Assembly: GCA_023565505.1 (NCBI GenBank)
Contig: JAIMBI010000018.1
Span: 1-64,000 of the forward strand
Direction: 5' to 3'
DNA length: 64,000 nt
Source: Actinomycetes bacterium
GTDB lineage: Bacteria; Bacillota; Sulfobacillia; Sulfobacillales; JAIMBI01
The notes beneath the pieces are model-generated. The model did not search any database. It worked only from the letters and a program-made list of their open reading frames with translations, and had not been told where the DNA came from. This document shows, piece by piece, positions 1 through 64,000 of this stretch. A program made the position numbers and the translations under genes. Numbering within the stretch: position 1 is the first letter of the stretch; every line of letters starts with the position of its first letter.

Positions 1-81
1 GACTACAAGCGCACCACCGAAGTCGACCCGGTGCGCCTCCGCCCCCACCCCATGGAGTTCGCCCTCTACTTCGACGTCTGA
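1..81 (+). CDS. C-terminal fragment of an unidentified protein
   Basis: An open frame runs from the window edge to a TGA at 79-81 and encodes 26 residues ending in MEFALYFDV. The start lies outside the window. The fragment is too short to assign a family and I do not recognise it. It reads in the same direction as the c-di-GMP genes that follow, but 120 bases separate it from the next start, so an operon link is not shown. Confidence 0.6.
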   Translation, partial: DYKRTTEVDPVRLRPHPMEFALYFDV

Positions 82-200
82 CGCGGGGGCCGGGAGGGCG
101 GCCAGGGCCGCCCTCGCCGCCGCCCGGCGCACCGCGCGTCGCCCCGGGGGGCCGACCCCTCCCGAGACATCGCCATCACCGGGAAAGGAGCCGCCTTGCT

Positions 201-602
201 ATGCGTCGTTACACCGTCGAAGCTGACTGCCGGGGCTGGCTCCCCGGCGACCCGTGCGCCGAATCGGTACGCGTGGTGTTTGTGCGGCCCGCGACCACCG
301 GGACCGGTCGGGCGGCGTCCTTCGCGGAACTGTTCACCGCCGCCGAGGCCGCCCGCCTGACGTGGTGGCTTCGGGACCACGGCGCGGAAACCATCATCAC
401 ACGGGCGCGGACCCTGTGGGACTTTCCCCCGGACGCCGTGCCGTGGGGCCTCCGAGCTCTCGACCCGTCCGTCCTCACTTGGTGGCTCGACGACCCCCGA
501 CTCGGCGATCCCGTGCTCGGCTGCGCACCCGCCGCGCTGCCGCTCCCGGCGTCGTCCGGCAGGCTCCCGAGCCACATCCCCCAGCCCGAACCGGGCGGTT
601 AG
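201..602 (+). CDS. hypothetical protein, 133 aa
   Basis: This 133-residue protein is not recognised. The ATG at 201 follows an AAAGGAG ribosome site about 10 bases upstream, which supports the start. The sequence is soluble-looking, with two similar short stretches (LTWWLRDHG near residue 54 and LTWWLDDPR near residue 92) that may be a degenerate internal repeat. The last 25 residues are rich in Pro, Ala and Ser and probably disordered. It sits 115 bases upstream of the EAL-domain gene on the same strand and may be cotranscribed with it. No function can be inferred beyond that context. Confidence 0.6.
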   Translation: MRRYTVEADCRGWLPGDPCAESVRVVFVRPATTGTGRAASFAELFTAAEAARLTWWLRDHGAETIITRARTLWDFPPDAVPWGLRALDPSVLTWWLDDPRLGDPVLGCAPAALPLPASSGRLPSHIPQPEPGG

Positions 603-717
603 CGGCCGCGGCGCCGCCCACGGCCTCCCCCGCCGCGGCGGCCCCCGGGCGGCCGCGCGCGGGACGGTCCGGATCCGGCCCGGGGCCCGTCAACCGCGGA
701 GAAGGTCAGGTGTTGCC

Positions 718-2028
718 ATGCGCCGGGCGTGGGACGCGCGTTCGGTGGTGCCGTACTTCCAACCCATCGTCGCCGTGGATCGGATGCAGGTCGTCGGCTA
801 CGAGGTCCTCGGCCGGCTCCGCACCCCCCACGGCGTGCTCAGCCTGGGACCGTTCTTCCAGGACAGCCGCGTACCCGCGGAGGAGAAGACACGGGTGGAT
901 CGCCGGGTCGTCCGCCAGGCGCTCGCCCTGTACGCCCGCCAGGCGTCCCCGGCGCTGTTGTTCCTCAACGTCAATCCCTCCTGGACCGAGGCGGCGCTCG
1001 ACCGCTACCGCGACGAACTCCTGGCGGAGGCGGCCCGCCTCGGGATTGCGCCGGACCGGCTGGTGATCGAGGTGACGGAGAATCCGTCCGCGGGGTCGGA
1101 CCAGGCCTTGAGGGATGCGGTCGAACGCTCGCGCGCGGCCGGCTGTCGCGTCGGTCTCGACGACGTCGGCAGCGGCTTCAGCCAGCTGGATCGCGTGGCG
1201 CTGCTCCGTCCCGACTTCCTGAAGGTGGACATGCGCATCGTCCAGCGGAGCACCCACGCCGCGTCTTACTACCACCTGCTCGAGGGGCTGTCCCTTATCG
1301 CCCAGAAACTGGGATCCGAGCTGTTGGTGGAGGGGATCGAATCCGAGGCCGAGCTGGCGGTGGCCCTTGCGGTGGGTGCCCGATATCTGCAGGGCTTCCT
1401 GTTCTCGCCGCCCCGCGAAGGGTGGGTGGAGCCGGACCGCTATGCCCCGCTGGTCCGCCGCGGCCTGTCCGCCCTCCGGCACCGGCGGCGGGAGCAGATG
1501 CGGAAGCGGGCGTGCCTCCAGGAGCAGCTGGCCGCCCGCCTGCGGCCCGAAGGCGAAAGCCTCGCGGCGGACGACGGCCGTGATCCCCGGTCGTGCGACC
1601 GGCGCTTGATCCGGTTGCTGGAGCACCTGCCTCCGTACTGTTACCGGCTGTACGTGTGCGACCGGGACGGCTACCAGGTTTCGGGCAACATCGAACGCGG
1701 ACCGGACGGCGTGACCGTCGACCGGAGCTTCGCCGGCGCCAACTGGACCACCCGCCCCTACTGCCTCCGGAACATCGAGGAGGCAGCCCGGTCGCGGGAC
1801 GGTGCCCTGTCCGACCCGTACCGCGACCACCGGACGCGGCAACCCACGCTGACGTTCACGTATGCCGTGACGGCGGACCGGTTCGTCTTCGTGGACTGCC
1901 GCCTCGAAGACCTGGACCGCGAAGGTCTTCTGCCGGACGACACCGTGAGGGCGGCCGCATCGCCCTCGCCGCCGCTCCGTCCCGACGCCGCGCTCCCGGC
2001 CGCGCGGCAGGCCGCGGAGGAGTCGTGA
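718..2028 (+). CDS. EAL-domain c-di-GMP phosphodiesterase with YkuI-like C-terminal sensor
   Basis: The N-terminal 240 residues are an EAL domain, which hydrolyses cyclic di-GMP to pGpG. The signature reads EVL at 29-31. The expected metal and catalytic positions are present: N84/N86, E118/E121, D148-D149 in the loop DDVGSGF, K169, E205 and Q225, so it is probably active. Residues about 290-405 look like the PAS-like C-terminal domain of Bacillus subtilis YkuI, a small-molecule or signal-sensing module. There is no signal peptide or membrane segment, so it should be cytosolic. The start is an ATG at 718 behind GGAGAAGG. The diguanylate cyclase gene follows 130 bases downstream, giving an opposing enzyme pair. 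The YkuI-like assignment of the tail is from remembered pattern, not a search. Confidence 0.88.
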   Translation: MRRAWDARSVVPYFQPIVAVDRMQVVGYEVLGRLRTPHGVLSLGPFFQDSRVPAEEKTRVDRRVVRQALALYARQASPALLFLNVNPSWTEAALDRYRDELLAEAARLGIAPDRLVIEVTENPSAGSDQALRDAVERSRAAGCRVGLDDVGSGFSQLDRVALLRPDFLKVDMRIVQRSTHAASYYHLLEGLSLIAQKLGSELLVEGIESEAELAVALAVGARYLQGFLFSPPREGWVEPDRYAPLVRRGLSALRHRRREQMRKRACLQEQLAARLRPEGESLAADDGRDPRSCDRRLIRLLEHLPPYCYRLYVCDRDGYQVSGNIERGPDGVTVDRSFAGANWTTRPYCLRNIEEAARSRDGALSDPYRDHRTRQPTLTFTYAVTADRFVFVDCRLEDLDREGLLPDDTVRAAASPSPPLRPDAALPAARQAAEES

Positions 2029-2160
2029 CCCCGCCCCCCGTGCGGGGAAGACCGCGGCGGGACGACCCGTCCGGGGCGCGGGCCGGCCCTCGTCGCCGCC
2101 GACCGCCGGCGCGCCTCCCGGGTCGCCGGTCCTTCGCCCGCAACCGAGGATGATCCCGAC

Positions 2161-2928
2161 GTGCCTGGGTTCGACGACGTTGAACCACCGCTCCGCCCCC
2201 GTCTCGGCCGGCTTTGGCTGAGCGAGGTGGTTGTCCTCGCCGCCCTGGTCGGGACGAGCCGCCTGCTCGCCGGATGGTGGCTGCCGCTGCCCGGCGGTCT
2301 CCTGTGGCGCCTGTCCGCCGCCGTCGGCAGCCTGGGCGCGTTGCTCCTGTTGGTGGACCATGTCCTGGTGGCCCGCTACGTGGTCGCCCCCTGGCGTCGC
2401 CGGGCGGCAGTCGACCCGCTGACGGGGCTGCTCCGCCCGGAAGCATTCTGGGCGGCCGCCTGCGCGGTCTGGGACGGCAACCGGCGCGCCCATCGGCCGT
2501 GTACCTTCGCGTTCATCGATCTCGACGACTTCAAGCGCGTCAACGACACTGCCGGGCACGCCGCCGGAGACGCGGTCCTGATGATATTCGGCGGGCTCTT
2601 GCGCGCCGTCGTCCCCCGCAGCGACGTGGTGGGCCGTCTCGGCGGCGAGGAGTTCGGCTGGCTCCTCGGCGGGGCTTCGCCCGTCTCCGCCCAGACGGCC
2701 CTGGAGCGGCTCCTGCTCCGCTGCCGCTCCGGTGCCCGAACCTTCAGCTTCTCGGCCGGTGTCGCCACCGCACCCCCGGACGCCCCCGACGTCACCCTGG
2801 GGGATCTGGTCGCGGCCGCGGAAGCCGCCTGTTATGCCGCCAAGCGAGCCGGCAAGGGCCGGATCGTCGTCGCCCCGGCCGCCCCGCAGCCCGACCCCCG
2901 TCCACCTGAAACGGCTCGTCGACGGTGA
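2161..2928 (+). CDS. membrane-anchored GGDEF diguanylate cyclase
   Basis: This 255-residue protein makes c-di-GMP from two GTP. Two hydrophobic segments (about 20-40 and 45-75) anchor it in the membrane. The GGDEF domain begins near residue 84 with DPLTGL, has FIDLDDFKRVND at 118-129 and the active-site loop GGEEF at 161-165. The allosteric product-binding site normally reads RxxD with Asp six residues before the first Gly. Here that position reads P152-R-S-D155, so the Arg is displaced and feedback inhibition may be lost. The start is GTG at 2161 behind GAGGA. No separate extracellular sensor domain is present. The upstream EAL gene suggests a locally balanced c-di-GMP switch. Confidence 0.9.
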   Translation: MPGFDDVEPPLRPRLGRLWLSEVVVLAALVGTSRLLAGWWLPLPGGLLWRLSAAVGSLGALLLLVDHVLVARYVVAPWRRRAAVDPLTGLLRPEAFWAAACAVWDGNRRAHRPCTFAFIDLDDFKRVNDTAGHAAGDAVLMIFGGLLRAVVPRSDVVGRLGGEEFGWLLGGASPVSAQTALERLLLRCRSGARTFSFSAGVATAPPDAPDVTLGDLVAAAEAACYAAKRAGKGRIVVAPAAPQPDPRPPETARRR

Positions 2929-3622
2929 GTGGGCCGGTCCGTCGCCGGCACGTCGCCGAGCGTTCGGGATGCGGAGGGCGACCGGGGCCCCGGACGCCCG
3001 GACACCGGACCCGATCCCTCGGTCTCAGAGGGGAACCAGACCGCCGACAGCCAGCGCGGACAAAAACGCATACACCGGTCCCCGTGCAAGGTCGTGATGG
3101 AGAAACGGGTTCGGTAATCGCGCAGACAACCGTAGCAGCTCTCGGTCGGCGCGCACCCGCACCGCCCTGCCAGTCTTTCCGTCGCGCGGAGGATACAGAG
3201 CTTAAGGACATCGGGCTGGCGCAGCTGGGAAACCAGGCCCGCACCGCCCGGCACGGCATCGTCCCGTAGGACACGGGGCGGAAGGGGAGGAAGGATGGAC
3301 CGAACAACCCCGGACGGTCAAACTCGCTCGCCGGGACATCGAGCAAAGGCGGCAGCCCTGAATCCGAGGCCTTCGGCCAAGCCGTATGCCCTCATACGCG
3401 CATACCCGGCCGCCTGGACGGCCCCGCTGCGTCGGTTCATTCACTGCCTTTCGACATTCGCCAACTGACGCGGACGTGCTTCGGCTCCACGGCGACCTCG
3501 CTCGCCGTCGCCGAACGCCGCCGTCCCGCCTCTTTAAGAGCTTCTTAACCGCACCACAGGTTCGTCTCACGAACGCCGGCTAACCTGGACCCGACATTGC
3601 GCCCGAGGAGGCACGGTCCTGC
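2929..3622. other. intergenic region, 694 bases, holding a helicase-gene remnant
   Basis: No intact gene was found between the GGDEF gene and asparagine synthetase. The only recognisable coding trace is the minus-strand DUF1998-like fragment listed separately at 3070-3200. The remainder is lower in GC than the neighbouring genes (for example AT-rich stretches around 3060-3120 and 3520-3560), as expected of decayed DNA. The last 20 bases hold the GAGGAGG ribosome site (3605-3611) of the next gene. Confidence 0.6.
3070..3200 (-). pseudogene. remnant of a DUF1998-type helicase C-terminus
   Basis: Read on the minus strand, 3200 to 3070 encodes LCILRATERLAGRC followed by CAPTESCYGCLRDYR and ending near TLHGDRC. 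The cysteine pattern (C-x-C...SCYGCLRDYR...HxDR) resembles the zinc-binding DUF1998 module at the C-terminus of large DEAD/DEAH helicases such as DrmB of the DISARM phage-defence system and MrfA-type repair helicases. No helicase motifs and no start are visible upstream (3200-3600), and downstream the frame degrades into low-complexity sequence, so this is a fragment of a lost gene. The family assignment is by eye from a short motif and the parent system cannot be named with certainty. Confidence 0.5.
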
Positions 3623-5512
3623 ATGTGCGCCATCGCCGGGGTCTGGGGGACAAGCCGAGGAGAATCCCGCGCCGTCGTGGGCGCGATGCTTAACCGCATG
3701 GCCCACCGGGGACCGGACGGTCACGCGCTGGTGGACGGACCCGCCGGCACCGTGGGGATGAACCGGCTGGCGGTGCTCGACCCGGCCGGCAGCCCGCCGC
3801 CCTACTTGTCGGAGGACGGATCCGTCGCCGTCGTCTTCAACGGAGAGATCTACAACCACCGCGCGCTGCGCGCCGAACTGACCGCCCGCGGCCACGTGCT
3901 CGCCGGCGCCGGCGACGGGGAGGTCCTGCCGCACCTCTACGAGGAATACGGCCTGAACCTCCTCGACCGGCTGGTCGGCATGTTCGCGCTGGCCGTCGTG
4001 GACCGGCGCCGGGGCGAGCTCCACCTCGCCCGCGACCGCCTCGGGATCAAGCCCCTCTATGTCTGGGTGCGCGGCCGGATGGTGCGGTTCGCCTCCGAGC
4101 TGACCGCCCTGGCGGCCTGGCCCGACTTCCCTCCCGCCGTGCGGGAGGACCGCCTGCCCCACTACCTCGCCTGCCGCTTCGTCCCCGGTCCGGACACCCT
4201 GCTCGCGGGGATCGAGAAGGTGGTGCCCGGCACCGTGCTCACGGTCGGTGCGGACGGCCGGATGCGCCGCCGCACCTGGTGGACGCTCCCGGATCGCCCC
4301 CTGGAACCGGTCCCGGCGCGCCGGGCCGAGGAGGAGTTCCGGGCACTCTGGTCCCGCGTGGTGCAGGACCACCTGGAGGCGGACCGCACCCTCGGCGTCT
4401 TCCTGTCCGGCGGACTCGACTCGAGCCTGCTCGCCGCAGCCCTGCCGGGGCAAGCCAGGCTGCTGCCCGCGCTGGTGCTCGGTCCGGGCGGTCACGGGGC
4501 CGCGTTCGACGAACGGGCCGGGGCGAGGGCCGTCGCCCGGGCGACCGGTCTCTCCCTGGAGACGGCGCCGTTCGACGACCCCACGCCCGAGGAGGTGCGC
4601 GCCGTCGTTCGCCACCTCGGCGAACCGCTCGGGGATCCCACCGTCCTGAGCTTCGACCGCCTCGCGCGGGCGGCCCGGGCCGCCGGCTGGACGGTGGCGC
4701 TCGCCGGCGAAGGCGCGGACGAACTCTTCTTCGGCTACCCCCATTACCGCGAGGCTTTCTGGCTCGACGGCCTCGCGCCGCTGGCGCGCCGGCTGGCCCG
4801 GACCGCGCCCGGCGCCCGCTACCTCGCCGGCCGCGGCCCGGGGGCCGGCCGGCTGAGAGCCGCACTCGCCCCGCCCCCGGCCTACTACCGCGGGGTGGGG
4901 GTTACGTTCCCCCGACCGGAGGACATCGGCGCCGCGCCGCTCGAGGCGCTGCCGTTCGACACCCGCAGCGTCGGCGTACCCGTGCACGACCGGCCCCGGC
5001 TGGAACAGATGCGCGCGTTCGACATCCGTTGGTTCCTCCCGGACGACACCCTGCTCAAGTGCGACCGGCTCGGCATGCGCTACCAGGTCGAGGTGCGCGT
5101 CCCCTACCTGGATCACCGCGTGGTGGAATGGGCGTGGCTTCGCCCGCCGCACCTCTTCCTCCGGCCTTGGGCGGCCAAGCTCCTGCCCCGCCGGGTGGCC
5201 GCGTCGCTCCTCGGTCGGGCGGCGCGCCAACCCAAGAACGGCTTTCCGACCCCGTTGGGCCGCTGGCTTACCGGCCCGCTCCGACCGTTCGCCGAAGACG
5301 TGCTGCACAGCCGGTCGTTTCGGGAACGCGGCTGGGTCGACGCCGACCGGGTCGACGCGCTCTTCGCCGGCATCCGACCCGAGGGGTCGGCCGCCGGGCG
5401 TCAGATCTGGGCTCTTTTGGCGCTCGAACTCTGGGCGCAGGAAATCGCCGACCGCGGCCGCGCCGCCGACCGCCTCCTCCCGGCACGGGAAGCCGTGACC
5501 CTCAGCCGTTGA
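3623..5512 (+). CDS. asnB: asparagine synthetase (glutamine-hydrolysing)
   Basis: This 629-residue protein has the full AsnB layout. The N-terminal glutaminase domain starts with Met-Cys, where Cys2 is the nucleophile exposed after Met removal. It carries HRGPDG, FNGEIYN and the GDGEV glutamine-binding loop. The synthetase domain begins near residue 240 with the PP-loop SGGLDSS (262-268), and EGADELFFGY marks the ATP/aspartate site further on. It converts aspartate, glutamine and ATP to asparagine. Length and domains match class-B enzymes. The start has a strong GAGGAGG 12 bases upstream. It stands alone rather than in a polysaccharide or lasso-peptide cluster, so a biosynthetic amidotransferase role other than asparagine synthesis is possible but not indicated. 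Confidence 0.93.
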   Translation: MCAIAGVWGTSRGESRAVVGAMLNRMAHRGPDGHALVDGPAGTVGMNRLAVLDPAGSPPPYLSEDGSVAVVFNGEIYNHRALRAELTARGHVLAGAGDGEVLPHLYEEYGLNLLDRLVGMFALAVVDRRRGELHLARDRLGIKPLYVWVRGRMVRFASELTALAAWPDFPPAVREDRLPHYLACRFVPGPDTLLAGIEKVVPGTVLTVGADGRMRRRTWWTLPDRPLEPVPARRAEEEFRALWSRVVQDHLEADRTLGVFLSGGLDSSLLAAALPGQARLLPALVLGPGGHGAAFDERAGARAVARATGLSLETAPFDDPTPEEVRAVVRHLGEPLGDPTVLSFDRLARAARAAGWTVALAGEGADELFFGYPHYREAFWLDGLAPLARRLARTAPGARYLAGRGPGAGRLRAALAPPPAYYRGVGVTFPRPEDIGAAPLEALPFDTRSVGVPVHDRPRLEQMRAFDIRWFLPDDTLLKCDRLGMRYQVEVRVPYLDHRVVEWAWLRPPHLFLRPWAAKLLPRRVAASLLGRAARQPKNGFPTPLGRWLTGPLRPFAEDVLHSRSFRERGWVDADRVDALFAGIRPEGSAAGRQIWALLALELWAQEIADRGRAADRLLPAREAVTLSR

Positions 5513-5636
5513 GGCGCCGCCGAGCCGCCGTCACGCGCCGCGGCCGTCCGGGCCGGATGCCCCCGACGCCGTCGTCGCGCGCCGTGCGAGACCGTCGGCC
5601 GCGACACGGTACACTAGGGGGCGGAGGTGACGGAGC

Positions 5637-6506
5637 ATGCGCCTGGTGACCCACGAACGGTGCCTGGACGGCGCCACCTGCGCCGTGCTGGGGCGGGCGG
5701 CCGGGATGGAGCCGGCGTTCGTCTATCCCGACGGTGTCGTCGCCTATCTCCGCACGCTGCCGCCCGACGAGCCGGTGGTGCTCGCCGACGTGTCCTTCGA
5801 CCGGGCCAGCTACGACACCTACGCGCCCCGGTTGGTCGCCCTCATCGACCACCACCAGTCGGCCCTGCCGCTCCGCGGCCTGGATCGGGTGCACCTGGAA
5901 CTGGACCACTGCGCCAGCGTCCTGCTCTACCGATGGCTCACCCGGACCGGGCGGCTCGCCCCGGATCCCGCGTGGGAGCCGCTCCTGGCGGCCGTCGACG
6001 ACTATGACCTCTGGCGCCCCGACCACCGGGCCGGCCAGGACCTCAACCGGCTCCTGCACGACCGCGGCTGGGAGTGGTTCGCCGCCAAGTTCGCCCACGG
6101 ATACGCGCCGCTCGACGCGGAGGAGCGGGCCCGGCTCGCGGAGCTGGTGGCGACCGAGGAGGCCTTCGTCCGGCGGCACCGCGAGCGCGCCGAGCCGTTC
6201 GCGGTGGGCGACCTCAAGGCGGCGGTGGTGGCGCTGGACGGCGAAGGGGCGGTCAACGAGGTGGCCCACCGCCTTATCGAAGACGGCCACGATCTCGTCC
6301 TGCTGATCAAACCCGACGGGCGGCTGTCCGCCCGGACCTCCGTCCGCGTGGACGCCGCCCGCCTGATGGAGCGGGTCTTCGCGGGCGGCGGCCATCCCCG
6401 GGCGGCGGGCGGCCGTCTTCCCGCCGGGATGGCCCCGGACGCCCCGGAGACCCGCCGGTGGGTGCGCGAGCAGGCCCAATCCGCCCTGGCCGCATCCCAA
6501 GCCTGA
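5637..6506 (+). CDS. DHH-family phosphoesterase
   Basis: This 289-residue DHH/DHHA1 protein opens with THERCLDGATCA, where His and Asp are typical metal ligands. DHH lies at about residues 77-79 (LIDHHQS), DDYDLW near 121 and the DHHA1 substrate loop GGGHPRAAGG near 255-264. Proteins of this architecture cleave short oligoribonucleotides or phosphorylated nucleotides such as pAp with Mn2+. Length is shorter than NrnA (about 310) and the first motif is unlike the usual GxDxDG form, so the substrate is open; oligoribonuclease-like or nucleotide-recycling roles are both possible. The ATG at 5637 follows GGAGGTGACGGAGC. A TACACT -10-like box at about 5609 may drive it. It is convergent with the dioxygenase gene. 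Confidence 0.82.
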   Translation: MRLVTHERCLDGATCAVLGRAAGMEPAFVYPDGVVAYLRTLPPDEPVVLADVSFDRASYDTYAPRLVALIDHHQSALPLRGLDRVHLELDHCASVLLYRWLTRTGRLAPDPAWEPLLAAVDDYDLWRPDHRAGQDLNRLLHDRGWEWFAAKFAHGYAPLDAEERARLAELVATEEAFVRRHRERAEPFAVGDLKAAVVALDGEGAVNEVAHRLIEDGHDLVLLIKPDGRLSARTSVRVDAARLMERVFAGGGHPRAAGGRLPAGMAPDAPETRRWVREQAQSALAASQA

Positions 6507-6574
6507 CGCCAAAGGCCCGGGCGTCCGGTCTCCGCGGGGACGGTCGCGTCTGCCCGCGGGCCCGGCACCCGGGG

Positions 6575-7369
6575 CTAGGCGGCCGGGGCCACCGCCTCGA
6601 ACTGCACCGTGTCGAGGCTAGCCGCGCCGAACTCCCCCTCCTGGGCCAGCACCGTCCCTCGGAGGTCCGACCCCGCCGCGCCGGCCAGGGCGTAGTACAC
6701 GGCGAAGCCCCCTTCCGGCGCCGCCGCCCGAATCTCCTCCGCCGGGACGCGGTCCAGATCCGCCCAGCGCCCTTCGGCCATGATGGTCAGGAGCCGGCGG
6801 CGGAACGCCTCCGCCGCGGCCGGCGCCGTCTTGTCCCGCCCGTCCCACAGATCCAGCCGGTGGATGATGGAGCCGGTGAGCACGAACGCCACCGAGTCGT
6901 CGGCGACCTCGCGGATGACCTGCCCCAGGCGGAAAAAGACCTCGGGCGGCTGGTCGGCCGCCACCGAGACGACCAACACGGGCACGTCCGCCGCCGGGAA
7001 GACGTGCCTGAGCGGCACCCACGCCCCGTGGTCCACGCCCCACCGGTCGGTGGCCGCCACCGGCAGGCCCGCCCGGTCCGCCGCCGCGAGCAGGGCGCGG
7101 GCCAGTTCCGGCGCCCCGGGGGGCCGGTAGGGCTGGCGGTAGATCTCCGGAAACCCGTAGAAGTCGAAGATCTGGGGCGGGTCCGGCCGCGGGTCCACGC
7201 CGAACCCACCCCGCGTGGCGAAGTGCGGCGACATCACCACCAAGGTCCGGATGCGGCCCGCCCACGCGGCGCCGACCTGACGCAGCGCCGCCTCGGAGGC
7301 GACGTGGCGGGGACCGCCCATCGGTTCGATCAACGTCGGGGTGTTGGGGGCATAGAGCATGCTCCGCAT
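6575..7369 (-). CDS. LigB-type extradiol ring-cleavage dioxygenase family protein
   Basis: The 264-residue product looks like a class III (LigB/DODA/MEMO fold) extradiol dioxygenase, which opens catechol rings with non-heme iron. Visible family marks are MSPHFATRGG near residue 48, the strongly conserved DHGAWVPL near 113 and a His near 166 in GSIIHRLDLWD. The start is ATG at 7369 (MRSMLYAPN) with AAAGGA eight or nine bases upstream; a longer open frame up to 7642 lacks a ribosome site and reads through the promoter. Short relatives act as 4,5-DOPA or protocatechuate dioxygenases, and AmmeMemo-like members have lost iron chemistry, so substrate and even activity are uncertain. It is not linked to other aromatic-degradation genes here. 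Confidence 0.78.
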   Translation of the reverse strand: MRSMLYAPNTPTLIEPMGGPRHVASEAALRQVGAAWAGRIRTLVVMSPHFATRGGFGVDPRPDPPQIFDFYGFPEIYRQPYRPPGAPELARALLAAADRAGLPVAATDRWGVDHGAWVPLRHVFPAADVPVLVVSVAADQPPEVFFRLGQVIREVADDSVAFVLTGSIIHRLDLWDGRDKTAPAAAEAFRRRLLTIMAEGRWADLDRVPAEEIRAAAPEGGFAVYYALAGAAGSDLRGTVLAQEGEFGAASLDTVQFEAVAPAA

Positions 7370-7470
7370 TGTTGTCGTCCTTTCCCGCGGCCCGGGGAGC
7401 CGGAGGCCCGAGTACGGGCCGCGCTCTGCTGCCGAACCGGCCACGCCGGTCACCGCCCATTGCTTCACAA

Positions 7471-7479
7471 AGTATACCA
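7471..7479 (-). promoter_or_regulatory. extended -10 promoter of the LigB-family gene
   Basis: On the minus strand the sequence TTTGGTATACT contains a TGn extension directly before TATACT (7476-7471). Transcription would start near 7464, giving a leader of roughly 95 bases before the ATG at 7369. No convincing -35 hexamer is visible 16-18 bases upstream, which is usual for extended -10 promoters. Confidence 0.45.
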
Positions 7480-7551
7480 AAGTCCGCGACGGACTCGGAC
7501 GGCCACGACGCGTCATACCGTTCCCCGACCGGCAACTTTGGCATCCGCCCC

Positions 7552-7606
7552 TTGACGGACACGACGACGTGCAGCTACGATGTACATGCAAAAAAGTTGC
7601 ACGTAG
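7552..7606 (+). promoter_or_regulatory. promoter overlapped by inverted repeats upstream of the metal-transporter-like gene
   Basis: TTGACG (7552-7557) and TACGAT (7576-7581) are 18 bases apart and form a plausible sigma-A promoter. Overlapping the -10 and start site is a nested inverted repeat: TGCAA (7587-7591) pairs with TTGCA (7597-7601), and CTACG (7575-7579) with CGTAG (7602-7606). A repressor bound there would block transcription of the gene at 7635, and a metal-responsive regulator is a reasonable guess from the transporter context. The repeat does not match the NikR consensus I know. Alternatively the arms could form an RNA hairpin in the short leader. Confidence 0.45.
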
Positions 7607-7634
7607 ATCGCCATGAAAGCGGGGGGTGCCCACG

Positions 7635-8528
7635 ATGTTCAACCAGCTCTGGGATCCTCACGTGGGCATCGCGGCCGGGACCGCCCTCGTCGCGGCGTTC
7701 CTGCTCGGGATGCTCCACGGCATCACGCCGGACGAACACACCTGGCCCATCACCTTCAGCTACGCCATCGGCAGCTACTCGACGCGGCGGGGGCTGGTCG
7801 CCGGGCTCACCTTCTCGCTGGCCTTCACGTTCCAGCGGGCGCTCGCCAGCGAGCTCGCCTACCTGGCCCTGGACCGGTGGTTCACCGTCGGGTCGGTCGG
7901 GGACTACGTGGTGTATGTCGTCGTGGGGGCGGTTATGGTCATCGCCGGCCGCCACATCCTCCGCGGCCACCACTTCCACCTGGGTGGCTCGCACCCGGCG
8001 AAGGCGCCGGACCCGGACCAGATGCTGCGGGACCCGCGCCCGTGGATGCCGGCCGTCCACGGCTTCATCGCCGGCTGGGGCTTCGGGGCCTTCGCCACCA
8101 TCATCTACACGGTGCTCGCCCCGACGATGCCCTCGGCGTGGTGGGGCTGGGTGCCGGGCGCGGTGTTCGGCTTGGGCACGATGGCCATGCAGGCGGCGGC
8201 CGGGGCGCTCTTCGGCTGGGTGAGCCAGCGGCTCGGCCTGACGCCGGCGGCCATCCGGCGCGTCGCCCTCATCACGGCCGGCCGGACCATGGGCTGGGGC
8301 GGCTGGGCGTTCGTGGCCGGCGGGCTCTTCGGCCTCTTGTTCCCCGGCCTGGCGGGGTTCAGCATCGCGACCGGCATCGCCGTCCACAACCTGTCCCGCA
8401 TCGACATGGGCATGGTCCTGGTGGTGGTGACGGTTCTCGGCATCGGCATGGGGACGCTGGTCACCCAGACCCGGTACTGGGCGCGGCACGAACCACACCC
8501 GAACCGGATGTCGGGCACGCTCTCCTGA
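7635..8528 (+). CDS. NicO/RcnA-like membrane transporter
   Basis: This roughly 297-residue polytopic protein has about six membrane segments. Its first helix carries LGMLHGITPDEHTW, a variant of the HxxxPDEH motif that binds metal in NicO/RcnA-type nickel-cobalt transporters. A His-rich cytoplasmic loop (GRHILRGHHFHLGGSHP, about residues 104-120) is another typical trait. It may export or import Ni2+/Co2+, though distant relatives in the TauE/SafE and cytochrome-biogenesis superfamilies look similar. I chose ATG at 7635, about eight bases after GGGGGG; a GTG at 7626 in the same frame is the alternative. It is transcribed alone from the operator-containing promoter just upstream. Confidence 0.72.
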   Translation: MFNQLWDPHVGIAAGTALVAAFLLGMLHGITPDEHTWPITFSYAIGSYSTRRGLVAGLTFSLAFTFQRALASELAYLALDRWFTVGSVGDYVVYVVVGAVMVIAGRHILRGHHFHLGGSHPAKAPDPDQMLRDPRPWMPAVHGFIAGWGFGAFATIIYTVLAPTMPSAWWGWVPGAVFGLGTMAMQAAAGALFGWVSQRLGLTPAAIRRVALITAGRTMGWGGWAFVAGGLFGLLFPGLAGFSIATGIAVHNLSRIDMGMVLVVVTVLGIGMGTLVTQTRYWARHEPHPNRMSGTLS

Positions 8529-8538
8529 CCTGCCGCAC

Positions 8539-8575
8539 GGGCGCCCGGCGGGGTGTCGTCCCCCGCCGGGCGCCC
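8539..8575. terminator. perfect 15-bp GC hairpin between convergent genes
   Basis: GGGCGCCCGGCGGGG (8539-8553) is the exact reverse complement of 8561-8575, with a 7-base loop. It lies between the stop of the transporter gene (8528) and the stop of the sedolisin gene (8590). There is no T-run on either side, so it would need to work as a pause or Rho-assisted bidirectional terminator. Confidence 0.65.
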
Positions 8576-8589
8576 GCGATCCCGGTCCC

Positions 8590-10185
8590 TCAGCCGAGCC
8601 GCTCGACGAACGCTGTGGCGTCCACGGATCCCCATCCGGTCACCGCATCCCACCCCGGGCCGCACTGGTATCCCGGGATGCCGTCGATGCGGTTGGTGCC
8701 CTCCAGGATGTCGTAGAACACGGGACTGCCTCCGAGCGGGTAGAGCCGCGGCCCCAGCAGGCCCAGCGGCCCGAGGCCGCGCGCGGCCCGCGCCTGGTTG
8801 GCGAGGGCGACCAGGGCCGCCCACATCGGCGCGCTGGCCGACGTCCCCCCGATGACCCCCGGCTCGCCTTGGAACACGATGGCCACCCCGGTGTCGGGAT
8901 CGGCGACCAAGGCCCCGTCGGGCACGCCCCGGCCGGGCCGGCCCTCCGGGTTGGCCGGCACCTGGGCCTTCCCCTGCCACGGGAGCGGGGGGAAGACGAG
9001 GCTCACGCCGCCGCCGGAGGCGCCGTTGTCGTTGGTGTCGCTCCATCCCGTCTCGCTCGCGCGGCTCCCGTCCGGCGCCAGCCGGAGCGTGGTGCCGCCC
9101 ACCGCCCAGACGTGCGGCAGGCTGGCGGGAGCGTCCACGTGCGGGAACGGCCAGGCGATGCCCCGGACCCCGTAGCTGCCCATGTCCCCGGAGGCGGCCA
9201 GCACCGAGATGCCGCGGGCGGCGGCCCGCTGCGCGGCGAGATCCCAGGCCCACAGCGCCCGCCGCGGGATGCGGGTCTCCGCGTCCCCGTAGGAGATCGA
9301 GACCACGGAGGGCCGATGCACCTCGTCGGTGACCACGGCCTCCAGGGCGAGCAGCATCGCCCGGGCCCAGGACGCGTCGTTGCTCCCCGGATTCGCCTCG
9401 TAGACCACCAGGTTGGCCCCCGGCGCCAGCGCACCCGCCCACTCCACGTCCAGGGTGCACTCCACGTCGAGCGCCTGCGTCCCGCCGCTGTTGGGCGTCC
9501 CGTCCACGGACACGAAGCCGACCGGCCGTACGGGCACGCCGTGCGCCCGCCAGAACGCCTCCACGTCCTGCGCGGCAAAGCCGCTGCCGAACTCCAGGAG
9601 CGCGACGGTCTGCCCCGATCCGTCCCACTGCCCGGGGAACCGGTACGCGGTCCGGAGATCGCGGGGGAAGTACCCCTGGCCCCCGTTGGGCAGATCCGCC
9701 TCCGCGCGCGGCCAGCGGTGCGCCGGCCGGGCACCCGCCCGGTTCTCGAGACCCACGATGGCCCCGACGGCGTCGAGGGCCCACACGGGCACCTGCGGTT
9801 CCTCCCGGTTGAGGTAGACGTGCCGGCCCTCGACCTGCCGTTCCGCGAACGTGCACCGGAGCGCGGCGGTCACGCGGGCCACCGGCCCGCTGAAGTCGAG
9901 GTAGAGACCCTCGGCCCGCGGCGGGGCGACCTCGAGCCCGTGATCCTCCAGATACGACGCCAGCCGCACCACGACGGCGGGGTCCGGGCGGAACAGGCGG
10001 TGGAGTTCCGCCGCCGAGGCCACCGGGGCCGCCTCGGGGTCCCTGAGGCGGGCCCGGATCTCCTCCTCCCGCTCCGGGCGGAAGACCACCGTCGCCCGGA
10101 TCACCCGCTCCGGCGCCGCCGTCCGCCATCCATCCTCTGCCAGCCACTGGGTCAGCAGGTGCCCGCGCACCACTTCCGTCCGCAT
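8590..10185 (-). CDS. sedolisin (S53) serine-carboxyl peptidase, kumamolisin-like
   Basis: This 531-residue protein matches a kumamolisin-type proenzyme. The N-terminal about 170 residues form the Pro-kumamolisin activation domain and the rest a subtilisin-fold catalytic domain. The catalytic Glu and Asp lie in DVECTLDVEW near 240, the oxyanion Asp in AASGDMGSYG near 333, and the nucleophile in GGTSASAP near 449. Sedolisins digest proteins at acid pH, often at high temperature, which fits an acidophile or thermophile. No signal peptide is visible at the N-terminus (MRTEVVRGHLL), as is also true of several family members that are nevertheless exported. Start: ATG at 10185, seven bases after GGAGG. 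Confidence 0.93.
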   Translation of the reverse strand: MRTEVVRGHLLTQWLAEDGWRTAAPERVIRATVVFRPEREEEIRARLRDPEAAPVASAAELHRLFRPDPAVVVRLASYLEDHGLEVAPPRAEGLYLDFSGPVARVTAALRCTFAERQVEGRHVYLNREEPQVPVWALDAVGAIVGLENRAGARPAHRWPRAEADLPNGGQGYFPRDLRTAYRFPGQWDGSGQTVALLEFGSGFAAQDVEAFWRAHGVPVRPVGFVSVDGTPNSGGTQALDVECTLDVEWAGALAPGANLVVYEANPGSNDASWARAMLLALEAVVTDEVHRPSVVSISYGDAETRIPRRALWAWDLAAQRAAARGISVLAASGDMGSYGVRGIAWPFPHVDAPASLPHVWAVGGTTLRLAPDGSRASETGWSDTNDNGASGGGVSLVFPPLPWQGKAQVPANPEGRPGRGVPDGALVADPDTGVAIVFQGEPGVIGGTSASAPMWAALVALANQARAARGLGPLGLLGPRLYPLGGSPVFYDILEGTNRIDGIPGYQCGPGWDAVTGWGSVDATAFVERLG

Positions 10186-10332
10186 CCCGCACCTCCGTCA
10201 CATACCCCGGTGGGAACGGCCGCCGTCGGGGCCCCGGCCGGACGGGGGCCGCCCCGGCCCTCCGGGCCGTCACCGGTCATCCCAGATCCTGGATCCCGTC
10301 CACCCGAAGCCTATGCGCCGTCCGGCAAACGG

Positions 10333-10806
10333 TCACGCCCGCACGGCGCCGAAGGGCGTCAACACGAAGCGGGTCTGCACGCCGCAGGTCGGGCACAGCA
10401 CGAGCACCTCCGTGTCGCCCCGGGTGTTGGGCGGCAACGCGTTCTTGATGCCTTCCAGCACCTCGCCGGACGGGACGGTCCGGCCGCACTGCCCGCAGAC
10501 CGAGAGCGTCTCCCACGGCGGCCCGTACGGGTCGAGGGTCAGGTCCAGCATCTCGGGCGTGACCCAGATCGCCGGCGGCAGGGGACCGGCCTCCATGGCG
10601 CGGAGGATGGCCTTCCGGCCCACCGTCTCGAGAAGCTGCATCTCGCTGGAGAACGGATCCCGCCGGGTGATCTGCATCCACAGGGTGCGGGGCACCAGCA
10701 CCGAGACCAGCCGCCACCCCGAACCCCCCGGCTCCGAAAAAATGGCCCACGGACCTTCCGGGGCCTCACCCACGTAGTGGAGGAGTTGAGGCTCGCGTAC
10801 GTCCAT
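10333..10806 (-). CDS. hypothetical protein with C-terminal zinc ribbon
   Basis: The 157-residue protein is not recognised as a named family. Its C-terminal half has two CxxC pairs (CGQC near 105 and CPTC near 138) that should form a zinc ribbon, suggesting nucleic-acid or protein binding. The N-terminal half is a mixed alpha/beta region with several aromatic residues. The ATG at 10806 follows TATAAT by six bases, so the transcript probably starts at the start codon and is leaderless; a GTG at 10812 in the same frame abuts the -10 box and is unlikely. It is separated from the downstream sedolisin gene by about 150 bases. Confidence 0.7.
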   Translation of the reverse strand: MDVREPQLLHYVGEAPEGPWAIFSEPGGSGWRLVSVLVPRTLWMQITRRDPFSSEMQLLETVGRKAILRAMEAGPLPPAIWVTPEMLDLTLDPYGPPWETLSVCGQCGRTVPSGEVLEGIKNALPPNTRGDTEVLVLCPTCGVQTRFVLTPFGAVRA

Positions 10807-10812
10807 GGGCAC

Positions 10813-10818
10813 ATTATA
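10813..10818 (-). promoter_or_regulatory. TATAAT -10 box giving a leaderless transcript
   Basis: A perfect TATAAT on the minus strand (10818-10813) ends six bases before the ATG at 10806. With normal -10 to +1 spacing the message begins at or next to that ATG. No -35 match is evident. Confidence 0.55.
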
Positions 10819-10863
10819 GCGAACGGCCCCGGGTCGGAGGGCGGCGGCCGCCCTCCGGGCCGC

Positions 10864-11922
10864 TCAGAAGGCGAGGGCGGCCACCACGCCCGTCGCCAGA
10901 CCCACCACCGCCACCCAGGCCGCGACCGTGAGCAGAAGGCGCGGCGACAGCCCCTGGCTCACCATGGCCATCGACGGCAGGCTGACGGCCGGCAGGGTCA
11001 TCATGAGCGTCCCCGCTCCCGCCAGGCCCAGCCCGAAGTTCATCAAGGTCTGGACGACGGGGATCTCGCCCGCCGTGGGGATGACGAACAGGGTTCCGGC
11101 CACCGCCAGGCCCAGCACTAGCCAGACGCTGTGGCCCAGCGCGGGGTTCATCGCCGGGAACAGCCACGCCCGCACGGCGCCCAGCACGCCCACGATGACG
11201 ATGTACTCCGGCACCAGGCCCACCGCCAGGCGCCCGAGAGTCTTGAAGAACCGCCCGACGCGGTTTTCCTCGGCGGTCGTCGCGGCGTCCGCCGCGGCGA
11301 GGCGGTCGGCGCCCAGCGAGCGGCCGAACCGGTTGCCGATCCAGACCGCCCCCGCAACCAGCACCAATCCCATCACGATGCGCAGGAGCGCCCAGTTCCA
11401 GCCTAGCACGAAGCCCATGAAGACGACGGTGGCCGGGTTCAGGACCGGATTGCCGAGCCAGTAGGCGAGCACCGCGCCGGGCGCGACCTGCTTCTTGGCC
11501 AGGCTCACGGCCACGGGAGCGGAGCAGCAGGTGCACATCATCGACGGGACTGCCGCGGCCAGCGCCACGCCCGCGCTGGACCAGCGCAGCCGGCCCAGGA
11601 CGGTGAGCAGCCACCGCTCGGGCAGGAGGGTCTGGACCCCCGCGCCGATGACCAGCCCCGCCACCAGCGCCAGCCAGATGGCCTTGAAGTAGGCCACGGT
11701 GTAGGCCACGGCCGCCGCCCAGCCGACCGGCGGCGCGGCCGCGGCCTTGCCCGTGACGATGGACGCGCCGAGCGAGTGATGCGCGGCCACGACGAAGACC
11801 TTCTGGAAGTACGGATCCCACTTGGCCAGGAAGACGGCGGCGACGGCAAGCGCGAGGAAGGCGGCCACGGCGGCCGTCGACCCCCGCCGGGCGGCCGGTT
11901 CGGTCATCACAGGACGCGCCAC
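10864..11922 (-). CDS. DUF318/YraQ-type permease
   Basis: This 352-residue integral membrane protein has about eight to ten hydrophobic helices. Its signature is a cysteine triplet in SMMCTCCSAPVAVSL (about 126-141), matching the conserved CxC(C) motif of the DUF318/UPF0718 permease family that includes ArsP, a thiol-dependent exporter of trivalent organoarsenicals. A second conserved stretch, VIPTAGEIPVV, lies near 280. Substrate cannot be fixed; organoarsenic or another thiol-reactive compound is plausible. The start is GTG at 11922 behind AGGAGG; an internal ATG six codons later is possible. No arsenic regulator or other ars gene is nearby. Confidence 0.78.
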   Translation of the reverse strand: MARPVMTEPAARRGSTAAVAAFLALAVAAVFLAKWDPYFQKVFVVAAHHSLGASIVTGKAAAAPPVGWAAAVAYTVAYFKAIWLALVAGLVIGAGVQTLLPERWLLTVLGRLRWSSAGVALAAAVPSMMCTCCSAPVAVSLAKKQVAPGAVLAYWLGNPVLNPATVVFMGFVLGWNWALLRIVMGLVLVAGAVWIGNRFGRSLGADRLAAADAATTAEENRVGRFFKTLGRLAVGLVPEYIVIVGVLGAVRAWLFPAMNPALGHSVWLVLGLAVAGTLFVIPTAGEIPVVQTLMNFGLGLAGAGTLMMTLPAVSLPSMAMVSQGLSPRLLLTVAAWVAVVGLATGVVAALAF

Positions 11923-12105
11923 GGGTCTCCTCCTCTCACGGTCGACGAAGTCGGCGGAAAAGGCCGGCCCCGCCCGCGCCGTCCCGGCCGTGCGCCGGGG
12001 GACCGGACGCGGCGGCGCGGGGCCCGTGCCCTACTTATGCCCGCCCCGTCCGCCGGCCGTAAAGGGATATGCACGCTCGGCATACCGGCCCGCCGGGGTC
12101 CCGCC

Positions 12106-12882
12106 TTACCAGGCCGTGGTCCCCCCGTCGAGGGGGATGACCTGGCCGGTGATGTACCGGGACGCCTCGCCCGCCAGGAACACCACCGTCCCCTTGATCT
12201 CCGCCGGCTCGCCGAGGTAGCCCATGGGGACCGTTTGCACGATGAGGTCGCCCGCCTGCCGGATCACCCCGCGGGTCATCTTGGTGGGCATGAAGCCCGG
12301 CGCGATGGCGTTGACGGTGACCCCGTGGGGGGCCAGCTTGACCGCCAGGTCTTTGGTCATGGCGATGACGGCGCCCTTGCTGGCGTGGTAGCCCGTCGCC
12401 TGCATGATGCGGGGGTCGACCCCGAGCATCCCGGCGATTGAAGCCACGTTGATGATCCGCCCCCAACGCCGCGCGGTCATCCCGCCCACCACCGCCTGGG
12501 TGAGGAGGAACGGCCCGGTGGCGTTGACCCGGAGCACGTACTCCCACTTCTCGAGCGGCATCTCCTCGAACGGGGCGCCCCACGAGGTGCCGCTGTTGTT
12601 GACCAGGATGTCGATGGGCCCGAGGGCCGCCTCCACCGCCGCCACCGTGTCGCGGATGGCCTGGGGATCGGAGACGTCGAGGGCACCCGCCCAGGTCCGC
12701 ACCCCCGTCTCCCGGGCCAGGCGGTCCGCCACCGCCTGGCAGTCCTCCAACCGGCGGGAGGCCACGGCCACGCTCGCCCCCGCCTCCGCCAACGCCTCCG
12801 CCATGGCCTCGCCGAGGCCCCGGCCCCCGCCGGTCACGAACGCCACCTTGCCGGTGAGATCGAACAACTGCCGCACGTGCAT
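12106..12882 (-). CDS. SDR-family oxidoreductase
   Basis: A classical 258-residue short-chain dehydrogenase/reductase. The NAD(P)-binding TGGGRGLG is near residues 17-24, NNSG near 95, the catalytic Ser in NVASIAG, and the catalytic YHASK. The typical C-terminal PLDGG turn is present. It interconverts an alcohol and a ketone, with 3-hydroxyacyl or sugar-alcohol substrates typical for this FabG/gluconate-5-dehydrogenase-like sequence. The ATG at 12882 has GGAGGG some 12 bases upstream. It is the last gene of a minus-strand trio with an acyl-CoA ligase and a cyclase, which suggests a step in degradation of a cyclic or hydroxy acid after CoA activation. The specific pathway is not identified. 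Confidence 0.9.
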   Translation of the reverse strand: MHVRQLFDLTGKVAFVTGGGRGLGEAMAEALAEAGASVAVASRRLEDCQAVADRLARETGVRTWAGALDVSDPQAIRDTVAAVEAALGPIDILVNNSGTSWGAPFEEMPLEKWEYVLRVNATGPFLLTQAVVGGMTARRWGRIINVASIAGMLGVDPRIMQATGYHASKGAVIAMTKDLAVKLAPHGVTVNAIAPGFMPTKMTRGVIRQAGDLIVQTVPMGYLGEPAEIKGTVVFLAGEASRYITGQVIPLDGGTTAW

Positions 12883-12932
12883 TCCGCTTCTCGTCCCTCC
12901 GTCTGTCGTCTCGGGTCTTGGGGACCGTCGCC

Positions 12933-14567
12933 TCACGGGGCGGGCGACGGCTTCCGGAGCGCCCGGCGCAGGAACTTCCCCGTCGCCGTCTTGGGCACCT
13001 CGTCGACGAACTCGATCCGCCGGGGCACCTTGTACGCCGCCAGGTGTTCGCGCAGGTGGGCCAGCAACTCCTCTGCCGTCGCGCGCCGGTCGGGGTGAAG
13101 CGCCACGTACGCGACCGGGGACTCGCCCCGGTACGGGTCCGGCTCGCCCACCACGACCGCCTCGCGGACCGCGGGGTGGCGCCAGAGCACGTCCTCCACC
13201 TCGCGGGGCCACACCTTGTAGCCCGAGGCGATGATCATGTCCTTCTTGCGGTCGACGATGAAGATCCACCCCGCGGGATCCATCACCGCCACGTCGCCGG
13301 TGTAGAGCCACCCGTCGACGATGGCCCGGGCCGTCTCCTCCGGCTTCCGCCAGTAGCCGGGGACGACGGCCGGGCCCTTCAGGGCCAGCTCCCCCACCTC
13401 CCCGGGGCCGAGCGTCCGCGCCCGGTCGTCCACGTCCACAATCCGGGCGTCGTACCCCGGCAGCGGCACGCCCACCGACAGGGCTCCCGACGCCGGGTCC
13501 ACCGGGGCGTCGACGCCCCACGGCACCCCCGTCGCCGGGGAGGTGGTCTCCGTGAGGCCGTAGATGTTGTGGAGGCGCTGGCCCGTCACGGTCCGGAAGC
13601 GCTCCGCCACGGCGGGCGAGACCGGCGCGCCGCCGGAGAACGCCTTGGTGAAGGCGGACCAGTCGCGCCCGGCCGCGTCCGGCTGGTTGAGGAGCGCCAG
13701 GTAGGCCGTCACCGCGCCCACGCCGAAGGTCACCCGCCGCCGCTCGATGGCCTCGAGCGCCCGCCGCGGCTCGAAGCGGTACAGCAGCACCAGCGGAGCC
13801 CCCGTCCACAACGACGCCGCGATCCCCGCGATGCTCCCCGTGATGTGGAACACCGGGGCGATGGCCAGGTTGACGTCGTCCGGCCCCACGTGGCACCAGC
13901 GGGCGTAGGCCTCGGCGTTGACGGCCACGTTGCGGTGGGTGTTCATGGCCCCCTTGGGCGGCCCCGTCGTCCCCGAGGTGTAGTGCAGGTAGGCGACGTC
14001 GTCCGGCGCGGGGCGGTGGAAGGCCGCGTCGGGCGCCTCCGCGAGCAGGTCGCGCCACGCCACCACGGCGGGATCCGCCGGCGCCCGGGCCGCCGGGACC
14101 GCGTCGGCGGGCGCGCCGTCCTCGTCGTCGTCGACCACCACCAACGGCACGCCGAACCGCCGGGCGAGCGGAAGGAGCGTCCCGGCCAGCGACGCCAGGC
14201 CCACGACGAGCCGGACCTCGGCGTCGGCGAGGTGATGGGCGAGCTCCTCCTCCCGGAGCATCACGTTGAGCGGCACCACGATGGCCCCCCGGGCCCAGAC
14301 GGCCAGCTCCAGGGCCACGAAGGCGGGGACGTTCTGCAGGACCGCCGCCACCCGGTCGCCCGGCCCCACCCCGAGCCGCCGGAGCGCCCCCGCGAGGCGG
14401 CGGGCGCGCTCCCAGAGCTCCCCCCGCGTCAGGGTGCGGTCGAAGTAGTGGATCGCCGGGGCGGCGGGATCCGCCGCCGCGAGCGCCCAGAACCGCTCCC
14501 CCACGCTCTGGTCCGGGTCCGGCCCCGCCGGATCGAGACCTCCGTACCACTGGATCCACGGTCTCAC
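12933..14567 (-). CDS. AMP-forming acyl-CoA synthetase
   Basis: The 544-residue protein is a complete ANL-superfamily ligase that activates a carboxylic acid with ATP and CoA. The P-loop YTSGTTGPPKGA lies near 190, the IYGLTETTSP motif near 327, YTGDVAV near 420 and the hinge DRKKDMIIASG near 436. The C-terminal catalytic Lys sits in KTATGKFLRRAL. GTG at 14567 overlaps the TGA of the upstream cyclase gene (GTGA), so translation is probably coupled, and AGGAGGAGG is 10 bases upstream. The sequence resembles medium/long-chain or aryl-CoA ligases; the substrate cannot be told by eye. Its operon partners suggest catabolism of a cyclised acid. Confidence 0.92.
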   Translation of the reverse strand: MRPWIQWYGGLDPAGPDPDQSVGERFWALAAADPAAPAIHYFDRTLTRGELWERARRLAGALRRLGVGPGDRVAAVLQNVPAFVALELAVWARGAIVVPLNVMLREEELAHHLADAEVRLVVGLASLAGTLLPLARRFGVPLVVVDDDEDGAPADAVPAARAPADPAVVAWRDLLAEAPDAAFHRPAPDDVAYLHYTSGTTGPPKGAMNTHRNVAVNAEAYARWCHVGPDDVNLAIAPVFHITGSIAGIAASLWTGAPLVLLYRFEPRRALEAIERRRVTFGVGAVTAYLALLNQPDAAGRDWSAFTKAFSGGAPVSPAVAERFRTVTGQRLHNIYGLTETTSPATGVPWGVDAPVDPASGALSVGVPLPGYDARIVDVDDRARTLGPGEVGELALKGPAVVPGYWRKPEETARAIVDGWLYTGDVAVMDPAGWIFIVDRKKDMIIASGYKVWPREVEDVLWRHPAVREAVVVGEPDPYRGESPVAYVALHPDRRATAEELLAHLREHLAAYKVPRRIEFVDEVPKTATGKFLRRALRKPSPAP

Positions 14568-15217
14568 CCTGTCTTCGCCTCCTCCTCTCCCGGCGCCGCC
14601 CGGAGCCACACGGCCCGGGCCGGCGCCGCCTCCAGTCCCGCCAGGCGGAGCGGCAGGCACACCAAGAACCCCCGCTCGCCGGGCGAAAGCCGGGCGAGGT
14701 CCAGCCCCTCCATCACCACCAGCCCGCGTCCCAGCACCGCCCGGTGCACGGCGTAGGGCGCAAGCCACCCCCGGCGCGCGGGGTCGTCCGTCTCCAGCGA
14801 GAGCGTGTCCACCCCCACCCCGCGCACCCCCGCGGCCAGGAGCCAAGCCACCGCCTCGGGCGTCCAGGCCGGCCCGTCGCGCGGATCCGCGCCCGGCCCG
14901 AGCGTCTTGAGCAGGATGATGGGCACCCCCCGGGCGGTCTCCAGGGCCGCCAAGGTCACCCGCCCCTCGGGCACGGCCACCACCCGCGCCGGGCCGACCA
15001 ACCCTTCCCAAGGGAGCCGGTCGACGGCCGGCGCGCCCGGCAGGAAATGGGACGGCGCGTCCACGTGCGTCCCGGCGTGGGAGGAGAACGCCACCCGGTG
15101 GACCGTGTACGGGTCGCCGGCGGCCGCGTCGGCCACCCGCTCCACCGTCGTCGCGGGGTCGCCCGGGTATCCCGGGGTGGCGGGGCCCAAGGGCCGGCTG
15201 AGGTCCACGATCTCCAT
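14564..15217 (-). CDS. cyclase-family (kynurenine formamidase-like) hydrolase
   Basis: This 217-residue metal-dependent hydrolase carries the family signature HAGTHVDAPSHF (about 46-57), where the two His and the Asp bind Zn or Mn. Members hydrolyse N-formylkynurenine, cyclic esters or isatin. ATG at 15217 follows GGGAGGGAGAGCGGG; an upstream in-frame start at 15262 has no ribosome site. It is the first gene of the trio with the acyl-CoA ligase (GTGA overlap) and the SDR. A plausible logic is ring opening, CoA ligation and reduction or oxidation. Two more cyclase-family genes lie near 23 kb. Confidence 0.86.
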   Translation of the reverse strand: MEIVDLSRPLGPATPGYPGDPATTVERVADAAAGDPYTVHRVAFSSHAGTHVDAPSHFLPGAPAVDRLPWEGLVGPARVVAVPEGRVTLAALETARGVPIILLKTLGPGADPRDGPAWTPEAVAWLLAAGVRGVGVDTLSLETDDPARRGWLAPYAVHRAVLGRGLVVMEGLDLARLSPGERGFLVCLPLRLAGLEAAPARAVWLRAAPGEEEAKTG

Positions 15218-15338
15218 CCCGCTCTCCCTCCCCTCGGCCCCCGTGGCCCGCCCGCGCGGCATGGGCTATGCTACAGGATACCGGAAGCGTGCCAAAATTC
15301 CTCCCCGTCGCGCGGGGGAGCCGCCGGAGGCGAGACCG

Positions 15339-16166
15339 ATGTGGCGCATCGCGCTGGCGCAGATCGCGGTGGGACCCGACAAGCGGGCCAACCTGGCCCG
15401 GGCCCGGGATCTCCTGGAGCGCGCCCGCACCCAGGGGGCCGGCTTGGTCCTCTTTCCCGAGACCTTTATGAGCGAGTTCGGCCCCAGGACGCCCCCCGAG
15501 GTCCTGGCGGAGGACGCCGAGCCGCTCGACGGCCCGTTCGTCGCGGGCATGCAGGAGGCCGCCCGCCGGACCGGGCGGTGGGTCGTGTTCGGCATGCGGG
15601 AGCGGTCCCCGCGCCCGGACCGCTGCTACAACACCACGGTGGTCCTGGACGAGAACGGCACCGTGCGGGCCGCCTACCGCAAAACCCACCTGTACGACGC
15701 CTTCGGCCAGCGGGAGTCGGCGGCCGTCCTCCCCGGCGACCGCCTCCCGGACCCCGTCCCCTCCCCCTTCGGCCGCCTCGGCGTCTTCGTGTGCTACGAG
15801 CTGCGCTTCCCCGAGGTCGCCCGGGAGCTGGTCCTGCGCGGCGCGGACATCCTCCTGGTGCCGGCGTACTGGGTCCGGGGCGCGCTGAAAGAGGAGCAGT
15901 GGACGGACCTGGTCAAGGTCCGGGCGCTGGAGAACACCGTATGGGTGGCGGCCTGCGACCAGGTCGGCAACCACGCCGTGGGGCGGAGCCTCGTGGCCGA
16001 TCCGGCCGGGCTGGTCGTGGCCCAGGGGCCCGAGACGGAGACCCTGCTCCTGGTCGACGTGGATCCCGGCCGCGCCGAGGCCGTCCGGGAGCGGTTTCCG
16101 AGCCTCGCCCACCGGCGCCCGGCGCTCTACGGCACCCTCACGGCACAGTCCACGCCGGCGCTTTAG
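15339..16166 (+). CDS. carbon-nitrogen hydrolase (nitrilase superfamily)
   Basis: A 275-residue nitrilase-superfamily amidohydrolase with its full triad: Glu41 in FPETF, Lys near 108 in RKTHLYDAF, and the nucleophilic Cys near 146 in CYELRFPE. The length and the CYELRFPE motif fit the Nit2/omega-amidase and deaminated-glutathione amidase branch, which clears toxic or dead-end amides such as alpha-ketoglutaramate. Start: ATG at 15339, eight bases after GGAGG. It is divergently transcribed from the cyclase/ligase/SDR operon over about 120 bases and could share regulation with it. A true nitrilase is less likely given the short length. Confidence 0.87.
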   Translation: MWRIALAQIAVGPDKRANLARARDLLERARTQGAGLVLFPETFMSEFGPRTPPEVLAEDAEPLDGPFVAGMQEAARRTGRWVVFGMRERSPRPDRCYNTTVVLDENGTVRAAYRKTHLYDAFGQRESAAVLPGDRLPDPVPSPFGRLGVFVCYELRFPEVARELVLRGADILLVPAYWVRGALKEEQWTDLVKVRALENTVWVAACDQVGNHAVGRSLVADPAGLVVAQGPETETLLLVDVDPGRAEAVRERFPSLAHRRPALYGTLTAQSTPAL

Positions 16167-16477
16167 GCTCGTGACCGGCTCGGGACGGAGCCGGACCGCC
16201 CCGTCCCCCGGGTCCGCCGCGGCGGCCGGCACCCCGCCGCGCGGCGAAAGGACCGGGATCGCGCCCAGGCCCGCCCGATGCGACGCGCGGCCGCCCGGTG
16301 GCCGGGCACCGGGTCCGGTCCGCCCCCGTAGGCGCCCCGCGCGGCGAGTCCGGCCGGCCCGGGTCCCCGCCGCCGTCGCCCGCGCGAGCCGGCTCCAAAA
16401 AAGACCGGTCCAAAAAAAAGGAGGCATCCGTCGGGCCCCGAACTCTTCCGGGCAACCGTCCAAGGGAGAGGAGGCCC
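16167..16477 (+). other. non-coding leader of the tad-like genes, 311 bases
   Basis: No gene is supported here. The region is GC-rich except for 16393-16424, where two copies of TCCAAAAAA (16393 and 16410) lie 17 bases apart. The second ends in AAAGGAGG with no start codon at the right distance. The paired A-tracts could be a protein-binding site or a vestigial translation start. AGAGGAGG just before 16478 is the ribosome site of the next gene. Confidence 0.4.
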
Positions 16478-17593
16478 ATGCCGCGCGTCGCCCCCTTTGT
16501 CCGTCGCCTGCGCCGCCTGGGACCCGGGTCGCTCCGGCGACTCAGGGGCGAAGCGCCGCGCTCCGGGCAGACCTTGGCCCTCTTCCTGGTGTTCCTCGGC
16601 GTCCTGCTGGGCATGACCGCCGGGAGTGTAACGGTCGGCACCCTCTACGTGGCCCGCACGCGGCTGCAGAACGCGGTCGACGCGGCGGCTCTGGCCGGGG
16701 CCCAGGCCCTGGCCACGGGGGATCCCAACGCGCCGGCGGACCAGGCCCGCCTCATCGCCGCCGACGACCCCGGGGCCACGGGGACCGTGGTCCCCGACAG
16801 CGCCCTGCCGCGGGCGGTGGTGGCGACCGGCACGGCCCGGGTTCCGGGCGGGTTCGCGGCCCTGTTCGGCTGGCGCACCTTCACCGTGGGGGCCCGGGCC
16901 GTCGCCCAGTACAGCGCCGGGCCCGCCTTCACCTACGCCATCTTCCAGGCCGACCCCAACGCGCCGCTGGTATTCAAGGGCAGCTCGAGCATCCAGGGCA
17001 ACGTCCACGCCAACGACTGCATCGAGACCAAAGGGAGCGTCTCCTTCGACCCGTCGGACGTCATCACCGCCAGCGCCACTGATGCCAGCTGCAATGTGGC
17101 GGCCGTCCGGGTCCCCCCGTTGTCGCTCCCCGTGTGGACCCTGGCCCAGCTCGAGGAGGCCCCGGGCACCACGGTGGTGACTCCGGAGGAACCGGACGGC
17201 TGGGAGTACGACGCCAAGAGCGGCACCTTCACTCCGCCGAACGAGCTCGAGGGCAACTACGTCGTCGAAGGGAACGTGACCATCAACGGCGGGGCGAACA
17301 TCCACGGCAGCCTGGTGGCGTGGAACGGGAGCCTCACCCTCAACGGCGCGGCGACCGCGAGCGGTGTGCTGGCCGCCATCGGGCCGGGGGCCAAGCTGAC
17401 CGTCAACGGGGCGTCCACCGTGGCCGGCGTGCTCTACGATCCCGAGGGCACCATCACCGTCAACGGCGCCGCCTCCTTCCCCGGGGGGGCCATCATCGGG
17501 CAGGACATCACCATCAACGGCTCGTTCAGCCTGACCGCCATCCCCGCGAACCAAGTGAGCGTTCCGGTCTGGCAGGTCACGTTGGTGCAATGA
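16478..17593 (+). CDS. TadG-like pilus-associated protein with beta-helical tail
   Basis: The 371-residue protein starts with a basic stretch and one membrane helix (about 36-55, SGQTLALFLVFLGVLLGM), matching the N-terminus of TadG-like proteins of Flp/Tad pilus systems, followed by the typical QNAVDAAALAGAQ helix. From about residue 170 it is extracellular. Residues about 260-360 hold at least four tandem units of the form (V/L)T(I/V)NGxAxxxGxL, spaced 17-20 residues apart, like the beta-helix of bactofilin or polymer-forming domains. ATG at 16478 follows AGAGGAGG; an upstream frame lacks any site. Its stop overlaps the TadE-like start (ATGA). No pilus ATPase or pilin lies in the window, so its partner machinery must be elsewhere. 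Confidence 0.75.
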   Translation: MPRVAPFVRRLRRLGPGSLRRLRGEAPRSGQTLALFLVFLGVLLGMTAGSVTVGTLYVARTRLQNAVDAAALAGAQALATGDPNAPADQARLIAADDPGATGTVVPDSALPRAVVATGTARVPGGFAALFGWRTFTVGARAVAQYSAGPAFTYAIFQADPNAPLVFKGSSSIQGNVHANDCIETKGSVSFDPSDVITASATDASCNVAAVRVPPLSLPVWTLAQLEEAPGTTVVTPEEPDGWEYDAKSGTFTPPNELEGNYVVEGNVTINGGANIHGSLVAWNGSLTLNGAATASGVLAAIGPGAKLTVNGASTVAGVLYDPEGTITVNGAASFPGGAIIGQDITINGSFSLTAIPANQVSVPVWQVTLVQ

Positions 17594-18111
17594 GACGCCA
17601 CCCCTCCGGCCGCCGCGGCCAGGCCCTCGTCGAGTTCGCCCTGGTGCTGCCGCTCCTGGCGCTTCTGCTTCTGGGCATCATCACCTTCGGCCTGTACCTC
17701 AACGCCAACGTCACCGTGGAGCAGGCGGCGCGCATCGGCGCCCGGGCGGCCGCCATCGGCGACCCGCTCGGCTGCCCCGGCGACTCCGCCAAGGCGGGGC
17801 AACAGACCATCTACGGCTACGTGGACGACCAGATCAACCTCGGTCTCGGGCTGTCGGCCCCGAAGAGCCCCGCCAAGACCCTGCTCACGCCGCCGCCGAC
17901 CCTGAGCGTCGACCCCGCGGACACCGCCCAGGACGACGTGACCGTGACCGTGGCCTACCCCTACCAGCCGCTCATCGTCATCCCCGGCGTCATGCCGGCC
18001 ACCGTGACCCTCACTCAGACCTACACGATGATGGTGCAGAATCAACCGCCCCCCGGCGCCGTCACCGGCCCGGTCAACAACACCTGGACGTACCAGACGG
18101 CTTGCCCGTAG
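17590..18111 (+). CDS. TadE-family pilus assembly / pseudopilin-like protein
   Basis: This 173-residue protein has the TadE signature: a short basic N-terminus, then GQALVEFALVLPLLALLLLGIITFG (Glu in the prepilin-like helix, residues about 11-35) and NVTVEQAARIGARAAA. TadE proteins are minor pseudopilins processed by the TadV peptidase and assist Flp pilus assembly at the membrane. The rest is an extracellular domain ending without further helices. The ATG at 17590 overlaps the TGA of the TadG-like gene, so the two are translationally coupled. Its role as a secreted or surface accessory rather than part of a complete pilus cannot be excluded. Confidence 0.83.
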   Translation: MRRHPSGRRGQALVEFALVLPLLALLLLGIITFGLYLNANVTVEQAARIGARAAAIGDPLGCPGDSAKAGQQTIYGYVDDQINLGLGLSAPKSPAKTLLTPPPTLSVDPADTAQDDVTVTVAYPYQPLIVIPGVMPATVTLTQTYTMMVQNQPPPGAVTGPVNNTWTYQTACP

Positions 18112-18125
18112 GCCCGGCGGGCCCG

Positions 18126-18134
18126 TGCTATAAT
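18126..18134 (+). promoter_or_regulatory. extended -10 promoter (TGCTATAAT)
   Basis: TGC (18126-18128) directly precedes a perfect TATAAT (18129-18134). Transcription should begin near 18141 and yield a leader of about 29 bases before the GTG at 18170. This separates the sugar-modification genes from the tad-like pair. Confidence 0.6.
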
Positions 18135-18169
18135 GGCGCCGACTTGCCCGGAGGAGAGGCGGAGAGCGC

Positions 18170-19078
18170 GTGCGCGTGTTGGTGACGGGCGGCGCCGGGT
18201 TCATCGGCGCCCACGTGACGGAAGCCCTGCTCCTGGCCGGCCACGAGCCGGTCGTGGTGGATCGCCTGGACCGGGGCCGCTCCCCCTACCTGCCGGACGC
18301 CGTCGCGCTGGTGCCGGAAGACGTCCGTCGCGTCGACGCCGTGGTCCGGGCCGTCGCCGCCGCGGACGCCGTGATCCACCTTGCTGCCCGCGTCAGCGTC
18401 CCCGAGGGCGAGCAGGATCCCCTGGCGCTGGTGGAGGACAACGTCGGCGGCACGATGGCGGCCCTGGTCCTGGCGGAGCGCCTCGGCGCGCGGGAGTTCC
18501 GCTTCGCCTCGACCGCGGCGGTCTACGGGGACCCGCGCGGCCGCCTGCCGCTCGCCGAGCGGCGGGCGCTCCGGCCCGAATCGTTCTACGGCCTGTCCAA
18601 GCAGGCCGGGGAGGACTTGGTGCGCCGCTTCGGCGTCACCCGCGGCATCACCCCCGTCGTGCTGCGCCTGGCCAACGTGTACGGCCCGGGGCAGACCGCC
18701 GCCGGCGAGGGCGGGGTGGTGGCCCAGTTCTGCGACCGGCTGGCCCGCGGGCTGCCGCTGGTCCGGCACGGCGACGGCGAGCAGACGCGCGACTTCGTCT
18801 ACGTCGGCGACGTGGCGCGGGCCTTCGTGCACCGGCTCGGCCGGGGCCCCGCGGGAACGTACAACGTCGGCACGGGCACGGCCACCTCGGTCAACCGCCT
18901 CGGCGCCCTGCTCGCCGCCTGCGCCGGACGGCCCCTGGCCTGGGAGGACGCCCCGCCGCGGCCCGGCGACGTGCGCGCCAGCGTCTTCGACGTGCGTCGG
19001 AGCCGGCGTTGGGGCTTCGCCGCCGCCGTGGCGCTGGAGGAGGGTCTCGCCCGGACCTGGGAGGCGTGGACGACATGA
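18170..19078 (+). CDS. NAD-dependent sugar epimerase/dehydratase
   Basis: A 302-residue extended SDR with TGGAGFIGAH (residues 6-15) for NAD, the Ser-Thr-Ala in FASTAAVYG near 121, and the catalytic Tyr-Lys in YGLSKQAGE near 144. C-terminal DFVYVGDVARAF and GTYNVGTG are typical of UDP-glucose 4-epimerase-like proteins. It probably interconverts or dehydrates a nucleotide sugar for surface glycan synthesis. Start: GTG at 18170 with GGAGAG upstream and a TGCTATAAT promoter. The TGA overlaps the ATG of the next gene, a glycosyltransferase, supporting a joint role in glycan assembly. The exact sugar is unknown. Confidence 0.87.
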   Translation: MRVLVTGGAGFIGAHVTEALLLAGHEPVVVDRLDRGRSPYLPDAVALVPEDVRRVDAVVRAVAAADAVIHLAARVSVPEGEQDPLALVEDNVGGTMAALVLAERLGAREFRFASTAAVYGDPRGRLPLAERRALRPESFYGLSKQAGEDLVRRFGVTRGITPVVLRLANVYGPGQTAAGEGGVVAQFCDRLARGLPLVRHGDGEQTRDFVYVGDVARAFVHRLGRGPAGTYNVGTGTATSVNRLGALLAACAGRPLAWEDAPPRPGDVRASVFDVRRSRRWGFAAAVALEEGLARTWEAWTT

Positions 19079-20136
19079 GGCTCCTCTGGATCGCGGGGGC
19101 GCCCCGCCACGGCGCCGCCGCCTGGCTCGCCGCCCCCGTCGCGCCGCTGTTGGCGCGCCTGGGCTGGGCGGTGACCTACTGGCCGCTCGCCGGCCCGCCC
19201 GCCTGGGTGCCCCCAGGCTTCGCGGAGGTCTGGGACGCGGCCGAGGGGAACGGTCTGTTGGCCCGCCTGGCCCGGATGGGAGCCGTCCGCCGCGCGGTGG
19301 CCGGATTCGACGCCGTGCTGGTCGAGCAGGACCTCGCGACCGAGTTCCTGGTGGCCGAGGTGCTGCTCGGGCTGCGCCGCCGGCCGGCCCTCTGGCTCTG
19401 GGCCACCGAACCCCTGGGACCATACCTCGCCGGGCGGGGGGAGCACGTGGCCGGCCGCGACCGGCGGCGGGCGCTGCACCTCTATCCCCGCTTCGACCGC
19501 GTGCTGGCCCTGGCGGACGCCGTGGGGGCGGATCTGGTGGAACACTTCGGGGTCGCTCCCCAAGCCGTCCGCACCGTCACCTGGCCGGCCCCCGCGCTGG
19601 CCGGGCAGACGGCGCGGCCGGCCGCCCGGGTGGTGACCCTCGGCCCCGTGGACGGCCTGAAGGGCCTCGAGATCCTGGTCCAGACGCTGGCGCTCCTCGC
19701 CCAGGACGGGGTCGCGGCGCGCCTCGACGTGGTCGGCGGGGGCCCGCGCCTGGACGAGGTCCGCCGCGTGGCCGCCGCCACGGGGGTACCGCTCGCGGTG
19801 GCCCCGCTCGGCCCGGACCTCGACCGCCACCTCGCCGAGGGCGTGTTCTGCGCCCCCCAATGGCTCGACGGGACCGGCTGGGATCTCGTCGCTGCCGCCG
19901 CTGCCGGCCTCCCGCTCACCGCCGTCGCCGCGCCGCTCGTGGTGCAGGAGCTCACCGGACGCGGCACGCTCGCGCGGTTGGCGCCCCTCGGCGACCTGGA
20001 CGCCCTGGCCGCCGCCCTCCGCCCGCTCCTCACCGACGCCGCCCAATGGGCGAGCTACCACCGCGCGGCGCTCCTGCTGGCCGGCCGCCACCGCCCCGAA
20101 CGGGTCGAGGCCGAGTGGCGCGCCGCCCTCAGCTGA
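19075..20136 (+). CDS. glycosyltransferase (GT-B, GT4-like)
   Basis: The 353-residue protein looks like a divergent GT-B glycosyltransferase. The C-terminal half has VVTLGPVDGLKGLEILVQTLALLAQ and VVGGGPRLDEVRR, which are the usual GT4 donor-binding core (about 180-230). The usual E-x7-E acceptor/donor motif is weak (WDLVAAAAAGLPL), so activity is somewhat uncertain. The N-terminal half is hydrophobic-rich but without clear membrane spans. ATG at 19075 overlaps the epimerase TGA. The 3-prime end runs 8 bases into the convergent glycosyltransferase gene. Probable role: adding a sugar from the epimerase pathway to a lipid- or protein-linked glycan. Confidence 0.75.
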   Translation: MRLLWIAGAPRHGAAAWLAAPVAPLLARLGWAVTYWPLAGPPAWVPPGFAEVWDAAEGNGLLARLARMGAVRRAVAGFDAVLVEQDLATEFLVAEVLLGLRRRPALWLWATEPLGPYLAGRGEHVAGRDRRRALHLYPRFDRVLALADAVGADLVEHFGVAPQAVRTVTWPAPALAGQTARPAARVVTLGPVDGLKGLEILVQTLALLAQDGVAARLDVVGGGPRLDEVRRVAAATGVPLAVAPLGPDLDRHLAEGVFCAPQWLDGTGWDLVAAAAAGLPLTAVAAPLVVQELTGRGTLARLAPLGDLDALAAALRPLLTDAAQWASYHRAALLLAGRHRPERVEAEWRAALS

Positions 20137-21160
20137 GTCCCAAGGCATCGAGGACCGTCAGCGCCCGCGCGTCCCAGTTGTGGGCGGACCGGACCGCCGC
20201 CCGCCCCCGCTCCCCCATCGTCCGGAGCCGGACCGGGTCGTCCAAGAGCGTGTCCAGCGCCGCGGCGAGCGCCTCGGCCGTGGCCGGCACGGCCACGCCC
20301 CCGCCCACCCGGGCGACCCAGCGGCCGACTTCGGAGTTCCCCGTGGCCAGGACCGGCAGGCCGTGGGACCAGTAGTCGAACAGCTTCACCGGCAGCGCGA
20401 TGCGGTTGTAGGCCGTGTCGCGGCGCGGCAGGAGCGCCAACTCCGCCGACCACAGCCACGCCGAGAGGTCCGCCCCGCTCGCCGCCACCACCCGGACGCC
20501 CGGGGGCACCGCGGCCGGGGCCTCGCGCGGACGCAGCACCAGTACCAGCTCGACCGTCGGCCGGCCGAGGCGGGCCACCGCCTCGAGGGCGAGGTCGACC
20601 CCGTCGTAGGGCCCGTTGGCGCCCACGTACACGAGGCGCCCCCGCACCCGGGGTCCCGGCGCCTCCGGCAGCACGGCGCCCGCCGGCGGCAGCAGGCGGT
20701 AAGGCCCCCCGAGCAGGCGGCCCAGCCCGTCAGTCGGCACGAAGAGGGTCGTCGCGAGGCGGCGGTAGGCGGCCAGCGTGGCCGCGTAGAGGGCCGCCAG
20801 GACGCGCTCCTTCGGCCCCCGGGGCGGGTAGAGGTCGGGGAAGCGCTGATACCAGTCGCGGACGTAGACGGCGAGGGGCAGGCCCCGCCGCCGGACGGCC
20901 CGGAGGAACCACCAGTCGACGGGCGTCATCGCGGAGGTCGCGGACTCGAGGTAGACCCCGTCCACGCCGGAAAGCCCCCCCGAGCGGAGCAGGGCCAGGA
21001 GGGCGGGGGCCCGCGCCGCCCGGGTCCCGGCGACCACGCGGACCTCCGCGTGGCGGGCGAGGGCCTCCGCCATGGCCCGGGTGCGCACCACGGGCGCCCG
21101 GTCCGGCCGGTGGAGGGGGTAGTGCCCCAGCAGGAGCACCCGCGGACGGCTAGGTCTCAC
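20129..21160 (-). CDS. glycosyltransferase (GT-B family)
   Basis: This 343-residue protein resembles GT-B retaining glycosyltransferases. Markers are PSRPRVLLLGHYPLH at the N-terminus, RLVYVGANGPYDGVDLALEAVARL near 195, and a C-terminal KLFDYWSHGLPVLATGNSEVGRWV (about 270) that matches the nucleotide-sugar binding segment. I chose GTG at 21160, which overlaps the TAG of the upstream glycosyltransferase by 11 bases, consistent with coupling; a second GTG lies at 21139. It ends overlapping the convergent gene by 8 bases. With its upstream neighbour it forms a two-gene glycosyltransferase operon, likely for exopolysaccharide or cell-wall glycan. Confidence 0.82.
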   Translation of the reverse strand: MRPSRPRVLLLGHYPLHRPDRAPVVRTRAMAEALARHAEVRVVAGTRAARAPALLALLRSGGLSGVDGVYLESATSAMTPVDWWFLRAVRRRGLPLAVYVRDWYQRFPDLYPPRGPKERVLAALYAATLAAYRRLATTLFVPTDGLGRLLGGPYRLLPPAGAVLPEAPGPRVRGRLVYVGANGPYDGVDLALEAVARLGRPTVELVLVLRPREAPAAVPPGVRVVAASGADLSAWLWSAELALLPRRDTAYNRIALPVKLFDYWSHGLPVLATGNSEVGRWVARVGGGVAVPATAEALAAALDTLLDDPVRLRTMGERGRAAVRSAHNWDARALTVLDALGLS

Positions 21161-22400
21161 GCCCGAGACCCCCGAGCCACCCCTCCACGATGGCCGGCCA
21201 GGTGAAGTGCTCCGCGACGAACCGGCGCCCCTCCGCCCCGATGTGGCGCACCTCGGCGTCCGCCAGGCGCGCGAACAAGTCCACGGCCATGGCCAGGGCC
21301 GGTCCGTCCTCCGGGGGGACCACCACGCCGCCGCCCGACCGCTCCACCAACTCCGCGGCCTCGCCCTCGCCGCAGAAGATGACCGGGACCCCGGCCCCCC
21401 ACGCCGCGAACAGCTTCGACGGCCGCGCCCCGGCAAAGAGCGGGTGCCGCCGGAGGGGCACCACCGCCGCCCGCGCCAGGGCGAAGTAGGCCGGCATCCG
21501 TTCCACCGGCTGCAGTCCCGCAAAGACCACGTTGGTGAGCCCGAGCTCGCGGACGCGGGCCTCCAGGGCCGGCCGGACCGGCCCGTCGCCGACGAGCAGG
21601 AAGGCCACGTCGGACCGGTCCCGGAGCAGATCCGCCGCCTCCACCACCACCTCGAGGCCCTGGGCGTAGCCCAAGGTGCCCGGGTACAGGAACACGTGCC
21701 GCCCCTCCAGGCCGAGGGCGCGCCGGAGCTCGGGGTCCTCCTGGACCGGGGCGAACCGCTCCAGGTCGACGCCGTTCGGGGCGGGCAGGATGCGGTCGCG
21801 GGGGATGCCCGCGTCCGCCACCCCCCGGGCGATCCCCTCCGTCACCGCCAGGATGCGGTGGGCGTGGCGGTAGAGGAACCGCTCCAGGGCCCGCGCGAGC
21901 CGGACGGCGAGCGGCGAGGAGACCAGCCCCAGCGCCACGGCCGACTCGGGCCAGAGGTCCGACACCGAGAGCAGGTAGGGGATGCCCCGCAGGACGGACC
22001 AGAGCCAGGCCGTCGCTCCCAGGAAGAGGGGCGGCGACTCCACCAGCAGGTAATCCGCCCGGCCGACCCGCATCAGGCCGAGGAGACTCGACACCGTGAA
22101 GGAGAGATAGTTGAGGAGCCGACGCCCCAGGTGACCCGGGGGCGCCGGCCAGATCCAGGTGCGGACCACGCGCACCGGGCCGTCCCATTCCTCGCGCACC
22201 CAACCCCGGTAGCGCGGGTCCGAGAAACCCAGGTGATGCGGAAAGGCGGTCACCACCGCCACCCGCCAGCCCCGCCGGACGAGCTCCCGGGCGGTGGCCT
22301 GAAGCCGCACCGAGGCGGCGCCGGGGTCCGGCGGGTAGTACTGGGTCAGCATGACGAGCGACGGGGCGCCGCTCCCCGCCCGCGACGGCCGGTCGTCCAT
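21150..22400 (-). CDS. glycosyltransferase family 4 protein (WbuB-like)
   Basis: A 416-residue GT4 enzyme. It begins with MLTQYYPPDPGAASVRLQ, contains YLLSVSDLWPESAVALG near 140 and the donor site FLYPGTLGYAQGLEVVVEAADLL near 235, and ends with the ARPSKLFAAWGAGVPV loop near 325. This pattern is that of WbuB-like transferases, which add amino sugars in O-antigen or capsule assembly. The ATG at 22400 follows TATAGT by seven bases with no ribosome site, so the message is probably leaderless. It leads a two-gene operon with the glycosyltransferase downstream. The sugar is not known. Confidence 0.9.
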   Translation of the reverse strand: MDDRPSRAGSGAPSLVMLTQYYPPDPGAASVRLQATARELVRRGWRVAVVTAFPHHLGFSDPRYRGWVREEWDGPVRVVRTWIWPAPPGHLGRRLLNYLSFTVSSLLGLMRVGRADYLLVESPPLFLGATAWLWSVLRGIPYLLSVSDLWPESAVALGLVSSPLAVRLARALERFLYRHAHRILAVTEGIARGVADAGIPRDRILPAPNGVDLERFAPVQEDPELRRALGLEGRHVFLYPGTLGYAQGLEVVVEAADLLRDRSDVAFLLVGDGPVRPALEARVRELGLTNVVFAGLQPVERMPAYFALARAAVVPLRRHPLFAGARPSKLFAAWGAGVPVIFCGEGEAAELVERSGGGVVVPPEDGPALAMAVDLFARLADAEVRHIGAEGRRFVAEHFTWPAIVEGWLGGLGRET

Positions 22401-22407
22401 GGGGCTT

Positions 22408-22416
22408 ACTATAGCA
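22408..22416 (-). promoter_or_regulatory. extended -10 promoter giving a leaderless glycosyltransferase transcript
   Basis: On the minus strand TGC (22416-22414) precedes TATAGT (22413-22408), which ends seven bases before the ATG at 22400. That spacing places transcription start at the ATG itself. No Shine-Dalgarno sequence lies between. Confidence 0.6.
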
Positions 22417-22439
22417 CAGGCCGGAGGAGGGCCCGCCCC

Positions 22440-23096
22440 TCATCCGGCGATGACGGTGCAGGGACCTCCGTCGACGCCGTCCACCCGGACCGGGAGCGCC
22501 ACCACCCACGCCGGGGTGCCGGCGAGTCCCGCCAGTGTGGCGTCCTCCACGGCCAGGACGAACCGGCCGTGGCCCTCGGCCCCGGCCAGGAGGCGGTGGG
22601 CCCGGTAACCGTCCTCGCGCTGTTGATAGGCGCTTACGGAGATCCAGTCGAGGATGAGGAGCTTGAGCCGGGGGCAGCGGTCCATGAGGTACCGCGCCGC
22701 TTCCGAGCTGATACCCGGGCCCCGCTCGGCGTAGACGACGGGGTCCGCCGTGCGGTAGCGCTCGAACCCGGACCGGATCAGCAGGCAGTCCACCGCGGCG
22801 AGATCATGGGCCGCCAGGTGCTCCGGGCGCAGCAGCTCGTTCTCGCCCAACGGCTGGTCCAGGAGGTACGGCGTCCGGCAGACGAACCACTCCGGCCCCA
22901 GCGCCGCCACCGGGGGCCCGTCCGGATTGAAGTGGTTGGGCGCGTCCATGTGCGTCCCGAAGTGGTTGAACCACTCGAGCGTGTAGGTGTTGGCCACGTC
23001 GCCCCGCTCCACCAGCGAGAAGGGCCGGATGGCCAGCGTGGGGTTCCCCGGCCAGCCGGGATCCCCCCGGCGGGTCACGTGCGACAGGAACTGCAT
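22440..23096 (-). CDS. cyclase-family (kynurenine formamidase-like) hydrolase
   Basis: This 218-residue protein has the metal-binding signature HFGTHMDAPNHF near 45-56, diagnostic of the cyclase/arylformamidase family. Further conserved stretches are DCLLIRSGFERYR near 103 and a late ILDWISVSAYQ. Members hydrolyse cyclic or formyl amides and esters. ATG at 23096 is nine bases after GGGAGG. The gene is followed at 22400 by a glycosyltransferase promoter, so its transcription unit ends here. Upstream lies another, longer cyclase-family gene on the same strand about 90 bases away; the two may act on related substrates or form a hetero-oligomer. Confidence 0.86.
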   Translation of the reverse strand: MQFLSHVTRRGDPGWPGNPTLAIRPFSLVERGDVANTYTLEWFNHFGTHMDAPNHFNPDGPPVAALGPEWFVCRTPYLLDQPLGENELLRPEHLAAHDLAAVDCLLIRSGFERYRTADPVVYAERGPGISSEAARYLMDRCPRLKLLILDWISVSAYQQREDGYRAHRLLAGAEGHGRFVLAVEDATLAGLAGTPAWVVALPVRVDGVDGGPCTVIAG

Positions 23097-23189
23097 GGCG
23101 AAAGCCTCCCTTCCCGGTGGGCCGGACGGGGCGGCGCGGACCGCGGGCCGCCCGTCGTCCCCGTCCGGGCCCCGGTTCCGTCCGCCCGG

Positions 23190-24149
23190 TCACAGGATAG
23201 CCAGTGGATTCACCGGCGAGCCCGCCCCGCCCAGGACACGCAGGGGACTGATGGTCAGGAAGAACCGGTAGCGTCCCACCTCGGCGCAGTAGGCGGCCAG
23301 ATCCTCCAGCCACAGTAGCTCGGCCACGGTGAGGCCGAGCCGCGTGATGAAGGCCGGATGGAGCGGCTGGAACGTCCCCGTGCGGGAGGACACCGTCTGC
23401 TCGCTGCCCATGGTGTCGGTCCCGTACAGCGGGACCTCCTGCGCCTGGAACCAGCGCACCAGCTCCGGCGAATAGGTGAGGCCCGGTTCGCGCAGGGCTT
23501 CCCCGACGTACTCCGCCGTCCCGCCGCGCACATAGTGCAGGTAGAACCCGGTGCGCACGAGCAGCATGTCGCGACGCTCCAGCTCCAGGCCCTGGGCCTC
23601 GGCCGTCGCGAACAGATCCTCGAGGGTGATCTCCTCCCCCCGCTCCAACATCTCCTTCCCTTTGAAGCGGGCCACGTCGAGCAAGACCGCGGCCCCGGCA
23701 ATGCCCCGAGCCGCGACCTTGTCGATGCCGTTCTTGCTGAGGCCCCCGGTCGTGGTGGCCGCGTCGTAGCCGTTGTAGAGCCGGCCGTCGTACCAGACGT
23801 GGCCCAGGCTGTCGATCTGGGTGGTGCCCTGGAGGTACATGTGGACCACGTCGTCCGCGTACTCCACGCCGCCCGAGCCGCGGATGGGCCGGCGCTTGCC
23901 GGTCAGGTACAGTCCCCGGTCGCTCACCATGTAGTGCTGCGTCGGCACCCGGCCCGGCCAGACCAGGTCGCCCCGGGGATCCCCGATGGGCAGGCCCAGG
24001 GGGAAGAGCCGGCCCTCCCGCACCTGCGCGATGCCTCGGCGGACCTCCTCCGGGGTGAGGTAATTGAGGGTCCCGATCTCGTCGTCCGGCCCGAACCGGC
24101 CCCAATTGGAGGGACAATCCTTCAGAATCTCGGCGATCCGGCTCACCAC
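23190..24149 (-). CDS. long-form cyclase-family protein
   Basis: A 319-residue member of the cyclase superfamily, longer than the arylformamidase type. The family signature is altered: the usual HxGTHxDxPxH is represented by QGTTQIDSLGHVWYDGRLYNG (about 105-125), which keeps the Asp and one His. The N-terminal NWGRFGPDDEIGTLNYLTP is a recurring mark of this long-form group. Known relatives act on cyclic compounds in polyketide or isatin metabolism, but no activity can be assigned. Start: GTG at 24149, six bases after AAGGAG; a second GTG follows immediately. It is divergent from the thiolase gene. Confidence 0.82.
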   Translation of the reverse strand: MVSRIAEILKDCPSNWGRFGPDDEIGTLNYLTPEEVRRGIAQVREGRLFPLGLPIGDPRGDLVWPGRVPTQHYMVSDRGLYLTGKRRPIRGSGGVEYADDVVHMYLQGTTQIDSLGHVWYDGRLYNGYDAATTTGGLSKNGIDKVAARGIAGAAVLLDVARFKGKEMLERGEEITLEDLFATAEAQGLELERRDMLLVRTGFYLHYVRGGTAEYVGEALREPGLTYSPELVRWFQAQEVPLYGTDTMGSEQTVSSRTGTFQPLHPAFITRLGLTVAELLWLEDLAAYCAEVGRYRFFLTISPLRVLGGAGSPVNPLAIL

Positions 24150-24547
24150 ATCCCGCTCCTTCGCCTCCGCCGACGGAAGACCCGCCCGCCCCAGGTGCCG
24201 GCGCCCGCGTCCGGGGCGCCGCGCCACCGTCGCGAGGGCGGGGGCCGCGGCGGACCTGTTCCGCATCCGAGGCCTCGCCGGCACGACGGCGCCGCCGACG
24301 TCCGCGCCCCGGGGGCGATGCCCCGAGCCGCGCCCGGCCGTCGGGCGCCGTCGCCCGCCGGACCCCTGAGGAACATTGCGCCAGGGTGGGCGGACAATCC
24401 TGCCGCGCGCGTCTTTCCCGTTCCGGGCCGGAACGGCCGCCGCGGGGCGGGGCGACGGCGGCGGGACGGGGCCCTCTCCGGGGTACGGCTGTTCGCGCGG
24501 CGGGTCGGGGCCTATACTGAAGACAAATCTGAGAAGTGAGGTGCCCC
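24150..24547. other. divergent intergenic region, 398 bases
   Basis: No gene is supported. It separates the long cyclase gene (minus) from the thiolase gene (plus). A TATACT at 24513-24518 about 30 bases before the thiolase ATG is the best -10 candidate; no -35 match is clear. The remaining GC-rich sequence shows open frames on both strands that look like composition artefacts. Confidence 0.4.
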
Positions 24548-25732
24548 ATGGGACACGCGCAAGACATCGTCATCCTCGACGGCGTCCGGACGGCCATCGG
24601 GACGTTCGGCGGCAGCCTCGTCGACACCCCGCCCCGCGCCCTCGGTGCGGCCGTGATCCGGGAGGCGTTGGAACGGAGCCACGTCCGGCCGGAGGACGTG
24701 GACGAAGTCGTCCTGGGATGCGTGGGGCAGATCGGGGAGGACGCCTACATCAGCCGCGCCGCGGCCATCGGGGCGGGCCTGCCGGTCGGCTCGACGGCGC
24801 ACACCGTCAACCGCCTGTGCGGCTCCGGCCTGCAGGCGATCCTCACCGCCACCCAGTGGCTCAAGCTCGAGGACGCCCGCGTGGTGGTCGCCGGCGGCGT
24901 GGAGAACATGAGCCGGCTGCCCTACTACGTGCGGAACCGCTGGGGGCGGCGCCTCGGCGACGGCACGCTGGAGGACGGCGTGCTCGCCATGCTCGCCGAC
25001 CCCTTTGAACGGTACCAGATGGGCGTGACCGCCGAGCACGTGGCCGAGCGGTTCCACGTCAGCCGGGAGGAGCAGGACCGCATCGCCTACGACTCGCAGG
25101 TTCGGGCCCGACGGGCCATCGACGAGGGACGCTTCCGGAGCCAGATCGTCCCCATCCCCGTGACCAAGGGCCGGGAGACCGTGGCCTTCGCGGTGGACGA
25201 GCACCCGCGGGACACCAGCCCCGAGAAGCTGGCCAAGCTGCCCCCGGTGTTCAAGGCGGGCGGCACGGTCACGGCGGGCAACTCCTCGGGCATCAACGAC
25301 GGCGCCGCCGCCGTGGTGCTCACGACCGCCGCCGAGGCGGAGCGCCGCGGTCTGACCCCCCGGGCCCGGGTGGTGAGCTACGCGGTGACGGGTCTCGAGC
25401 CCGCCATCATGGGCTACGGTCCCACCGAGGCCATCGCCAAGGCGCTGCGCCGCGCGGACCTCACCGTCGAGGACCTGGACCTGGTGGAGCTCAACGAGGC
25501 CTTCGCCGCCCAGGTGGCGGCCGTCATGCGGGACGCGCACCTCGACTGGGAGCGGACGAACGTCAACGGCGGGGCCATCGCCCTCGGCCACCCGGTGGGG
25601 GCGACCGGCGCCATCCTGACGGTGAAGCTGCTCTACGAGCTGGAGCGTATCCGCGGACGCTACGGGATGGTCACCATGTGCATCGGGGGCGGCCAGGGCA
25701 TCGCCGCCGTCTTCGAGAACCTGCGCCGCTAG
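24548..25732 (+). CDS. acetyl-CoA C-acyltransferase (thiolase)
   Basis: This 394-residue thiolase has all catalytic residues: the nucleophilic Cys91 in NRLCGSGLQ, His in GGAIALGHPVGATG near 350, and the second Cys in MCIGGGQG near 380. NEAFAAQ near 318 is also conserved. It cleaves 3-ketoacyl-CoA or condenses two acetyl-CoA. I chose ATG at 24548 (MGHAQDIVIL), preceded by GAGGTG; a GTG at 24536 is possible but sits on that ribosome site. It is monocistronic and ends in a strong hairpin shared with the convergent oxidase operon. Degradative beta-ketothiolase and acetoacetyl-CoA synthase roles cannot be separated by eye. Confidence 0.93.
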   Translation: MGHAQDIVILDGVRTAIGTFGGSLVDTPPRALGAAVIREALERSHVRPEDVDEVVLGCVGQIGEDAYISRAAAIGAGLPVGSTAHTVNRLCGSGLQAILTATQWLKLEDARVVVAGGVENMSRLPYYVRNRWGRRLGDGTLEDGVLAMLADPFERYQMGVTAEHVAERFHVSREEQDRIAYDSQVRARRAIDEGRFRSQIVPIPVTKGRETVAFAVDEHPRDTSPEKLAKLPPVFKAGGTVTAGNSSGINDGAAAVVLTTAAEAERRGLTPRARVVSYAVTGLEPAIMGYGPTEAIAKALRRADLTVEDLDLVELNEAFAAQVAAVMRDAHLDWERTNVNGGAIALGHPVGATGAILTVKLLYELERIRGRYGMVTMCIGGGQGIAAVFENLRR

Positions 25733-25742
25733 GTCGGACGCC

Positions 25743-25778
25743 GGGGGGCCAGGACGCCGTCGGGCGTCCCGGCCCCCC
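25743..25778. terminator. GC-rich hairpin between thiolase and quinol oxidase operon
   Basis: GGGGGGCC-A-GGACGCC (25743-25758) pairs with GGCGTCC-C-GGCCCCCC (25763-25778) around a GTCG loop, a 15-bp stem with one A-C mismatch. It lies between two converging transcription units and could end both, although no T-run follows. Confidence 0.6.
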
Positions 25779-25806
25779 GCGGGTCGCGGCGCTTGGGCGG
25801 CCGCCC

Positions 25807-26184
25807 TCAGGACACCCCCGACTTGAACGCCATGACCCAGACCGACATCCCCACCAAGCCCAGCGCGATGGCGAACGCCAGGAACAGCGGCAGCACCTGC
25901 CACGCCGTCCCCCGCGCCTCGCGGAGGTGCATGAACACCCCGAGCTGCAGCCCCGCCTGACCCGCCGCCAGCACCAACACCACCGCGGCCAGCACCCCCG
26001 GCGCCAGCAGGTGGTGGACCACCAGGTACAGCGCCGCGAGCGTCAGCACCAGGGAGCCGGCGTACCCGGCCACCTGCGCCCAGGGGAACCCTTCCGCCGC
26101 AAACCGCGGCGCCAGCCACTCGAACCCAGCCTCGTAGGCCTGCACCCCCTCCGGCTCCGGATGCGCCTCCACCCGTGTCGACAT
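25807..26184 (-). CDS. qoxD: quinol oxidase subunit IV
   Basis: A 125-residue protein with three membrane helices (about 40-60, 66-86 and 98-118), matching the small subunit IV (CyoD/QoxD, cytochrome c oxidase subunit IV/CtaF-like). Conserved features include LVLTLAALYLVVHHLL and the loop QLGVFMHLREARG. It stabilises the heme-copper oxidase and is not catalytic. ATG at 26184 has GTAGGAGG directly upstream. It is the last gene of the operon, 33 bases after subunit III, and is followed by the convergent hairpin. Confidence 0.86.
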   Translation of the reverse strand: MSTRVEAHPEPEGVQAYEAGFEWLAPRFAAEGFPWAQVAGYAGSLVLTLAALYLVVHHLLAPGVLAAVVLVLAAGQAGLQLGVFMHLREARGTAWQVLPLFLAFAIALGLVGMSVWVMAFKSGVS

Positions 26185-26216
26185 GCCTCCTACCCCCTTT
26201 CCGCGAAGGCGGCGGC

Positions 26217-26834
26217 CTAGGCGATCTTCCCCGCCAGATAGACCGCCGTGAAGATGAACACCCAGATGATGTCCAGGAAGTGCCAGTACAGGGCGAAGGT
26301 GTACAGCTTGCGCCGCACTACCGCCGACAGCCCCCGCCGCCCCAGCTGGGCCAACAGCCCGAGTGCCCACAGGATCCCGAACGTCACGTGGGCCCCGTGC
26401 GTGCTCACCAGCAGGAAGAAGGCCGACAGAAACGCGCTGGTCCGCCAGCCCGCGCCCGCCAGCACGTCCGCGACGAACTCGTGCACCTCCGTGGACACGA
26501 ACCCGGCCCCCAGCCCGAGCGTCACCAGGAGCCAGACCACCAGCCACCGCGTCTGCCCCCGCCGCATCTGCCAGATGGCCAGCCCCGCGGTGAAGCTCGA
26601 CGTCAGCAGCATCAGCGTCTCGGCCAGCACCGGCCCCAGGTCGAACACCTGGGCCGGCGTCGGCCCCATCGCCACCTGCCCCACGTACACCGCGTACGAC
26701 GCGAACAGGCTGGCGAAGATGAGCACGTCCGTCACCAGGAACATCCAGAACCCACTGATCCGGAGCGCCTGCTCCTCGTGGGCGAACTCCAGCGGGACGT
26801 GCGCGTCCTCCAGCAGCGGCGCCGGCCGGCTCAT
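26217..26834 (-). CDS. qoxC: quinol oxidase subunit III
   Basis: This 205-residue protein has five membrane helices and the subunit III hallmarks GFWMFLVTDVLIFASLFASY (about 28-47) and STHGAHVTFG near 145, as well as the C-terminal YWHFLDIIWVFIF near 183. Five helices rather than seven is usual for quinol oxidases of the CyoC/QoxC type. It supports proton uptake stability in subunit I. Its ATG overlaps the TGA of subunit I (ATGA at 26834-26831), so translation is coupled. Confidence 0.92.
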   Translation of the reverse strand: MSRPAPLLEDAHVPLEFAHEEQALRISGFWMFLVTDVLIFASLFASYAVYVGQVAMGPTPAQVFDLGPVLAETLMLLTSSFTAGLAIWQMRRGQTRWLVVWLLVTLGLGAGFVSTEVHEFVADVLAGAGWRTSAFLSAFFLLVSTHGAHVTFGILWALGLLAQLGRRGLSAVVRRKLYTFALYWHFLDIIWVFIFTAVYLAGKIA

Positions 26835-28804
26835 GCTTGCACCCTCCCGAACGCGGCTTCGGTCTTGCGGATCGTGTCGGCGGACACGGCGTGGTGCTGG
26901 TCATCGTCGAACCAGGCGTAGACCATGGCCGCGAACACGCCCGCCAGGCCCACGAGCGCGATGATCCACCATTCGAAGACCAGCCCGAAGCCCAGGATGA
27001 AGAAGCTCCCGCCCAGGAAGAACGGGTAGGCGGTGTTGCGCGGCAGCTCCAGCGCCCGCAGGTCCCCCGGCCGCCACACCAGCCGCTGGCCCCGCTGCTT
27101 CATCGCCCACCAGGCGTCCCGCTCGGCCACCACCGGGATGCGGGCGAAGTTGTATTCCGGCACCGGGGAGGGGAGCGCCCACTCCAGCGTGCGCCCGTCC
27201 CACGGGTCCCCGGTCACGTCCCGCACGCCGTACCGCATGCTCCAGACCACGTTGTAGACCAGCACCACGAAGCCCGCGCCCATGATGAACGCGCCGACGG
27301 TCGCGATGACGTTGAGGTCATGCCAGCCGAGTCCGAGCGGGTACGTCCACATCCGCCGCGGCATGGCCGCCAAGCCCAGCAGGTACTGCGGCGTGAACGT
27401 CACCCAGAAGCCGACGAAGAACAGCCAGAACGCCCACTTGCCCTGCCGCTCGTCCAGCTGGTAGCCGAACGCCTTCGGCCACCAGTAGTACAGCCCCGCG
27501 AGCAGCCCGAACACCGTGCCGCCGATGAGCGTCTGATGGAAGTGGGCCACCAGGAAGTAGGTGTTGTGGAGCTGGTAGTCCACCGGCACCGTGGCCAGCA
27601 TGACCCCCGTGGCCCCGCCGATGACGAACGTCGGGATGAAGCCCATCAGGTAGAGCATCGGCACCGTGACCCGGACGCGGCCGCCCCACATGGTGAGGAT
27701 CCAATTGAAGATCTTCACCCCCGTGGGGATGGCGATGAGCATCGTGGACAGCCCGAAGAAGGCGTTGACCGCCGGCCCCGCGCCCATGGTGAAGAAGTGG
27801 TGCACCCAGGTGCCGTAGGACAGCACCATGATGGCCGTCATCGAGAACACCATGGAGGCGTAGCCGAACAGGGGCTTCCGCGAGAAGGTCGCCGCCACCT
27901 CGGAGAACACGCCCAGGGCCGGCAGGAGGACGATGTACACTTCCGGATGGCCGAACAGCCAGAAGAGATTCACGTACATCATGGCCATCCCGCCCCGGCC
28001 CAGGGTGAAGAAGGCCGTCCCCGCCAGCCGGTCCAGGAGCGTCATCAAGAGCGCTACCGTCAGCGGCGGGAAGGCGAACAGGATGAGCGCCGAGGTGTTG
28101 AGCGCCGCCCAGGCGAACATCGGCATCCGCATCAGCGTCATCCCCGGCGCCCGCATCCGGAGCACCGTCACCAGGAAGTTGATCCCGGTGATGGTCGTGC
28201 CGATGCCGGAGATGAGCAGGGACACGAGGTAGTAGTTGACGCCCGGCCCGGGGTTGAAGGCCAGCTCGGTGTACGGGGGATACGCCGTCCACCCCGCGTT
28301 GGGCGAGCCGCCCACAATGAACGACAGATTGAACAGCGCCGCCCCGAACGCGAACAGCCAGAAGCTCACCGCGTTCAGCCGCGGGAACGCCACGTCCCGC
28401 GCCCCGATCATCAGCGGAATGACCAGGTTGAACAGCGCGAAGATGAGCGGCATCGCCATGAAGAAGATCATGATGGTGCCGTGCGTGGTGAACAGCTCGT
28501 TGTACTCCTCCGGCCCGATGACGTGCAGCGTCGGCGCCGCGAGGGCGGTGCGCATCATGAGCGCGTCCGTCCCGCCCCGGAAGAGCATCAGGATCGCCGC
28601 GATGAGATACATCACGCCGATCCGCTTGTGGTCGACGGTCGTGATCCACTCCCGCCAGAGCCAGCCCCACTTCCGGGCCTTGGTCAGGGCACCCACCACC
28701 CCGAGGGTGCCCAGAACGATGAGCACCTCCGCCCCGATCTCGGTCGGGCGCCGCACGTTGGGCGGGAACAGCGTGTGCAGCAGATACGGCACGAACGACG
28801 GCAT
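26831..28804 (-). CDS. qoxB: quinol oxidase subunit I (heme-copper catalytic subunit)
   Basis: The 657-residue catalytic subunit has about 14 membrane helices. It carries GTIMIFFMAMP near 107, the CuB and Tyr-His motif GHPEVYIVLLPALG near 282, the His pair in WVHHFFTMG and the heme-ligand histidines in LVAHFHQTLIGG near 418. It reduces O2 to water at the heme-CuB centre and pumps protons. The GHPEVYI motif and length place it with CyoB/QoxB-type A-family oxidases. ATG at 28804 follows AAGGAGG; the longer frame upstream overlaps subunit II. The operon order II-I-III-IV is canonical. Confidence 0.96.
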   Translation of the reverse strand: MPSFVPYLLHTLFPPNVRRPTEIGAEVLIVLGTLGVVGALTKARKWGWLWREWITTVDHKRIGVMYLIAAILMLFRGGTDALMMRTALAAPTLHVIGPEEYNELFTTHGTIMIFFMAMPLIFALFNLVIPLMIGARDVAFPRLNAVSFWLFAFGAALFNLSFIVGGSPNAGWTAYPPYTELAFNPGPGVNYYLVSLLISGIGTTITGINFLVTVLRMRAPGMTLMRMPMFAWAALNTSALILFAFPPLTVALLMTLLDRLAGTAFFTLGRGGMAMMYVNLFWLFGHPEVYIVLLPALGVFSEVAATFSRKPLFGYASMVFSMTAIMVLSYGTWVHHFFTMGAGPAVNAFFGLSTMLIAIPTGVKIFNWILTMWGGRVRVTVPMLYLMGFIPTFVIGGATGVMLATVPVDYQLHNTYFLVAHFHQTLIGGTVFGLLAGLYYWWPKAFGYQLDERQGKWAFWLFFVGFWVTFTPQYLLGLAAMPRRMWTYPLGLGWHDLNVIATVGAFIMGAGFVVLVYNVVWSMRYGVRDVTGDPWDGRTLEWALPSPVPEYNFARIPVVAERDAWWAMKQRGQRLVWRPGDLRALELPRNTAYPFFLGGSFFILGFGLVFEWWIIALVGLAGVFAAMVYAWFDDDQHHAVSADTIRKTEAAFGRVQA

Positions 28805-28827
28805 CGCCTGGCCTCCTTGCGCCCCCG

Positions 28828-29646
28828 TCAGTTGTTCGCCGGGTTGTCGTGCATCACCATGTACATGCCGCCCGACAGCGTAAAGCCCGTCGGCACCTTG
28901 GGGAACGTGCTCGCCGGGTACGATCCGAACGTCCATTCCCCCGTCGTGCCCGGGCGCAACAATTGGCGATAGTCCGCGAGCGTCATCGGCCGCGCCGTGG
29001 CGTGCACCGAGGCCGCCCACCGCGCGAATTCCGCCGGCGGCACCGCCTTGACCCGGAAGAACATCTCTTCGTAGTCAATCCCGGAGAAGTTCCCGCTGTG
29101 GCCCCAGTACACCCCCGGCTTGGACGCCTCCAGCCATAGCGGCAGCACCCGGCCCGACATGGTGTACTCCATGCCCCCGAGCTGCGGAATCCAGAACGTG
29201 TTCATCGGCGAGTTGGCCGTCAGCTCGAACAGCACCGGCTCCCCCGTCGGGATCTCCAGGTAGTTGACCGTCGCGATGTGCTGCTGCGGATACTCGAACA
29301 GCCACTTCCAGTCGAGCGAGGTGACGTCGACGACCACGGGGTCCTGCGCCGTCGGCAGGCTCGCCAGGGCGTAGGTCTGCCGGACCGTCGGCACCGCGAT
29401 GACCGTCAGGATGAGCGCCGGGATGACGAACCACAGGATCTCGAGCCACCGATGCTCGCGGAAGTGCGGCGCGTACGGCGCCCGCCGGCCCGGCCGGTCG
29501 CGGAACCGGACGACCGCCACCGCGAACAGGACGAAGACGAAGAGGATGACGAACCCCATGGCGATCGCGGCCTCTTCCATCAGGTGCAGCTCGCTCGCGC
29601 CCACAGGTCCCGCCGGATGGAGCAGGAGAAACGCTGGCCAATGCAT
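28828..29646 (-). CDS. qoxA: quinol oxidase subunit II (no CuA site)
   Basis: A 272-residue subunit II with a first hydrophobic segment, two membrane helices (about 28-50 and 70-92) and a periplasmic cupredoxin domain. The CuA motif CxxxCGxxHxxM of cytochrome c oxidases is absent: the corresponding stretch reads YWGHSGNFSGIDYEEMFF (about 180-197) with no cysteine. It should therefore receive electrons from quinol rather than cytochrome c. TSLDWKWLFEYPQQ near 107 is a typical CyoA/QoxA segment. There is no lipobox cysteine. ATG at 29646 follows AGAGGTGG. It is the first gene of the four-gene operon, with a Rex-like operator about 280 bases upstream. Confidence 0.93.
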   Translation of the reverse strand: MHWPAFLLLHPAGPVGASELHLMEEAAIAMGFVILFVFVLFAVAVVRFRDRPGRRAPYAPHFREHRWLEILWFVIPALILTVIAVPTVRQTYALASLPTAQDPVVVDVTSLDWKWLFEYPQQHIATVNYLEIPTGEPVLFELTANSPMNTFWIPQLGGMEYTMSGRVLPLWLEASKPGVYWGHSGNFSGIDYEEMFFRVKAVPPAEFARWAASVHATARPMTLADYRQLLRPGTTGEWTFGSYPASTFPKVPTGFTLSGGMYMVMHDNPANN

Positions 29647-30203
29647 CGGTTTCCACCTCTTGGTATGCTCCCTGGGTCGCCGCCGGCCCCCACGGCCGAA
29701 AGCGACCCGCCGGACCTCTACCCCCGGTGGTACCCCCAGCGAAGCGGATCTGGGGCGCCCATGAGGCGTGCCCGCGCCGCGGCATCGCGACCGCCCCGCG
29801 GTCCCGACCGGCGGCCACCGCCGCCGGCCTCCGCAGGTGCCGGTCGGACCCGTCGAATCCGGTGCGCCCGGCGTTCCCTCCTCCGCCGGGCGAATCTCTC
29901 CATAAAGTCTCGGAATTCTAGTTTGTTCATGTGAACACTTTCACATGTTTTCCGCTGCACCACCTCGGACAATCCACGACCCACGCTCCCTCAACCGGGG
30001 TCGCCGGTCCGGAACGTCGTCATCGTAGCACACGGATCCACGTTTGCGGAAGGTGCAATGGGATCAATGCGACCCCGAAAACCATGGAAAATGAGGCTAC
30101 CCTCGTGGGTACCAGGCAGTCTGCGCCAATCCGACCCGACCGGCGAAGCGGGCCCCGGGAGCCGGGACACGCCCGGCGCGCACCGGCGGCGGAGCCGGCC
30201 GGC
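29647..30203 (-). other. long leader/promoter region of the quinol oxidase operon
   Basis: No gene is supported in this 557-base stretch. The part from 29890 to 30110 is noticeably less GC-rich than the coding DNA. It holds the inverted repeat at 29928-29947 and, seven bases downstream on the minus strand, TAGAAT (29920-29915) as a -10 candidate. An open frame of about 70 codons beginning at 29930 lacks a ribosome site and is Arg/Gly-rich, and I do not count it. The resulting leader of about 260 bases could hold regulatory structure. Confidence 0.45.
29928..29947. promoter_or_regulatory. Rex-like operator upstream of the quinol oxidase genes
   Basis: CATGTGAA (29928-29935) and TTCACATG (29940-29947) form a perfect 8-bp inverted repeat with a 4-base spacer. 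The core TGTGAA-N4-TTCACA equals the Rex operator of Gram-positive bacteria (TTGTGAANNNNTTCACAA, and TGTGAACGCGTTCACA in Streptomyces). Rex senses the NADH/NAD+ ratio and represses terminal oxidase genes. It lies just upstream of a TAGAAT box, where binding would block RNA polymerase. No rex gene is in the window. Confidence 0.62.
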
Positions 30204-30536
30204 TCATCCCCGCCGGACGCGGATGCGTACCGCGCGCTCGCCCGTCGCGAGCGCGATGTCCCCGAGCACGTCGTCCGCCCGGCCGAGCGCCGTCTCCCGG
30301 TCGGCCACCACCCGGCCGGCCGCCAGGTCCACCAGGCTGGCGACCATCAGGACGCCGGCGAACAAGTCGTGTTTGATGGTCCAGTGCAACTCGTGGTCCG
30401 GATCCACCGGCCACCGGTGCGAGACCAGGACGTCGGACCGCCGGCTCTCGGGTTGATGGATGAACCGGTCGAGGGCATCCATCAGGGCCCTATCCACCGT
30501 GACGACGAATGTGTCGGCTCCGTTCGGAGGGGTCAC
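30204..30536 (-). CDS. hypothetical protein, 110 aa
   Basis: The 110-residue protein is not recognised. It begins with TFVVTVDRALMDALDRFI and contains a His/Trp-rich middle (SHRWPVDPDHELHWTIKHDL, about 44-63) and an Ala/Val-rich helix, and ends in Arg residues. It has balanced composition, unlike the shadow frames around it, so it is probably real. GTG at 30536 is preceded by AAGGGGG 12 bases upstream and by a TGGTATCCT promoter element at 30580-30572. It sits alone between the oxidase operon leader and the IS607 remnant. Confidence 0.55.
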   Translation of the reverse strand: MTPPNGADTFVVTVDRALMDALDRFIHQPESRRSDVLVSHRWPVDPDHELHWTIKHDLFAGVLMVASLVDLAAGRVVADRETALGRADDVLGDIALATGERAVRIRVRRG

Positions 30537-30571
30537 ACCCGTTTTTGCCCCCTTCGCGTCGGTTATGCCTC

Positions 30572-30580
30572 AGGATACCA
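30572..30580 (-). promoter_or_regulatory. extended -10 promoter (TGGTATCCT) of the 110-aa gene
   Basis: TGG followed by TATCCT on the minus strand would start transcription near 30565, about 30 bases before the GTG at 30536. The 11-base sequence around it (TCAGGATACCA on the plus strand, 30570-30580) is repeated exactly at 34290-34300, upstream of another minus-strand gene. Confidence 0.4.
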
Positions 30581-30619
30581 AAGCCGCCCAGGCGGCAGCA
30601 AAGGACCCGTTCTGCAACT

Positions 30620-30742
30620 CATGGACAAGTGTTCCACCACATCTGCCCAGGCTGCTTCCTGCTTCATCCACCGGCACTGGCCTCGGCCCGCAACCTCCGA
30701 TGTCCACAGGCGTCACTTCCCGCCGAACTGGCGGTACGCCGT
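30620..30742 (-). ncRNA. candidate omega RNA (reRNA) scaffold of the IS607 TnpB
   Basis: TnpB nucleases use a guide RNA made from the 3-prime end of tnpB and the adjoining transposon end. Downstream of the tnpB stop, the minus strand reads through a GC-rich segment containing GGTGGATGAAGCAGGAAGC (near 30670-30652), a sequence type I associate with TnpB-element right ends. The exact end and guide cannot be fixed without covariance or RNA-seq data. Confidence 0.35.
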
Positions 30743-31845
30743 TCATCTGGCCATCGCCAGGAGATTACGGGCCGCGTTCACGTCCCGGTCATGATGCGCG
30801 CCGCAGACCGGGCAGTCCCACGCCCGCACGTCCAAGGCCAGCCGCTCCCGCACATGCCCGCAGCACGAGCACATCTTACTGCTCGGGAAGTACCGGTTCG
30901 CCACGAGCAGTTGGCTCCCGTACCACGTGCACTTGTAGGCCAGCATCCGCCGGAACTCGTGCCAGCCCATGTCCGCGATGTGCCGCGCGAGCGTCGGGCT
31001 CTTCAGCAACCCGCTCACGTTCAGATCCTCCACCACGATCGCCCGCTTGGTTTTCGCCAGGCGCGTGGTGATCTGGTGCAGGAAGTCCCGCCGGATGTGG
31101 CGGACGCGCCGATGCAGCCGCGCCAGCCGCAGGGCCGACTTCCGCCGGTTCCGCGATCCCGTCCGCTTCCGGCTGTGCCGCCGCTGACGGCGGCGCAGAA
31201 CCCGCAGCACCCGCCGCAACGGCCTGGGCGCCTCGATCGTCGCCACCGTGCCGTCGTCCCCGGCCACTGTGGCGAAGTGGTCGATCCCCAGGTCGACCCC
31301 TGCCGCCGGCCCCTGAACGGGCATGGGATCCGGCAGTTCCCTCTCCACCGTCAGACTCACAGACCAGCGGTCGGCTTCCCGGCTCACCGTCGCCGACCGG
31401 ATGCGGCCCTGGACCCGCGGCACTTCCTTGAGCCGGATGAGGCCCAGCCGGGGAAGCTGCACCGCCCGCTCCCGCACCCGGATCGAGCCCGTCAGCCGGA
31501 ACCGGTCGTCCCGCCCTTTCTTCCGAAACCGGGGAAAGCCCACCTTCCGGCCTTCCTTCCGGTCCCGGAAGAAGTTCCGGAAGGCCCGGTCCAGGTCCCG
31601 CAGCGCCTCCTGCGGGGCACACTTGGACACCTCATACAGCCAGGGATACTCCGTCTTCTTTAGACGGTTCAGCTCCCGATGCTGCTCGATGCGTTGGTGG
31701 TCTTCCCTGTCCGCCGGTACAGTTCGATGCGCCGGGCCAGTCCCCAGTTGTAGGCGAACCGGGCGGCGCCCGCGTGCTGGGCCAGTAGGATGCGCTGCTG
31801 GCCATTGGGGTCGAGCTCGTAGCGATAGGCACGATTAACCTTCAC
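30743..31845 (-). pseudogene. tnpB: tnpB (RNA-guided nuclease of IS607), frameshifted
   Basis: Translation from GTG at 31845 gives KVNRAYRYELDPNGQQRILL and continues to TGKTTNA near 31691, where the frame is lost. Dropping one base recovers IEQHRELNRLKKTEYPWLYE in the next frame, which runs on to the TGA at 30743. A single-base deletion in an Ala codon therefore splits the gene. The second part keeps the RuvC residues (Asp in VDLGIDHF, Glu in VVEDLNVSG, Asp in DRDVNAARN) and the four-Cys zinc finger (CSCC and CPVC). The start overlaps the tnpA stop by 11 bases. The intact protein would be about 367 residues, normal for IS607 TnpB. Confidence 0.85.
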
Positions 31846-32253
31846 GCTCGATGGCCTCCAGGGCTTTTTTCGCCTTGTTCCGGGCCGACCGGCGGCCGTA
31901 GAGGCGGGCACAGAAAGACGTGAGAATCTCGATCATGTCCTGGACCAAGTCATCCGTGACCTCGCCGGGATCGACGACCACAATCCGCCGTCCCTGGGCT
32001 AACAGGGCTGCTTCGATGACTCGCAGCCGAAGCGCATCAGTCGGTCCCGGTGTTCGACGATGATGGTGCCCACCTGCGGATCGGACAGCAGACGCAGGAG
32101 CTTGGGCCGGTGGCCGTTCAGGCCGGATCCGATTTCCGAGACGGCCCGGGTGACCGCCTAGCCCCGTTCGCTGGCGTGGGCGACCAACCGGGCGATCTGC
32201 CGCTCCAGACCCGCCTTCCGGTCGGCGCTGGACACGCGGGCATACAAGGTGAC
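31835..32253 (-). pseudogene. tnpA: tnpA serine recombinase of IS607, multiply disrupted
   Basis: The minus strand from 32253 reads VTLYARVSSADRKAGLERQI, with the catalytic Ser in ARVSS, to a TAG at 32160-32158, where IS607 recombinases usually have Trp. The same frame continues through EIGSGLNGHRPKLLRLL and VEHRDRLMRFG, then shifts near 32025 to LRVIEAALLAQGRRIVVVDPG and ends with LTSFCARLYGRRSARNKAKK. So there is one nonsense mutation and one frameshift. The MerR-like N-terminal DNA-binding helix that precedes ARVSS in intact relatives is not found upstream. The protein cannot function. Confidence 0.82.
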
Positions 32254-32783
32254 CGCCTGCGAAGTGGCCTCCGGCGGACAACGCCGAAAACCCTGGCAGG
32301 CGTCGAGCCGCTCCTGGGACCGCCCTGGGGCACGCGTCCACCTGGGGCGTGGCTGTCTCCGGGGCGCGCGCGAGGTGGGGATGAAACAGGGCCGGGCTTT
32401 CGGCATCCCCCGCAGGGCCGCCGGATCGGTCGCCATCGGTCACGTCCCACTGGTCGCGACCGCCACCGCCGCCGTCTCTCCTCCCTCGCAGGCGGGACAA
32501 GCCGGGCCGGCGGCAGGCCGTTCGCGCCACCGCCACGGGCCGGCCCGCCGGGCCGTGGGCGGGCGGTCCAGGCGTGCCCGCGCAGCGGCGACCAGGACCT
32601 CCGTCGGGCGAGAAAGGCCCCCGTGTCCCGCATCAAGCCGACGGCGGTGCCGCCCGAGAACCTCCGCCCCGCCAGCTCCCCGAGCGCCGCGCCTCCCCTT
32701 CGTTCTTCTCCAGGAACCCCTGCAGCTAACGGTCCTCAGCCGGCCTCGAGGCCGCGCACCCCGGACAGACGGCCGTCGGTCCC
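32254..32783. other. gene-free region between the IS607 remnant and the methyltransferase gene
   Basis: No gene is supported in these 530 bases. This is where the missing 5-prime part of tnpA would be expected, but no helix-turn-helix coding is seen in any minus-strand frame. Open frames present on both strands are Arg/Gly/Pro-rich and lack ribosome sites. Confidence 0.45.
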
Positions 32784-33422
32784 TCAGCGGTCGGCGTGGC
32801 CTCGCTCTGCATCCACCCGAACGGCGTGCACCAGCACCCACGGCACCCCCAGGTGCCGCTCGCGGCGACGCCGCTTGACGGACCAGCCGGGATCCCCGGC
32901 GATCCACACATCGGTCGGCCGGTCGAGTCGGCATCCCCCCGCCACGTGCCGCCACAACCCGGTCAAGACTCCCTGCAGTCGGCGCTCCCAGGGGCGCTCC
33001 GACGCCACGTGTTCGAGCGCCAAGAGCGCACCGCCCGGCCGCAGCACCCGGTGCGCCTCGGCGAGCACCCGACGGGGATCCTCGACGGAGCAGAGGACCA
33101 ACGTCGCCACGACGGTATCTTGGCTGGCGTCGTCGACCGGCAAAGCCTCGCCCCGTCCCTGGACCGCGCGCCACGGCATGGACAACCGTCGCGCCCGGGC
33201 GCGTGCGGTCGCCAACAGCCCCGGATGCGGGTCGACCAGCGTCAGTTCGGTAACCGACGCCGGCACGTAGGCCAGATCCAAGCCGGTACCGGCCCCCACG
33301 AGCAGCGTTCGCCCCCTCGCCGCGGCCCACAGCTCCCGGCGAAGAGATCCCAGTTCACGCTCCAGCGCGGGTTCGGTCCGCGGGTAGATCCACGCGAACC
33401 AGCGGTCCTGCCACAGAGCCAT
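32784..33422 (-). CDS. class I SAM-dependent methyltransferase
   Basis: A 212-residue methyltransferase with the SAM-binding motif I LLVGAGTGLDLAYVP (about 40-54), motif II TLVDPHPGLL near 61, motif III-like LPVDDASQDTVVATLVLCSV near 94, and RVLRPGGALLALEHV near 125. This core resembles UbiE-type and small-molecule or thiol methyltransferases. The substrate is not evident. The ATG at 33422 follows GGGTGGGCGG. It starts 19 bases after the stop of the Cys/His-rich protein gene and is probably cotranscribed with it. Confidence 0.88.
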   Translation of the reverse strand: MALWQDRWFAWIYPRTEPALERELGSLRRELWAAARGRTLLVGAGTGLDLAYVPASVTELTLVDPHPGLLATARARARRLSMPWRAVQGRGEALPVDDASQDTVVATLVLCSVEDPRRVLAEAHRVLRPGGALLALEHVASERPWERRLQGVLTGLWRHVAGGCRLDRPTDVWIAGDPGWSVKRRRRERHLGVPWVLVHAVRVDAERGHADR

Positions 33423-33441
33423 CCGCCCACCCTCTAATCCC

Positions 33442-34152
33442 TTACTCCTCGCCTGGATCGGCTCCGTACGCGGCCAAAAACGGCGCGAAGCCGCTGCACC
33501 ACCCGATGGCCCCCAGGAACGCGGCCACTTCCTCGGCCCCCGTCATCCCCCGGTACTCTAGCCGGTATCCGCGGGCGTACCGGAACACCCCCTCCCCGAG
33601 CCGGCTCATCCCCTCTCGGATTCCGGCCAGATCCAGCGCCTCGCCAGCGGCGAGAGCCGCCAGGAGGTGCGGCCGACACCGCCAGGGAAACCCCGACCCG
33701 TCGCAGGCCCCGCACCGCCAGGCGGCCCAGCGCCCCTCCGAAGCCGCCACCAGCGCGTCCATGGGGGCTGGATTTCGTCCCCGCCGCAGCACCTCCTGCG
33801 GCGCCGAGCGGCTTCCGCCGCGGGGCTCGCTTCCACAGAGCGGGCACGGGGCAGCCGTAAGGACGCGCCGCCAGGCCCAGCGGCCACCGCGAAGACGCCC
33901 CGCGACGGGCCGGACAAGGTCGTCATAGAGAATGGCGAGGCCGTGGAGATAGCCGTGGGTCAGCCCAGCCTGAACCGCCACGCCGCCCCACGCGTGCTCG
34001 GCGCACCAGCCGAAGCTGCGCCGCAACTGGATACGGGTCTCGGGGACCATCACGGCGGCGTCGGCGACGAACCACCATAGGTAGTGCACCTCCCAGTCCG
34101 TTAGGAGCTGCACCAACACCCGGCCACCCCGTACCCGTTGCTGTCCGCCCAT
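33442..34152 (-). CDS. Cys/His-rich protein of unknown function (DUF6062-like)
   Basis: This 236-residue protein has several potential metal-binding clusters: FGWCAEHAW near 48, CPLC near 103 and CGAC near 147, with another CRPH following. The W-C-x2-H-x-W pattern within a helical region resembles uncharacterised DUF6062-type proteins. There are no membrane segments. Likely cytosolic and metal- or cluster-binding; the reaction is unknown. ATG at 34152 is nine bases after GGAGGGG. It precedes the SAM methyltransferase by 19 bases, so the two may modify or sense the same substrate. An extended -10 element lies about 140 bases upstream. Confidence 0.65.
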   Translation of the reverse strand: MGGQQRVRGGRVLVQLLTDWEVHYLWWFVADAAVMVPETRIQLRRSFGWCAEHAWGGVAVQAGLTHGYLHGLAILYDDLVRPVAGRLRGGRWAWRRVLTAAPCPLCGSEPRGGSRSAPQEVLRRGRNPAPMDALVAASEGRWAAWRCGACDGSGFPWRCRPHLLAALAAGEALDLAGIREGMSRLGEGVFRYARGYRLEYRGMTGAEEVAAFLGAIGWCSGFAPFLAAYGADPGEE

Positions 34153-34570
34153 CCTGAGTCCCCTCCGTCCGACGGAAAAACTCCCGGCTTGCGCCAGGAG
34201 TCATCAGCCGCATCGGCTTGCGGCGGTTCGCCCGGACGGCCGGCGGGACTCCATCGCCGTCGGCAGGAATGGCTTGGGCCTGCCTATCTTCAGGATACCA
34301 CCCTAGAATCGGACCGACTCGGCTCACTTTCGCCAGGGGCCGGCCCACGCAGCCGCCGCGCCGGATCCTGCCGTCCCGGCCCCGGGGTACGGAAGGAGAA
34401 GGCCCATCGCCCCATCCGGCGCCGGCAGAACCCTTAGGGGTAGGAACAACAGCGGGACGAGCCGTCTTGCCACGCCTCTCCCCCGCGCCCGGAAGCCGAA
34501 CCCCGACCGTCCCGACCGGGTCCCGCGGCAGCGCAGGTGCCCGGCCACGACCGGACCAGGGTGCCCCGGG
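34153..34570 (-). other. intergenic region, 418 bases
   Basis: No gene is supported. On the minus strand TGGTATCCT (34300-34292) is an extended -10 candidate for the Cys/His-rich gene, giving a leader of roughly 130 bases. The rest separates this unit from the end of the glycan operon (34571). I see no clear T-rich terminator after 34571. Confidence 0.4.
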
Positions 34571-35188
34571 TCAGATCGCTCCCCGCCGGCTAAGCACCGT
34601 CCCCACCGTCCGAAGCAGGATCCGGACGTCGAGGCACAACGACCATGTCCGGCAATACTCCAAGTCGTATTCGATGGCCTCCCCCGTCGTCAGCTCACCC
34701 CGTCCGGAGATTTGCGCCAGTCCCGTGATCCCCGGCTTCACGGCGAGCCGTCCGCGCATGCGTGCGTCGTACAGCGCCACGATCTCCGGCACCTCGGGCC
34801 GCGGGCCGACCAGCGACATCTCGCCGCGCAGGACGTTCCAGAGGTTGGGCAGCTCGTCGAGCGACGTGCGCCTAAGCCACCGGCCCGCCCGGGTGACCCG
34901 GGGGTCGTCGGCCTCCTGGAACCGGAACGTGTCGAGTTCTCCGCGCGTCGCCGGCGGCCGCCACTCCCGGTCCGCCCCCACCCGCATGGTGCGGAACTTC
35001 AACAGGACGAACGGCCGCCCGTCGCGGCCGATGCGCCGCTGCCGGAACAGGACCGGGCCGGGCGAGTCGAGCCGGATCCAGACCGCCACCGCCGCGAAGA
35101 GCGGCGCGAGCAGCACCAGGCCCAGCAGGGCGCCGACGACGTCCATGAGGCGCTTGGCCGCCCGCTCCACCGCACGGGACCGCCTCAC
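34571..35188 (-). CDS. priming sugar-phosphate transferase (PglC/WcaJ-like)
   Basis: A 205-residue polyprenyl-phosphate sugar-1-phosphate transferase. It has the single re-entrant N-terminal helix (MDVVGALLGLVLLAPLFAAVAVWI, about 14-37), PVLFRQRRIGRDGRPFVLLKFRTM near 45, the catalytic Asp-Glu in SLDELPNLWNVLRGEMSLVGPRPE near 115, and ending KPGITGLAQISGRG. It transfers a sugar phosphate from UDP-sugar to undecaprenyl phosphate at the inner membrane face, the first committed step of glycan assembly. GTG at 35188 overlaps the aminotransferase TGA (GTGA). Being the small PglC-type and next to a 4-aminosugar pathway, it may prime with a diamino-trideoxy sugar. It is the last gene of the operon. 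Confidence 0.92.
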   Translation of the reverse strand: MRRSRAVERAAKRLMDVVGALLGLVLLAPLFAAVAVWIRLDSPGPVLFRQRRIGRDGRPFVLLKFRTMRVGADREWRPPATRGELDTFRFQEADDPRVTRAGRWLRRTSLDELPNLWNVLRGEMSLVGPRPEVPEIVALYDARMRGRLAVKPGITGLAQISGRGELTTGEAIEYDLEYCRTWSLCLDVRILLRTVGTVLSRRGAI

Positions 35189-36345
35189 CGCGCGTGGCGC
35201 GCCGCCACGTCGCGCACGGCGGCGATGACGTCCTCCACGTCGGCGTCGGACAGGGACGGATAGAGCGGCAGGGAGATCTCGCGGGCGAAGTAGTCCTCCG
35301 CCCGGGGGAAGGCCCCCTTGGGCCAGCCGAACCGTTCCCGGTAGTAAGGGTGGTAATGGATGGGGATGAAGTGCACCGACGTACCGATCCGGCGGCGGCG
35401 CAACTCCTCCACGAACGTGTCCCGGTCGCAGTCGAGGCGCTCGGGCCGGATGCGGAGCGGGTAGAGGTGCCAGGCGGGCCGGACGTCGGGCCGCACGGCG
35501 GGGACTTCGAGCGCCGGCTCCGCGGCGAACGCCTCCTGGTAGCGCGCCGCAATCGCCGCCCGCCGGGCCTGCATGCCGTCGAAGCGCCGGAGTTGGACCA
35601 GCCCCAGGGCCGCGTCGATGTCCGTCATGTTGTACTTGAAGCCCGGCTGGTGGACCTCGTAGAACCAGGATCCGGCCTCCGTGTAGCGGGCCCAGGCATG
35701 CTTCGACAGCCCGTGCAGGGACAGCACCCGCACCCGCTCCAGAGCCTCCTCCGACGGGCAGACCAGCGCGCCGCCCTCCCCCGTGGTGAGGTTCTTGGTC
35801 GCGTAGAAGGAGAAGGCGGTCCAGTGTCCGCCCCGGCCCACCGGAGCGCCCCGGTAGGCGGCGCCGAGGGCATGAGCGGCATCTTCCAGCAGGAACAGCC
35901 CGTGCCGGGCGGCCAAGGTCCGGAAGCGGTCGAGGTCCACCGGGTGCCCGGCGTAGTCGACGGGGATCACGCCCCGGGTCCGGGGCGTGAGCGCAGCCTC
36001 CACGGCCTCCGGGTCGAGGCAGCCGGTGTCCGGGTCCACGTCCGCCAGCACCGGCGTGGCCCCCACATGGACGATGACGTTCACCGAGGCGACGAACGTC
36101 AGCGGCGTGGTCACCACCTCGTCGCCCGGCCCCACGCCCTCGGCCACCAGCGCCAAGTGGAGCGCCGCGGTGCACGACCGGACCGCCGCCACGTGCTCCA
36201 CGCCGAGATAGGCCGCCAGCTCCGCCTCGAAGGCCGCGACCCGCGGCCCCCGGGTGATCCACAGCGACCGGACCGCCTCGGCGACGGCTTCGGCCTCGGC
36301 CTCGGTCAGGTCGGGCCGGTTGTAGGGCAAGAACGTGCTACGCAT
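35185..36345 (-). CDS. DegT/DnrJ/EryC1/StrS-family sugar aminotransferase
   Basis: This 386-residue PLP enzyme carries the sugar-aminotransferase pattern: GPRVAAFEAELAAYLGV near 33, SCTAALHLAL near 57, TTPLTFVASVN near 80, LEDAAHALGA near 154, and the PLP-lysine motif SFYATKNLTTGEGG near 178. Its N-terminal NRPDLTEAEAEAV and overall form resemble enzymes that aminate C4 of 4-keto sugars (PglE/ArnB type). Together with the CapD-like dehydratase at the head of the operon it could make a UDP-4-amino-4,6-dideoxy sugar. It overlaps the epimerase by 8 bases upstream and the sugar-phosphate transferase downstream. C3-amination is the alternative. Confidence 0.9.
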   Translation of the reverse strand: MRSTFLPYNRPDLTEAEAEAVAEAVRSLWITRGPRVAAFEAELAAYLGVEHVAAVRSCTAALHLALVAEGVGPGDEVVTTPLTFVASVNVIVHVGATPVLADVDPDTGCLDPEAVEAALTPRTRGVIPVDYAGHPVDLDRFRTLAARHGLFLLEDAAHALGAAYRGAPVGRGGHWTAFSFYATKNLTTGEGGALVCPSEEALERVRVLSLHGLSKHAWARYTEAGSWFYEVHQPGFKYNMTDIDAALGLVQLRRFDGMQARRAAIAARYQEAFAAEPALEVPAVRPDVRPAWHLYPLRIRPERLDCDRDTFVEELRRRRIGTSVHFIPIHYHPYYRERFGWPKGAFPRAEDYFAREISLPLYPSLSDADVEDVIAAVRDVAARHAR

Positions 36346-37393
36346 CCGCCACCCCCACTAGGTCCCGTACCACCGCCAGCGCGGCGCCGCGCCCCCGGCC
36401 GGGCTGCCCGCGGGCGGCCCCCGCGCGCACCGCCGCCGCGATCCGGTCCGCGTCCGCCCCCACCAGCACCGCCCGCCCCGACGCCACCAGCTCGGTCCAC
36501 TCCGTCTCGTCCCGCAGCACGTAGCAGGGGATCCCGAGGGCCCCCGCCTCCCGCTGCAGCCCCCCCGAGTCGGTGAGCACCGCCCGGCTGTGGCGCACCA
36601 AGGTCAACGTCGCGCCGTACGGCTGGGGCGCCACGACGCGGATCCCGGCCGTCTCGCGCTCCAGGCCCGCCGCCTCGAGGCGCGCCCGCGTCCGCGGGTG
36701 CAGCGGCAGCACCACCGGGGCGTCCAGGGCCCGAAGCCCCCGGAGGATGCCCACGAGCCGGTCCGGGCGGTCGGTGTTCTCCTGGCGGTGCACGGTGGCC
36801 AGATAATACCCGCCCGCCTCCACCCCCAGGGCCGCCAGGACCTCGGGCCGGTCCGGGACCAGGGCCAGGGCGTCGTCGAGCACGTCGCCCACCACCCGCA
36901 CCCCGTCCGTGATCCCCTCGCGCCGGAGGTTCTCCCGCGCCGCCTCCGACGGGCAGTAAAGGCGCGTGGCGACGTGGTCCACCAGCACGCGGTTCACCTC
37001 CTCCGGCATGGCCCGGTTGTAGCTCCGGAGCCCCGCCTCGACGTGGGCCACCGGGATCCCGAGCTTGGCGGCGGCCAAGGCGCCCGCCAGCGTGCTGTTG
37101 GTGTCGCCGTAAACCAGCACCCAGTCGGGACGCTCGGCCGCCAGCAGGGGGTCGAGGCGGCGCAGCATCTCGCCGGTCTGGACCCCGTGGGTGCCGGACC
37201 CCACCCCGAGGTTGACGTCCGGCGCCGGCAGGCCCAGTTCCTCGAAGAACGCCGCCGACAGCTCCCGGTCGTAGTGCTGGCCCGTGTGCACCAGGATCTC
37301 GTCGGCGACCCGCCGGAGCGGGGGCGTCACCGCCGCGGCCTTGATGAACTGCGGCCGGGCGCCCACCACCGTGACGACCTTAAGCCGGCCCAC
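36338..37393 (-). CDS. wbpI: UDP-N-acetylglucosamine 2-epimerase (WecB/WbpI family)
   Basis: A 351-residue non-hydrolysing UDP-sugar 2-epimerase. Diagnostic segments are VVGARPQFIKAAAV (residues 9-22), HTGQHYD near 36, VYGDTNSTLAGALAA near 93, HVEAGLRSYN near 116, and SGGLQREA near 272. It inverts C2 of UDP-GlcNAc derivatives to the manno form. In this operon, after WbpA/B/D/E-type genes, the expected substrate is UDP-2,3-diacetamido-2,3-dideoxyglucuronate, as for Pseudomonas WbpI; plain UDP-GlcNAc to UDP-ManNAc (WecB) is the alternative. GTG at 37393 overlaps the upstream aminotransferase by 14 bases. Confidence 0.9.
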   Translation of the reverse strand: MGRLKVVTVVGARPQFIKAAAVTPPLRRVADEILVHTGQHYDRELSAAFFEELGLPAPDVNLGVGSGTHGVQTGEMLRRLDPLLAAERPDWVLVYGDTNSTLAGALAAAKLGIPVAHVEAGLRSYNRAMPEEVNRVLVDHVATRLYCPSEAARENLRREGITDGVRVVGDVLDDALALVPDRPEVLAALGVEAGGYYLATVHRQENTDRPDRLVGILRGLRALDAPVVLPLHPRTRARLEAAGLERETAGIRVVAPQPYGATLTLVRHSRAVLTDSGGLQREAGALGIPCYVLRDETEWTELVASGRAVLVGADADRIAAAVRAGAARGQPGRGRGAALAVVRDLVGVADA

Positions 37394-38516
37394 GATAAAA
37401 GGCCGCGACGGCGTCCAGCACGCGGTCGACCTCCTCGTCCTCGAGCTCCGGGAACAGGGGGAGCGACAGCACCTCGGCGGCCAGGCGCTCCGCCACGGGG
37501 AACGAACCGGGCCCGTACCCCAGCGCCGCGAACGCCGGCAGCCGGTGGAGAGGATACGGGTAGTAGACCGTGCTGCCGATGCCCCGCGCGGCGAGATGCC
37601 GCCGGAGCCCGTCGCGGTCCGGCGCGCGCACGGTGAACTGGTGATAGGCGTGGAGCCGCCCCGGCGGCTCCGCCTGGGGCACGACGATCCCGGCCAGCCC
37701 GCGGGCGGCCAACCCTTCGCGGTAGCGGGCGGCCAGCGCCCGCCGCCGGGCCGTCCAGGCGTCGAGGTGGCCGAGCTTGACCCGCAGGATGGCCGCCTGC
37801 AGCGCGTCGAGGCGGGAGTTTAACCCGACCTCCTCGTGGAAGTACTTCGTCCGCGCCCCGTGTACCCGGAGCGTCCGCACCCGCTCCAGCACGGCAGGGT
37901 CGCGGCTGACCACCAGACCGCCGTCGCCGAAGGCGCCCAGGTTCTTGGTCGGGAAGAAGCTCACGGCCGCGGCCGCCCCCAGGGTCCCTGCAGGCCGGTC
38001 GCCGGCCGCCGCCCCCAGCGCCTGGGCGGCATCCTCGAGGATGGCCCCGGAGAAGCCCTGGCTCAGGCGCTCCACGTCGGCCACCAGCCCGAACAGGTGG
38101 ACCGGGAGGATGACCCGGGTACGGGGGGTAACCCGGGCCAGCGCCTCGTCCGGGTCCAGGTTAAACGTATCCGGGTCCACGTCCGCGAAGACCGGGGTGG
38201 CGCCTGTCCGGACCACGGCCCCGGCCGTGGCGAAGAAGGTGAAGGGCGTGGTCACCACCTCGTCCCCCGGACCGACCCCAAGGGCCACCAGCGCCAGGTA
38301 CAGCGCGTCGGAGCCGCTGGCGACGCCCACGGCGCCCGCGTCGGGGGCCAACCGCGCGGCGATCTCCCGCTCGAGGGCCTCCACCTCGGCGCCCAGGATG
38401 AACTGGCCGCTCCCCAGGACGCGATCCCAGGCCGCGTCCAGCTCGGGACGCAGCCGCGCGATCTGCCGCGCCAGGGAAAACACGGGGATGGGGGGCAGCC
38501 CGGCCGGCTCAGCCAT
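37380..38516 (-). CDS. wbpE: UDP-3-keto-sugar aminotransferase (WbpE-like)
   Basis: A 378-residue DegT-family PLP aminotransferase. Conserved pieces are GSGQFILGAEVEALE near 35, ASGSDALYLALVALG near 66, TTPFTFFATAGAV near 88, LEDAAQALGA near 160, and the lysine motif SFFPTKNLGAFGDGG near 186. It resembles WbpE, which aminates the 3-keto group made by WbpB using glutamate. Gene order immediately after WbpB- and WbpD-like genes supports that role. ATG at 38516 overlaps the upstream acetyltransferase stop by 8 bases. Confidence 0.9.
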   Translation of the reverse strand: MAEPAGLPPIPVFSLARQIARLRPELDAAWDRVLGSGQFILGAEVEALEREIAARLAPDAGAVGVASGSDALYLALVALGVGPGDEVVTTPFTFFATAGAVVRTGATPVFADVDPDTFNLDPDEALARVTPRTRVILPVHLFGLVADVERLSQGFSGAILEDAAQALGAAAGDRPAGTLGAAAAVSFFPTKNLGAFGDGGLVVSRDPAVLERVRTLRVHGARTKYFHEEVGLNSRLDALQAAILRVKLGHLDAWTARRRALAARYREGLAARGLAGIVVPQAEPPGRLHAYHQFTVRAPDRDGLRRHLAARGIGSTVYYPYPLHRLPAFAALGYGPGSFPVAERLAAEVLSLPLFPELEDEEVDRVLDAVAAFYRGPA

Positions 38517-39249
38517 CGGCGGGATCCTCCTCCGCGTCCGGCGGGAACAGCCACTGCTCCGGCGGGGTGGGCCGCACCACCCGCGCCGGGACGCCCATCA
38601 CGACGCGGTAGGGCGGCACGTCCCGCGTCACCACCGCCCCCGCGGCCACCACCGCCTCCCGGCCCACCTCCACGCCCGGCAGGAGCACGGCGCCGCCGCC
38701 GATGCGCGCCCCCCGCCGGATGCGGGGGCCGCGGATGGCCGCATGCCGCGCCGCGGTGCGGGCCAGGTAGGGATCGTTGGTGGTGACCACCCCCGGCGCC
38801 ACGAACACGTGGTCTTCCACGGTGGAGTGGGCCGTGAGGTACGCCCCGGTCTGGAACTTGGTCTCGTCGCCCACAGTGGAGTCGTTCTCGATGGTCACGC
38901 CGCGGCCGACGACCACCCGCCGGCCGAGCCGGCACCGCTCCCGCACCTGGGCCCCGTCGGCGATGAAGCACTCCGGCCCGATCTCCGTCCCCGCGTAGAG
39001 CACGGCATGGGTCCCGACGTACGTCCCCGGCCCCACCACGAGGGGACCCAGCTCCCCCGTCCGGAGCGTGCTCGTCCGGGCCGCGCGCGGCGTCCGGCCC
39101 AGCACGGCGAAGTCGGCCACCTCCACCCCGTCGCCGAGCCGCGTCCCCGCGTGCACCACCACGTAATGCCCGAGGCGCACCCCCCGGCCGAAGGTCACGC
39201 CCGGCTCGACGACCACCCCGACGCCCGCCGCCGCGGGCCCGTCGCTCAC
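38509..39249 (-). CDS. wbpD: hexapeptide-repeat N-acetyltransferase (WbpD-like)
   Basis: The 246-residue protein is a left-handed beta-helix acyltransferase built of hexapeptide repeats throughout (GVRLGHYVVVHAGTRLGDGV, IGPECFIADGAQV, IGGGAVLLPGVEVG), ending with DVPPYRVVMGVPARVV, the standard nucleotide-sugar acetyltransferase tail. In the Wbp pathway WbpD acetylates the 3-amino group to give UDP-GlcNAc3NAcA. GTG at 39249 overlaps the TGA of the upstream oxidoreductase (GTGA). At 246 residues it is longer than typical WbpD (about 190), owing to an extra N-terminal set of repeats. Confidence 0.85.
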   Translation of the reverse strand: MSDGPAAAGVGVVVEPGVTFGRGVRLGHYVVVHAGTRLGDGVEVADFAVLGRTPRAARTSTLRTGELGPLVVGPGTYVGTHAVLYAGTEIGPECFIADGAQVRERCRLGRRVVVGRGVTIENDSTVGDETKFQTGAYLTAHSTVEDHVFVAPGVVTTNDPYLARTAARHAAIRGPRIRRGARIGGGAVLLPGVEVGREAVVAAGAVVTRDVPPYRVVMGVPARVVRPTPPEQWLFPPDAEEDPADG

Positions 39250-40286
39250 GACGCCGCCTCCAGCTCGGCGACGGCGACCGGCCGGCCCGTCTGGCCCGAC
39301 CGGGTCAAGGCTTCCACCAGCGCCAGCACGTCCAGCGCCGACGCCGCCGCCAGGGCCGGGGTCTGGCGGGTGGTGACCGCGGCGACGAAGTCCTTGAGCG
39401 CGTTGAGGTGGCTCTTCCAGCGGGGCCACGGTTCCTCGGCGGCCGCGGTCGCGGCCTGCACGAACGCCCGGTCGTCGGGGTCGCCGCGGGCGCGCCACAC
39501 CGCGAGCCGGTGGATCTCCGGCCCCAAAACGGCCACCCCTTCGGTCCCGATGATGGTCAGCCGTTCCTCGAGGTTGGTGGTCGGCACGGAGGTGGTCGCC
39601 GACACGGTCACGAGCGCCCCCGAGCGGAACCGGACGCTGCCCGCCACGAGGTCCTCCGCCTCGATCCGGTGGGTCTGCGTGGCCGCGTAGCAGAACGCCT
39701 CCTCCGCCGGGCCGAACACCTGGACCGCCAGGTCCAGGGCGTGGATGGCCTGGTTGAAGAGGATGCCCCCGTCGAGCGCGCGCCGGCCGCGCCACGGGGC
39801 CTCGTCATAGTAGGCCTGGGGCCGGGCCCAGCGCACCGCCACGCCGCCCGACAGCAGGCGGCCCAGCGCGCCGGCGCGGACGGCCGCGAGCACCTGGGCC
39901 ACCGCGGGCAGCAGGCGGTTGAAGTGCGTCGTGGCCAACACCAGCCCCGCCTTGGCGGCGAAGTCGACCAGTTCCCGGGCGCGCGCGAAGCTCAGCGCCA
40001 GCGGCTTCTCCACCAGCACGTCGAGGCCCTGCTCCATGGCGAGCTGGGCCACGTCGGGGTGGTTGCCGGACGGGGTGGCGACGATGACCGCGTCCACCCC
40101 CCCGGCGGCGATGAGCGCCTCGGGCGAACCGAACGCGCGCGCGTCGAAGGGGACGGCCGCCGCCTCCGCCCGGGCGAGATCCGTGTCGGCCGTGGCCACC
40201 AGGACCGCTTCGGGCAGGTGCGTCAACGCCTGCAGGTGCCGTTGCCCGATGGTCCCGCACCCGATGAGTCCCAACCGAACCGCCAT
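39246..40286 (-). CDS. wbpB: Gfo/Idh/MocA-family nucleotide-sugar oxidase (WbpB-like)
   Basis: A 346-residue NAD-dependent oxidoreductase with LGLIGCGTIGQRHLQAL (residues 5-21) and the catalytic Lys in VLVEKPLALS near 91, typical of the Gfo/Idh/MocA fold. GGILFNQAIHALDL near 175 contains the substrate-binding His. In the Wbp pathway WbpB oxidises the 3-hydroxyl of UDP-GlcNAcA and recycles its NAD with 2-oxoglutarate, coupling to WbpE. Its position between WbpA-like and WbpD-like genes supports this. ATG at 40286 has GTAGGAGGC upstream. Confidence 0.88.
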   Translation of the reverse strand: MAVRLGLIGCGTIGQRHLQALTHLPEAVLVATADTDLARAEAAAVPFDARAFGSPEALIAAGGVDAVIVATPSGNHPDVAQLAMEQGLDVLVEKPLALSFARARELVDFAAKAGLVLATTHFNRLLPAVAQVLAAVRAGALGRLLSGGVAVRWARPQAYYDEAPWRGRRALDGGILFNQAIHALDLAVQVFGPAEEAFCYAATQTHRIEAEDLVAGSVRFRSGALVTVSATTSVPTTNLEERLTIIGTEGVAVLGPEIHRLAVWRARGDPDDRAFVQAATAAAEEPWPRWKSHLNALKDFVAAVTTRQTPALAAASALDVLALVEALTRSGQTGRPVAVAELEAAS

Positions 40287-40294
40287 CGTGCCTC

Positions 40295-41626
40295 CTACAG
40301 TTTGACGATGCGCGCCGGCACCGGACCCAGGCCGCGCGTCGCGTTGCGGGTGTCCAGGATGAGGCGGGCGTGCCGGGCCACAAATCCGTAGTCCACGACC
40401 GAGTGGTCCGTGGTGACGACCACCGCGTCGGACGCCCGCAGCCGCTCGGCCGTCAGCTCGACGGACCGGAGCGTGCGGGGAAACGACGCCTGGGGACGCA
40501 CCACCGGCACGAACGGGTCGTGATACGCCACCTCGGCGCCCCGCCGCTCCAGGAGCTCGTAGACCTTGAGCGCCGGGGACTCCCGGTCGTCGTGGGCGTC
40601 CCGCTTGTACGCCACCCCGAGGAGGAGCACCCGCGCGCCCTTGAGGGCCCGCCCCTCCTCGTTGAGCGCGGCGGTGAGCTTCTCGACGACAAAGTATGGC
40701 ATGCGCAGGTTGATTTCCCCGGCCAGCTCGATGAACCGCGTCGGAAAATCGTACTCACGGGCCTTCCACGCCAGGTAGAAAGGGTCCAGGGGGATGCAGT
40801 GACCGCCCACCCCCGGTCCGGGATAGAACACCTGGATGCCGAACGGCTTGGTCGCGGCCGCATCCAGCACCGCCCACACGTCGAGGCCCATCCGGTCGCA
40901 CAACAGCGCCATCTCGTTGACCAGCGCGATGTTGACCGCCCGGTAGGTGTTCTCGAACACCTTGGCCATCTCGGCCACGGCCGGCGACGCCACCCGCACC
41001 ACGGTCTCCAGCGACTGGCGGTAGAACAGCTCCGCGAGGCTTCCGCAGACGTCGGAGGCCCCCCCGACCAGCTTCGGCGTGTTGTGCGTGTTGTAGCGCG
41101 GGTTACCGGGGTCGACCCGCTCCGGGGAGTAGGCCAGGAAGAACTCTTCCCCGAGGCGGAGCCCGCTCGTCTCGAGGATGGGACGCAGCACCTCCTCGGT
41201 CGTGCCCGGATAGGTGGTCGACTCCAGCACCACCAGCTGGCCCGGGCGCATGACGGCCCGCACCCGGTCGGCGACGGCGAGGATGTACGACAGGTCCGGC
41301 TCCTTGTTGGCCGTGAGCGGCGTCGGGACACAGATGAGGATGACGTCCGCCCGGGCCAGCTCCCGGTAGTCCGTCGTGGCCTGAAGCCGGCCGCTCCGGC
41401 GGGCGGCGGCCACCTCGGCGGCGGCCACGTCGGGCACGTAGCTCTCGCCCCGGTTGACCTGCTCCACCTTCCGGCCGTTGTCGTCGAGCCCGACGACGGA
41501 GAACCCCGCGCGCGCCTGTTCCACCGCCAGCGGCAGGCCGACGTAGCCGAGGCCGACGACGCCCACGACCGCCGTGCGGGCCTCGATCCGCGCCTTGAGC
41601 GCCTCGGCCTCAGGGCTCCACGGCAT
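40295..41626 (-). CDS. wbpA: UDP-N-acetylglucosamine 6-dehydrogenase (WbpA-like)
   Basis: This 443-residue UDP-sugar dehydrogenase has VVGLGYVGLPLAVEQA near 21, PTPLTANKEPDLSYI near 100, ESTTYPGTTEEVL near 135 and the catalytic Cys in GPGVGGHCIPLDPFYLAW near 260. It oxidises the C6 hydroxyl of UDP-GlcNAc to the uronic acid with two NAD+. The sequence fits the WbpA/TviB group rather than UDP-glucose dehydrogenase. I chose ATG at 41626, ten bases after GGGAGGG; a GTG at 41635 lies too close to that site. It overlaps the CapD-like gene by 17 bases and is nine bases from the WbpB-like gene. Confidence 0.92.
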   Translation of the reverse strand: MPWSPEAEALKARIEARTAVVGVVGLGYVGLPLAVEQARAGFSVVGLDDNGRKVEQVNRGESYVPDVAAAEVAAARRSGRLQATTDYRELARADVILICVPTPLTANKEPDLSYILAVADRVRAVMRPGQLVVLESTTYPGTTEEVLRPILETSGLRLGEEFFLAYSPERVDPGNPRYNTHNTPKLVGGASDVCGSLAELFYRQSLETVVRVASPAVAEMAKVFENTYRAVNIALVNEMALLCDRMGLDVWAVLDAAATKPFGIQVFYPGPGVGGHCIPLDPFYLAWKAREYDFPTRFIELAGEINLRMPYFVVEKLTAALNEEGRALKGARVLLLGVAYKRDAHDDRESPALKVYELLERRGAEVAYHDPFVPVVRPQASFPRTLRSVELTAERLRASDAVVVTTDHSVVDYGFVARHARLILDTRNATRGLGPVPARIVKL

Positions 41627-43526
41627 GGTGCGCACGCCCTCCCCCCGGCGTGGTCGAGGCCGCCAGCGGCACCGTGCCCTCGGCCCGGTTCGGCCGGTAC
41701 TCCGGCACCATCGCGGCCAGCGCCCGCACCACGGCCTCGGTCTGCCCGGACTGGGCCAGCGCCACCAGCCGCTCGGCGGCCTGGCGCACCGCCTCCGCGT
41801 CCACAGGGTCCTGGCGGGCGACGTAGATCCGCTCGTGGCGGCTCGCCCGGCTCTGGTCCCGGCGCGTGAGCGGCTCCTCGTACAGTTTCTCCCCCGGCCG
41901 GACCCCCGTGAACACGATGTCGATGTCCTCGCCCGGCACCAAGCCGGAGAGGCGGATGAGGTTCTGGGCGAGATCCAGGATGCGGATCGGCTCGCCCATG
42001 TCGAGCACGAAGATCTCGCCGCCCTGCCCCATCGCGCCGGCCTGGATGACCAACTGCGCCGCCTCGGCGGCGGTCATGAAGTAGCGCACCATCTCCGGAT
42101 GGGTCACGGTCACCGGCCCGCCGGCTCGGATCTGTTCCTGGAAGATGGGCACCACGCTGCCGCGGGACCCGAGCACGTTGCCGAAGCGGACGGCCACGAA
42201 GCGCGTCGTCGACCCGTGCTGGAACGCCTGCACCAGAAGTTCCCCCACCCGCTTGGTCGCCCCGTAGACACTGGTGGGATTGACAGCCTTGTCGGTGGAG
42301 ATGAAGACGAACCGCTCCACCCGGTACCGGTCGGCGAGCGCCGCCAGGGTCAGGAGCGCCCCCACGTTGTTGCGCACCGCCTCGTCCGGTTGCGCCTCCA
42401 TGAGCGGCACGTGCTTGTGCGCCGCCGCGTGAAAGACGACCTGGGGCCGCCGTCGGCGCACGAGCCGCTCGACGTGGGCGGCGTCGCGGAGGTCCCCTAC
42501 CCACGGGACGATGGGCACGTCTGGAAAGTCGGCGGCCAGGTGCCGGTGCACCTCGAACACGTCCGTCTCGTCGAGGCCGAGCAGCACCAGCTCCGCCGGG
42601 TTGAACCGGGCGACGTGCCGCGCGATCTCCGACCCGATGGTCCCGCCCGCCCCCGTCACCCATACTCGACGCCCGGTGAGGTACGAGGCGATCTCGCCCA
42701 GGTCGATGCGGGCCGGCTCACGCTGGAGGAGGTCCTCGATCTGGACGTCGCGGATCTGCTCCACCCGCACCTGCCCCTCGATCATCTGGTTCAGGCCGGG
42801 CACGATGCGGATGCGCAAGTGGAGCCGCCGGGCCTCCTCGACCACCCCGCGGATCACCGCCCCCCCGACCGACGGCATGGCGATGATGAGCTGGTCCACC
42901 GCCAGCGACGCCGCCACGGCGGCGAGGTCCGCGAGCCGTCCCAGGACCCGGAGCGACCCGATCTGCATCCCCTGTTTCTGGTCGTCGTCGTCCAGGAAGC
43001 CGAGGGCCTGTCCCGACTCCGGATGCCGCGCGAGCTCCTGGGCGACCAACTGGCCCGCCTTGCCCGCCCCCAGGATGAGCACCCGCGGCCGCTCCTGGCG
43101 CGGCGGGGCCACGCGCCAGTCCCCGAGCGAGCGGCGCAGGAAGCGCACCCCGCCCACCAGGACCAGCGCCAAAAGCCAGTAGAGCGCGAACACGGCGCGC
43201 GCATAATGCTCCCCGCCGGACGCGTAGATGAGGACGGCAAGCAGGACGGCGCTCAGCGTGACGGCGACGGCCAGCACCTGGCCGTCGCGCGCCGAGGCGT
43301 ACTGCCAGAGCCGGTGGTAGATCCGGAACGCGAACAGGATGGCGAGGGTGCCGACGGTGAAGACGGGCGCCACCCGGAGATACGGGTCGAGATAGGCCGC
43401 GGGCACGTGCGGCGTGTCGAACCGGAGGTAGAGGGCCACGTACATGGCGACGTTGATCAGCACCGCATCCAGCAATACGGCCAGGATCTGCTTGGTATAG
43501 AACCAGATGCGGCCTGTGGCCCGCAT
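41610..43526 (-). CDS. CapD-like membrane nucleotide-sugar dehydratase/epimerase
   Basis: A 638-residue protein with four N-terminal membrane helices (about 10-110), a first Rossmann domain (LILGAGKAGQLVAQEL near 150) and a C-terminal SDR domain (VTGAGGTIGSEIARHV near 292, STDKAVNPTSVYGATKR near 420). This is the large PglF/WbpM/CapD layout; those enzymes convert UDP-GlcNAc to the 4-keto-6-deoxy sugar. The catalytic position, Met in most large dehydratases I know (NVMGATKR), is Tyr here. ATG at 43526 has GGGGGCG upstream and a TGCTATAAT promoter at 43562-43554. It leads the eight-gene glycan operon. Confidence 0.88.
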   Translation of the reverse strand: MRATGRIWFYTKQILAVLLDAVLINVAMYVALYLRFDTPHVPAAYLDPYLRVAPVFTVGTLAILFAFRIYHRLWQYASARDGQVLAVAVTLSAVLLAVLIYASGGEHYARAVFALYWLLALVLVGGVRFLRRSLGDWRVAPPRQERPRVLILGAGKAGQLVAQELARHPESGQALGFLDDDDQKQGMQIGSLRVLGRLADLAAVAASLAVDQLIIAMPSVGGAVIRGVVEEARRLHLRIRIVPGLNQMIEGQVRVEQIRDVQIEDLLQREPARIDLGEIASYLTGRRVWVTGAGGTIGSEIARHVARFNPAELVLLGLDETDVFEVHRHLAADFPDVPIVPWVGDLRDAAHVERLVRRRRPQVVFHAAAHKHVPLMEAQPDEAVRNNVGALLTLAALADRYRVERFVFISTDKAVNPTSVYGATKRVGELLVQAFQHGSTTRFVAVRFGNVLGSRGSVVPIFQEQIRAGGPVTVTHPEMVRYFMTAAEAAQLVIQAGAMGQGGEIFVLDMGEPIRILDLAQNLIRLSGLVPGEDIDIVFTGVRPGEKLYEEPLTRRDQSRASRHERIYVARQDPVDAEAVRQAAERLVALAQSGQTEAVVRALAAMVPEYRPNRAEGTVPLAASTTPGGGRAHHAVEP

Positions 43527-43553
43527 GCCATCGCCCCCGTCTATGCGCCCTTG

Positions 43554-43562
43554 ATTATAGCA
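43554..43562 (-). promoter_or_regulatory. extended -10 promoter of the glycan operon (TGCTATAAT)
   Basis: On the minus strand TGC (43562-43560) precedes a perfect TATAAT (43559-43554). Transcription should begin near 43547, giving a leader of about 20 bases. It is the only promoter-like signal seen for the eight tightly spaced or overlapping genes down to 34571. Confidence 0.62.
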
Positions 43563-43638
43563 TTCGACCCCTTTGGAACCGGACGGCCAAACCTTGACAG
43601 GACCGGCGGGATGCGTCCCGCCGGTCGTTCGCCTGCGG

Positions 43639-43644
43639 TATGAT
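43639..43644 (+). promoter_or_regulatory. TATGAT -10 box giving a leaderless SDR transcript
   Basis: TATGAT (43639-43644) is followed by six bases and then the ATG at 43651, so the start codon is at or next to +1. There is no ribosome site. A TTGACA at 43596-43601 is too far upstream (about 37-39 bases) to be its -35. Confidence 0.5.
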
Positions 43645-43650
43645 GGACGC

Positions 43651-44433
43651 ATGAGCAGCAACGCCGCCAAAGTCGCCCTCGTCACCGGCAGCTCCCGGGG
43701 CATCGGCCGCGCCGCGGCCCTCCGGCTGGCCCGGGACGGATACGACGTGGTCGTCCACTACCGCCGTTCCCCGGACCTGGCCCGGGAGACGGCGGCGGCC
43801 GTCGAGGCTCTCGGCCGCCGCGCGTGGGTCGTGGAGGCCGACCTCGAGGATCCCGCGGCCGTGGACCGGCTCGCCGGGGCGGTCCGCGAGGGCCCGGGGC
43901 AGGTCGACGTCCTGGTGCTGGCCGCGGCGGCCACAGCCTTCAAGACGGCCCTCGAGGTGCGGGCCCATCACTGGGAGCGGACCTACCGGGTGGTGGTGGG
44001 AGCGCTCTACCAGCTGGTGGAGCGGCTCGTGCCGCTCATGCCGGCCGGATCGGCCATCATTTGCATCTCGGGCACGGGATCCGACCGGGTGATCCCCCGC
44101 TATTCCCTCCTGGGCGCCGCCAAGGCGGCCCAGGAGGCGCTCGTTCGCTACCTCGCGGTGGAACTGGCGCCGCTCGGCATCCGGGTGAACGGGATCAGCC
44201 CGGGCATCATCCGCACCGATTCCCTGGTCTACTACGCGGGGGAAGCGGAGGCCGCCCTGACCGAGGAGGCCCGGCGGCTGTCCCCCGCCGGCCGGCTGGG
44301 GCGGCCGGAGGACATCGCCGGGGTGGTGGCGTTCCTGGCGTCCGACGACGCCGACTTCATCCGCGGTCAGATCATCGTCGCCGACGGCGGGATCACCCTC
44401 GGAATGCCCGGCCTCTACCCCGGCCCATTCTAA
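43651..44433 (+). CDS. SDR-family reductase, FabL-like
   Basis: This 260-residue SDR has VTGSSRGIGRAAALRLA near 11, the catalytic Tyr-Lys in RYSLLGAAKAAQEAL near 150, and RYLAVELAPLGIRVNGISPGIIRTD near 166. The seven-residue YxxxxxxK spacing and this last segment match the FabL type of enoyl-ACP reductase found in Bacillus, which completes each fatty-acid elongation cycle. Other FabL-like SDRs have different substrates, so this is tentative. The ATG at 43651 follows a -10 box by six bases, suggesting a leaderless message. Its TAA interlocks with the convergent amidase TAG (CTAA at 44430-44433). Confidence 0.82.
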   Translation: MSSNAAKVALVTGSSRGIGRAAALRLARDGYDVVVHYRRSPDLARETAAAVEALGRRAWVVEADLEDPAAVDRLAGAVREGPGQVDVLVLAAAATAFKTALEVRAHHWERTYRVVVGALYQLVERLVPLMPAGSAIICISGTGSDRVIPRYSLLGAAKAAQEALVRYLAVELAPLGIRVNGISPGIIRTDSLVYYAGEAEAALTEEARRLSPAGRLGRPEDIAGVVAFLASDDADFIRGQIIVADGGITLGMPGLYPGPF

Positions 44434-45767
44434 TCGGCCAGCGGCGGCATCCGGCGGGTCCACGCCGTCTCGTCCTCGTACCAGAGGGCCGCCGCCAGCG
44501 CGGTCTCGTCCTGGCCCTCGGGGGCCACCACCTGGAGGCCGACGGGCAGCCCGTCGTCGTCGAACCCCGCCGGCACCGACACCGCCGGCCAACCCAGCAC
44601 GTTCCAGGGGGCCGTGAGCCGCACCATCGCCTCCCAAAGGCTCAGGTCGCCGTCCCCGACGCGGACCGTCTCCGCCCCCACCGGCGGCGCGCCGGTGGCC
44701 AGCGTGGGCAGCAGCACCACGTCGAAGTCGCGGGCGCGCTCCAGCCACCGGGCCCGGAGCTCCAGCCGGCGCCGCTGGGCACGCACGTAGTCGAGGGCCC
44801 GGATGCGGCCGCCCGGGTCCAGGCGGTCCGCCAGGTCCCCGCCCAACAGGGCCCGGCGCGGGCCCTCGAGCACCTCCTGGTGCACCAGGTAGGCCTCCGG
44901 CAGGCGGATGGTCAGCTGCAGGTCGCGCCACTCCTCCCACGGCTCCATCGGCACCGCCGTGACGCGGAACCCGGCGCGCCGGAACACGTCCAACGCCTCG
45001 CCGAAGGCCCGCTCCACGGCCGGCGCCAGCCGCCCGCGGAGGTAGTCCCAGGGCACCGCCGCCCGGTGCGGACCCGGCGCGAGCGGCGTCCTCAGCCGCG
45101 GCGGGACGCCCCGGAGCACGTCGTAGAGCCATGCCGCGTCGCGGACGCTGTGGGCCAGGGGCCCCACGTGATCCAGCGTCCAGGAGAGGGGCATCACCCC
45201 GTCGGCGGACACCGCCCCGTATGACGGCTTGAAGCCGACCACGCCGCAGCAGGCCGCCGGGATGCGGATGGAGCCGCCGGTGTCCGTGCCCAGGGCGCCC
45301 AGCGCCATACCCGCGGCCACCGCGGCGGCCGAGCCGCCGCTGGAGCCGCCCGGGATCCGGTCGAGCCGCCACGGGTTCCGCGTCGGCGCCGTCACCACCC
45401 CGTACGCCAGCTCCTGGGTGTTGGTCTTGCCTAGCAGGACCGCGCCCGCCGCCCGCCAGCGGGCCACGGCCGTCGCGTCGCGGTCGGGCTCGAGCCGGTA
45501 GGCGCGGGAGCCGCCCGTCGTGGGCATTCCGGCCACGTCGACGATGTCCTTGACCCCGAGCGGGATGCCCCCGAGGTCGGCCCCGACCGGAGCGGTCCGC
45601 GCCGCCGCCAGCGCACCCTCCAGGTCGAGGTGCAGGAAAGCCCGGACCCGGCCCTCGTGGGCGGCGATCCGCGCCGCGGCCAGCTCGGTCGGTTCGTGGG
45701 GGGCGAGCCGGCCGGCGGCCAGGCGTTCGCGGGCGGCCACCAGGTCCGGGATCTCAGGATGGAACAC
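44430..45767 (-). CDS. amidase-signature hydrolase
   Basis: A 445-residue amidase-signature enzyme with the Ser-cisSer-Lys triad: Lys in GIPLGVKDIVDVAGM near 72, the cis-Ser and Ser in the GGSSGGSAAAVAAG and GTDTGGSIRIPAACCGVVGFKPSYG block (about 140-180). It hydrolyses an amide or could be part of a carboxamide-degrading route; it lacks the helper genes of GatCAB so a tRNA amidotransferase role is unlikely. GTG at 45767 follows GAGGGG. The neighbouring divergent lyase gene may share a pathway. Convergent with the FabL-like gene through interlocked stops. Confidence 0.9.
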   Translation of the reverse strand: MFHPEIPDLVAARERLAAGRLAPHEPTELAAARIAAHEGRVRAFLHLDLEGALAAARTAPVGADLGGIPLGVKDIVDVAGMPTTGGSRAYRLEPDRDATAVARWRAAGAVLLGKTNTQELAYGVVTAPTRNPWRLDRIPGGSSGGSAAAVAAGMALGALGTDTGGSIRIPAACCGVVGFKPSYGAVSADGVMPLSWTLDHVGPLAHSVRDAAWLYDVLRGVPPRLRTPLAPGPHRAAVPWDYLRGRLAPAVERAFGEALDVFRRAGFRVTAVPMEPWEEWRDLQLTIRLPEAYLVHQEVLEGPRRALLGGDLADRLDPGGRIRALDYVRAQRRRLELRARWLERARDFDVVLLPTLATGAPPVGAETVRVGDGDLSLWEAMVRLTAPWNVLGWPAVSVPAGFDDDGLPVGLQVVAPEGQDETALAAALWYEDETAWTRRMPPLAD

Positions 45768-45941
45768 GGCGATCCCCTCGCTTTGTCCGACGCGGGCGCG
45801 CCGGGAGTTCGGCCACGGGATTCCGCGCCGGACGGACGATCTCCTGCCAGGATCCGGGCCGCCGCACCGCGAAGGAGGAGCGCAGGGCAAAGGTCGGCCG
45901 GCCGACGACGGGGGCGACGCCGGCACGGGGAGGCAGACGCG

Positions 45942-46799
45942 ATGGATCTCAGGGGACTGGTCCCGGTGGTGGTGACGCCGTTCGGCGACGACGGCGGGAT
46001 CGTCTGGGAGGATCTCGAGCGGGAGATCCAGTTCCTCCTCGACGCCGGCGCGGCCGGCATCGCCTTCGGCTTCGCCAGCGAGGTCGAGGCGCTGGATGCG
46101 GCCGAACGCCGCCGCCTCGTCGCCCTCGCGAAAGGCCTGGCCGGCGGCCGGGTCGCGGTGGTGTTCGGCGCCCGCGGGCTCGAGGCGGCCGAGCGGGCCG
46201 CCCTCGCCGCCTGGGTGGACGTGTGGATGATAAGTCCGCCGGCGGGACTCCCGCCGGCGGTGTTGGCCGACTGGGCCCGGGGGTACGCGGAGGGGCCGGG
46301 CCTGCTGTTCCAGGACGCCCCGGCGTTCACCGGGGTCGACCTGGCGCCGGACCAGATCCTGGCCTTGGCCGATGCCGTCCCGCTGGTGGGGGTGAAGGCG
46401 GAGGCGCCGCCCACCCCCCGGCGGGTCTCCGCGCTGCGCGCCGGGCGGCCGCGGTTGTGCATCCTGGGCGGCCTGCACGGGACGTGGCTGCCCGAGGAAC
46501 TGGCCGCCGGCGCGGACGGCACCATGCCCGCCGCCGGGTGGGCGGATCTGTTCGGACGCTACCTCGCCCAGTACGCGGCGGCGGCCGGAGCCCTGCCGCG
46601 GGAGACGTTCTGGCCGCTCGCCGACCTCAACCGGTTCGCCACCGCCACCTTCGCCTTCAGCCTGGCGTGCCAGCGCGAGGTCCTCCGCCACCGGGGCGTG
46701 TTCCGGCACCCGGTGCGGGGCCGCCTGGCGGACGAGACGCTGACCGCCTCCGAACGCGACACCCTGCTCGCGCTCTTCGAGCGCGCCGCGGCGCGCTGA
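45942..46799 (+). CDS. dihydrodipicolinate synthase/N-acetylneuraminate lyase family protein
   Basis: This 285-residue TIM-barrel protein starts with VPVVVTPFGDDG and has the Schiff-base Lys in LVGVKAEAPP near 153. The SE pair of the substrate loop is FGFASEVEAL near 45. The family catalytic Tyr, usually in YNxP, is not seen; the equivalent stretch reads LLFQDAPAFTG near 122, so it is unlikely to be a true DapA. It probably performs a related aldol cleavage, dehydration or hydration. ATG at 45942 follows GGGGAGG. It is divergent from the amidase and convergent with an MFS gene seven bases away. Confidence 0.85.
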   Translation: MDLRGLVPVVVTPFGDDGGIVWEDLEREIQFLLDAGAAGIAFGFASEVEALDAAERRRLVALAKGLAGGRVAVVFGARGLEAAERAALAAWVDVWMISPPAGLPPAVLADWARGYAEGPGLLFQDAPAFTGVDLAPDQILALADAVPLVGVKAEAPPTPRRVSALRAGRPRLCILGGLHGTWLPEELAAGADGTMPAAGWADLFGRYLAQYAAAAGALPRETFWPLADLNRFATATFAFSLACQREVLRHRGVFRHPVRGRLADETLTASERDTLLALFERAAAR

Positions 46800-46805
46800 C
46801 GGCGC

Positions 46806-48026
46806 CTACCGCGCGACCGCCGGCCGGCGCGCCACCGCCGCCACCACCAGCAGGGCGACGAGGAGCACGCCTGCCAAGCCCGTCCAGGCCCATTGGAACC
46901 CGCCGGTCCGGTCAACCACCCACCCGAAGAGCGGGGGGTAGAGGGCGGACCCCAGGAACGCCGCGGACCCGGCCCAGCTCATGGCCTGCCCCGCGCGGGC
47001 GACGGGCACCCGCTCGCCCGCCCAGGTCAACGCGAGCCCGTTCCACCCGACGGTGCCGAACCCCAACAGGAACAGGAGCGGAACGAGGACGACGGCACTC
47101 GTGTCCCGCGGCAGCCAGGCCAGCGCCAACGCCATGGCCGCGCCCACCACCGCGGTGACGGCGATGGCCGGAGGGCGCCGACCGCCGAGGCGGTCCGACC
47201 ACCAGCCGAGTCCCACCCGGCCCACCCCGCCCCCCACCTGGACCACGGCCAGTCCGAGGCCGGCCAGTCCCACCGGCCACCCGAACCACCCGTGGAGGTC
47301 CACGATGGTGAAGGTCAGCGCCGCATACTGCCCCGCCACCAGGAGGGCGGCGACGACCATCGGCCCCACGGCCGGCAGGATCTCCCGCCACGGCCGGGGA
47401 GCGGACCGGGCGTGCGCCGGCCAGCGGGGCATGAGGAGGGCGAAGCCGAATCCCGTGACGGCCAGCACGGCGGCCAGCAGGTGCCAGACCCCGGGTTCGC
47501 CCCAGCGCCCGATGGCCAGGGGCAGGAACGACGCCGCGAGGGCGGAGCCGATGGGGACCCCGGACTGGCGGATGCCCATCACCATCCCCCGCAGGGGGCC
47601 CGCGAACACCTCGAAGACCGCCCGGGTTCCAGCGCTCGGCACGGTGGCCAAGCCCATGCCGAGCAGGAACAAAAGCCCCAGGAGGACGGGATACGTCCGG
47701 GCCCCGGCCACGAGCGCCGCCCACAGGGTCATCCAGACCGTACCCCAGGACAGGAGCCAGCGCGGCCCGAACCGGTCCACCAGGCTCCCGGCGGCGGCAA
47801 ACCCGACCACCACGCCCAGGGACGTGGCCGACACCAGCGTCCCCATCTGGCTGAAGGACAGTCCCAGGGCGCTGCGGATGAACACCGCGAGGACGGCGAT
47901 GCCCTGCTGGGTCAACGACATGCCGGTCTGGGACAGCGTGGCGACAGCCAAAAACACCCAGGGTCCGACGGGCGTGGCGAGGGCGGGCGCCGTCCCACCC
48001 GTCGCCGGCGACGCGCTCTCTTCCAT
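46806..48026 (-). CDS. MFS transporter
   Basis: A 406-residue major facilitator with 12 predicted helices. The loop 2-3 motif reads GSLVDRFGPRWLL near 81, and RQSGVPIGSALAA near 155 is common in nitrate/nitrite, oxalate and related anion MFS branches. The second half repeats GWWSDRLGGRRPP near 275. Substrate unknown; the adjacent amidase and lyase genes suggest uptake of an organic acid or amide. ATG at 48026 has GAGAGG about 10 bases upstream. It ends six bases from the convergent lyase gene. Confidence 0.88.
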   Translation of the reverse strand: MEESASPATGGTAPALATPVGPWVFLAVATLSQTGMSLTQQGIAVLAVFIRSALGLSFSQMGTLVSATSLGVVVGFAAAGSLVDRFGPRWLLSWGTVWMTLWAALVAGARTYPVLLGLLFLLGMGLATVPSAGTRAVFEVFAGPLRGMVMGIRQSGVPIGSALAASFLPLAIGRWGEPGVWHLLAAVLAVTGFGFALLMPRWPAHARSAPRPWREILPAVGPMVVAALLVAGQYAALTFTIVDLHGWFGWPVGLAGLGLAVVQVGGGVGRVGLGWWSDRLGGRRPPAIAVTAVVGAAMALALAWLPRDTSAVVLVPLLFLLGFGTVGWNGLALTWAGERVPVARAGQAMSWAGSAAFLGSALYPPLFGWVVDRTGGFQWAWTGLAGVLLVALLVVAAVARRPAVAR

Positions 48027-48225
48027 GATCTGTCAGCCTCTCCCTCCGCGGGATGGTCGCGGGCGCCGGCCGCGCGGGCGGCGCCGTGCTAAACTGACGA
48101 GCCTCGTCGTAGCTTGGGACGGGGAAACGCTCCCGCGCGCGTCCTCTCGCATTGTACCGCTGTCGAAAGCCGTCCAGGCACACCGGGGCCCAGCGCCCCG
48201 TCTCGCCCAACGGGAGGGATGAATC

Positions 48226-48714
48226 GTGCGGTACCAGACCAGGCGGGCGGTCATGTCCGGCATCGTCGGGACGGCCGCCCTGACCCTCATCCTGGCGTGG
48301 GGTCCGAGCATCGGCGCCCCGCCCCTCAATCTGCCCCTGTGGGACGGAACGTTCTTCACGCTGAACCTGGGGCTCGCCGTCGCGGTCGGCTACGTCCTCC
48401 ACTTCCTCATCGGCATCGGGTTGGCGCTCTGGTACCAACGGTGGTGGCGCGACCGCCTGCAGGGCGAGGCCTGGGTTCGAGGCGCCCTCTTCGGCCTGGC
48501 GGTCTGGGGCGCGCTCATGCTCGTCGGCCTGCCGTTGTTCGACTGGCTGGATCCGCTGGTGGAGAACGGCCTCATGGCCGCGCCGGGGCTCTTCGCCCTC
48601 GGTCTGGGCGCCGCCGCCCCGGTCATCCTCCTCGCCGCGCACCTCGTCTACGGCGCGCTGGTGGGCGCCATCACCGGCGTCGACGCCGTCGAGCCGGTGC
48701 GCCGCCGCGCCTAG
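48226..48714 (+). CDS. four-helix membrane protein of unknown function
   Basis: The 162-residue protein has four or five hydrophobic helices (about 10-30, 48-68, 84-104, 116-136 and a short last one) and few charged residues between them. It resembles small uncharacterised bacterial membrane proteins of the DUF6789 kind, but I cannot assign a role. GTG at 48226 follows GGGAGGG by six bases. It lies 125 bases upstream of murJ on the same strand and could be cotranscribed with it. Confidence 0.75.
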   Translation: MRYQTRRAVMSGIVGTAALTLILAWGPSIGAPPLNLPLWDGTFFTLNLGLAVAVGYVLHFLIGIGLALWYQRWWRDRLQGEAWVRGALFGLAVWGALMLVGLPLFDWLDPLVENGLMAAPGLFALGLGAAAPVILLAAHLVYGALVGAITGVDAVEPVRRRA

Positions 48715-48839
48715 TCCCCCCGCCGCGAAGGTCCTCCGGTCCCTCGCGGCGCCGCACGCACGGGGACAGGCCCGGCGGTTTCTTTCCCCGGCGCTTTTCG
48801 CTACCATGAGAGCGTCCGCCCAGAGTAAGGAGCGAGGCG

Positions 48840-50426
48840 TTGAGCACAGGCACCCAAGTCGCGAAGGCCACCGGCCTCATCGTCCTCATCACCCTCGCCA
48901 GCAAGGTCACCGGCTTCCTGCGCACCGTGGTGCTGGCGGACGTGTACGGCGCCACGTGCCTGACCGACAGCTACATGGCGGCGACGGTGTATCCCAACAC
49001 GCTCTTCGCCGGCATCAACAGCGCCCTCGCCACCACGTTCATCCCGCTCTACACGGAGATCCGGGAACGCCGGGGCCGTGCCAGCGCCTACGACTACGCC
49101 AACACCGTGTTCACGGTGCTGTTCCTGGCGCTGGTGGCGCTCATGGGGATCGGGTTTGTGACGGCGCTCCCGGTTTTGCCGCTGTACGTCCCGGGCTGGG
49201 TCGGCAAGGCCTGCGCCGGCACCAGTCAGATCCAGCTGACCCTGGAGCTGACCTGGGTGATGCTCCCGACCCTCCTGTTCATCGGGCTGGCGGCGGTGCA
49301 GACCGGCATCCTGCAGGCCGAGGCGGACTTCGGGCCGCCGGCCGCCGTCGGCATCCCCCAGAACCTCCTCCTCATCGCCGTCGTCCTGGGGCTGGCAGGC
49401 CGGCTCAACATCTTCGCCGCGGCGCTGGGCACCCTCGTGGGAGGCAGTTCCTACGTCGCCCTGCAGGCGGTCGCGCTGCGCCGCCACGGGTTCCGGTACC
49501 GACCGCGGCTGGCCTGGCGGAGTCCCGAGTTGGCGCGGATGGGCCGCATGGTCCTGCCCGTCTTCCTGTCCACCTTCGTGGGACAAGCCGGGTACATCGT
49601 CGATCGCATCCTGGCCTCCACCCTGGCCCCGGGCAGTATCTCCGCCCTGTCCTACGCCGCCCTGGTCAACAACGTGGTCCTCGGCATCTTCGTCACCGCG
49701 CTGGTGACCGTCATGTACCCCACCCTGGCGCGCTACACCGCGCACGCGGACTACGCCGGCTTCCTCGACGCCATCCGCCGCGCCTTGGGGGTGCTGGCCC
49801 TGGTGACCCTGCCGGTGGCCGTCGGGACCGCGGTGCTGCGCCTGCCGGTGGTGGAGGTGGTGTTCGAGCGCGGCGCCTTCGGCGCCCAGGCGGCCGCCCA
49901 GACCGCCTACGCCCTGGTCTTCTTCGCGGTGGGGCTGACGGGCAACGCGGCGGCCATCCTCCTCCCCCGGGCCTTCTTCGCCCTCCAGGACACCCGGACC
50001 CCCACCCTGTACGGACTGGTCGCCGTCGCGGTCAACATCGTGGCCGACCTGCTCTTGATCCGCCCGCTGGCGCAAGGGGGACTGGCGCTCGGGACCTCGC
50101 TCGCCCAGTGGGCTCTGGCCGGTCTCCTCCTCTGGCAGTTGCGCCGCCGGACGGGTCCGCTCGGCGGGTCCCGGCTGGCGCGGACGTTCGTCAAGTCGCT
50201 GGCCGCCGCCGGCGTGACCGGAGCCGTGGTCGACGGCCTCTACCGCCTCACGCGGGCCTGGCCGGCAGCCCACGGGTTCGTGGCCCAGGCCGCCCAGCTG
50301 GCCTTCCTCGCCGCCGTCGGCGCGGCCGTGTACGCGGTGCTGACCTGGCGGTTCCGGGTGGAGGAGACCGCGTACCTCCTGGACATCCTGCGCCAGGGGT
50401 GGACGCGGCTTCGGGCCGCGGTCTAG
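48840..50426 (+). CDS. murJ: lipid II flippase MurJ
   Basis: A 528-residue MOP-superfamily protein with about 14 membrane helices. The N-terminal KATGLIVLITLASKVTGFLRTVVLADVYG, the LFAGINSALATTFIPLY stretch near 55 and the RAFFALQDTRTPTLYGL motif near 382 are diagnostic of MurJ/MviN. It flips lipid-linked peptidoglycan precursor across the membrane, or in paralogues other lipid-linked glycans. The start is TTG at 48840, about eight bases after AAGGAG. The gene ends overlapping the stop of the convergent lipoprotein gene. Given the neighbouring glycan genes a surface-polysaccharide flippase is possible, but its sequence is ordinary MurJ. Confidence 0.92.
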   Translation: MSTGTQVAKATGLIVLITLASKVTGFLRTVVLADVYGATCLTDSYMAATVYPNTLFAGINSALATTFIPLYTEIRERRGRASAYDYANTVFTVLFLALVALMGIGFVTALPVLPLYVPGWVGKACAGTSQIQLTLELTWVMLPTLLFIGLAAVQTGILQAEADFGPPAAVGIPQNLLLIAVVLGLAGRLNIFAAALGTLVGGSSYVALQAVALRRHGFRYRPRLAWRSPELARMGRMVLPVFLSTFVGQAGYIVDRILASTLAPGSISALSYAALVNNVVLGIFVTALVTVMYPTLARYTAHADYAGFLDAIRRALGVLALVTLPVAVGTAVLRLPVVEVVFERGAFGAQAAAQTAYALVFFAVGLTGNAAAILLPRAFFALQDTRTPTLYGLVAVAVNIVADLLLIRPLAQGGLALGTSLAQWALAGLLLWQLRRRTGPLGGSRLARTFVKSLAAAGVTGAVVDGLYRLTRAWPAAHGFVAQAAQLAFLAAVGAAVYAVLTWRFRVEETAYLLDILRQGWTRLRAAV

Positions 50427-51469
50427 GCGCCGGGTCCCGTCGGTCCCGCCAGATCCTGAAAGAACGCGGTGACGGCGTCCGCGGGTCCCTCCGCCACCAC
50501 CGTGGTCGAGCCGTCCACCGCGGCCGCCCACGTGCCGCCGAGTGCCAAGGGCGCCTCGTCCACGTTGAGCTTGCCGACGGTCACGGTCGCCGCCGGGCCC
50601 GTCCCCGGAGCCGGCGGAAGGTCGGCCGCCCCGTATTCGGTCACCAGGACCGGATCACCGGCGCCGGTCCGGAACCGCAGGACCACCTCGGTGCCGTAGG
50701 GGCTGGCCTGGGCCGTCCGCACGTCCTCCAAGACGAGATGGGCCTTCAGGGACGGCACCAGGAGGGGGAACGTCAGCGTGCGCGCCACCGCGTCGAGGTC
50801 GGCCACGACGGCCGCCCCGCCCTGGACGGGGACGGCGCCCGCCGGCGGGGCGGCCGCGAAGGCGGTGGCCGGCAGGGTCACGTCGACCCCGTAGCGGTCG
50901 ACCACCACCGTCTCCCCACCCGCGACCGCGTTCCAGCGGAGCCGTTCGGGCACCCCCGTGGCCGCCCGGAACTCGAGCGTGCCGGAAACCGGGCCGACCC
51001 CGGGAAGGTTGCCGTGGAAGCGCGCGGTCGCCGAACCGCCGCGGACCGCGACGGCATCGAACCGCACCGCGGCGATCCAGTCCGCGTACCGCGGCCCGAG
51101 CCAGCTGACCTGGAGGCCGCTGGTCATGGGCGCCGGTCCGACCGCGTAGTGGCTGCCGCCCTGCTCCCAACTCCAGCCGTTGGCCCCGTCGTTGACCAGG
51201 GTCAACGTCGGGCCGCCCGGCGGCACGACGGTCTCCCGCCAACGCGACCCGGCGGCGAGCAGGCGGACCCGCACGGTGCGCGCCGCGCCCCCGCTGCCCG
51301 TCGTCACCGTCAGCGTCGCGTCGACCGTCTTCATGGCCCGGGCCTGGCGCGCCAACGCCGCCTGCCACGCGCCCGGCCCGACCGGTCCCGTCGCAGCCGG
51401 CGGCTTGGCCCCGCAGGCGGTCAGGCTCAGCGTCACCGCCAGGCCCAGCACGCCCCATCCCCGTCGCAC
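50423..51469 (-). CDS. lipoprotein with LolA-like domain
   Basis: A 348-residue exported lipoprotein: signal peptide MRRGWGVLGLAVTLSL ending in the lipobox LTAC (Cys19). Residues 35-200 alternate short beta strands (DATLTVTTGSGG, VRVRLLAAGSRWRETVV, LTLVNDGANGWSWEQ) as in the LolA/RseB-like half-barrel, and a second related region follows (about 225-345). In Firmicutes such LolA-like lipoproteins act in sporulation or sigma-factor sensing. No function is proven here. GTG at 51469 follows GGAGGGGGG. Its stop interlocks with murJ (CTAG at 50423-50426). Confidence 0.75.
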   Translation of the reverse strand: MRRGWGVLGLAVTLSLTACGAKPPAATGPVGPGAWQAALARQARAMKTVDATLTVTTGSGGAARTVRVRLLAAGSRWRETVVPPGGPTLTLVNDGANGWSWEQGGSHYAVGPAPMTSGLQVSWLGPRYADWIAAVRFDAVAVRGGSATARFHGNLPGVGPVSGTLEFRAATGVPERLRWNAVAGGETVVVDRYGVDVTLPATAFAAAPPAGAVPVQGGAAVVADLDAVARTLTFPLLVPSLKAHLVLEDVRTAQASPYGTEVVLRFRTGAGDPVLVTEYGAADLPPAPGTGPAATVTVGKLNVDEAPLALGGTWAAAVDGSTTVVAEGPADAVTAFFQDLAGPTGPGA

Positions 51470-51759
51470 CCGACGCCCCCCTCCGCCCGCCGCCGGCGTC
51501 CCGGCGCCCGGACTGTGGTCTTTCCCGCATCGTAACCGGGTCGAACGGCCGCGTAAACCGGCCCGCGACGGTCCACCCCGCCGGCCCGGCCGCCGGGACG
51601 CCCAAAGGCGCCGACCACGGCAGCTTTCTGGACATGGCGCGACTACGCGGAGAGAATAGGGGGAAGATGGTTGGTCGTGGCGGACCGGCCCGCCCTCGGA
51701 GCCGACGCGGCCTCATGTACAACACCATGCTGTCGAGTGAGAGGTAGGCTGATGGAAGG

Positions 51760-52287
51760 ATGAGCCGAACGCGCCCTGACCGTGTCGCGATCTTCGTGGA
51801 CGGGGCCAACATGTTCTACGCGCAGCGGATTCTGGGATGGCACCTCGACTTCGCCCGCGTCATCGAGTACTTCACACGGGACCAGGAGCTCTACAACGCC
51901 TTCTACTACACGGGCGTCCAGGTGCCCCCCGACCTGTCGCAGCGCGACTTCCTCACCGCGCTCAGGCACCTGGGCTTCACCGTGCGGGAGAAGGTCATCA
52001 AGGAAACCTTCGACCAGGCGAGTTCGAGCACCATCCGCCGGGCGAATCTCGACATCGAAATCGTCATCGATATGTTCAACACCGCCGGCCGCTACGACGT
52101 AGCCGTCCTCATGAGCGGCGACGGCGACTTCGAGCGGGCCGTGGAGCTACTCCGATCCAAGGGGAAAGAGATCATCGGCGTCGGCACCCGGGGGATGATC
52201 GCCGCGGAGTTGGAGAACGCCTGCGACCGGTACGTAAAGCTCGAGGACATCCGCTCCGAGGTCGAAAAAGTCCGGCCCCTCGCCTGA
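51760..52287 (+). CDS. NYN-domain protein (LabA/DUF88 family)
   Basis: A 175-residue PIN-like NYN domain. Acidic metal-binding residues are in VAIFVDGANMFYA near 11, LDIEIVIDMFN near 96 and VLMSGDGDFERAVELL near 116, followed by GKEIIGVGTRGM. These proteins are predicted RNases; LabA homologues also affect RNA turnover or circadian output. The protein is nearly all domain. ATG at 51760 has GGAAGG immediately before it and no well-spaced ribosome site, so the start may be leaderless or an upstream ATG may be used. A strong intrinsic terminator follows the stop. Confidence 0.88.
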   Translation: MSRTRPDRVAIFVDGANMFYAQRILGWHLDFARVIEYFTRDQELYNAFYYTGVQVPPDLSQRDFLTALRHLGFTVREKVIKETFDQASSSTIRRANLDIEIVIDMFNTAGRYDVAVLMSGDGDFERAVELLRSKGKEIIGVGTRGMIAAELENACDRYVKLEDIRSEVEKVRPLA

Positions 52288-52298
52288 GCGGCCCGCCT

Positions 52299-52342
52299 GT
52301 CGAGCCGCCGCGTGCAGCCGCGCGGCGGCTCGACGCGTTTTT
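52299..52342 (+). terminator. intrinsic terminator after the NYN gene
   Basis: GTCGAGCCGCCGCG (52299-52312) pairs perfectly with CGCGGCGGCTCGAC (52321-52334) around an 8-base loop, followed by GCG and five T (52338-52342). This is the clearest classical terminator in the window. Confidence 0.85.
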
Positions 52343-52408
52343 GGTTTACAAGGGCGGGCCGAGCTGCCAAGATGGGGGCCGAGCCGAACGCCGGCGGGGG
52401 GTGGGGCT

Positions 52409-53539
52409 GTGCGCCACGGGCCGTGGAAAGGAGCGTGGGCCTTGGCCGCCACGCTGGTCGCCGCCCCGGCCGCGGGGCCGGGGGCCGCGGTGATCCGGAG
52501 CGCGCCGGCGTACTACGCCGTCACCAAGACGGTGACTTTGACCAACACCGGCAACCAGACCGCCTACCACGTCGACGCCCAGGTGACCCTGCTGCCGCCC
52601 GCGACGCGCTACGCCAGTCTCCAGCTCACCGGCGAGTCCGTCGTGCCGGCCTCCGTCAGCCGGGACACGTACGGCAACACCATCGGCCATTTCGCCTGGG
52701 CGCAGCTCGACCCGGGCCAGTCCGTGACGCTCACCTTCACCTACACCGCCGAGGTCTGGGCGATCCACTACCGCCTCGACGCCGTCCAGGGTCCGTACGA
52801 GACGACCGGGGCCAGCTACCGCACCTACACGGATCCCCGGCTGGAGGCCGACGCCGTGGACACCGGCGCCCCCGCCCTGGTCGCCCTGGACCGCTCGCTG
52901 GCGCCGGCCGACGCTGGCCCGCTGGACCGGGCCCAGGCCTACTTCGACTGGATCGTCGGCCACATCCGCTACAACTACAGCCTCGTGCCGGCCGGCAGCG
53001 CGCTGGCGGTCCTCAAGACCCGGCTGGGCATCTGCACTGACTTCGCCGAACTCTTCACGGGCATGCTCCGGACGGCCCACATCCCCGCCCGCCTGGTGGA
53101 CGGCTATGTGGTGAACAACGGGGCCGGCGAAGGAGGCTTCCACCAATGGGTCGAGTTCGAGCTGCCCCGCCTCGGCTGGGTGGCGGCGGACCCTACCTGG
53201 GGTGTGGACGGCTACTTCGCCGCGCTCCCCGACGACTGGCACATCCCGCTCTACGTAGGTGGCCGTCCCGACGTGAACGTGACCTGGCAATACGTCCCCG
53301 GCACCGCGCCGTACATCCACATCCAATACCACTACACCTTCAAGACGCTCGCCGCCGCCCCGGCGCCCGCCCGGCGGGCGGCGCTGCCGGTCCTGGCACC
53401 CGCCAAGTCGACCGCCGTCCGCCAGCATGGCCGCGCGCTCCCCGCCACCCCGTGGTGGGCCGTGGGACGTGCGTGGCTGGCCGCCCTGTGGCACTGGATC
53501 ACCGGGACGCTGGTCACGATCTTCGGCCGGCTGGCCTAG
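52409..53539 (+). CDS. secreted transglutaminase-like protein
   Basis: A 376-residue exported protein. The N-terminal WKGAWALAATLVAAPAAG looks like a signal peptide. Residues about 35-150 form an Ig-like beta domain, and 170-280 the transglutaminase core with the Cys in LGICTDFAELF near 211, His in GGFHQWVEF near 246, and Asp in AADPTWGVD near 262, an intact triad. The C-terminus has a Pro/Ala-rich linker and an amphipathic or membrane segment (WLAALWHWITGTLVTIFG). Such proteins are proteases or cross-linkers of surface proteins. GTG at 52409 has only a G-rich stretch upstream, so the start is less certain. Its TAG interlocks with the DUF1540 gene. Confidence 0.85.
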   Translation: MRHGPWKGAWALAATLVAAPAAGPGAAVIRSAPAYYAVTKTVTLTNTGNQTAYHVDAQVTLLPPATRYASLQLTGESVVPASVSRDTYGNTIGHFAWAQLDPGQSVTLTFTYTAEVWAIHYRLDAVQGPYETTGASYRTYTDPRLEADAVDTGAPALVALDRSLAPADAGPLDRAQAYFDWIVGHIRYNYSLVPAGSALAVLKTRLGICTDFAELFTGMLRTAHIPARLVDGYVVNNGAGEGGFHQWVEFELPRLGWVAADPTWGVDGYFAALPDDWHIPLYVGGRPDVNVTWQYVPGTAPYIHIQYHYTFKTLAAAPAPARRAALPVLAPAKSTAVRQHGRALPATPWWAVGRAWLAALWHWITGTLVTIFGRLA

Positions 53540-53730
53540 CGCCGGGCGTCGAAGCTCGCGCAGAAGGTGTCCTGCTCCGTCGGCGCGGGATTCCCGCCGA
53601 GGACGCTCATGAGTCCCCCCGCGGTCCCAGACCGCCGGTTGACCCAGATCTCCTGAAGGTCGCAGTTGTTGCCCGACACCCAGTACCGACAGGCGTCCAC
53701 AGTGCACTTGATGGTCTGGTTCTTGGCCAC
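53536..53730 (-). CDS. DUF1540 small cysteine protein
   Basis: A 64-residue protein with the DUF1540 pattern IKCTVDACRYWVSGNNCDLQEIWV (three Cys at about 10, 15 and 24), then a Gly-rich linker and CASF at the end with a fourth Cys. DUF1540 occurs mainly in Firmicutes and is thought to bind metal; no function is established. GTG at 53730 is 13 bases after GGGAGGG. It is convergent with the transglutaminase gene and its stop shares the CTAG at 53536-53539. Confidence 0.82.
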   Translation of the reverse strand: MAKNQTIKCTVDACRYWVSGNNCDLQEIWVNRRSGTAGGLMSVLGGNPAPTEQDTFCASFDARR

Positions 53731-53979
53731 GGCGCAATCCCTCCCTCGTGTCCTCGTCTGTGTGGCCCCGGCGGACGCGGTATCCGCCGACGGCGCCGTC
53801 CATAGTGTTGGAAAGCCCGCGGCGTTTATCCCCGCGCCCGTCCGGCGCACCGCGACCCCCGCGGGCCGGCTGCCGCGGCCCGATCGACGCGGATCGACAC
53901 AATACCGACTCTTCTCTAACGCGCGTGTTGTGCGATAGATTGGTCTTACCCGACAACCATCCCGAGGAGGCCGACACAG

Positions 53980-55284
53980 ATGGCCGAAGAGCGTTCGATG
54001 CGGTCCGCCCCGACGGCATCCCCGCGGCTTTCGCCGGTCCAGCGCCGCGGGTTCATCGGGGCGTTCGGCGGCTGGACCCTGGACGGCTACAACTCCGGCT
54101 TGTTCGGCGTCGTCCTGGCGCCGGCGATGACCGCGCTGCTGCCCCGTTCCGGCATCCCCGTGAACACCGGCACCATCGGGTTCTTCGGCGAACTCATGGT
54201 GGCGATCTTCCTGGCCGGCTGGGGGTGTTCGTTCATCTGGGGCCCCATCGCCGACAAGACCGGCCGGGTCCGGGCGCTGATGCTGAGCATCCTGGTGTAT
54301 GCCGTGTTCACGTTCCTGGCCGGGTTGGCCCAGAACGTGTGGGAACTCGCCGCCGCCCGCTTTCTGGCCGCCGTCGGCATCGGCGGCGAGTGGTCCATGG
54401 CCGGCACCCTCGTCGCCGAGACCGTGCCCGAAGCCCGGCGCCCCTTCTTCGGCGGCTTCCTGCACTCCGGCACGTACTTCGGCATTCTTCTGGCCGCCGT
54501 GGTCAACTACTTCGTCGGCGTCAGCCTCGGGTGGCGGTGGATGTTCTTCCTGGGCATCCTTCCGGCCCTGTTCGTCCTGTACGTCCGCGCCCGCACCGTG
54601 GAGCCGGAGCGGTGGCGCCACGTGCAGGACACCACCCGGCACGTGGGATTCTGGACGTTCTTCGGCCGGATCCTCCGGCCACCGTACCGGCGCCGCACAT
54701 GGACCAACTTGGTGCTGCTGGTCGTCGCCCTGATGGGGTTCTGGGCCGGGTCGCAGTACCTGCCCACGGCCATCCTGACCCTGGCCAAGCCGCTCGGGCT
54801 GGCGCCCGTGGCGGCGGCCCATCTCGCGTCCCTCGGAGCGGCGTTGCTCTCCGCGTTCACCATCATCGGCTGCTTCGCGGCGCCCTGGCTCGCCGAGCGC
54901 CTCGGCCGGCGCGGTGCCCTGGCCGTGTTCTTCGCGCTCATGATCATCGGCATCGTGGGCGACTTCGGCTGGGCGTACTACCGCCACGGCCTGGGCCCGT
55001 TCTTCGCCCTGATCCCCGTCCTGGGCTTCGGCGGAGCTGACTTCGCCATGTTCACCATTTGGCTTCCGGAGCAGTACGAGACGGACGTGCGGGCCAGTGC
55101 GTTCGCCTTCGCGACGACCTTCTCCCGCTTCGTGGCCGCCGTGGGGACGTTCGTCATCGGCTGGGCCATCGGCGCGACCCACACCATCGGCCTCCCCCTG
55201 GTCTGGACCGCCGCCCCGTTCCTAGTCGGCCTGGCCCTGGTCTGGTCGGCCCCCGAGACCCGCGGCAAGCCGCTGCCGGCCTAG
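53980..55284 (+). CDS. MFS transporter (sugar-phosphate/aromatic-acid type)
   Basis: This 434-residue transporter has 12 helices. FGGWTLDGYNSGLFGVVLAPAM at about 30-51 carries the Asp in helix 1 typical of the aromatic-acid/metabolite:H+ symporter branch. GPIADKTGRVRAL near 88 is the MFS loop motif and VGIGGEWSMAGTLVAETVP near 131 is strongly conserved in that branch. The C-terminal half repeats LAERLGRRGALAVF near 305. It probably takes up an organic acid with protons. ATG at 53980 follows GAGGAGG. It is transcribed alone. Confidence 0.9.
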   Translation: MAEERSMRSAPTASPRLSPVQRRGFIGAFGGWTLDGYNSGLFGVVLAPAMTALLPRSGIPVNTGTIGFFGELMVAIFLAGWGCSFIWGPIADKTGRVRALMLSILVYAVFTFLAGLAQNVWELAAARFLAAVGIGGEWSMAGTLVAETVPEARRPFFGGFLHSGTYFGILLAAVVNYFVGVSLGWRWMFFLGILPALFVLYVRARTVEPERWRHVQDTTRHVGFWTFFGRILRPPYRRRTWTNLVLLVVALMGFWAGSQYLPTAILTLAKPLGLAPVAAAHLASLGAALLSAFTIIGCFAAPWLAERLGRRGALAVFFALMIIGIVGDFGWAYYRHGLGPFFALIPVLGFGGADFAMFTIWLPEQYETDVRASAFAFATTFSRFVAAVGTFVIGWAIGATHTIGLPLVWTAAPFLVGLALVWSAPETRGKPLPA

Positions 55285-55574
55285 CCGGGGCCGGCTCCGA
55301 GTTCAGGCCGGCCCGCCGTCCCCACGGCGGCGTCGGCGGGAGGGAGGGCCGGTCCCTCCGCGGGACCTGTTTGCCGGATAATGTAAACCGTGGGGACAGA
55401 ACCGCCCCCGGACGGCCGGCGGCCCCGGGCCGGATCCGGGGGACCCGCGCCCGCGGCCGGTCCCCATCATCACCGTGTTCTCGGCACGCCTCGATGGTCG
55501 CCGTAGCCATGGGTTTCGCAAGCAAGTGAGAGATGTCATCCGAAGCCATCCCGCGAGGGAAAGGGGGTAGACGC

Positions 55575-57153
55575 ATGACGCTGGTCCAGGCCGCGCGCAC
55601 CCTGATCCTCCCGTCGTGGGGGCCGAACGGCGTCAAAAACCAAGCACTCGAACAGACGCAGACGCTGTTTGAGCAGCTGGTGGCGTTCTACATCCCCGTG
55701 CTGATCCACGAACCAAGCCTGTGGGACAAGGTTCCCAAACGGGACAAGCGGACGAAGAATGTCCTCTTCGATCCTGAGACGGGCGAGATCGCGATGCGGG
55801 CACCCGCAGCCGATGACGTGCTGACGCGGGTGGAAGCCCTCACGGTGAAAACCCAGGCCCACCCCGATCCGCCCTACGATCTGGGGGCGGTGCCCGGAGC
55901 GGCCCAGGCTCCTGTGGTGTTCCGCCGGGCCGCCATCAAACGCGCCATCGGGCTCGTGAAGGCTTACCGCTCCCACTTGGCCCGCTGGGAGCGTCAGGGA
56001 CGCAAGGGCCGGATGCCGGGGGCCCCTGCGGTCGAGCGCTTCCCGGTCACGGTCTACCAGGGCCTTGGGCTCATCGTCCGCACGCCCAAGCGGTCCTACC
56101 TGAAGGTGAAGCTATGGAACGGGACCGACTGGACGTGGGTTGAGATCCCCGTGCGCATCCCCGAACGCGCGGCCGCTCTCCTGACGGTATCGGACGAAAC
56201 CCGCGCAAGGATTGAGGCGGCGCTCAGCGGCCCGTGCCCTCGAACGGGAAGGGCGCACAGAGGCAGCCAAGGCCGTGCGAGAGCAGCTGAAGCCGCTGCC
56301 GTGGGCGATCGCCCAGGCGTCGGCGACGCTGTACCGGCACCCGGACGGATGGGCTGCGCACGTGCCCTTCGTGCGCGCCGGGCCCGTGAAGAAGGCCGAG
56401 GAGCAGCGCGAGGCCAACCCAGGGCTTCCTGTGACCACCGTGGACCCTGGGGAGAACAACCTCGCGGTCGCGGTCGCGTGGGCGGGAAGAAAGGTCACGG
56501 GCACGCTGTTCGTCCCAGGCCGTGCGCACGAGGCCCGGCGCCTGCGGCGGCTAGCGGCGATCCGCCGGCGGCAACAGGCATCGGGAAGGCCAACGCGCGG
56601 GGAGCGGTCGAACAGGCGGCGATGGGCCAGGTTGGCCCACGCCGAAGAGGACACCGCCCGCCAGACCGCGCGCCAAATCGTGGACTTCGCCAAGCAGCAC
56701 GGTTCCCAGGTGATCGTCTTCGAGGCCCTGAATCGGGTGCCGAGGACGAGGCGCATGGGGTGGACGAGGCGGCAGAACCTGCGCCGCTCCTGGTGGATGC
56801 GAGGGAGGATCCTGACCTTCGCGCGCGAGATGGCGCTGTGGGAGGGCATCCTCGTGGTGCTCAGGGACCCGGCGTTCACGTCCAAGGCGTGCCCTGACTG
56901 CGGCGCGTACGGGGAGCGGGTCTCCCGACGCGCAAACGGTCGGGGACCGCGCCTGACGTTCCGGTGTCCCGCGTGCGGCTTTGAGGGCCATGCCGATCTC
57001 GTGGGAGCGCTGAATCTGAAGCGAAAGCGGGATCGGGCCTTCCCGCCGCTGGGGCCCCTCGTGGCAGCGGCCAAGGAAGCGAGGCAAGCCAAAACCGCTC
57101 CCGCCAAGCTGGAGGATAAGGGAGCGTGGGATGTGCGGCTAACGCGGGGCTGA
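55575..57153 (+). pseudogene. tnpB: long TnpB-family RNA-guided nuclease gene with one frameshift
   Basis: From ATG at 55575 (after AAAGGGGG) the protein reads to about residue 218 near 56225, where it leaves frame; a +1 shift restores ALEREGRTEAAKAVREQLK. The rest runs to the TGA at 57151-57153, giving about 526 residues, longer than the usual 370-450 for TnpB. All three RuvC acidic residues are present (Asp in TVDPGENN at 56443, Glu in IVFEALNRV at 56722, Asp in HADLVGALN at 56995) and the zinc finger CPDC/CPAC is intact. With an intact frame it would be catalytically competent. No tnpA is adjacent, so it is an IS1341-like or domesticated copy. The frameshift may be a real mutation or a sequence error. 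Confidence 0.8.
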
Positions 57154-57411
57154 ACCTGCGGCGGATGTCGTGCATCTCCTGGGCGACGTGGTTCGTCCCG
57201 GTGAGGCCGGTACGGGGAAGCCAAGGCTTGTTCCTCCAACCTGTGCCGGCACGACCCAGGTGCTGTCCCAGGGGTGGCTGGCTGATGCCGCCCGCATGGA
57301 GCCAACCAGGCAACAGGCGCCGGGGGCTCGCCGAAAGCGGTGCCGTGGACTTGTCCAGTCTTGTCCAATAAAACGGTGGCTGTTTATGACCACCCGACGA
57401 GGAGAGGTGCC
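57154..57411 (+). ncRNA. candidate omega RNA / transposon end after the long tnpB
   Basis: These 258 bases follow the tnpB stop and contain no gene on the plus strand. They include several short GC stems, for example GCCGG and CCGGC around 57200-57260. TnpB guide RNAs are processed from just this position and end at the element's right boundary, here possibly near the AT-rich TCTTGTCCAATAAAACGG at 57360-57376. The last 20 bases carry the ribosome site of the next gene. Boundaries are inference. Confidence 0.3.
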
Positions 57412-58395
57412 ATGCGCGCCATCGTGCTTGAACAGTACGGGGATCCCGAGGTGCTCACGTTCAGGGAGGTGCCCGACCCCCCCGTCGGGCCCGGGACGGT
57501 GCGGGTCCGGATCGCCGCCACGGCGCTCAACCGCGCCGACCTGCTGCAGCGGCGGGGTCTCTACCCGCCTCCGGAACCCCGACCGGAATGGGAAATTCCC
57601 GGGTTGGAGTTCGCCGGCATCGTGGACCAAGTGGGACCCGGGGTCGCCGGCGTCCGCGAAGGCGACCGGGTGATGGGTCTGCTGCCGGGCGGGGGCTACG
57701 CGGAGGCCGTGGTGACCTCCGACCGCCTCCTGCTGCCCGTCCCGCCGTCCCTCAGCCTGGACGAGGCGGCGGCCGTCCCGGAGGCCACGTTCACGGCCTA
57801 CGACGCCCTGGAACAGATCGCGGTCCGCCTGGGGGACTGGGTGCTCATCCACGCGGCGGCCAGCGGCGTCGGCACCATGCTGGTCCAGCTCGCCCGCCGG
57901 ATGGGCCTCCGGATCATCGCCACCTGCGGCAGCGACGCGAAGGCCGAGGCCGTGCGGGCCCTCGGCGCCGACGTGGTGGTCAACTACCGCCGTACCGACT
58001 TCCTCGAGGCGGTCCGGGACGCCACGGGCGGCGCGGGGGTGGCGGGGGTGCTGGACCTGGTCGGCGCGGAGTACTTCGACCGGAACCTCCGCGCGTTGGC
58101 CGTCGGCGGCCGGATGATCATCATCGGCACGGTCGGCGGCAACCAGGCGCCGCTCAACCTCGGCGCCCTGCTGAGCCGGCGGCTTCACCTCATCGGCACG
58201 GCGCTCCGCTCGCGGCCGGTGGAGGAAAAGATGCTGCTGACGCAGAAGGTCCGTCGGCACGTCCTGCCGGACCTGGCGGCAGGCCGCATCCGGCCCGTCA
58301 TCGACCGGGTGTACCCCTGGACCGAGGCGGCGGAGGCGCACCGGCGCATGGAGGCGAACCTCAACACGGGGAAGATCGTGCTCCATGTCGCCTGA
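57412..58395 (+). CDS. NAD(P)H:quinone oxidoreductase, zinc-independent MDR family
   Basis: This 327-residue medium-chain reductase begins MRAIVLEQYGDPEVL, has ALNRADLLQRRGLYPPP near 42, and the NADPH site IHAAASGVGTMLVQLARR near 144. It lacks the Cys ligands of zinc alcohol dehydrogenases and matches the QOR/PIG3 (TP53I3) group, which reduce quinones by one electron or reduce enones. C-terminal ALRSRPVEEKMLLTQ is characteristic of that group. ATG at 57412 is nine bases after GAGGAGAGG. It directly follows the tnpB non-coding tail. Confidence 0.9.
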   Translation: MRAIVLEQYGDPEVLTFREVPDPPVGPGTVRVRIAATALNRADLLQRRGLYPPPEPRPEWEIPGLEFAGIVDQVGPGVAGVREGDRVMGLLPGGGYAEAVVTSDRLLLPVPPSLSLDEAAAVPEATFTAYDALEQIAVRLGDWVLIHAAASGVGTMLVQLARRMGLRIIATCGSDAKAEAVRALGADVVVNYRRTDFLEAVRDATGGAGVAGVLDLVGAEYFDRNLRALAVGGRMIIIGTVGGNQAPLNLGALLSRRLHLIGTALRSRPVEEKMLLTQKVRRHVLPDLAAGRIRPVIDRVYPWTEAAEAHRRMEANLNTGKIVLHVA

Positions 58396-58455
58396 TGCCG
58401 GGCGGTCCCGGAGCGCGACCGCCCGGCGGCCGACCAACCACGAGGAGGCGACGCC

Positions 58456-58785
58456 ATGCCTGCGATGCAACACGTGGTGCTGTTCCACTTCCCCCGGGAC
58501 CTGGGCCCCGAGGAGGACGCCACCCTCCGCGGCCGGGTGCAGAATCTCCTGGCCAACATCCCCGGCATCCGTTCGTGCCGTTTCGGCCGGGACGTCAGCG
58601 GCCGGTCGGGCCCCTACCAGTACGGCCTGGTGATGGAGTTCGTGGACGAGGCCGCCGCGGCGGCCTACCAGCCCCATCCGGTCCACCAGGACGTCGTCCG
58701 CTGGTTGAAGGAGCAGGGAGCGGACATTCTCGCCTTCGACTTTCCGCTCACGGCCGAGACCGACTTCGGCGGCTCGCGCGTCTAG
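58456..58785 (+). CDS. Dabb-family stress-responsive alpha/beta barrel protein
   Basis: The 109-residue protein fits the Dabb (dimeric alpha-beta barrel) family: MQHVVLFHFPRDL at the N-terminus, ANIPGIRSCRFGRDVS near 33, and QYGLVMEFVDEAAAAAYQPHPVHQDVV near 56. Dabb proteins are small dimeric barrels, some enzymes and some stress-induced. The conserved His residues HPVHQ may be functional. ATG at 58456 follows GAGGAGG. It lies 60 bases after the oxidoreductase gene and ends in a hairpin, so the two likely form an operon. Confidence 0.87.
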   Translation: MPAMQHVVLFHFPRDLGPEEDATLRGRVQNLLANIPGIRSCRFGRDVSGRSGPYQYGLVMEFVDEAAAAAYQPHPVHQDVVRWLKEQGADILAFDFPLTAETDFGGSRV

Positions 58786-58803
58786 CGGCCCGGCCCGGGC
58801 GGC

Positions 58804-58827
58804 GGGGCGGCGTTTGCCCGCCGCCCC
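58804..58827. terminator. hairpin between convergent Dabb and GNAT genes
   Basis: GGGGCGGCG (58804-58812) pairs with CGCCGCCCC (58819-58827) around a 6-base loop. It fills the 40-base gap between two converging genes and could end both transcripts, though the flanks have no T-run. Confidence 0.55.
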
Positions 58828-59594
58828 TAGCCCAGGGCCGCGCGGCTCCGGGTCCACTCCCAGGCGAATCCCAGGCTTTCGTAGAGGCGGAGCGCGGCCG
58901 TGTTCGTCGCCTCCACCTGGACCACCGCCTGCCGGACGCCCTCGGCCGCCCGGGCGGCCAGGCCGGCCTGCAAAAGCCGCCGGCCGAGTCCCCGCCGGCG
59001 CAGGTCGGGCAGGATGCCCAGCCACACCACCGCCGCCTCGCCGGTGGGGTTGAGCCGGTCCGCGTACAGCCCCACCAGCCGTCCCTGGTGGCGGTACGCG
59101 AAGACGCGCCCGTTCTCGAACTGGCGGAGATACTGCCACACCACGCGCCGCCCGCCCTTGAGCCGGAACACCTGGTCGTAGAGGCTGCCCACCGACTCGG
59201 CCTGCGGAGGGCCGACGGGGACCAACTCCGCCACGGCCCCGTCGACCCCGGTGATCCCCGCCCGGAGTTGGAACACCTGCTCCTTCAGCTCCAGTCCCTG
59301 CCGGCGGAGGATCTCGAACAGCCCCGGCTGGAAACTGTAGACATGCACCACCCGGGGCTTGACCCACATGAGGGCGTATTCCGCCGCCTCGACCGGCGGC
59401 TCGGGCGCATGGGCCCCGAGGACCTGGGTGACTTCGTCCTGCACCCAGCGGAGCGCCCCGACCCGGCTGTCGTCCTGGACGATCCAGGCGAACCGGTGGC
59501 CGTCGTCCTCCAGCCAAGCCTCCCAGTCGCGGACATAGAGCTCCTCGGCCCACGGGTCCGCCGGCGGGCGACCCGGCACCGTCTTGATGGCCAT
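58827..59594 (-). CDS. GNAT N-acetyltransferase
   Basis: A 255-residue protein with a C-terminal GNAT fold: VVWLGILPDLRRRGLGRRLLQAGL near 189-212 is the acetyl-CoA loop (R/QxxGxG/A), followed by VQVEATNTAALRLYESLGF near 223, a typical motif. The N-terminal 110 residues form another, degenerate GNAT-like half, so it may be a double-GNAT protein. The substrate is unknown. The ATG at 59594 has only CAAGGGGTGAGC upstream, a reasonable ribosome site. It is convergent with the Dabb gene. Confidence 0.85.
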   Translation of the reverse strand: MAIKTVPGRPPADPWAEELYVRDWEAWLEDDGHRFAWIVQDDSRVGALRWVQDEVTQVLGAHAPEPPVEAAEYALMWVKPRVVHVYSFQPGLFEILRRQGLELKEQVFQLRAGITGVDGAVAELVPVGPPQAESVGSLYDQVFRLKGGRRVVWQYLRQFENGRVFAYRHQGRLVGLYADRLNPTGEAAVVWLGILPDLRRRGLGRRLLQAGLAARAAEGVRQAVVQVEATNTAALRLYESLGFAWEWTRSRAALG

Positions 59595-59901
59595 GCGCTC
59601 ACCCCTTGCGACCCCACGGCTTCGCCGGTCCCGGCCCGCCGCCGCGGAGGGAGCCGGTCCCGCGTCCCTTCATTCCTACGCGCGTGGGGCGCGTCCATTC
59701 CCATTCCGGTTCCATGCCGGTCGCACCCCGGCTCCGTCCCCGCGCCGGCGGCCTCCGGGCGCGGTCCGCCGCCTCCCGGGCCTCCCCCTCGCGCCCCGAC
59801 GGGCTCGGCCCCACGGTCTCTCATCTCAGCGTGTCCCAAAAACGGAGGGGGGCCCGGTGCCGGGTGCCGGACCCGGCCGGGCCCCGACGCGCCGGGACCG
59901 C
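59595..59901. other. intergenic region, 307 bases
   Basis: I see no gene and no clear regulatory element. The sequence is GC-rich with a moderately lower GC patch around 59670-59720 and 59815-59850. It should contain the promoter of the GNAT gene and the terminator of the phosphofructokinase unit, neither of which I can point to. Confidence 0.4.
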
Positions 59902-60093
59902 TCAGAAGAGGGCGTGCGTCAGGACACGATGGCCCGCCAACAACTCGGCCACCCAGATGATGTAAACGCCGCCCAGGATGACCAGGAGGCTCAACGCCTG
60001 GACGAAGCCCCGGCCGTACCGGCTCGGGTAGCGATACAGCCAGACGCCCACGCCCATGGTGATGAGTCCGAATATCCACCCGAAAATCGTCAT
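59902..60093 (-). CDS. small two-helix membrane protein
   Basis: The 63-residue protein has two membrane helices (about 2-19 and 30-50) joined by the short basic loop YRYPSRYGRGF. No family is recognised. ATG at 60093 follows GGGGACGCC and is eight bases after the phosphofructokinase stop, so it is cotranscribed with that gene. The role is unknown; a structural or assembly factor is a guess. Confidence 0.65.
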   Translation of the reverse strand: MTIFGWIFGLITMGVGVWLYRYPSRYGRGFVQALSLLVILGGVYIIWVAELLAGHRVLTHALF

Positions 60094-60101
60094 GGCGTCC
60101 C

Positions 60102-61085
60102 CTAGATGGCCAGGACTTCGGCCAAGCGGGCGAGTTCCAGGTCGGGTCGCCGCTGACCGGCCGCCACCTGTTCCAGCGGCACCTCCACCGGTCGGCCGGC
60201 GTCCATCCCCACCATGATGCCGCTCCGCCCTTCAGCCAGCGCCCGGACCGCGTGCGTGCCCAGCCGGCCGCCGAGGATGCGGTCCACGGCGGACGGCGGC
60301 CCGCCCCGTTGCAGGTGGCCCAGGATCGTCACGCGGACCTCGTAGCCGGTCAGCCGCCGGAGCGCGTCGGCCACCGGCGCGGCTCCGCCGGCGCCCTCGG
60401 CCACGACCACCAGACTGTGGCGCTTGCCTCGCGCCCGGCTGCGGTGCAGGCGCTCGGCGATGGCCTCGTAGTCGACCGGCGCCTCCGGGATGAGGATCGC
60501 CTCCGCGCCTCCCGCGAGGCCGGCCGACAAAGCGATGGCCCCCGACTCCCGGCCCATGACCTCCACCACGAAGAGCCGCTCGTGGGCGCTGGCGGTGTCC
60601 CGCAGCCGGTCCATGGCCTCCACCACGATGTTGACGGCGGTATCGAAGCCGATGGCCTGGTCCGTGCCGTAGATGTCGTTGTCGATGCTGGCCGGGATTC
60701 CGACGACCCGGACGCCCCGCTCGTGCAGCGCCTGGGCCGCCCTGAGGCTCCCGTCCCCGCCGATGACCACCAGCCCCGCGATCTGATGCTCCGCCAACGC
60801 CCGGACCGCCTGCGCCAGGCCTTCCTCGGTCATCATGGCCGGCGTCCGCGCGGTGTGGAGGATGGTCCCGCCCATCTTGATGATGTCGGCCACCGAGGAC
60901 AGCTCCAGCCGCACCACCCGATTCTCGAACAGCCCGGCGAACCCGCGGCGGATGCCGCGCACGCGGTAACCGAGATAGATGGACTGCCGCACCACCGCGC
61001 GGATCGCGGCGTTCATCCCCGGGGCGTCCCCGCCCGAGGTCAGCACCCCGATCTGGGGCGCCCCATGGGTCTCCTCCGTCGTCAC
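60102..61085 (-). CDS. pfkA: ATP-dependent 6-phosphofructokinase
   Basis: The 327-residue protein is a bacterial PfkA: GVLTSGGDAPGMNAAIRAVVR near 13 binds ATP phosphate, TARTPAM near 78, the GGDGSLRAA motif near 108, and SIDNDIYGTDQAIGFDTAVN near 130 with the catalytic Asp. Gly-Asp-Gly-Ser rather than Gly-Asp-Asp marks ATP rather than pyrophosphate use. MGRESGAIAL and GHLQRGGPPSAVDR complete the fructose-6-phosphate site. It phosphorylates F6P to F1,6BP in glycolysis. GTG at 61085 follows GGGGGACGG. An in-frame upstream codon at 61172 overlaps the iron permease gene and is unlikely. Confidence 0.93.
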   Translation of the reverse strand: MTTEETHGAPQIGVLTSGGDAPGMNAAIRAVVRQSIYLGYRVRGIRRGFAGLFENRVVRLELSSVADIIKMGGTILHTARTPAMMTEEGLAQAVRALAEHQIAGLVVIGGDGSLRAAQALHERGVRVVGIPASIDNDIYGTDQAIGFDTAVNIVVEAMDRLRDTASAHERLFVVEVMGRESGAIALSAGLAGGAEAILIPEAPVDYEAIAERLHRSRARGKRHSLVVVAEGAGGAAPVADALRRLTGYEVRVTILGHLQRGGPPSAVDRILGGRLGTHAVRALAEGRSGIMVGMDAGRPVEVPLEQVAAGQRRPDLELARLAEVLAI

Positions 61086-61147
61086 CGTCCGTCCCCCGCT
61101 TCGCCCGACCGTCGGCCCCGCCACCGTCCCCGACCGAGGCCGGGTCC

Positions 61148-61963
61148 TCAGGCCCGGCGGTGGTGTCCCCATCCCGGCAGGAGGAAGATAGCGAGCGTCA
61201 CCACCATGTATATCACGTACACGCCCACCTGGACGCCGAAGGGATCGGGGACGTAGCCGAAAAAGCCGTGAAGCAGGTTGCCCGCCAGCCCGTCCTCGGA
61301 GAGCACGCGGGACGTGTTCCAGAGGGCGTGACCGTACGGGCCGAACCAGCCGAGGTCGCGGAACTCGTCCAGGGCGTTGGCGAGCAGCCCCCCGGCGAAG
61401 AACACCAGCAGCAGCCCCGACACCTGGAAGAAGCGGCGGAGATTGAGTCGCTGCGAGCCGCGGTACAGCCCCACCGCCAGCGCCACCGCCACCACGGCCC
61501 CGAGCACGGCCCCCACCAGGCCCGACTCGGGATGGACCGCCAGGCCGAGCGCCAGCGACAACAGCACCACCTCGAGGCCCTCCCTGAGAACGGTGACATA
61601 CGCCAGCAGGAACAGCCCGGCCCCGCCTGCCGCCACATCCCGCGCCACCTGCTCCGCGAGGACCCGGCTGTGGGTGCGCTGTTGCCGCCCCAGCCAGATG
61701 ATCATGTACGTCAGCACCACGGCCGCGACCCCATAGGTGACGCCTTCGACGGCCGACTCCAGCGGCGTCCCCACGTACCGACCGATGAGGACCTGGACCA
61801 GGATGCCGCCGAGTAAGGCCGTGAGCGCGGCCGTCACGACGCCGGCCCAGATGTCGCGGACGCGCTCCGGGGCCCCCGCCCGGATCACCGTGGCCAGCAG
61901 CAGTGATACCAAAAGACCGATTTCCAGCCCTTCACGCAGGTAGACGAGGAACGCAGGCAACAT
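61148..61963 (-). CDS. FTR1-family iron permease
   Basis: A 271-residue membrane protein with seven helices and two REGLE motifs, YLREGLEIGLL near 8 and TVLREGLEVVLL near 125, the iron-binding signatures of the FTR1/EfeU family. They carry ferric iron across the membrane, often with a partner ferroxidase (EfeO/B) that is not present here. The helix-rich ends and HGFFGYVPDP near 230 are typical. I chose ATG at 61963 with GGAG six bases upstream; a GTG at 61978 is possible. A near-consensus Fur box lies 35 bases upstream. It runs toward the phosphofructokinase gene, 62 bases away. Confidence 0.92.
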   Translation of the reverse strand: MLPAFLVYLREGLEIGLLVSLLLATVIRAGAPERVRDIWAGVVTAALTALLGGILVQVLIGRYVGTPLESAVEGVTYGVAAVVLTYMIIWLGRQQRTHSRVLAEQVARDVAAGGAGLFLLAYVTVLREGLEVVLLSLALGLAVHPESGLVGAVLGAVVAVALAVGLYRGSQRLNLRRFFQVSGLLLVFFAGGLLANALDEFRDLGWFGPYGHALWNTSRVLSEDGLAGNLLHGFFGYVPDPFGVQVGVYVIYMVVTLAIFLLPGWGHHRRA

Positions 61964-61997
61964 CGACGGCTCCGGCACCCTTTCGACGGCACAGAAT

Positions 61998-62016
61998 GAT
62001 AATGATTCTCACTATC
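61998..62016. promoter_or_regulatory. Fur box upstream of the iron permease gene
   Basis: Bases 61998-62016 match the 19-bp Fur consensus (GATAATGATAATCATTATC) at 16 of 19 positions; differences are at positions 10, 11 and 15. It is an AT-rich island in GC-rich DNA, and lies just upstream of the FTR1 start on the minus strand. When iron is plentiful Fur would repress the permease. No fur gene is in the window. Confidence 0.85.
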
Positions 62017-62267
62017 ATGACCATCTTATTCTTAACCCTGTCGGATCGTACCGTCAATCACCTGCGTTGACGCCGGCCCGTCCCGCGACGGGAGCCGGTG
62101 CCCCGGCGCCGCGGGCCGACGGCCCTTCCGAGCCAGGACCGGCCGCCGGCTCCCCTCGCCGGGATCCGGCCCCTTGGGCGTGCCTCTTGGGGGAAATGCC
62201 GCTTCCTCGCCCCTTGCAGGGGGCCGGCGGCCCGCCCGAACGTGAACAGCCCCGGGCGGCGCGGCCC
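62017..62267. other. intergenic region between iron permease and CoA-transferase genes
   Basis: The AT-rich part near 62017-62060 probably contains the -35 region of the iron permease promoter. The rest is GC-rich and shows nothing recognisable, and no gene is supported. Confidence 0.4.
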
Positions 62268-63005
62268 TCAGGGCTCCGTCGCGCCGAAGAGACGATGGGT
62301 GAACTCGGGGTAGACCTCCGCCAGCCGCGGGCGGACGAGGGTCTCAAGACAGTAGAGTTCGTCCGAACCGGGGGGAGGCGTCGTCCCGACGGCCCCACGC
62401 GCCGCCAGGGCGAATCCCGTGGCGGCCTGCACGCCGTCCCAGGTCTCGCCCGGCGACAGACTGCGGACGACCCACTCGGCTTGGTCCGCATCCCAGTCGA
62501 ACACGGCCCGGGGTGTCACGAGCGCCGCCGGGCCGCCGCGGCGGCGGAATCCGGGAGGCGCTCTGCCCGGGGCGGTGACGAAGTCCACCTGCTCCACCAG
62601 GCCGCGGGGCGAATGGTCGGTCTTGAACAGGATGGTACGCCGGGCGGCGTAGTACAGGACCGCCGAGCCGGCGGCTCCGGGCAGCCGCACCCGGGGGGAC
62701 GCGTACGGCCCGACGGCGGTCAGGTTGATGTTGCCCCGGCGGTCGATCTGGCCCCCGCTCAAGAAGAAGACGTCCAGCCGGCCGCGCTGGGCCCAGTCGA
62801 AGAACTCCTTGGAGCCGTCGTAGAACGGCCAGTCGGGATGACCCAGGACCACCACCTCCGCCCGGGGCGCGTGGTGCGCCTGGGCGAGCCACGCCGCCGC
62901 CGCGCAAAGGGGCGACAACGTCCCCACCCCGACCCGTTCGCCGTCGCGGATCTCCCGGGCCAGGGCACAGATCATGAGGATCTCGGCCTCCCGCTCCAGG
63001 GTCAC
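62268..63005 (-). CDS. CoA-transferase beta subunit
   Basis: This 245-residue protein matches the beta subunit of class I CoA-transferases of the glutaconate/IpdB-like group. Conserved stretches are EILMICALAREIRDGERVGVGT near 8, FFLSGGQIDRRGNINLTAVG near 80, and ARRTILFKTDHSPRGLVEQVDFVT near 118. Catalytic-Glu-type enzymes carry it in other contexts, and IpdB-like relatives instead hydrolyse steroid-ring CoA esters, so either transfer or hydrolysis is possible. ATG at 63005 overlaps the stop of the alpha subunit (ATGA). Its partner is interrupted, see the next entry. Confidence 0.87.
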   Translation of the reverse strand: MTLEREAEILMICALAREIRDGERVGVGTLSPLCAAAAWLAQAHHAPRAEVVVLGHPDWPFYDGSKEFFDWAQRGRLDVFFLSGGQIDRRGNINLTAVGPYASPRVRLPGAAGSAVLYYAARRTILFKTDHSPRGLVEQVDFVTAPGRAPPGFRRRGGPAALVTPRAVFDWDADQAEWVVRSLSPGETWDGVQAATGFALAARGAVGTTPPPGSDELYCLETLVRPRLAEVYPEFTHRLFGATEP

Positions 63006-63856
63006 CGCCCCCTCCCGATCCCGGCGACCGCCTGCGTCCGGTACGTCTCCGCCGGCACCATCACGTACCGTTCCAGATACTCCGCGAAGCCCGCCTCGGT
63101 ACGCGCCAGCCGGGCATACTCGCGCAGGTGGGCGGCGTCGACGCCGTAACGGCGCCCGCAGCCGGCCGGATGGGACCCGAGCGGCGCCTCCACCACCGCC
63201 GTGACATAGAGGCCCGGGACGAAGGTGAACCCGGGTTCCGGTCCCCGGAGCGGGCCGGCGACGATCTCCTCCGCGGTCACGATGGTGATCTCCGCCGCCT
63301 GGGCGAGGATCCGGTTGGTCTCGTGGGGGTCCGTCAACACGTTGCCGTACCGGTCGGCGCGGTCGGCGTGAAACACGGCGACGTCGGGGACCAGCGCCGG
63401 GACCACGACCACCGTCTCCGCGGGATCGTACGGGTTGGTCAGGGTCCGGAAGTCGGGCCGCATGCGCATGATGTCGCTGCCCGCGAGACCGGGCACCGGG
63501 ATGAAGGGGAGACCCATCGCCCCAGCCTGGAGCGCCGCCAGGAGCGCGGGTCAGGTGTGCTCGCGGACCGTAAGCCGCCCCGCCTCCACCGCCGCGCGGA
63601 ACCGGGGAGCCGGTCCGAACTCGCCCAGGGCCACCTGCGACGTCTCCACCTCGTGCACGACGCCGGCTCCGACCAGGAGGTCGAGATTCAAGGCGGCCGT
63701 GGGCACCGCGAGGTATCGCAGGCCCTTTTTCCCGGCCCGGATGAGCGCCCGCACGAAGGCCATGGGCGTGGTGTCGAGCGTGCCGCTCATGGCCACCACC
63801 GACCCCGGGCGGACCAGGCCGATGGCCTCGTCCAACGATACGACCTTGTCCCGCAT
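63002..63856 (-). pseudogene. CoA-transferase alpha subunit with in-frame TGA
   Basis: From ATG at 63856 (behind AGGAGGGG) the frame reads MRDKVVSLDEAIGLVRPGS to TVREHT, then a TGA at 63553-63551. The same frame continues without shift as PALLAALQAGAMGLPFIP through SDIMRMRPDF to the TGA at 63004-63002. Both halves resemble the alpha subunit (GctA/IpdA-like) and the total length, about 284 residues, is normal. A single TGG-to-TGA change would explain the stop. Reinitiation at the ATG at 63517 could give a 171-residue C-terminal piece but the N-terminal helices would be missing. Together with the beta subunit it forms the intended heterodimer. Confidence 0.8.
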
Positions 63857-64000
63857 ACCGCCCCTCCTGATCGCCGCCCGTTGACCAGTGCCGTCTTCGT
63901 GGAAGGAGTTCGGCCCGTCAGCCGCCGATTCCTCCCGCCGCTGGGCGGCTGGACGGAGTGACCGCGCGGGGATGCCAAAATCTGGGATGCCCTGGGATTT
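63857..64000. other. upstream region of the CoA-transferase operon, window edge
   Basis: It holds the ribosome site AGGAGGGG for the alpha-subunit gene and likely its promoter. No other gene can be supported within the remaining 144 bases. Confidence 0.4.

Follow-up and report, generated by a model that had tools for sequence, protein, structure and literature searches.

What kind of gene left the short peptide with its C-x-C and SCYGCLRDYR motifs that can be read on the minus strand between a gene of c-di-GMP turnover and asnB, and does it mark a lost phage-defence locus? The stretch in question (2929-3622) is intergenic, lies between a GGDEF gene on one side and asnB on the other, and belongs to a window of 64,000 nucleotides, i.e., the whole stretch of DNA that was analysed. 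It contains a piece of a helicase gene, which quite probably is a functionless pseudogene: an ancestor would have possessed a Druantia III-like partner gene and a DruE-like helicase at this position, both lost by deletion and frameshift.

Results

Position and sequence of the remnant

The relic spans 3287-3025 on the minus strand and corresponds to roughly the final 85 codons of a DruE-like helicase of the YprA family, comprising the MZB/DUF1998 module and the C-terminus. The region is organized as follows:

718-2028, plus strand: protein with EAL and YkuI_C domains (c-di-GMP), flank, outside the relic
2161-2928, plus strand: GGDEF protein (c-di-GMP), flank on the 3' side of the relic
3025-3111, minus strand: DruE-like helicase remnant, second frame, C-terminal end NPFLHHDLARGPVYAFLSALAVGGLVPL and stop codon; the frames meet near 3111
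3111-3287, minus strand: DruE-like helicase remnant, first frame, MZB/DUF1998 zinc-binding module PLPPRVLRDDAVPGGAGLV...CGC...SCYGCLRDYR, four cysteines kept
3288-3622, no strand: stretch between remnant and asnB, GC 0.65 (for 3282-3622), without significant similarity to DruE, the partner or other ORFs of homologous loci
3623-5512, plus strand: asnB, asparagine synthase with glutamine amidotransferase domain, flank on the 5' side of the relic

The first frame (3287-3111) reads PLPPRVLRDDAVPGGAGLVSQL...GRCGCAPTESCYGCLRDYR and ends with ...SCYGCLRDYR, and the second frame (3111-3028) reads NPFLHHDLARGPVYAFLSAL..., which is the continuation expected from intact relatives, followed by the stop codon at 3025. 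In these relatives the two parts form a single continuous C-terminus (e.g., ...VPGGAGLVSQL...GHCGCDDNSSCYGCLRTYDNQFIHHELSRGPVFESL in genome G002 of the same family), such that one broken gene explains both frames. Aligned at the nucleotide level, the relic and the G002 helicase agree by 85% across 33 bases of the first part and by 69% across a further 84 bases that span the meeting point of the frames. The reading frame is not intact, as the two frames meet near 3111 and an in-frame stop near 3318 closes the frame upstream. An extension of the relic beyond 3287 was rejected: one single-sequence alignment reached 3392, passing through a stop, and the upstream part alone scored -5.4 bits, below the best shuffles (-1.9; among 256 of 500 shuffles listed).

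The minus-strand peptide was already noticed in the preliminary description, and the homologous stretch proved to be longer than noted there, extending from about 3287 to the stop at 3025. The lower GC reported at the same time was found as well, amounting to 0.67 for 3028-3281, which is below most flanking windows. GC at third positions is 0.74 and 0.64 in the two parts of the relic versus 0.85-0.92 in four neighbour genes, and these low values fit foreign origin, drift, or both. Across 60 other genomes, the DNA of 2929-3622 is not conserved and yields short matches only (the best of 30 bases, E 4e-4), one of which (33 bases) corresponds to the intact G002 helicase; a noncoding sequence shared with genomes that never possessed the helicase, considered beforehand as an argument against a gene remnant, was thus not encountered. 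These features bear on the question whether the MZB piece might have been retained as a short gene that still encodes a functional small zinc protein. The first frame is indeed open over 161 codons and retains the four cysteines, but long open frames come by chance at such GC, the end of the family lies in another frame, and neither the third-position GC nor the absence of conservation in the 60 genomes fits a maintained gene, which makes this explanation very improbable. That no promoter-like site was seen says little here, as none would be expected either.

Strength of the match

A profile was built from 17 sequences of relatives (full-length or C-terminal), with the relic left out, and was compared with the 1074 six-frame segments of the window. 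The first part of the relic was the only significant match (E 4.3e-18), followed by its second part (E 0.14), one other segment (E 9.3), and no more. A second profile of ten relatives, again with the relic left out, gave E 7.5e-23 and 0.024 for the first and second parts, respectively. The Pfam MZB model reaches 26.1 bits at the relic against a cut-off of 24.2, covering positions 32-80 of 80, and this is the sole MZB match of the genome. The profile search proposed in the preliminary description therefore gave a significant result with both MZB and the DruE profile (E 4e-18), and its reading of the sequence as the decayed end of a DUF1998 helicase, without an intact gene around it and situated between the c-di-GMP genes and asnB, was borne out.

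Concerning the 33 columns that are at least 90% conserved in 82 rows of relatives (some of them identical to each other), 30 are kept by the relic with the better join and 29 with another join; when each of the 82 rows was left out in turn, two had lost three conserved columns and two had lost four, which was the maximum. The GTG-start ORF at 2832-3254 matched no family up to E 1 in a plain Pfam scan and none up to E 10 in an NCBIfam scan, probably because it lacks the first residues of the module and carries an out-of-frame tail; the other fragment ORFs were equally without Pfam and NCBIfam matches. In PADLOC the same ORF, one of three fragment ORFs and the one that matched, hit DruE1 at an E of only 7e-4, and DruE4, DruE2, and DruE3 more weakly. 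The homology of the relic to helicases is far beyond chance.

Affiliation to DruE

Full-length relatives (n = 12) have a length of 1510-1670 aa. In a BLAST comparison with these 12, the relic shares 57-58% identity with those of three genomes of the same order or family (L159, L161, and L158 in G020, G035, and G002, respectively), and 45-58% with the long intact frames found in one genome of the same family and four of the same order. Three intact relatives were scanned with PADLOC (L056, L058, L158), and all three were matched as DruE (E 4e-141, 3e-178, and 2e-162, respectively). L056 contains DEAD, Helicase_C, and MZB domains in one gene. In all 12 relatives compared, no more than about 20 residues follow the MZB module, and a C-terminal nuclease is therefore missing; in helicases of the Druantia III-like branch such a nuclease is most often absent, according to the accessible text of PMC12458937.

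The preliminary description had likened the peptide to DrmB of DISARM and to MrfA, and a remnant of DISARM or of a stand-alone MrfA/YprA repair helicase would be conceivable in that the same DUF1998/MZB module is also found in DrmB and MrfA (PMC12458937, the text accessible). However, the family turned out to be another one, DruE: the PADLOC matches of the fragment are DruE1-4 only, and DrmB was not among its PADLOC or NCBIfam matches. The intact relatives score as DruE, with DrmA models far weaker and no DrmB among the 25 matches listed per protein. In DISARM, the DUF1998 module is located in a separate gene and not fused to the helicase, as described in the available part of PMC12458937; the module is common to DrmB and the relic, but in the intact relatives (L056) MZB is fused to the helicase core. 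Such an origin is accordingly far-fetched. The relic is thus a remnant of a Druantia III-like DruE, and DISARM is not supported.

Intact relatives and their partner genes

Directly upstream of the helicase, a homologous partner gene was found in ten of the 13 loci looked at, whereas other genes occupy this position in L062 and L163, and the L061 locus begins where its contig does. The partner genes of L056, L057, L058, L059 (short), and L060 form a first group of mutual homologues, which is matched by the partners in L158, L161, and L164 and by shorter pieces in L159 and L160. The following partner genes, encoding 646-1059 aa, are situated directly upstream of DruE-like helicases:

L056, 14178-16709
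L057, 14564-16888
L058, 5145-7427
L060, 2582-4522
L158, 14460-17639
L161, 2876-6013
L164, 4705-7119

No PADLOC model matched the six partners scanned (L056, L058, and L060 at E 0.01; L158, L161, and L164 at E 1), and no NCBIfam model matched those of L158 and L164 at E 0.1. In some partners, inspection by eye shows a hydrophobic N-terminus along with pairs of cysteines close to the C-terminal end. L059 and L060 appear, judging by the translations, to be adjacent to type III CRISPR-like genes. A Rhodococcus plasmid locus was rejected as a source of DruH for the partner comparison, as no codirectional gene is located directly upstream of its helicase.

Distribution of the helicase

With a C-terminus query, 32 of the 299 genomes of the phylum (own genome included) gave a match at E <=0.01; an alignment query that included the relic matched 18 of 121 genomes at E 0.001, again counting its own. 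Of the six other genomes in the family, one possesses the helicase (G002, with an open frame of 1546 codons), and G001 and G003-G006 showed no match with the alignment query at E 0.001. Within the same order, frames of 1514-1591 codons occur in G012, G017, G020, and G035, and shorter ones in G040 (506 codons) and G007 (214 codons). In G040, G369, and G058, the short frame apparently begins at the end of a contig. The G007 genome consists of a single contig and its frame is not at the contig end; its 212-aa ORF represents the last ~160 profile positions (E 6e-55) and is located as follows:

L162, 9266-9904 (G007:C1, about 1760266-1760904): C-terminal DruE-like piece, MZB E 2e-10

This piece, a second relic comparable to the one described here, is adjoined by an AAA_5 ATPase gene (L162, 10186-11928), and no other helicase piece was found within 20 kb at the locus. 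Truncation to the helicase C-terminus is therefore seen in two genomes of the order.

In a genome_contigs search, the best 80 of 263 confirmed relatives belong to many phyla. The closest match there (tblastn) is not from the relic's own lineage, but from a Myxococcota MAG (L074, 64% over the best segment). In a tree of the short C-terminus (83 rows, 77 of them different) the relic takes no firm placement and sits on a long branch. Among plasmid records, the fragment ORF gave one weak match, to an archaeal plasmid (E 0.9); a full DruE query matched 119 records at E 1e-20, in no case over at least 80% of its length.

We tentatively suggest that the relic might stem from a widespread two-gene Druantia III-like system, the partner of which would not be DruH and corresponds to no PADLOC model, and that this system may have been lost repeatedly in the order, with the 3' end of the helicase surviving in the own genome and in G007.

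The rest of the genome and the surroundings of the relic

When the own genome was searched with whole-length DruE, nothing was found apart from the relic itself and, on contig C19, a weak match to the helicase core (E 1.5e-6 and 2.6e-5); the DEAD/DEAH and Helicase_C core is absent at the relic locus with the same type of query. A search of the own genome with one same-family partner, run without a positive control, was empty, so that a system is not confirmed by a second gene. A trace of the partner gene is likewise absent from the stretches beside the relic, and the flanks towards asnB and towards the GGDEF gene matched nothing better than E 0.2 among 10130 six-frame segments of homologous loci. 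Since the assembly is in a draft state (49 contigs, 6.62% contamination), the frameshift alone could be a sequence error; a truncation inside a contig is harder to explain in this way.

Nine neighbouring proteins had no PADLOC match at E 1e-5. A tenth one, 27 kb off, matches Cas12f-type PADLOC models because it is a TnpB-like transposon protein:

Window 30743-31630: IS605 OrfB / Cas12f-like (TnpB-type) protein, OrfB_IS605 E 1e-29, TNB domain E 3e-24

The loss of a whole phage-defence island, as envisaged in the preliminary description, is no more than plausible, with the end of one gene left and nine neighbours free of PADLOC matches. Rfam gave nothing up to E 1 on 2850-3750, promoter and terminator patterns were not found at the relic, repeats in 2600-4200 were limited to short pairs, none of them convincing as the border of an element, and the window contains no tRNA genes. 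Elsewhere in the window, the gene at 8590-10185 encodes a Pro-kumamolisin activation domain and a subtilase-like domain; its product is presumably an acid-active S53-type peptidase.

The same site in relatives

Relatives of asnB (41-51% identity) were compared at 11 loci (L042-L052) with flanks of about 1.5 kb. A GGDEF gene is found in the asnB flank in one of them (L043 in G016), 140 bases upstream of asnB and with no helicase in between; in G028, a GGDEF gene is located further up from asnB, with other genes between. EAL and GGDEF are encoded by two separate neighbour genes here (window 718-2928), and relatives of the EAL-YkuI_C protein at E 1e-40 exist in only two of the 60 other genomes searched. 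No relative was seen to combine the same gene order with an intact helicase, and no genome is near enough to show the site before the loss; comparison thus gives no proof that the helicase was lost here.

The arrangement in L043, together with the fact that one gene end only remains and the partner has left no trace, would also agree with a helicase fragment that was put here by illegitimate recombination or transposition and then decayed, a complete gene never having existed at the site. We regard this as unlikely: the natural gene end is present with its own stop codon, as expected from a deletion on the 5' side. The second truncated C-terminal piece, in G007, also speaks against it to some degree, but demonstrates the recurrence of truncation and not its manner.

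Discussion

According to the preferred explanation, decay of a gene that was once complete at the site, the ancestor would have carried a minus-strand, Druantia III-like locus of two genes, flanked by the GGDEF gene and asnB. Its first gene would have been the partner, placed as druH is, and its second a DruE-like helicase about 1550 aa long, the MZB zinc module forming its end. The partner and all of the helicase except the last ~85 codons may have been taken by a deletion that entered from the 5' side, sparing the natural gene end, and a frameshift, arising either before or after this deletion, may have broken the helicase piece that remained. We infer that helicase and partner were once complete here and were then removed by deletion. 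The intact ancestral protein would have been an SF2 helicase that worked with its partner against phage DNA and had its MZB module beside the DNA channel; this antiphage role is assumed by analogy to characterised Druantia III systems, and the relic itself is incapable of any such activity.

This case shows that a very short motif noticed by eye can be the genuine vestige of a defence gene since lost; what it places in the past of this lineage is a helicase of the Druantia III-like type and not DISARM. Defence systems are well known to turn over, so that the relic in itself adds little and constitutes an ordinary gene fossil; the intact relatives with their unnamed partner gene are the more useful lead. 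In the accessible portion of the literature on decayed Druantia loci, no work about such relics was found.

Compared with DruE of Druantia III and III-like systems (YprA-family SF2 helicases), the relic is alike in the MZB/DUF1998 sequence, in the cysteines, and in the PGGAGLV and SCYGCL motifs, whereas it differs in that only the last ~85 codons remain, frameshifted and with neither helicase core nor partner. Druantia III of Mycolicibacterium smegmatis consists of DruH (1132 aa) and DruE (1667 aa), encoded by overlapping genes, and both genes are essential, with the helicase, DEAD-box, and DUF1998 parts of the system required (PMC13316683, as far as its text is accessible). In contrast to that system, the partners of six of the relic's relatives match no PADLOC model. 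The layout in G002 of the same family is nevertheless similar, with a partner of 1059 aa followed by a DruE-like protein of 1546 aa, which overlap as longest ORFs, and the requirements described for the genes and domains of Druantia III may, with the exception of the nuclease part, have applied to the ancestor of the relic as well.
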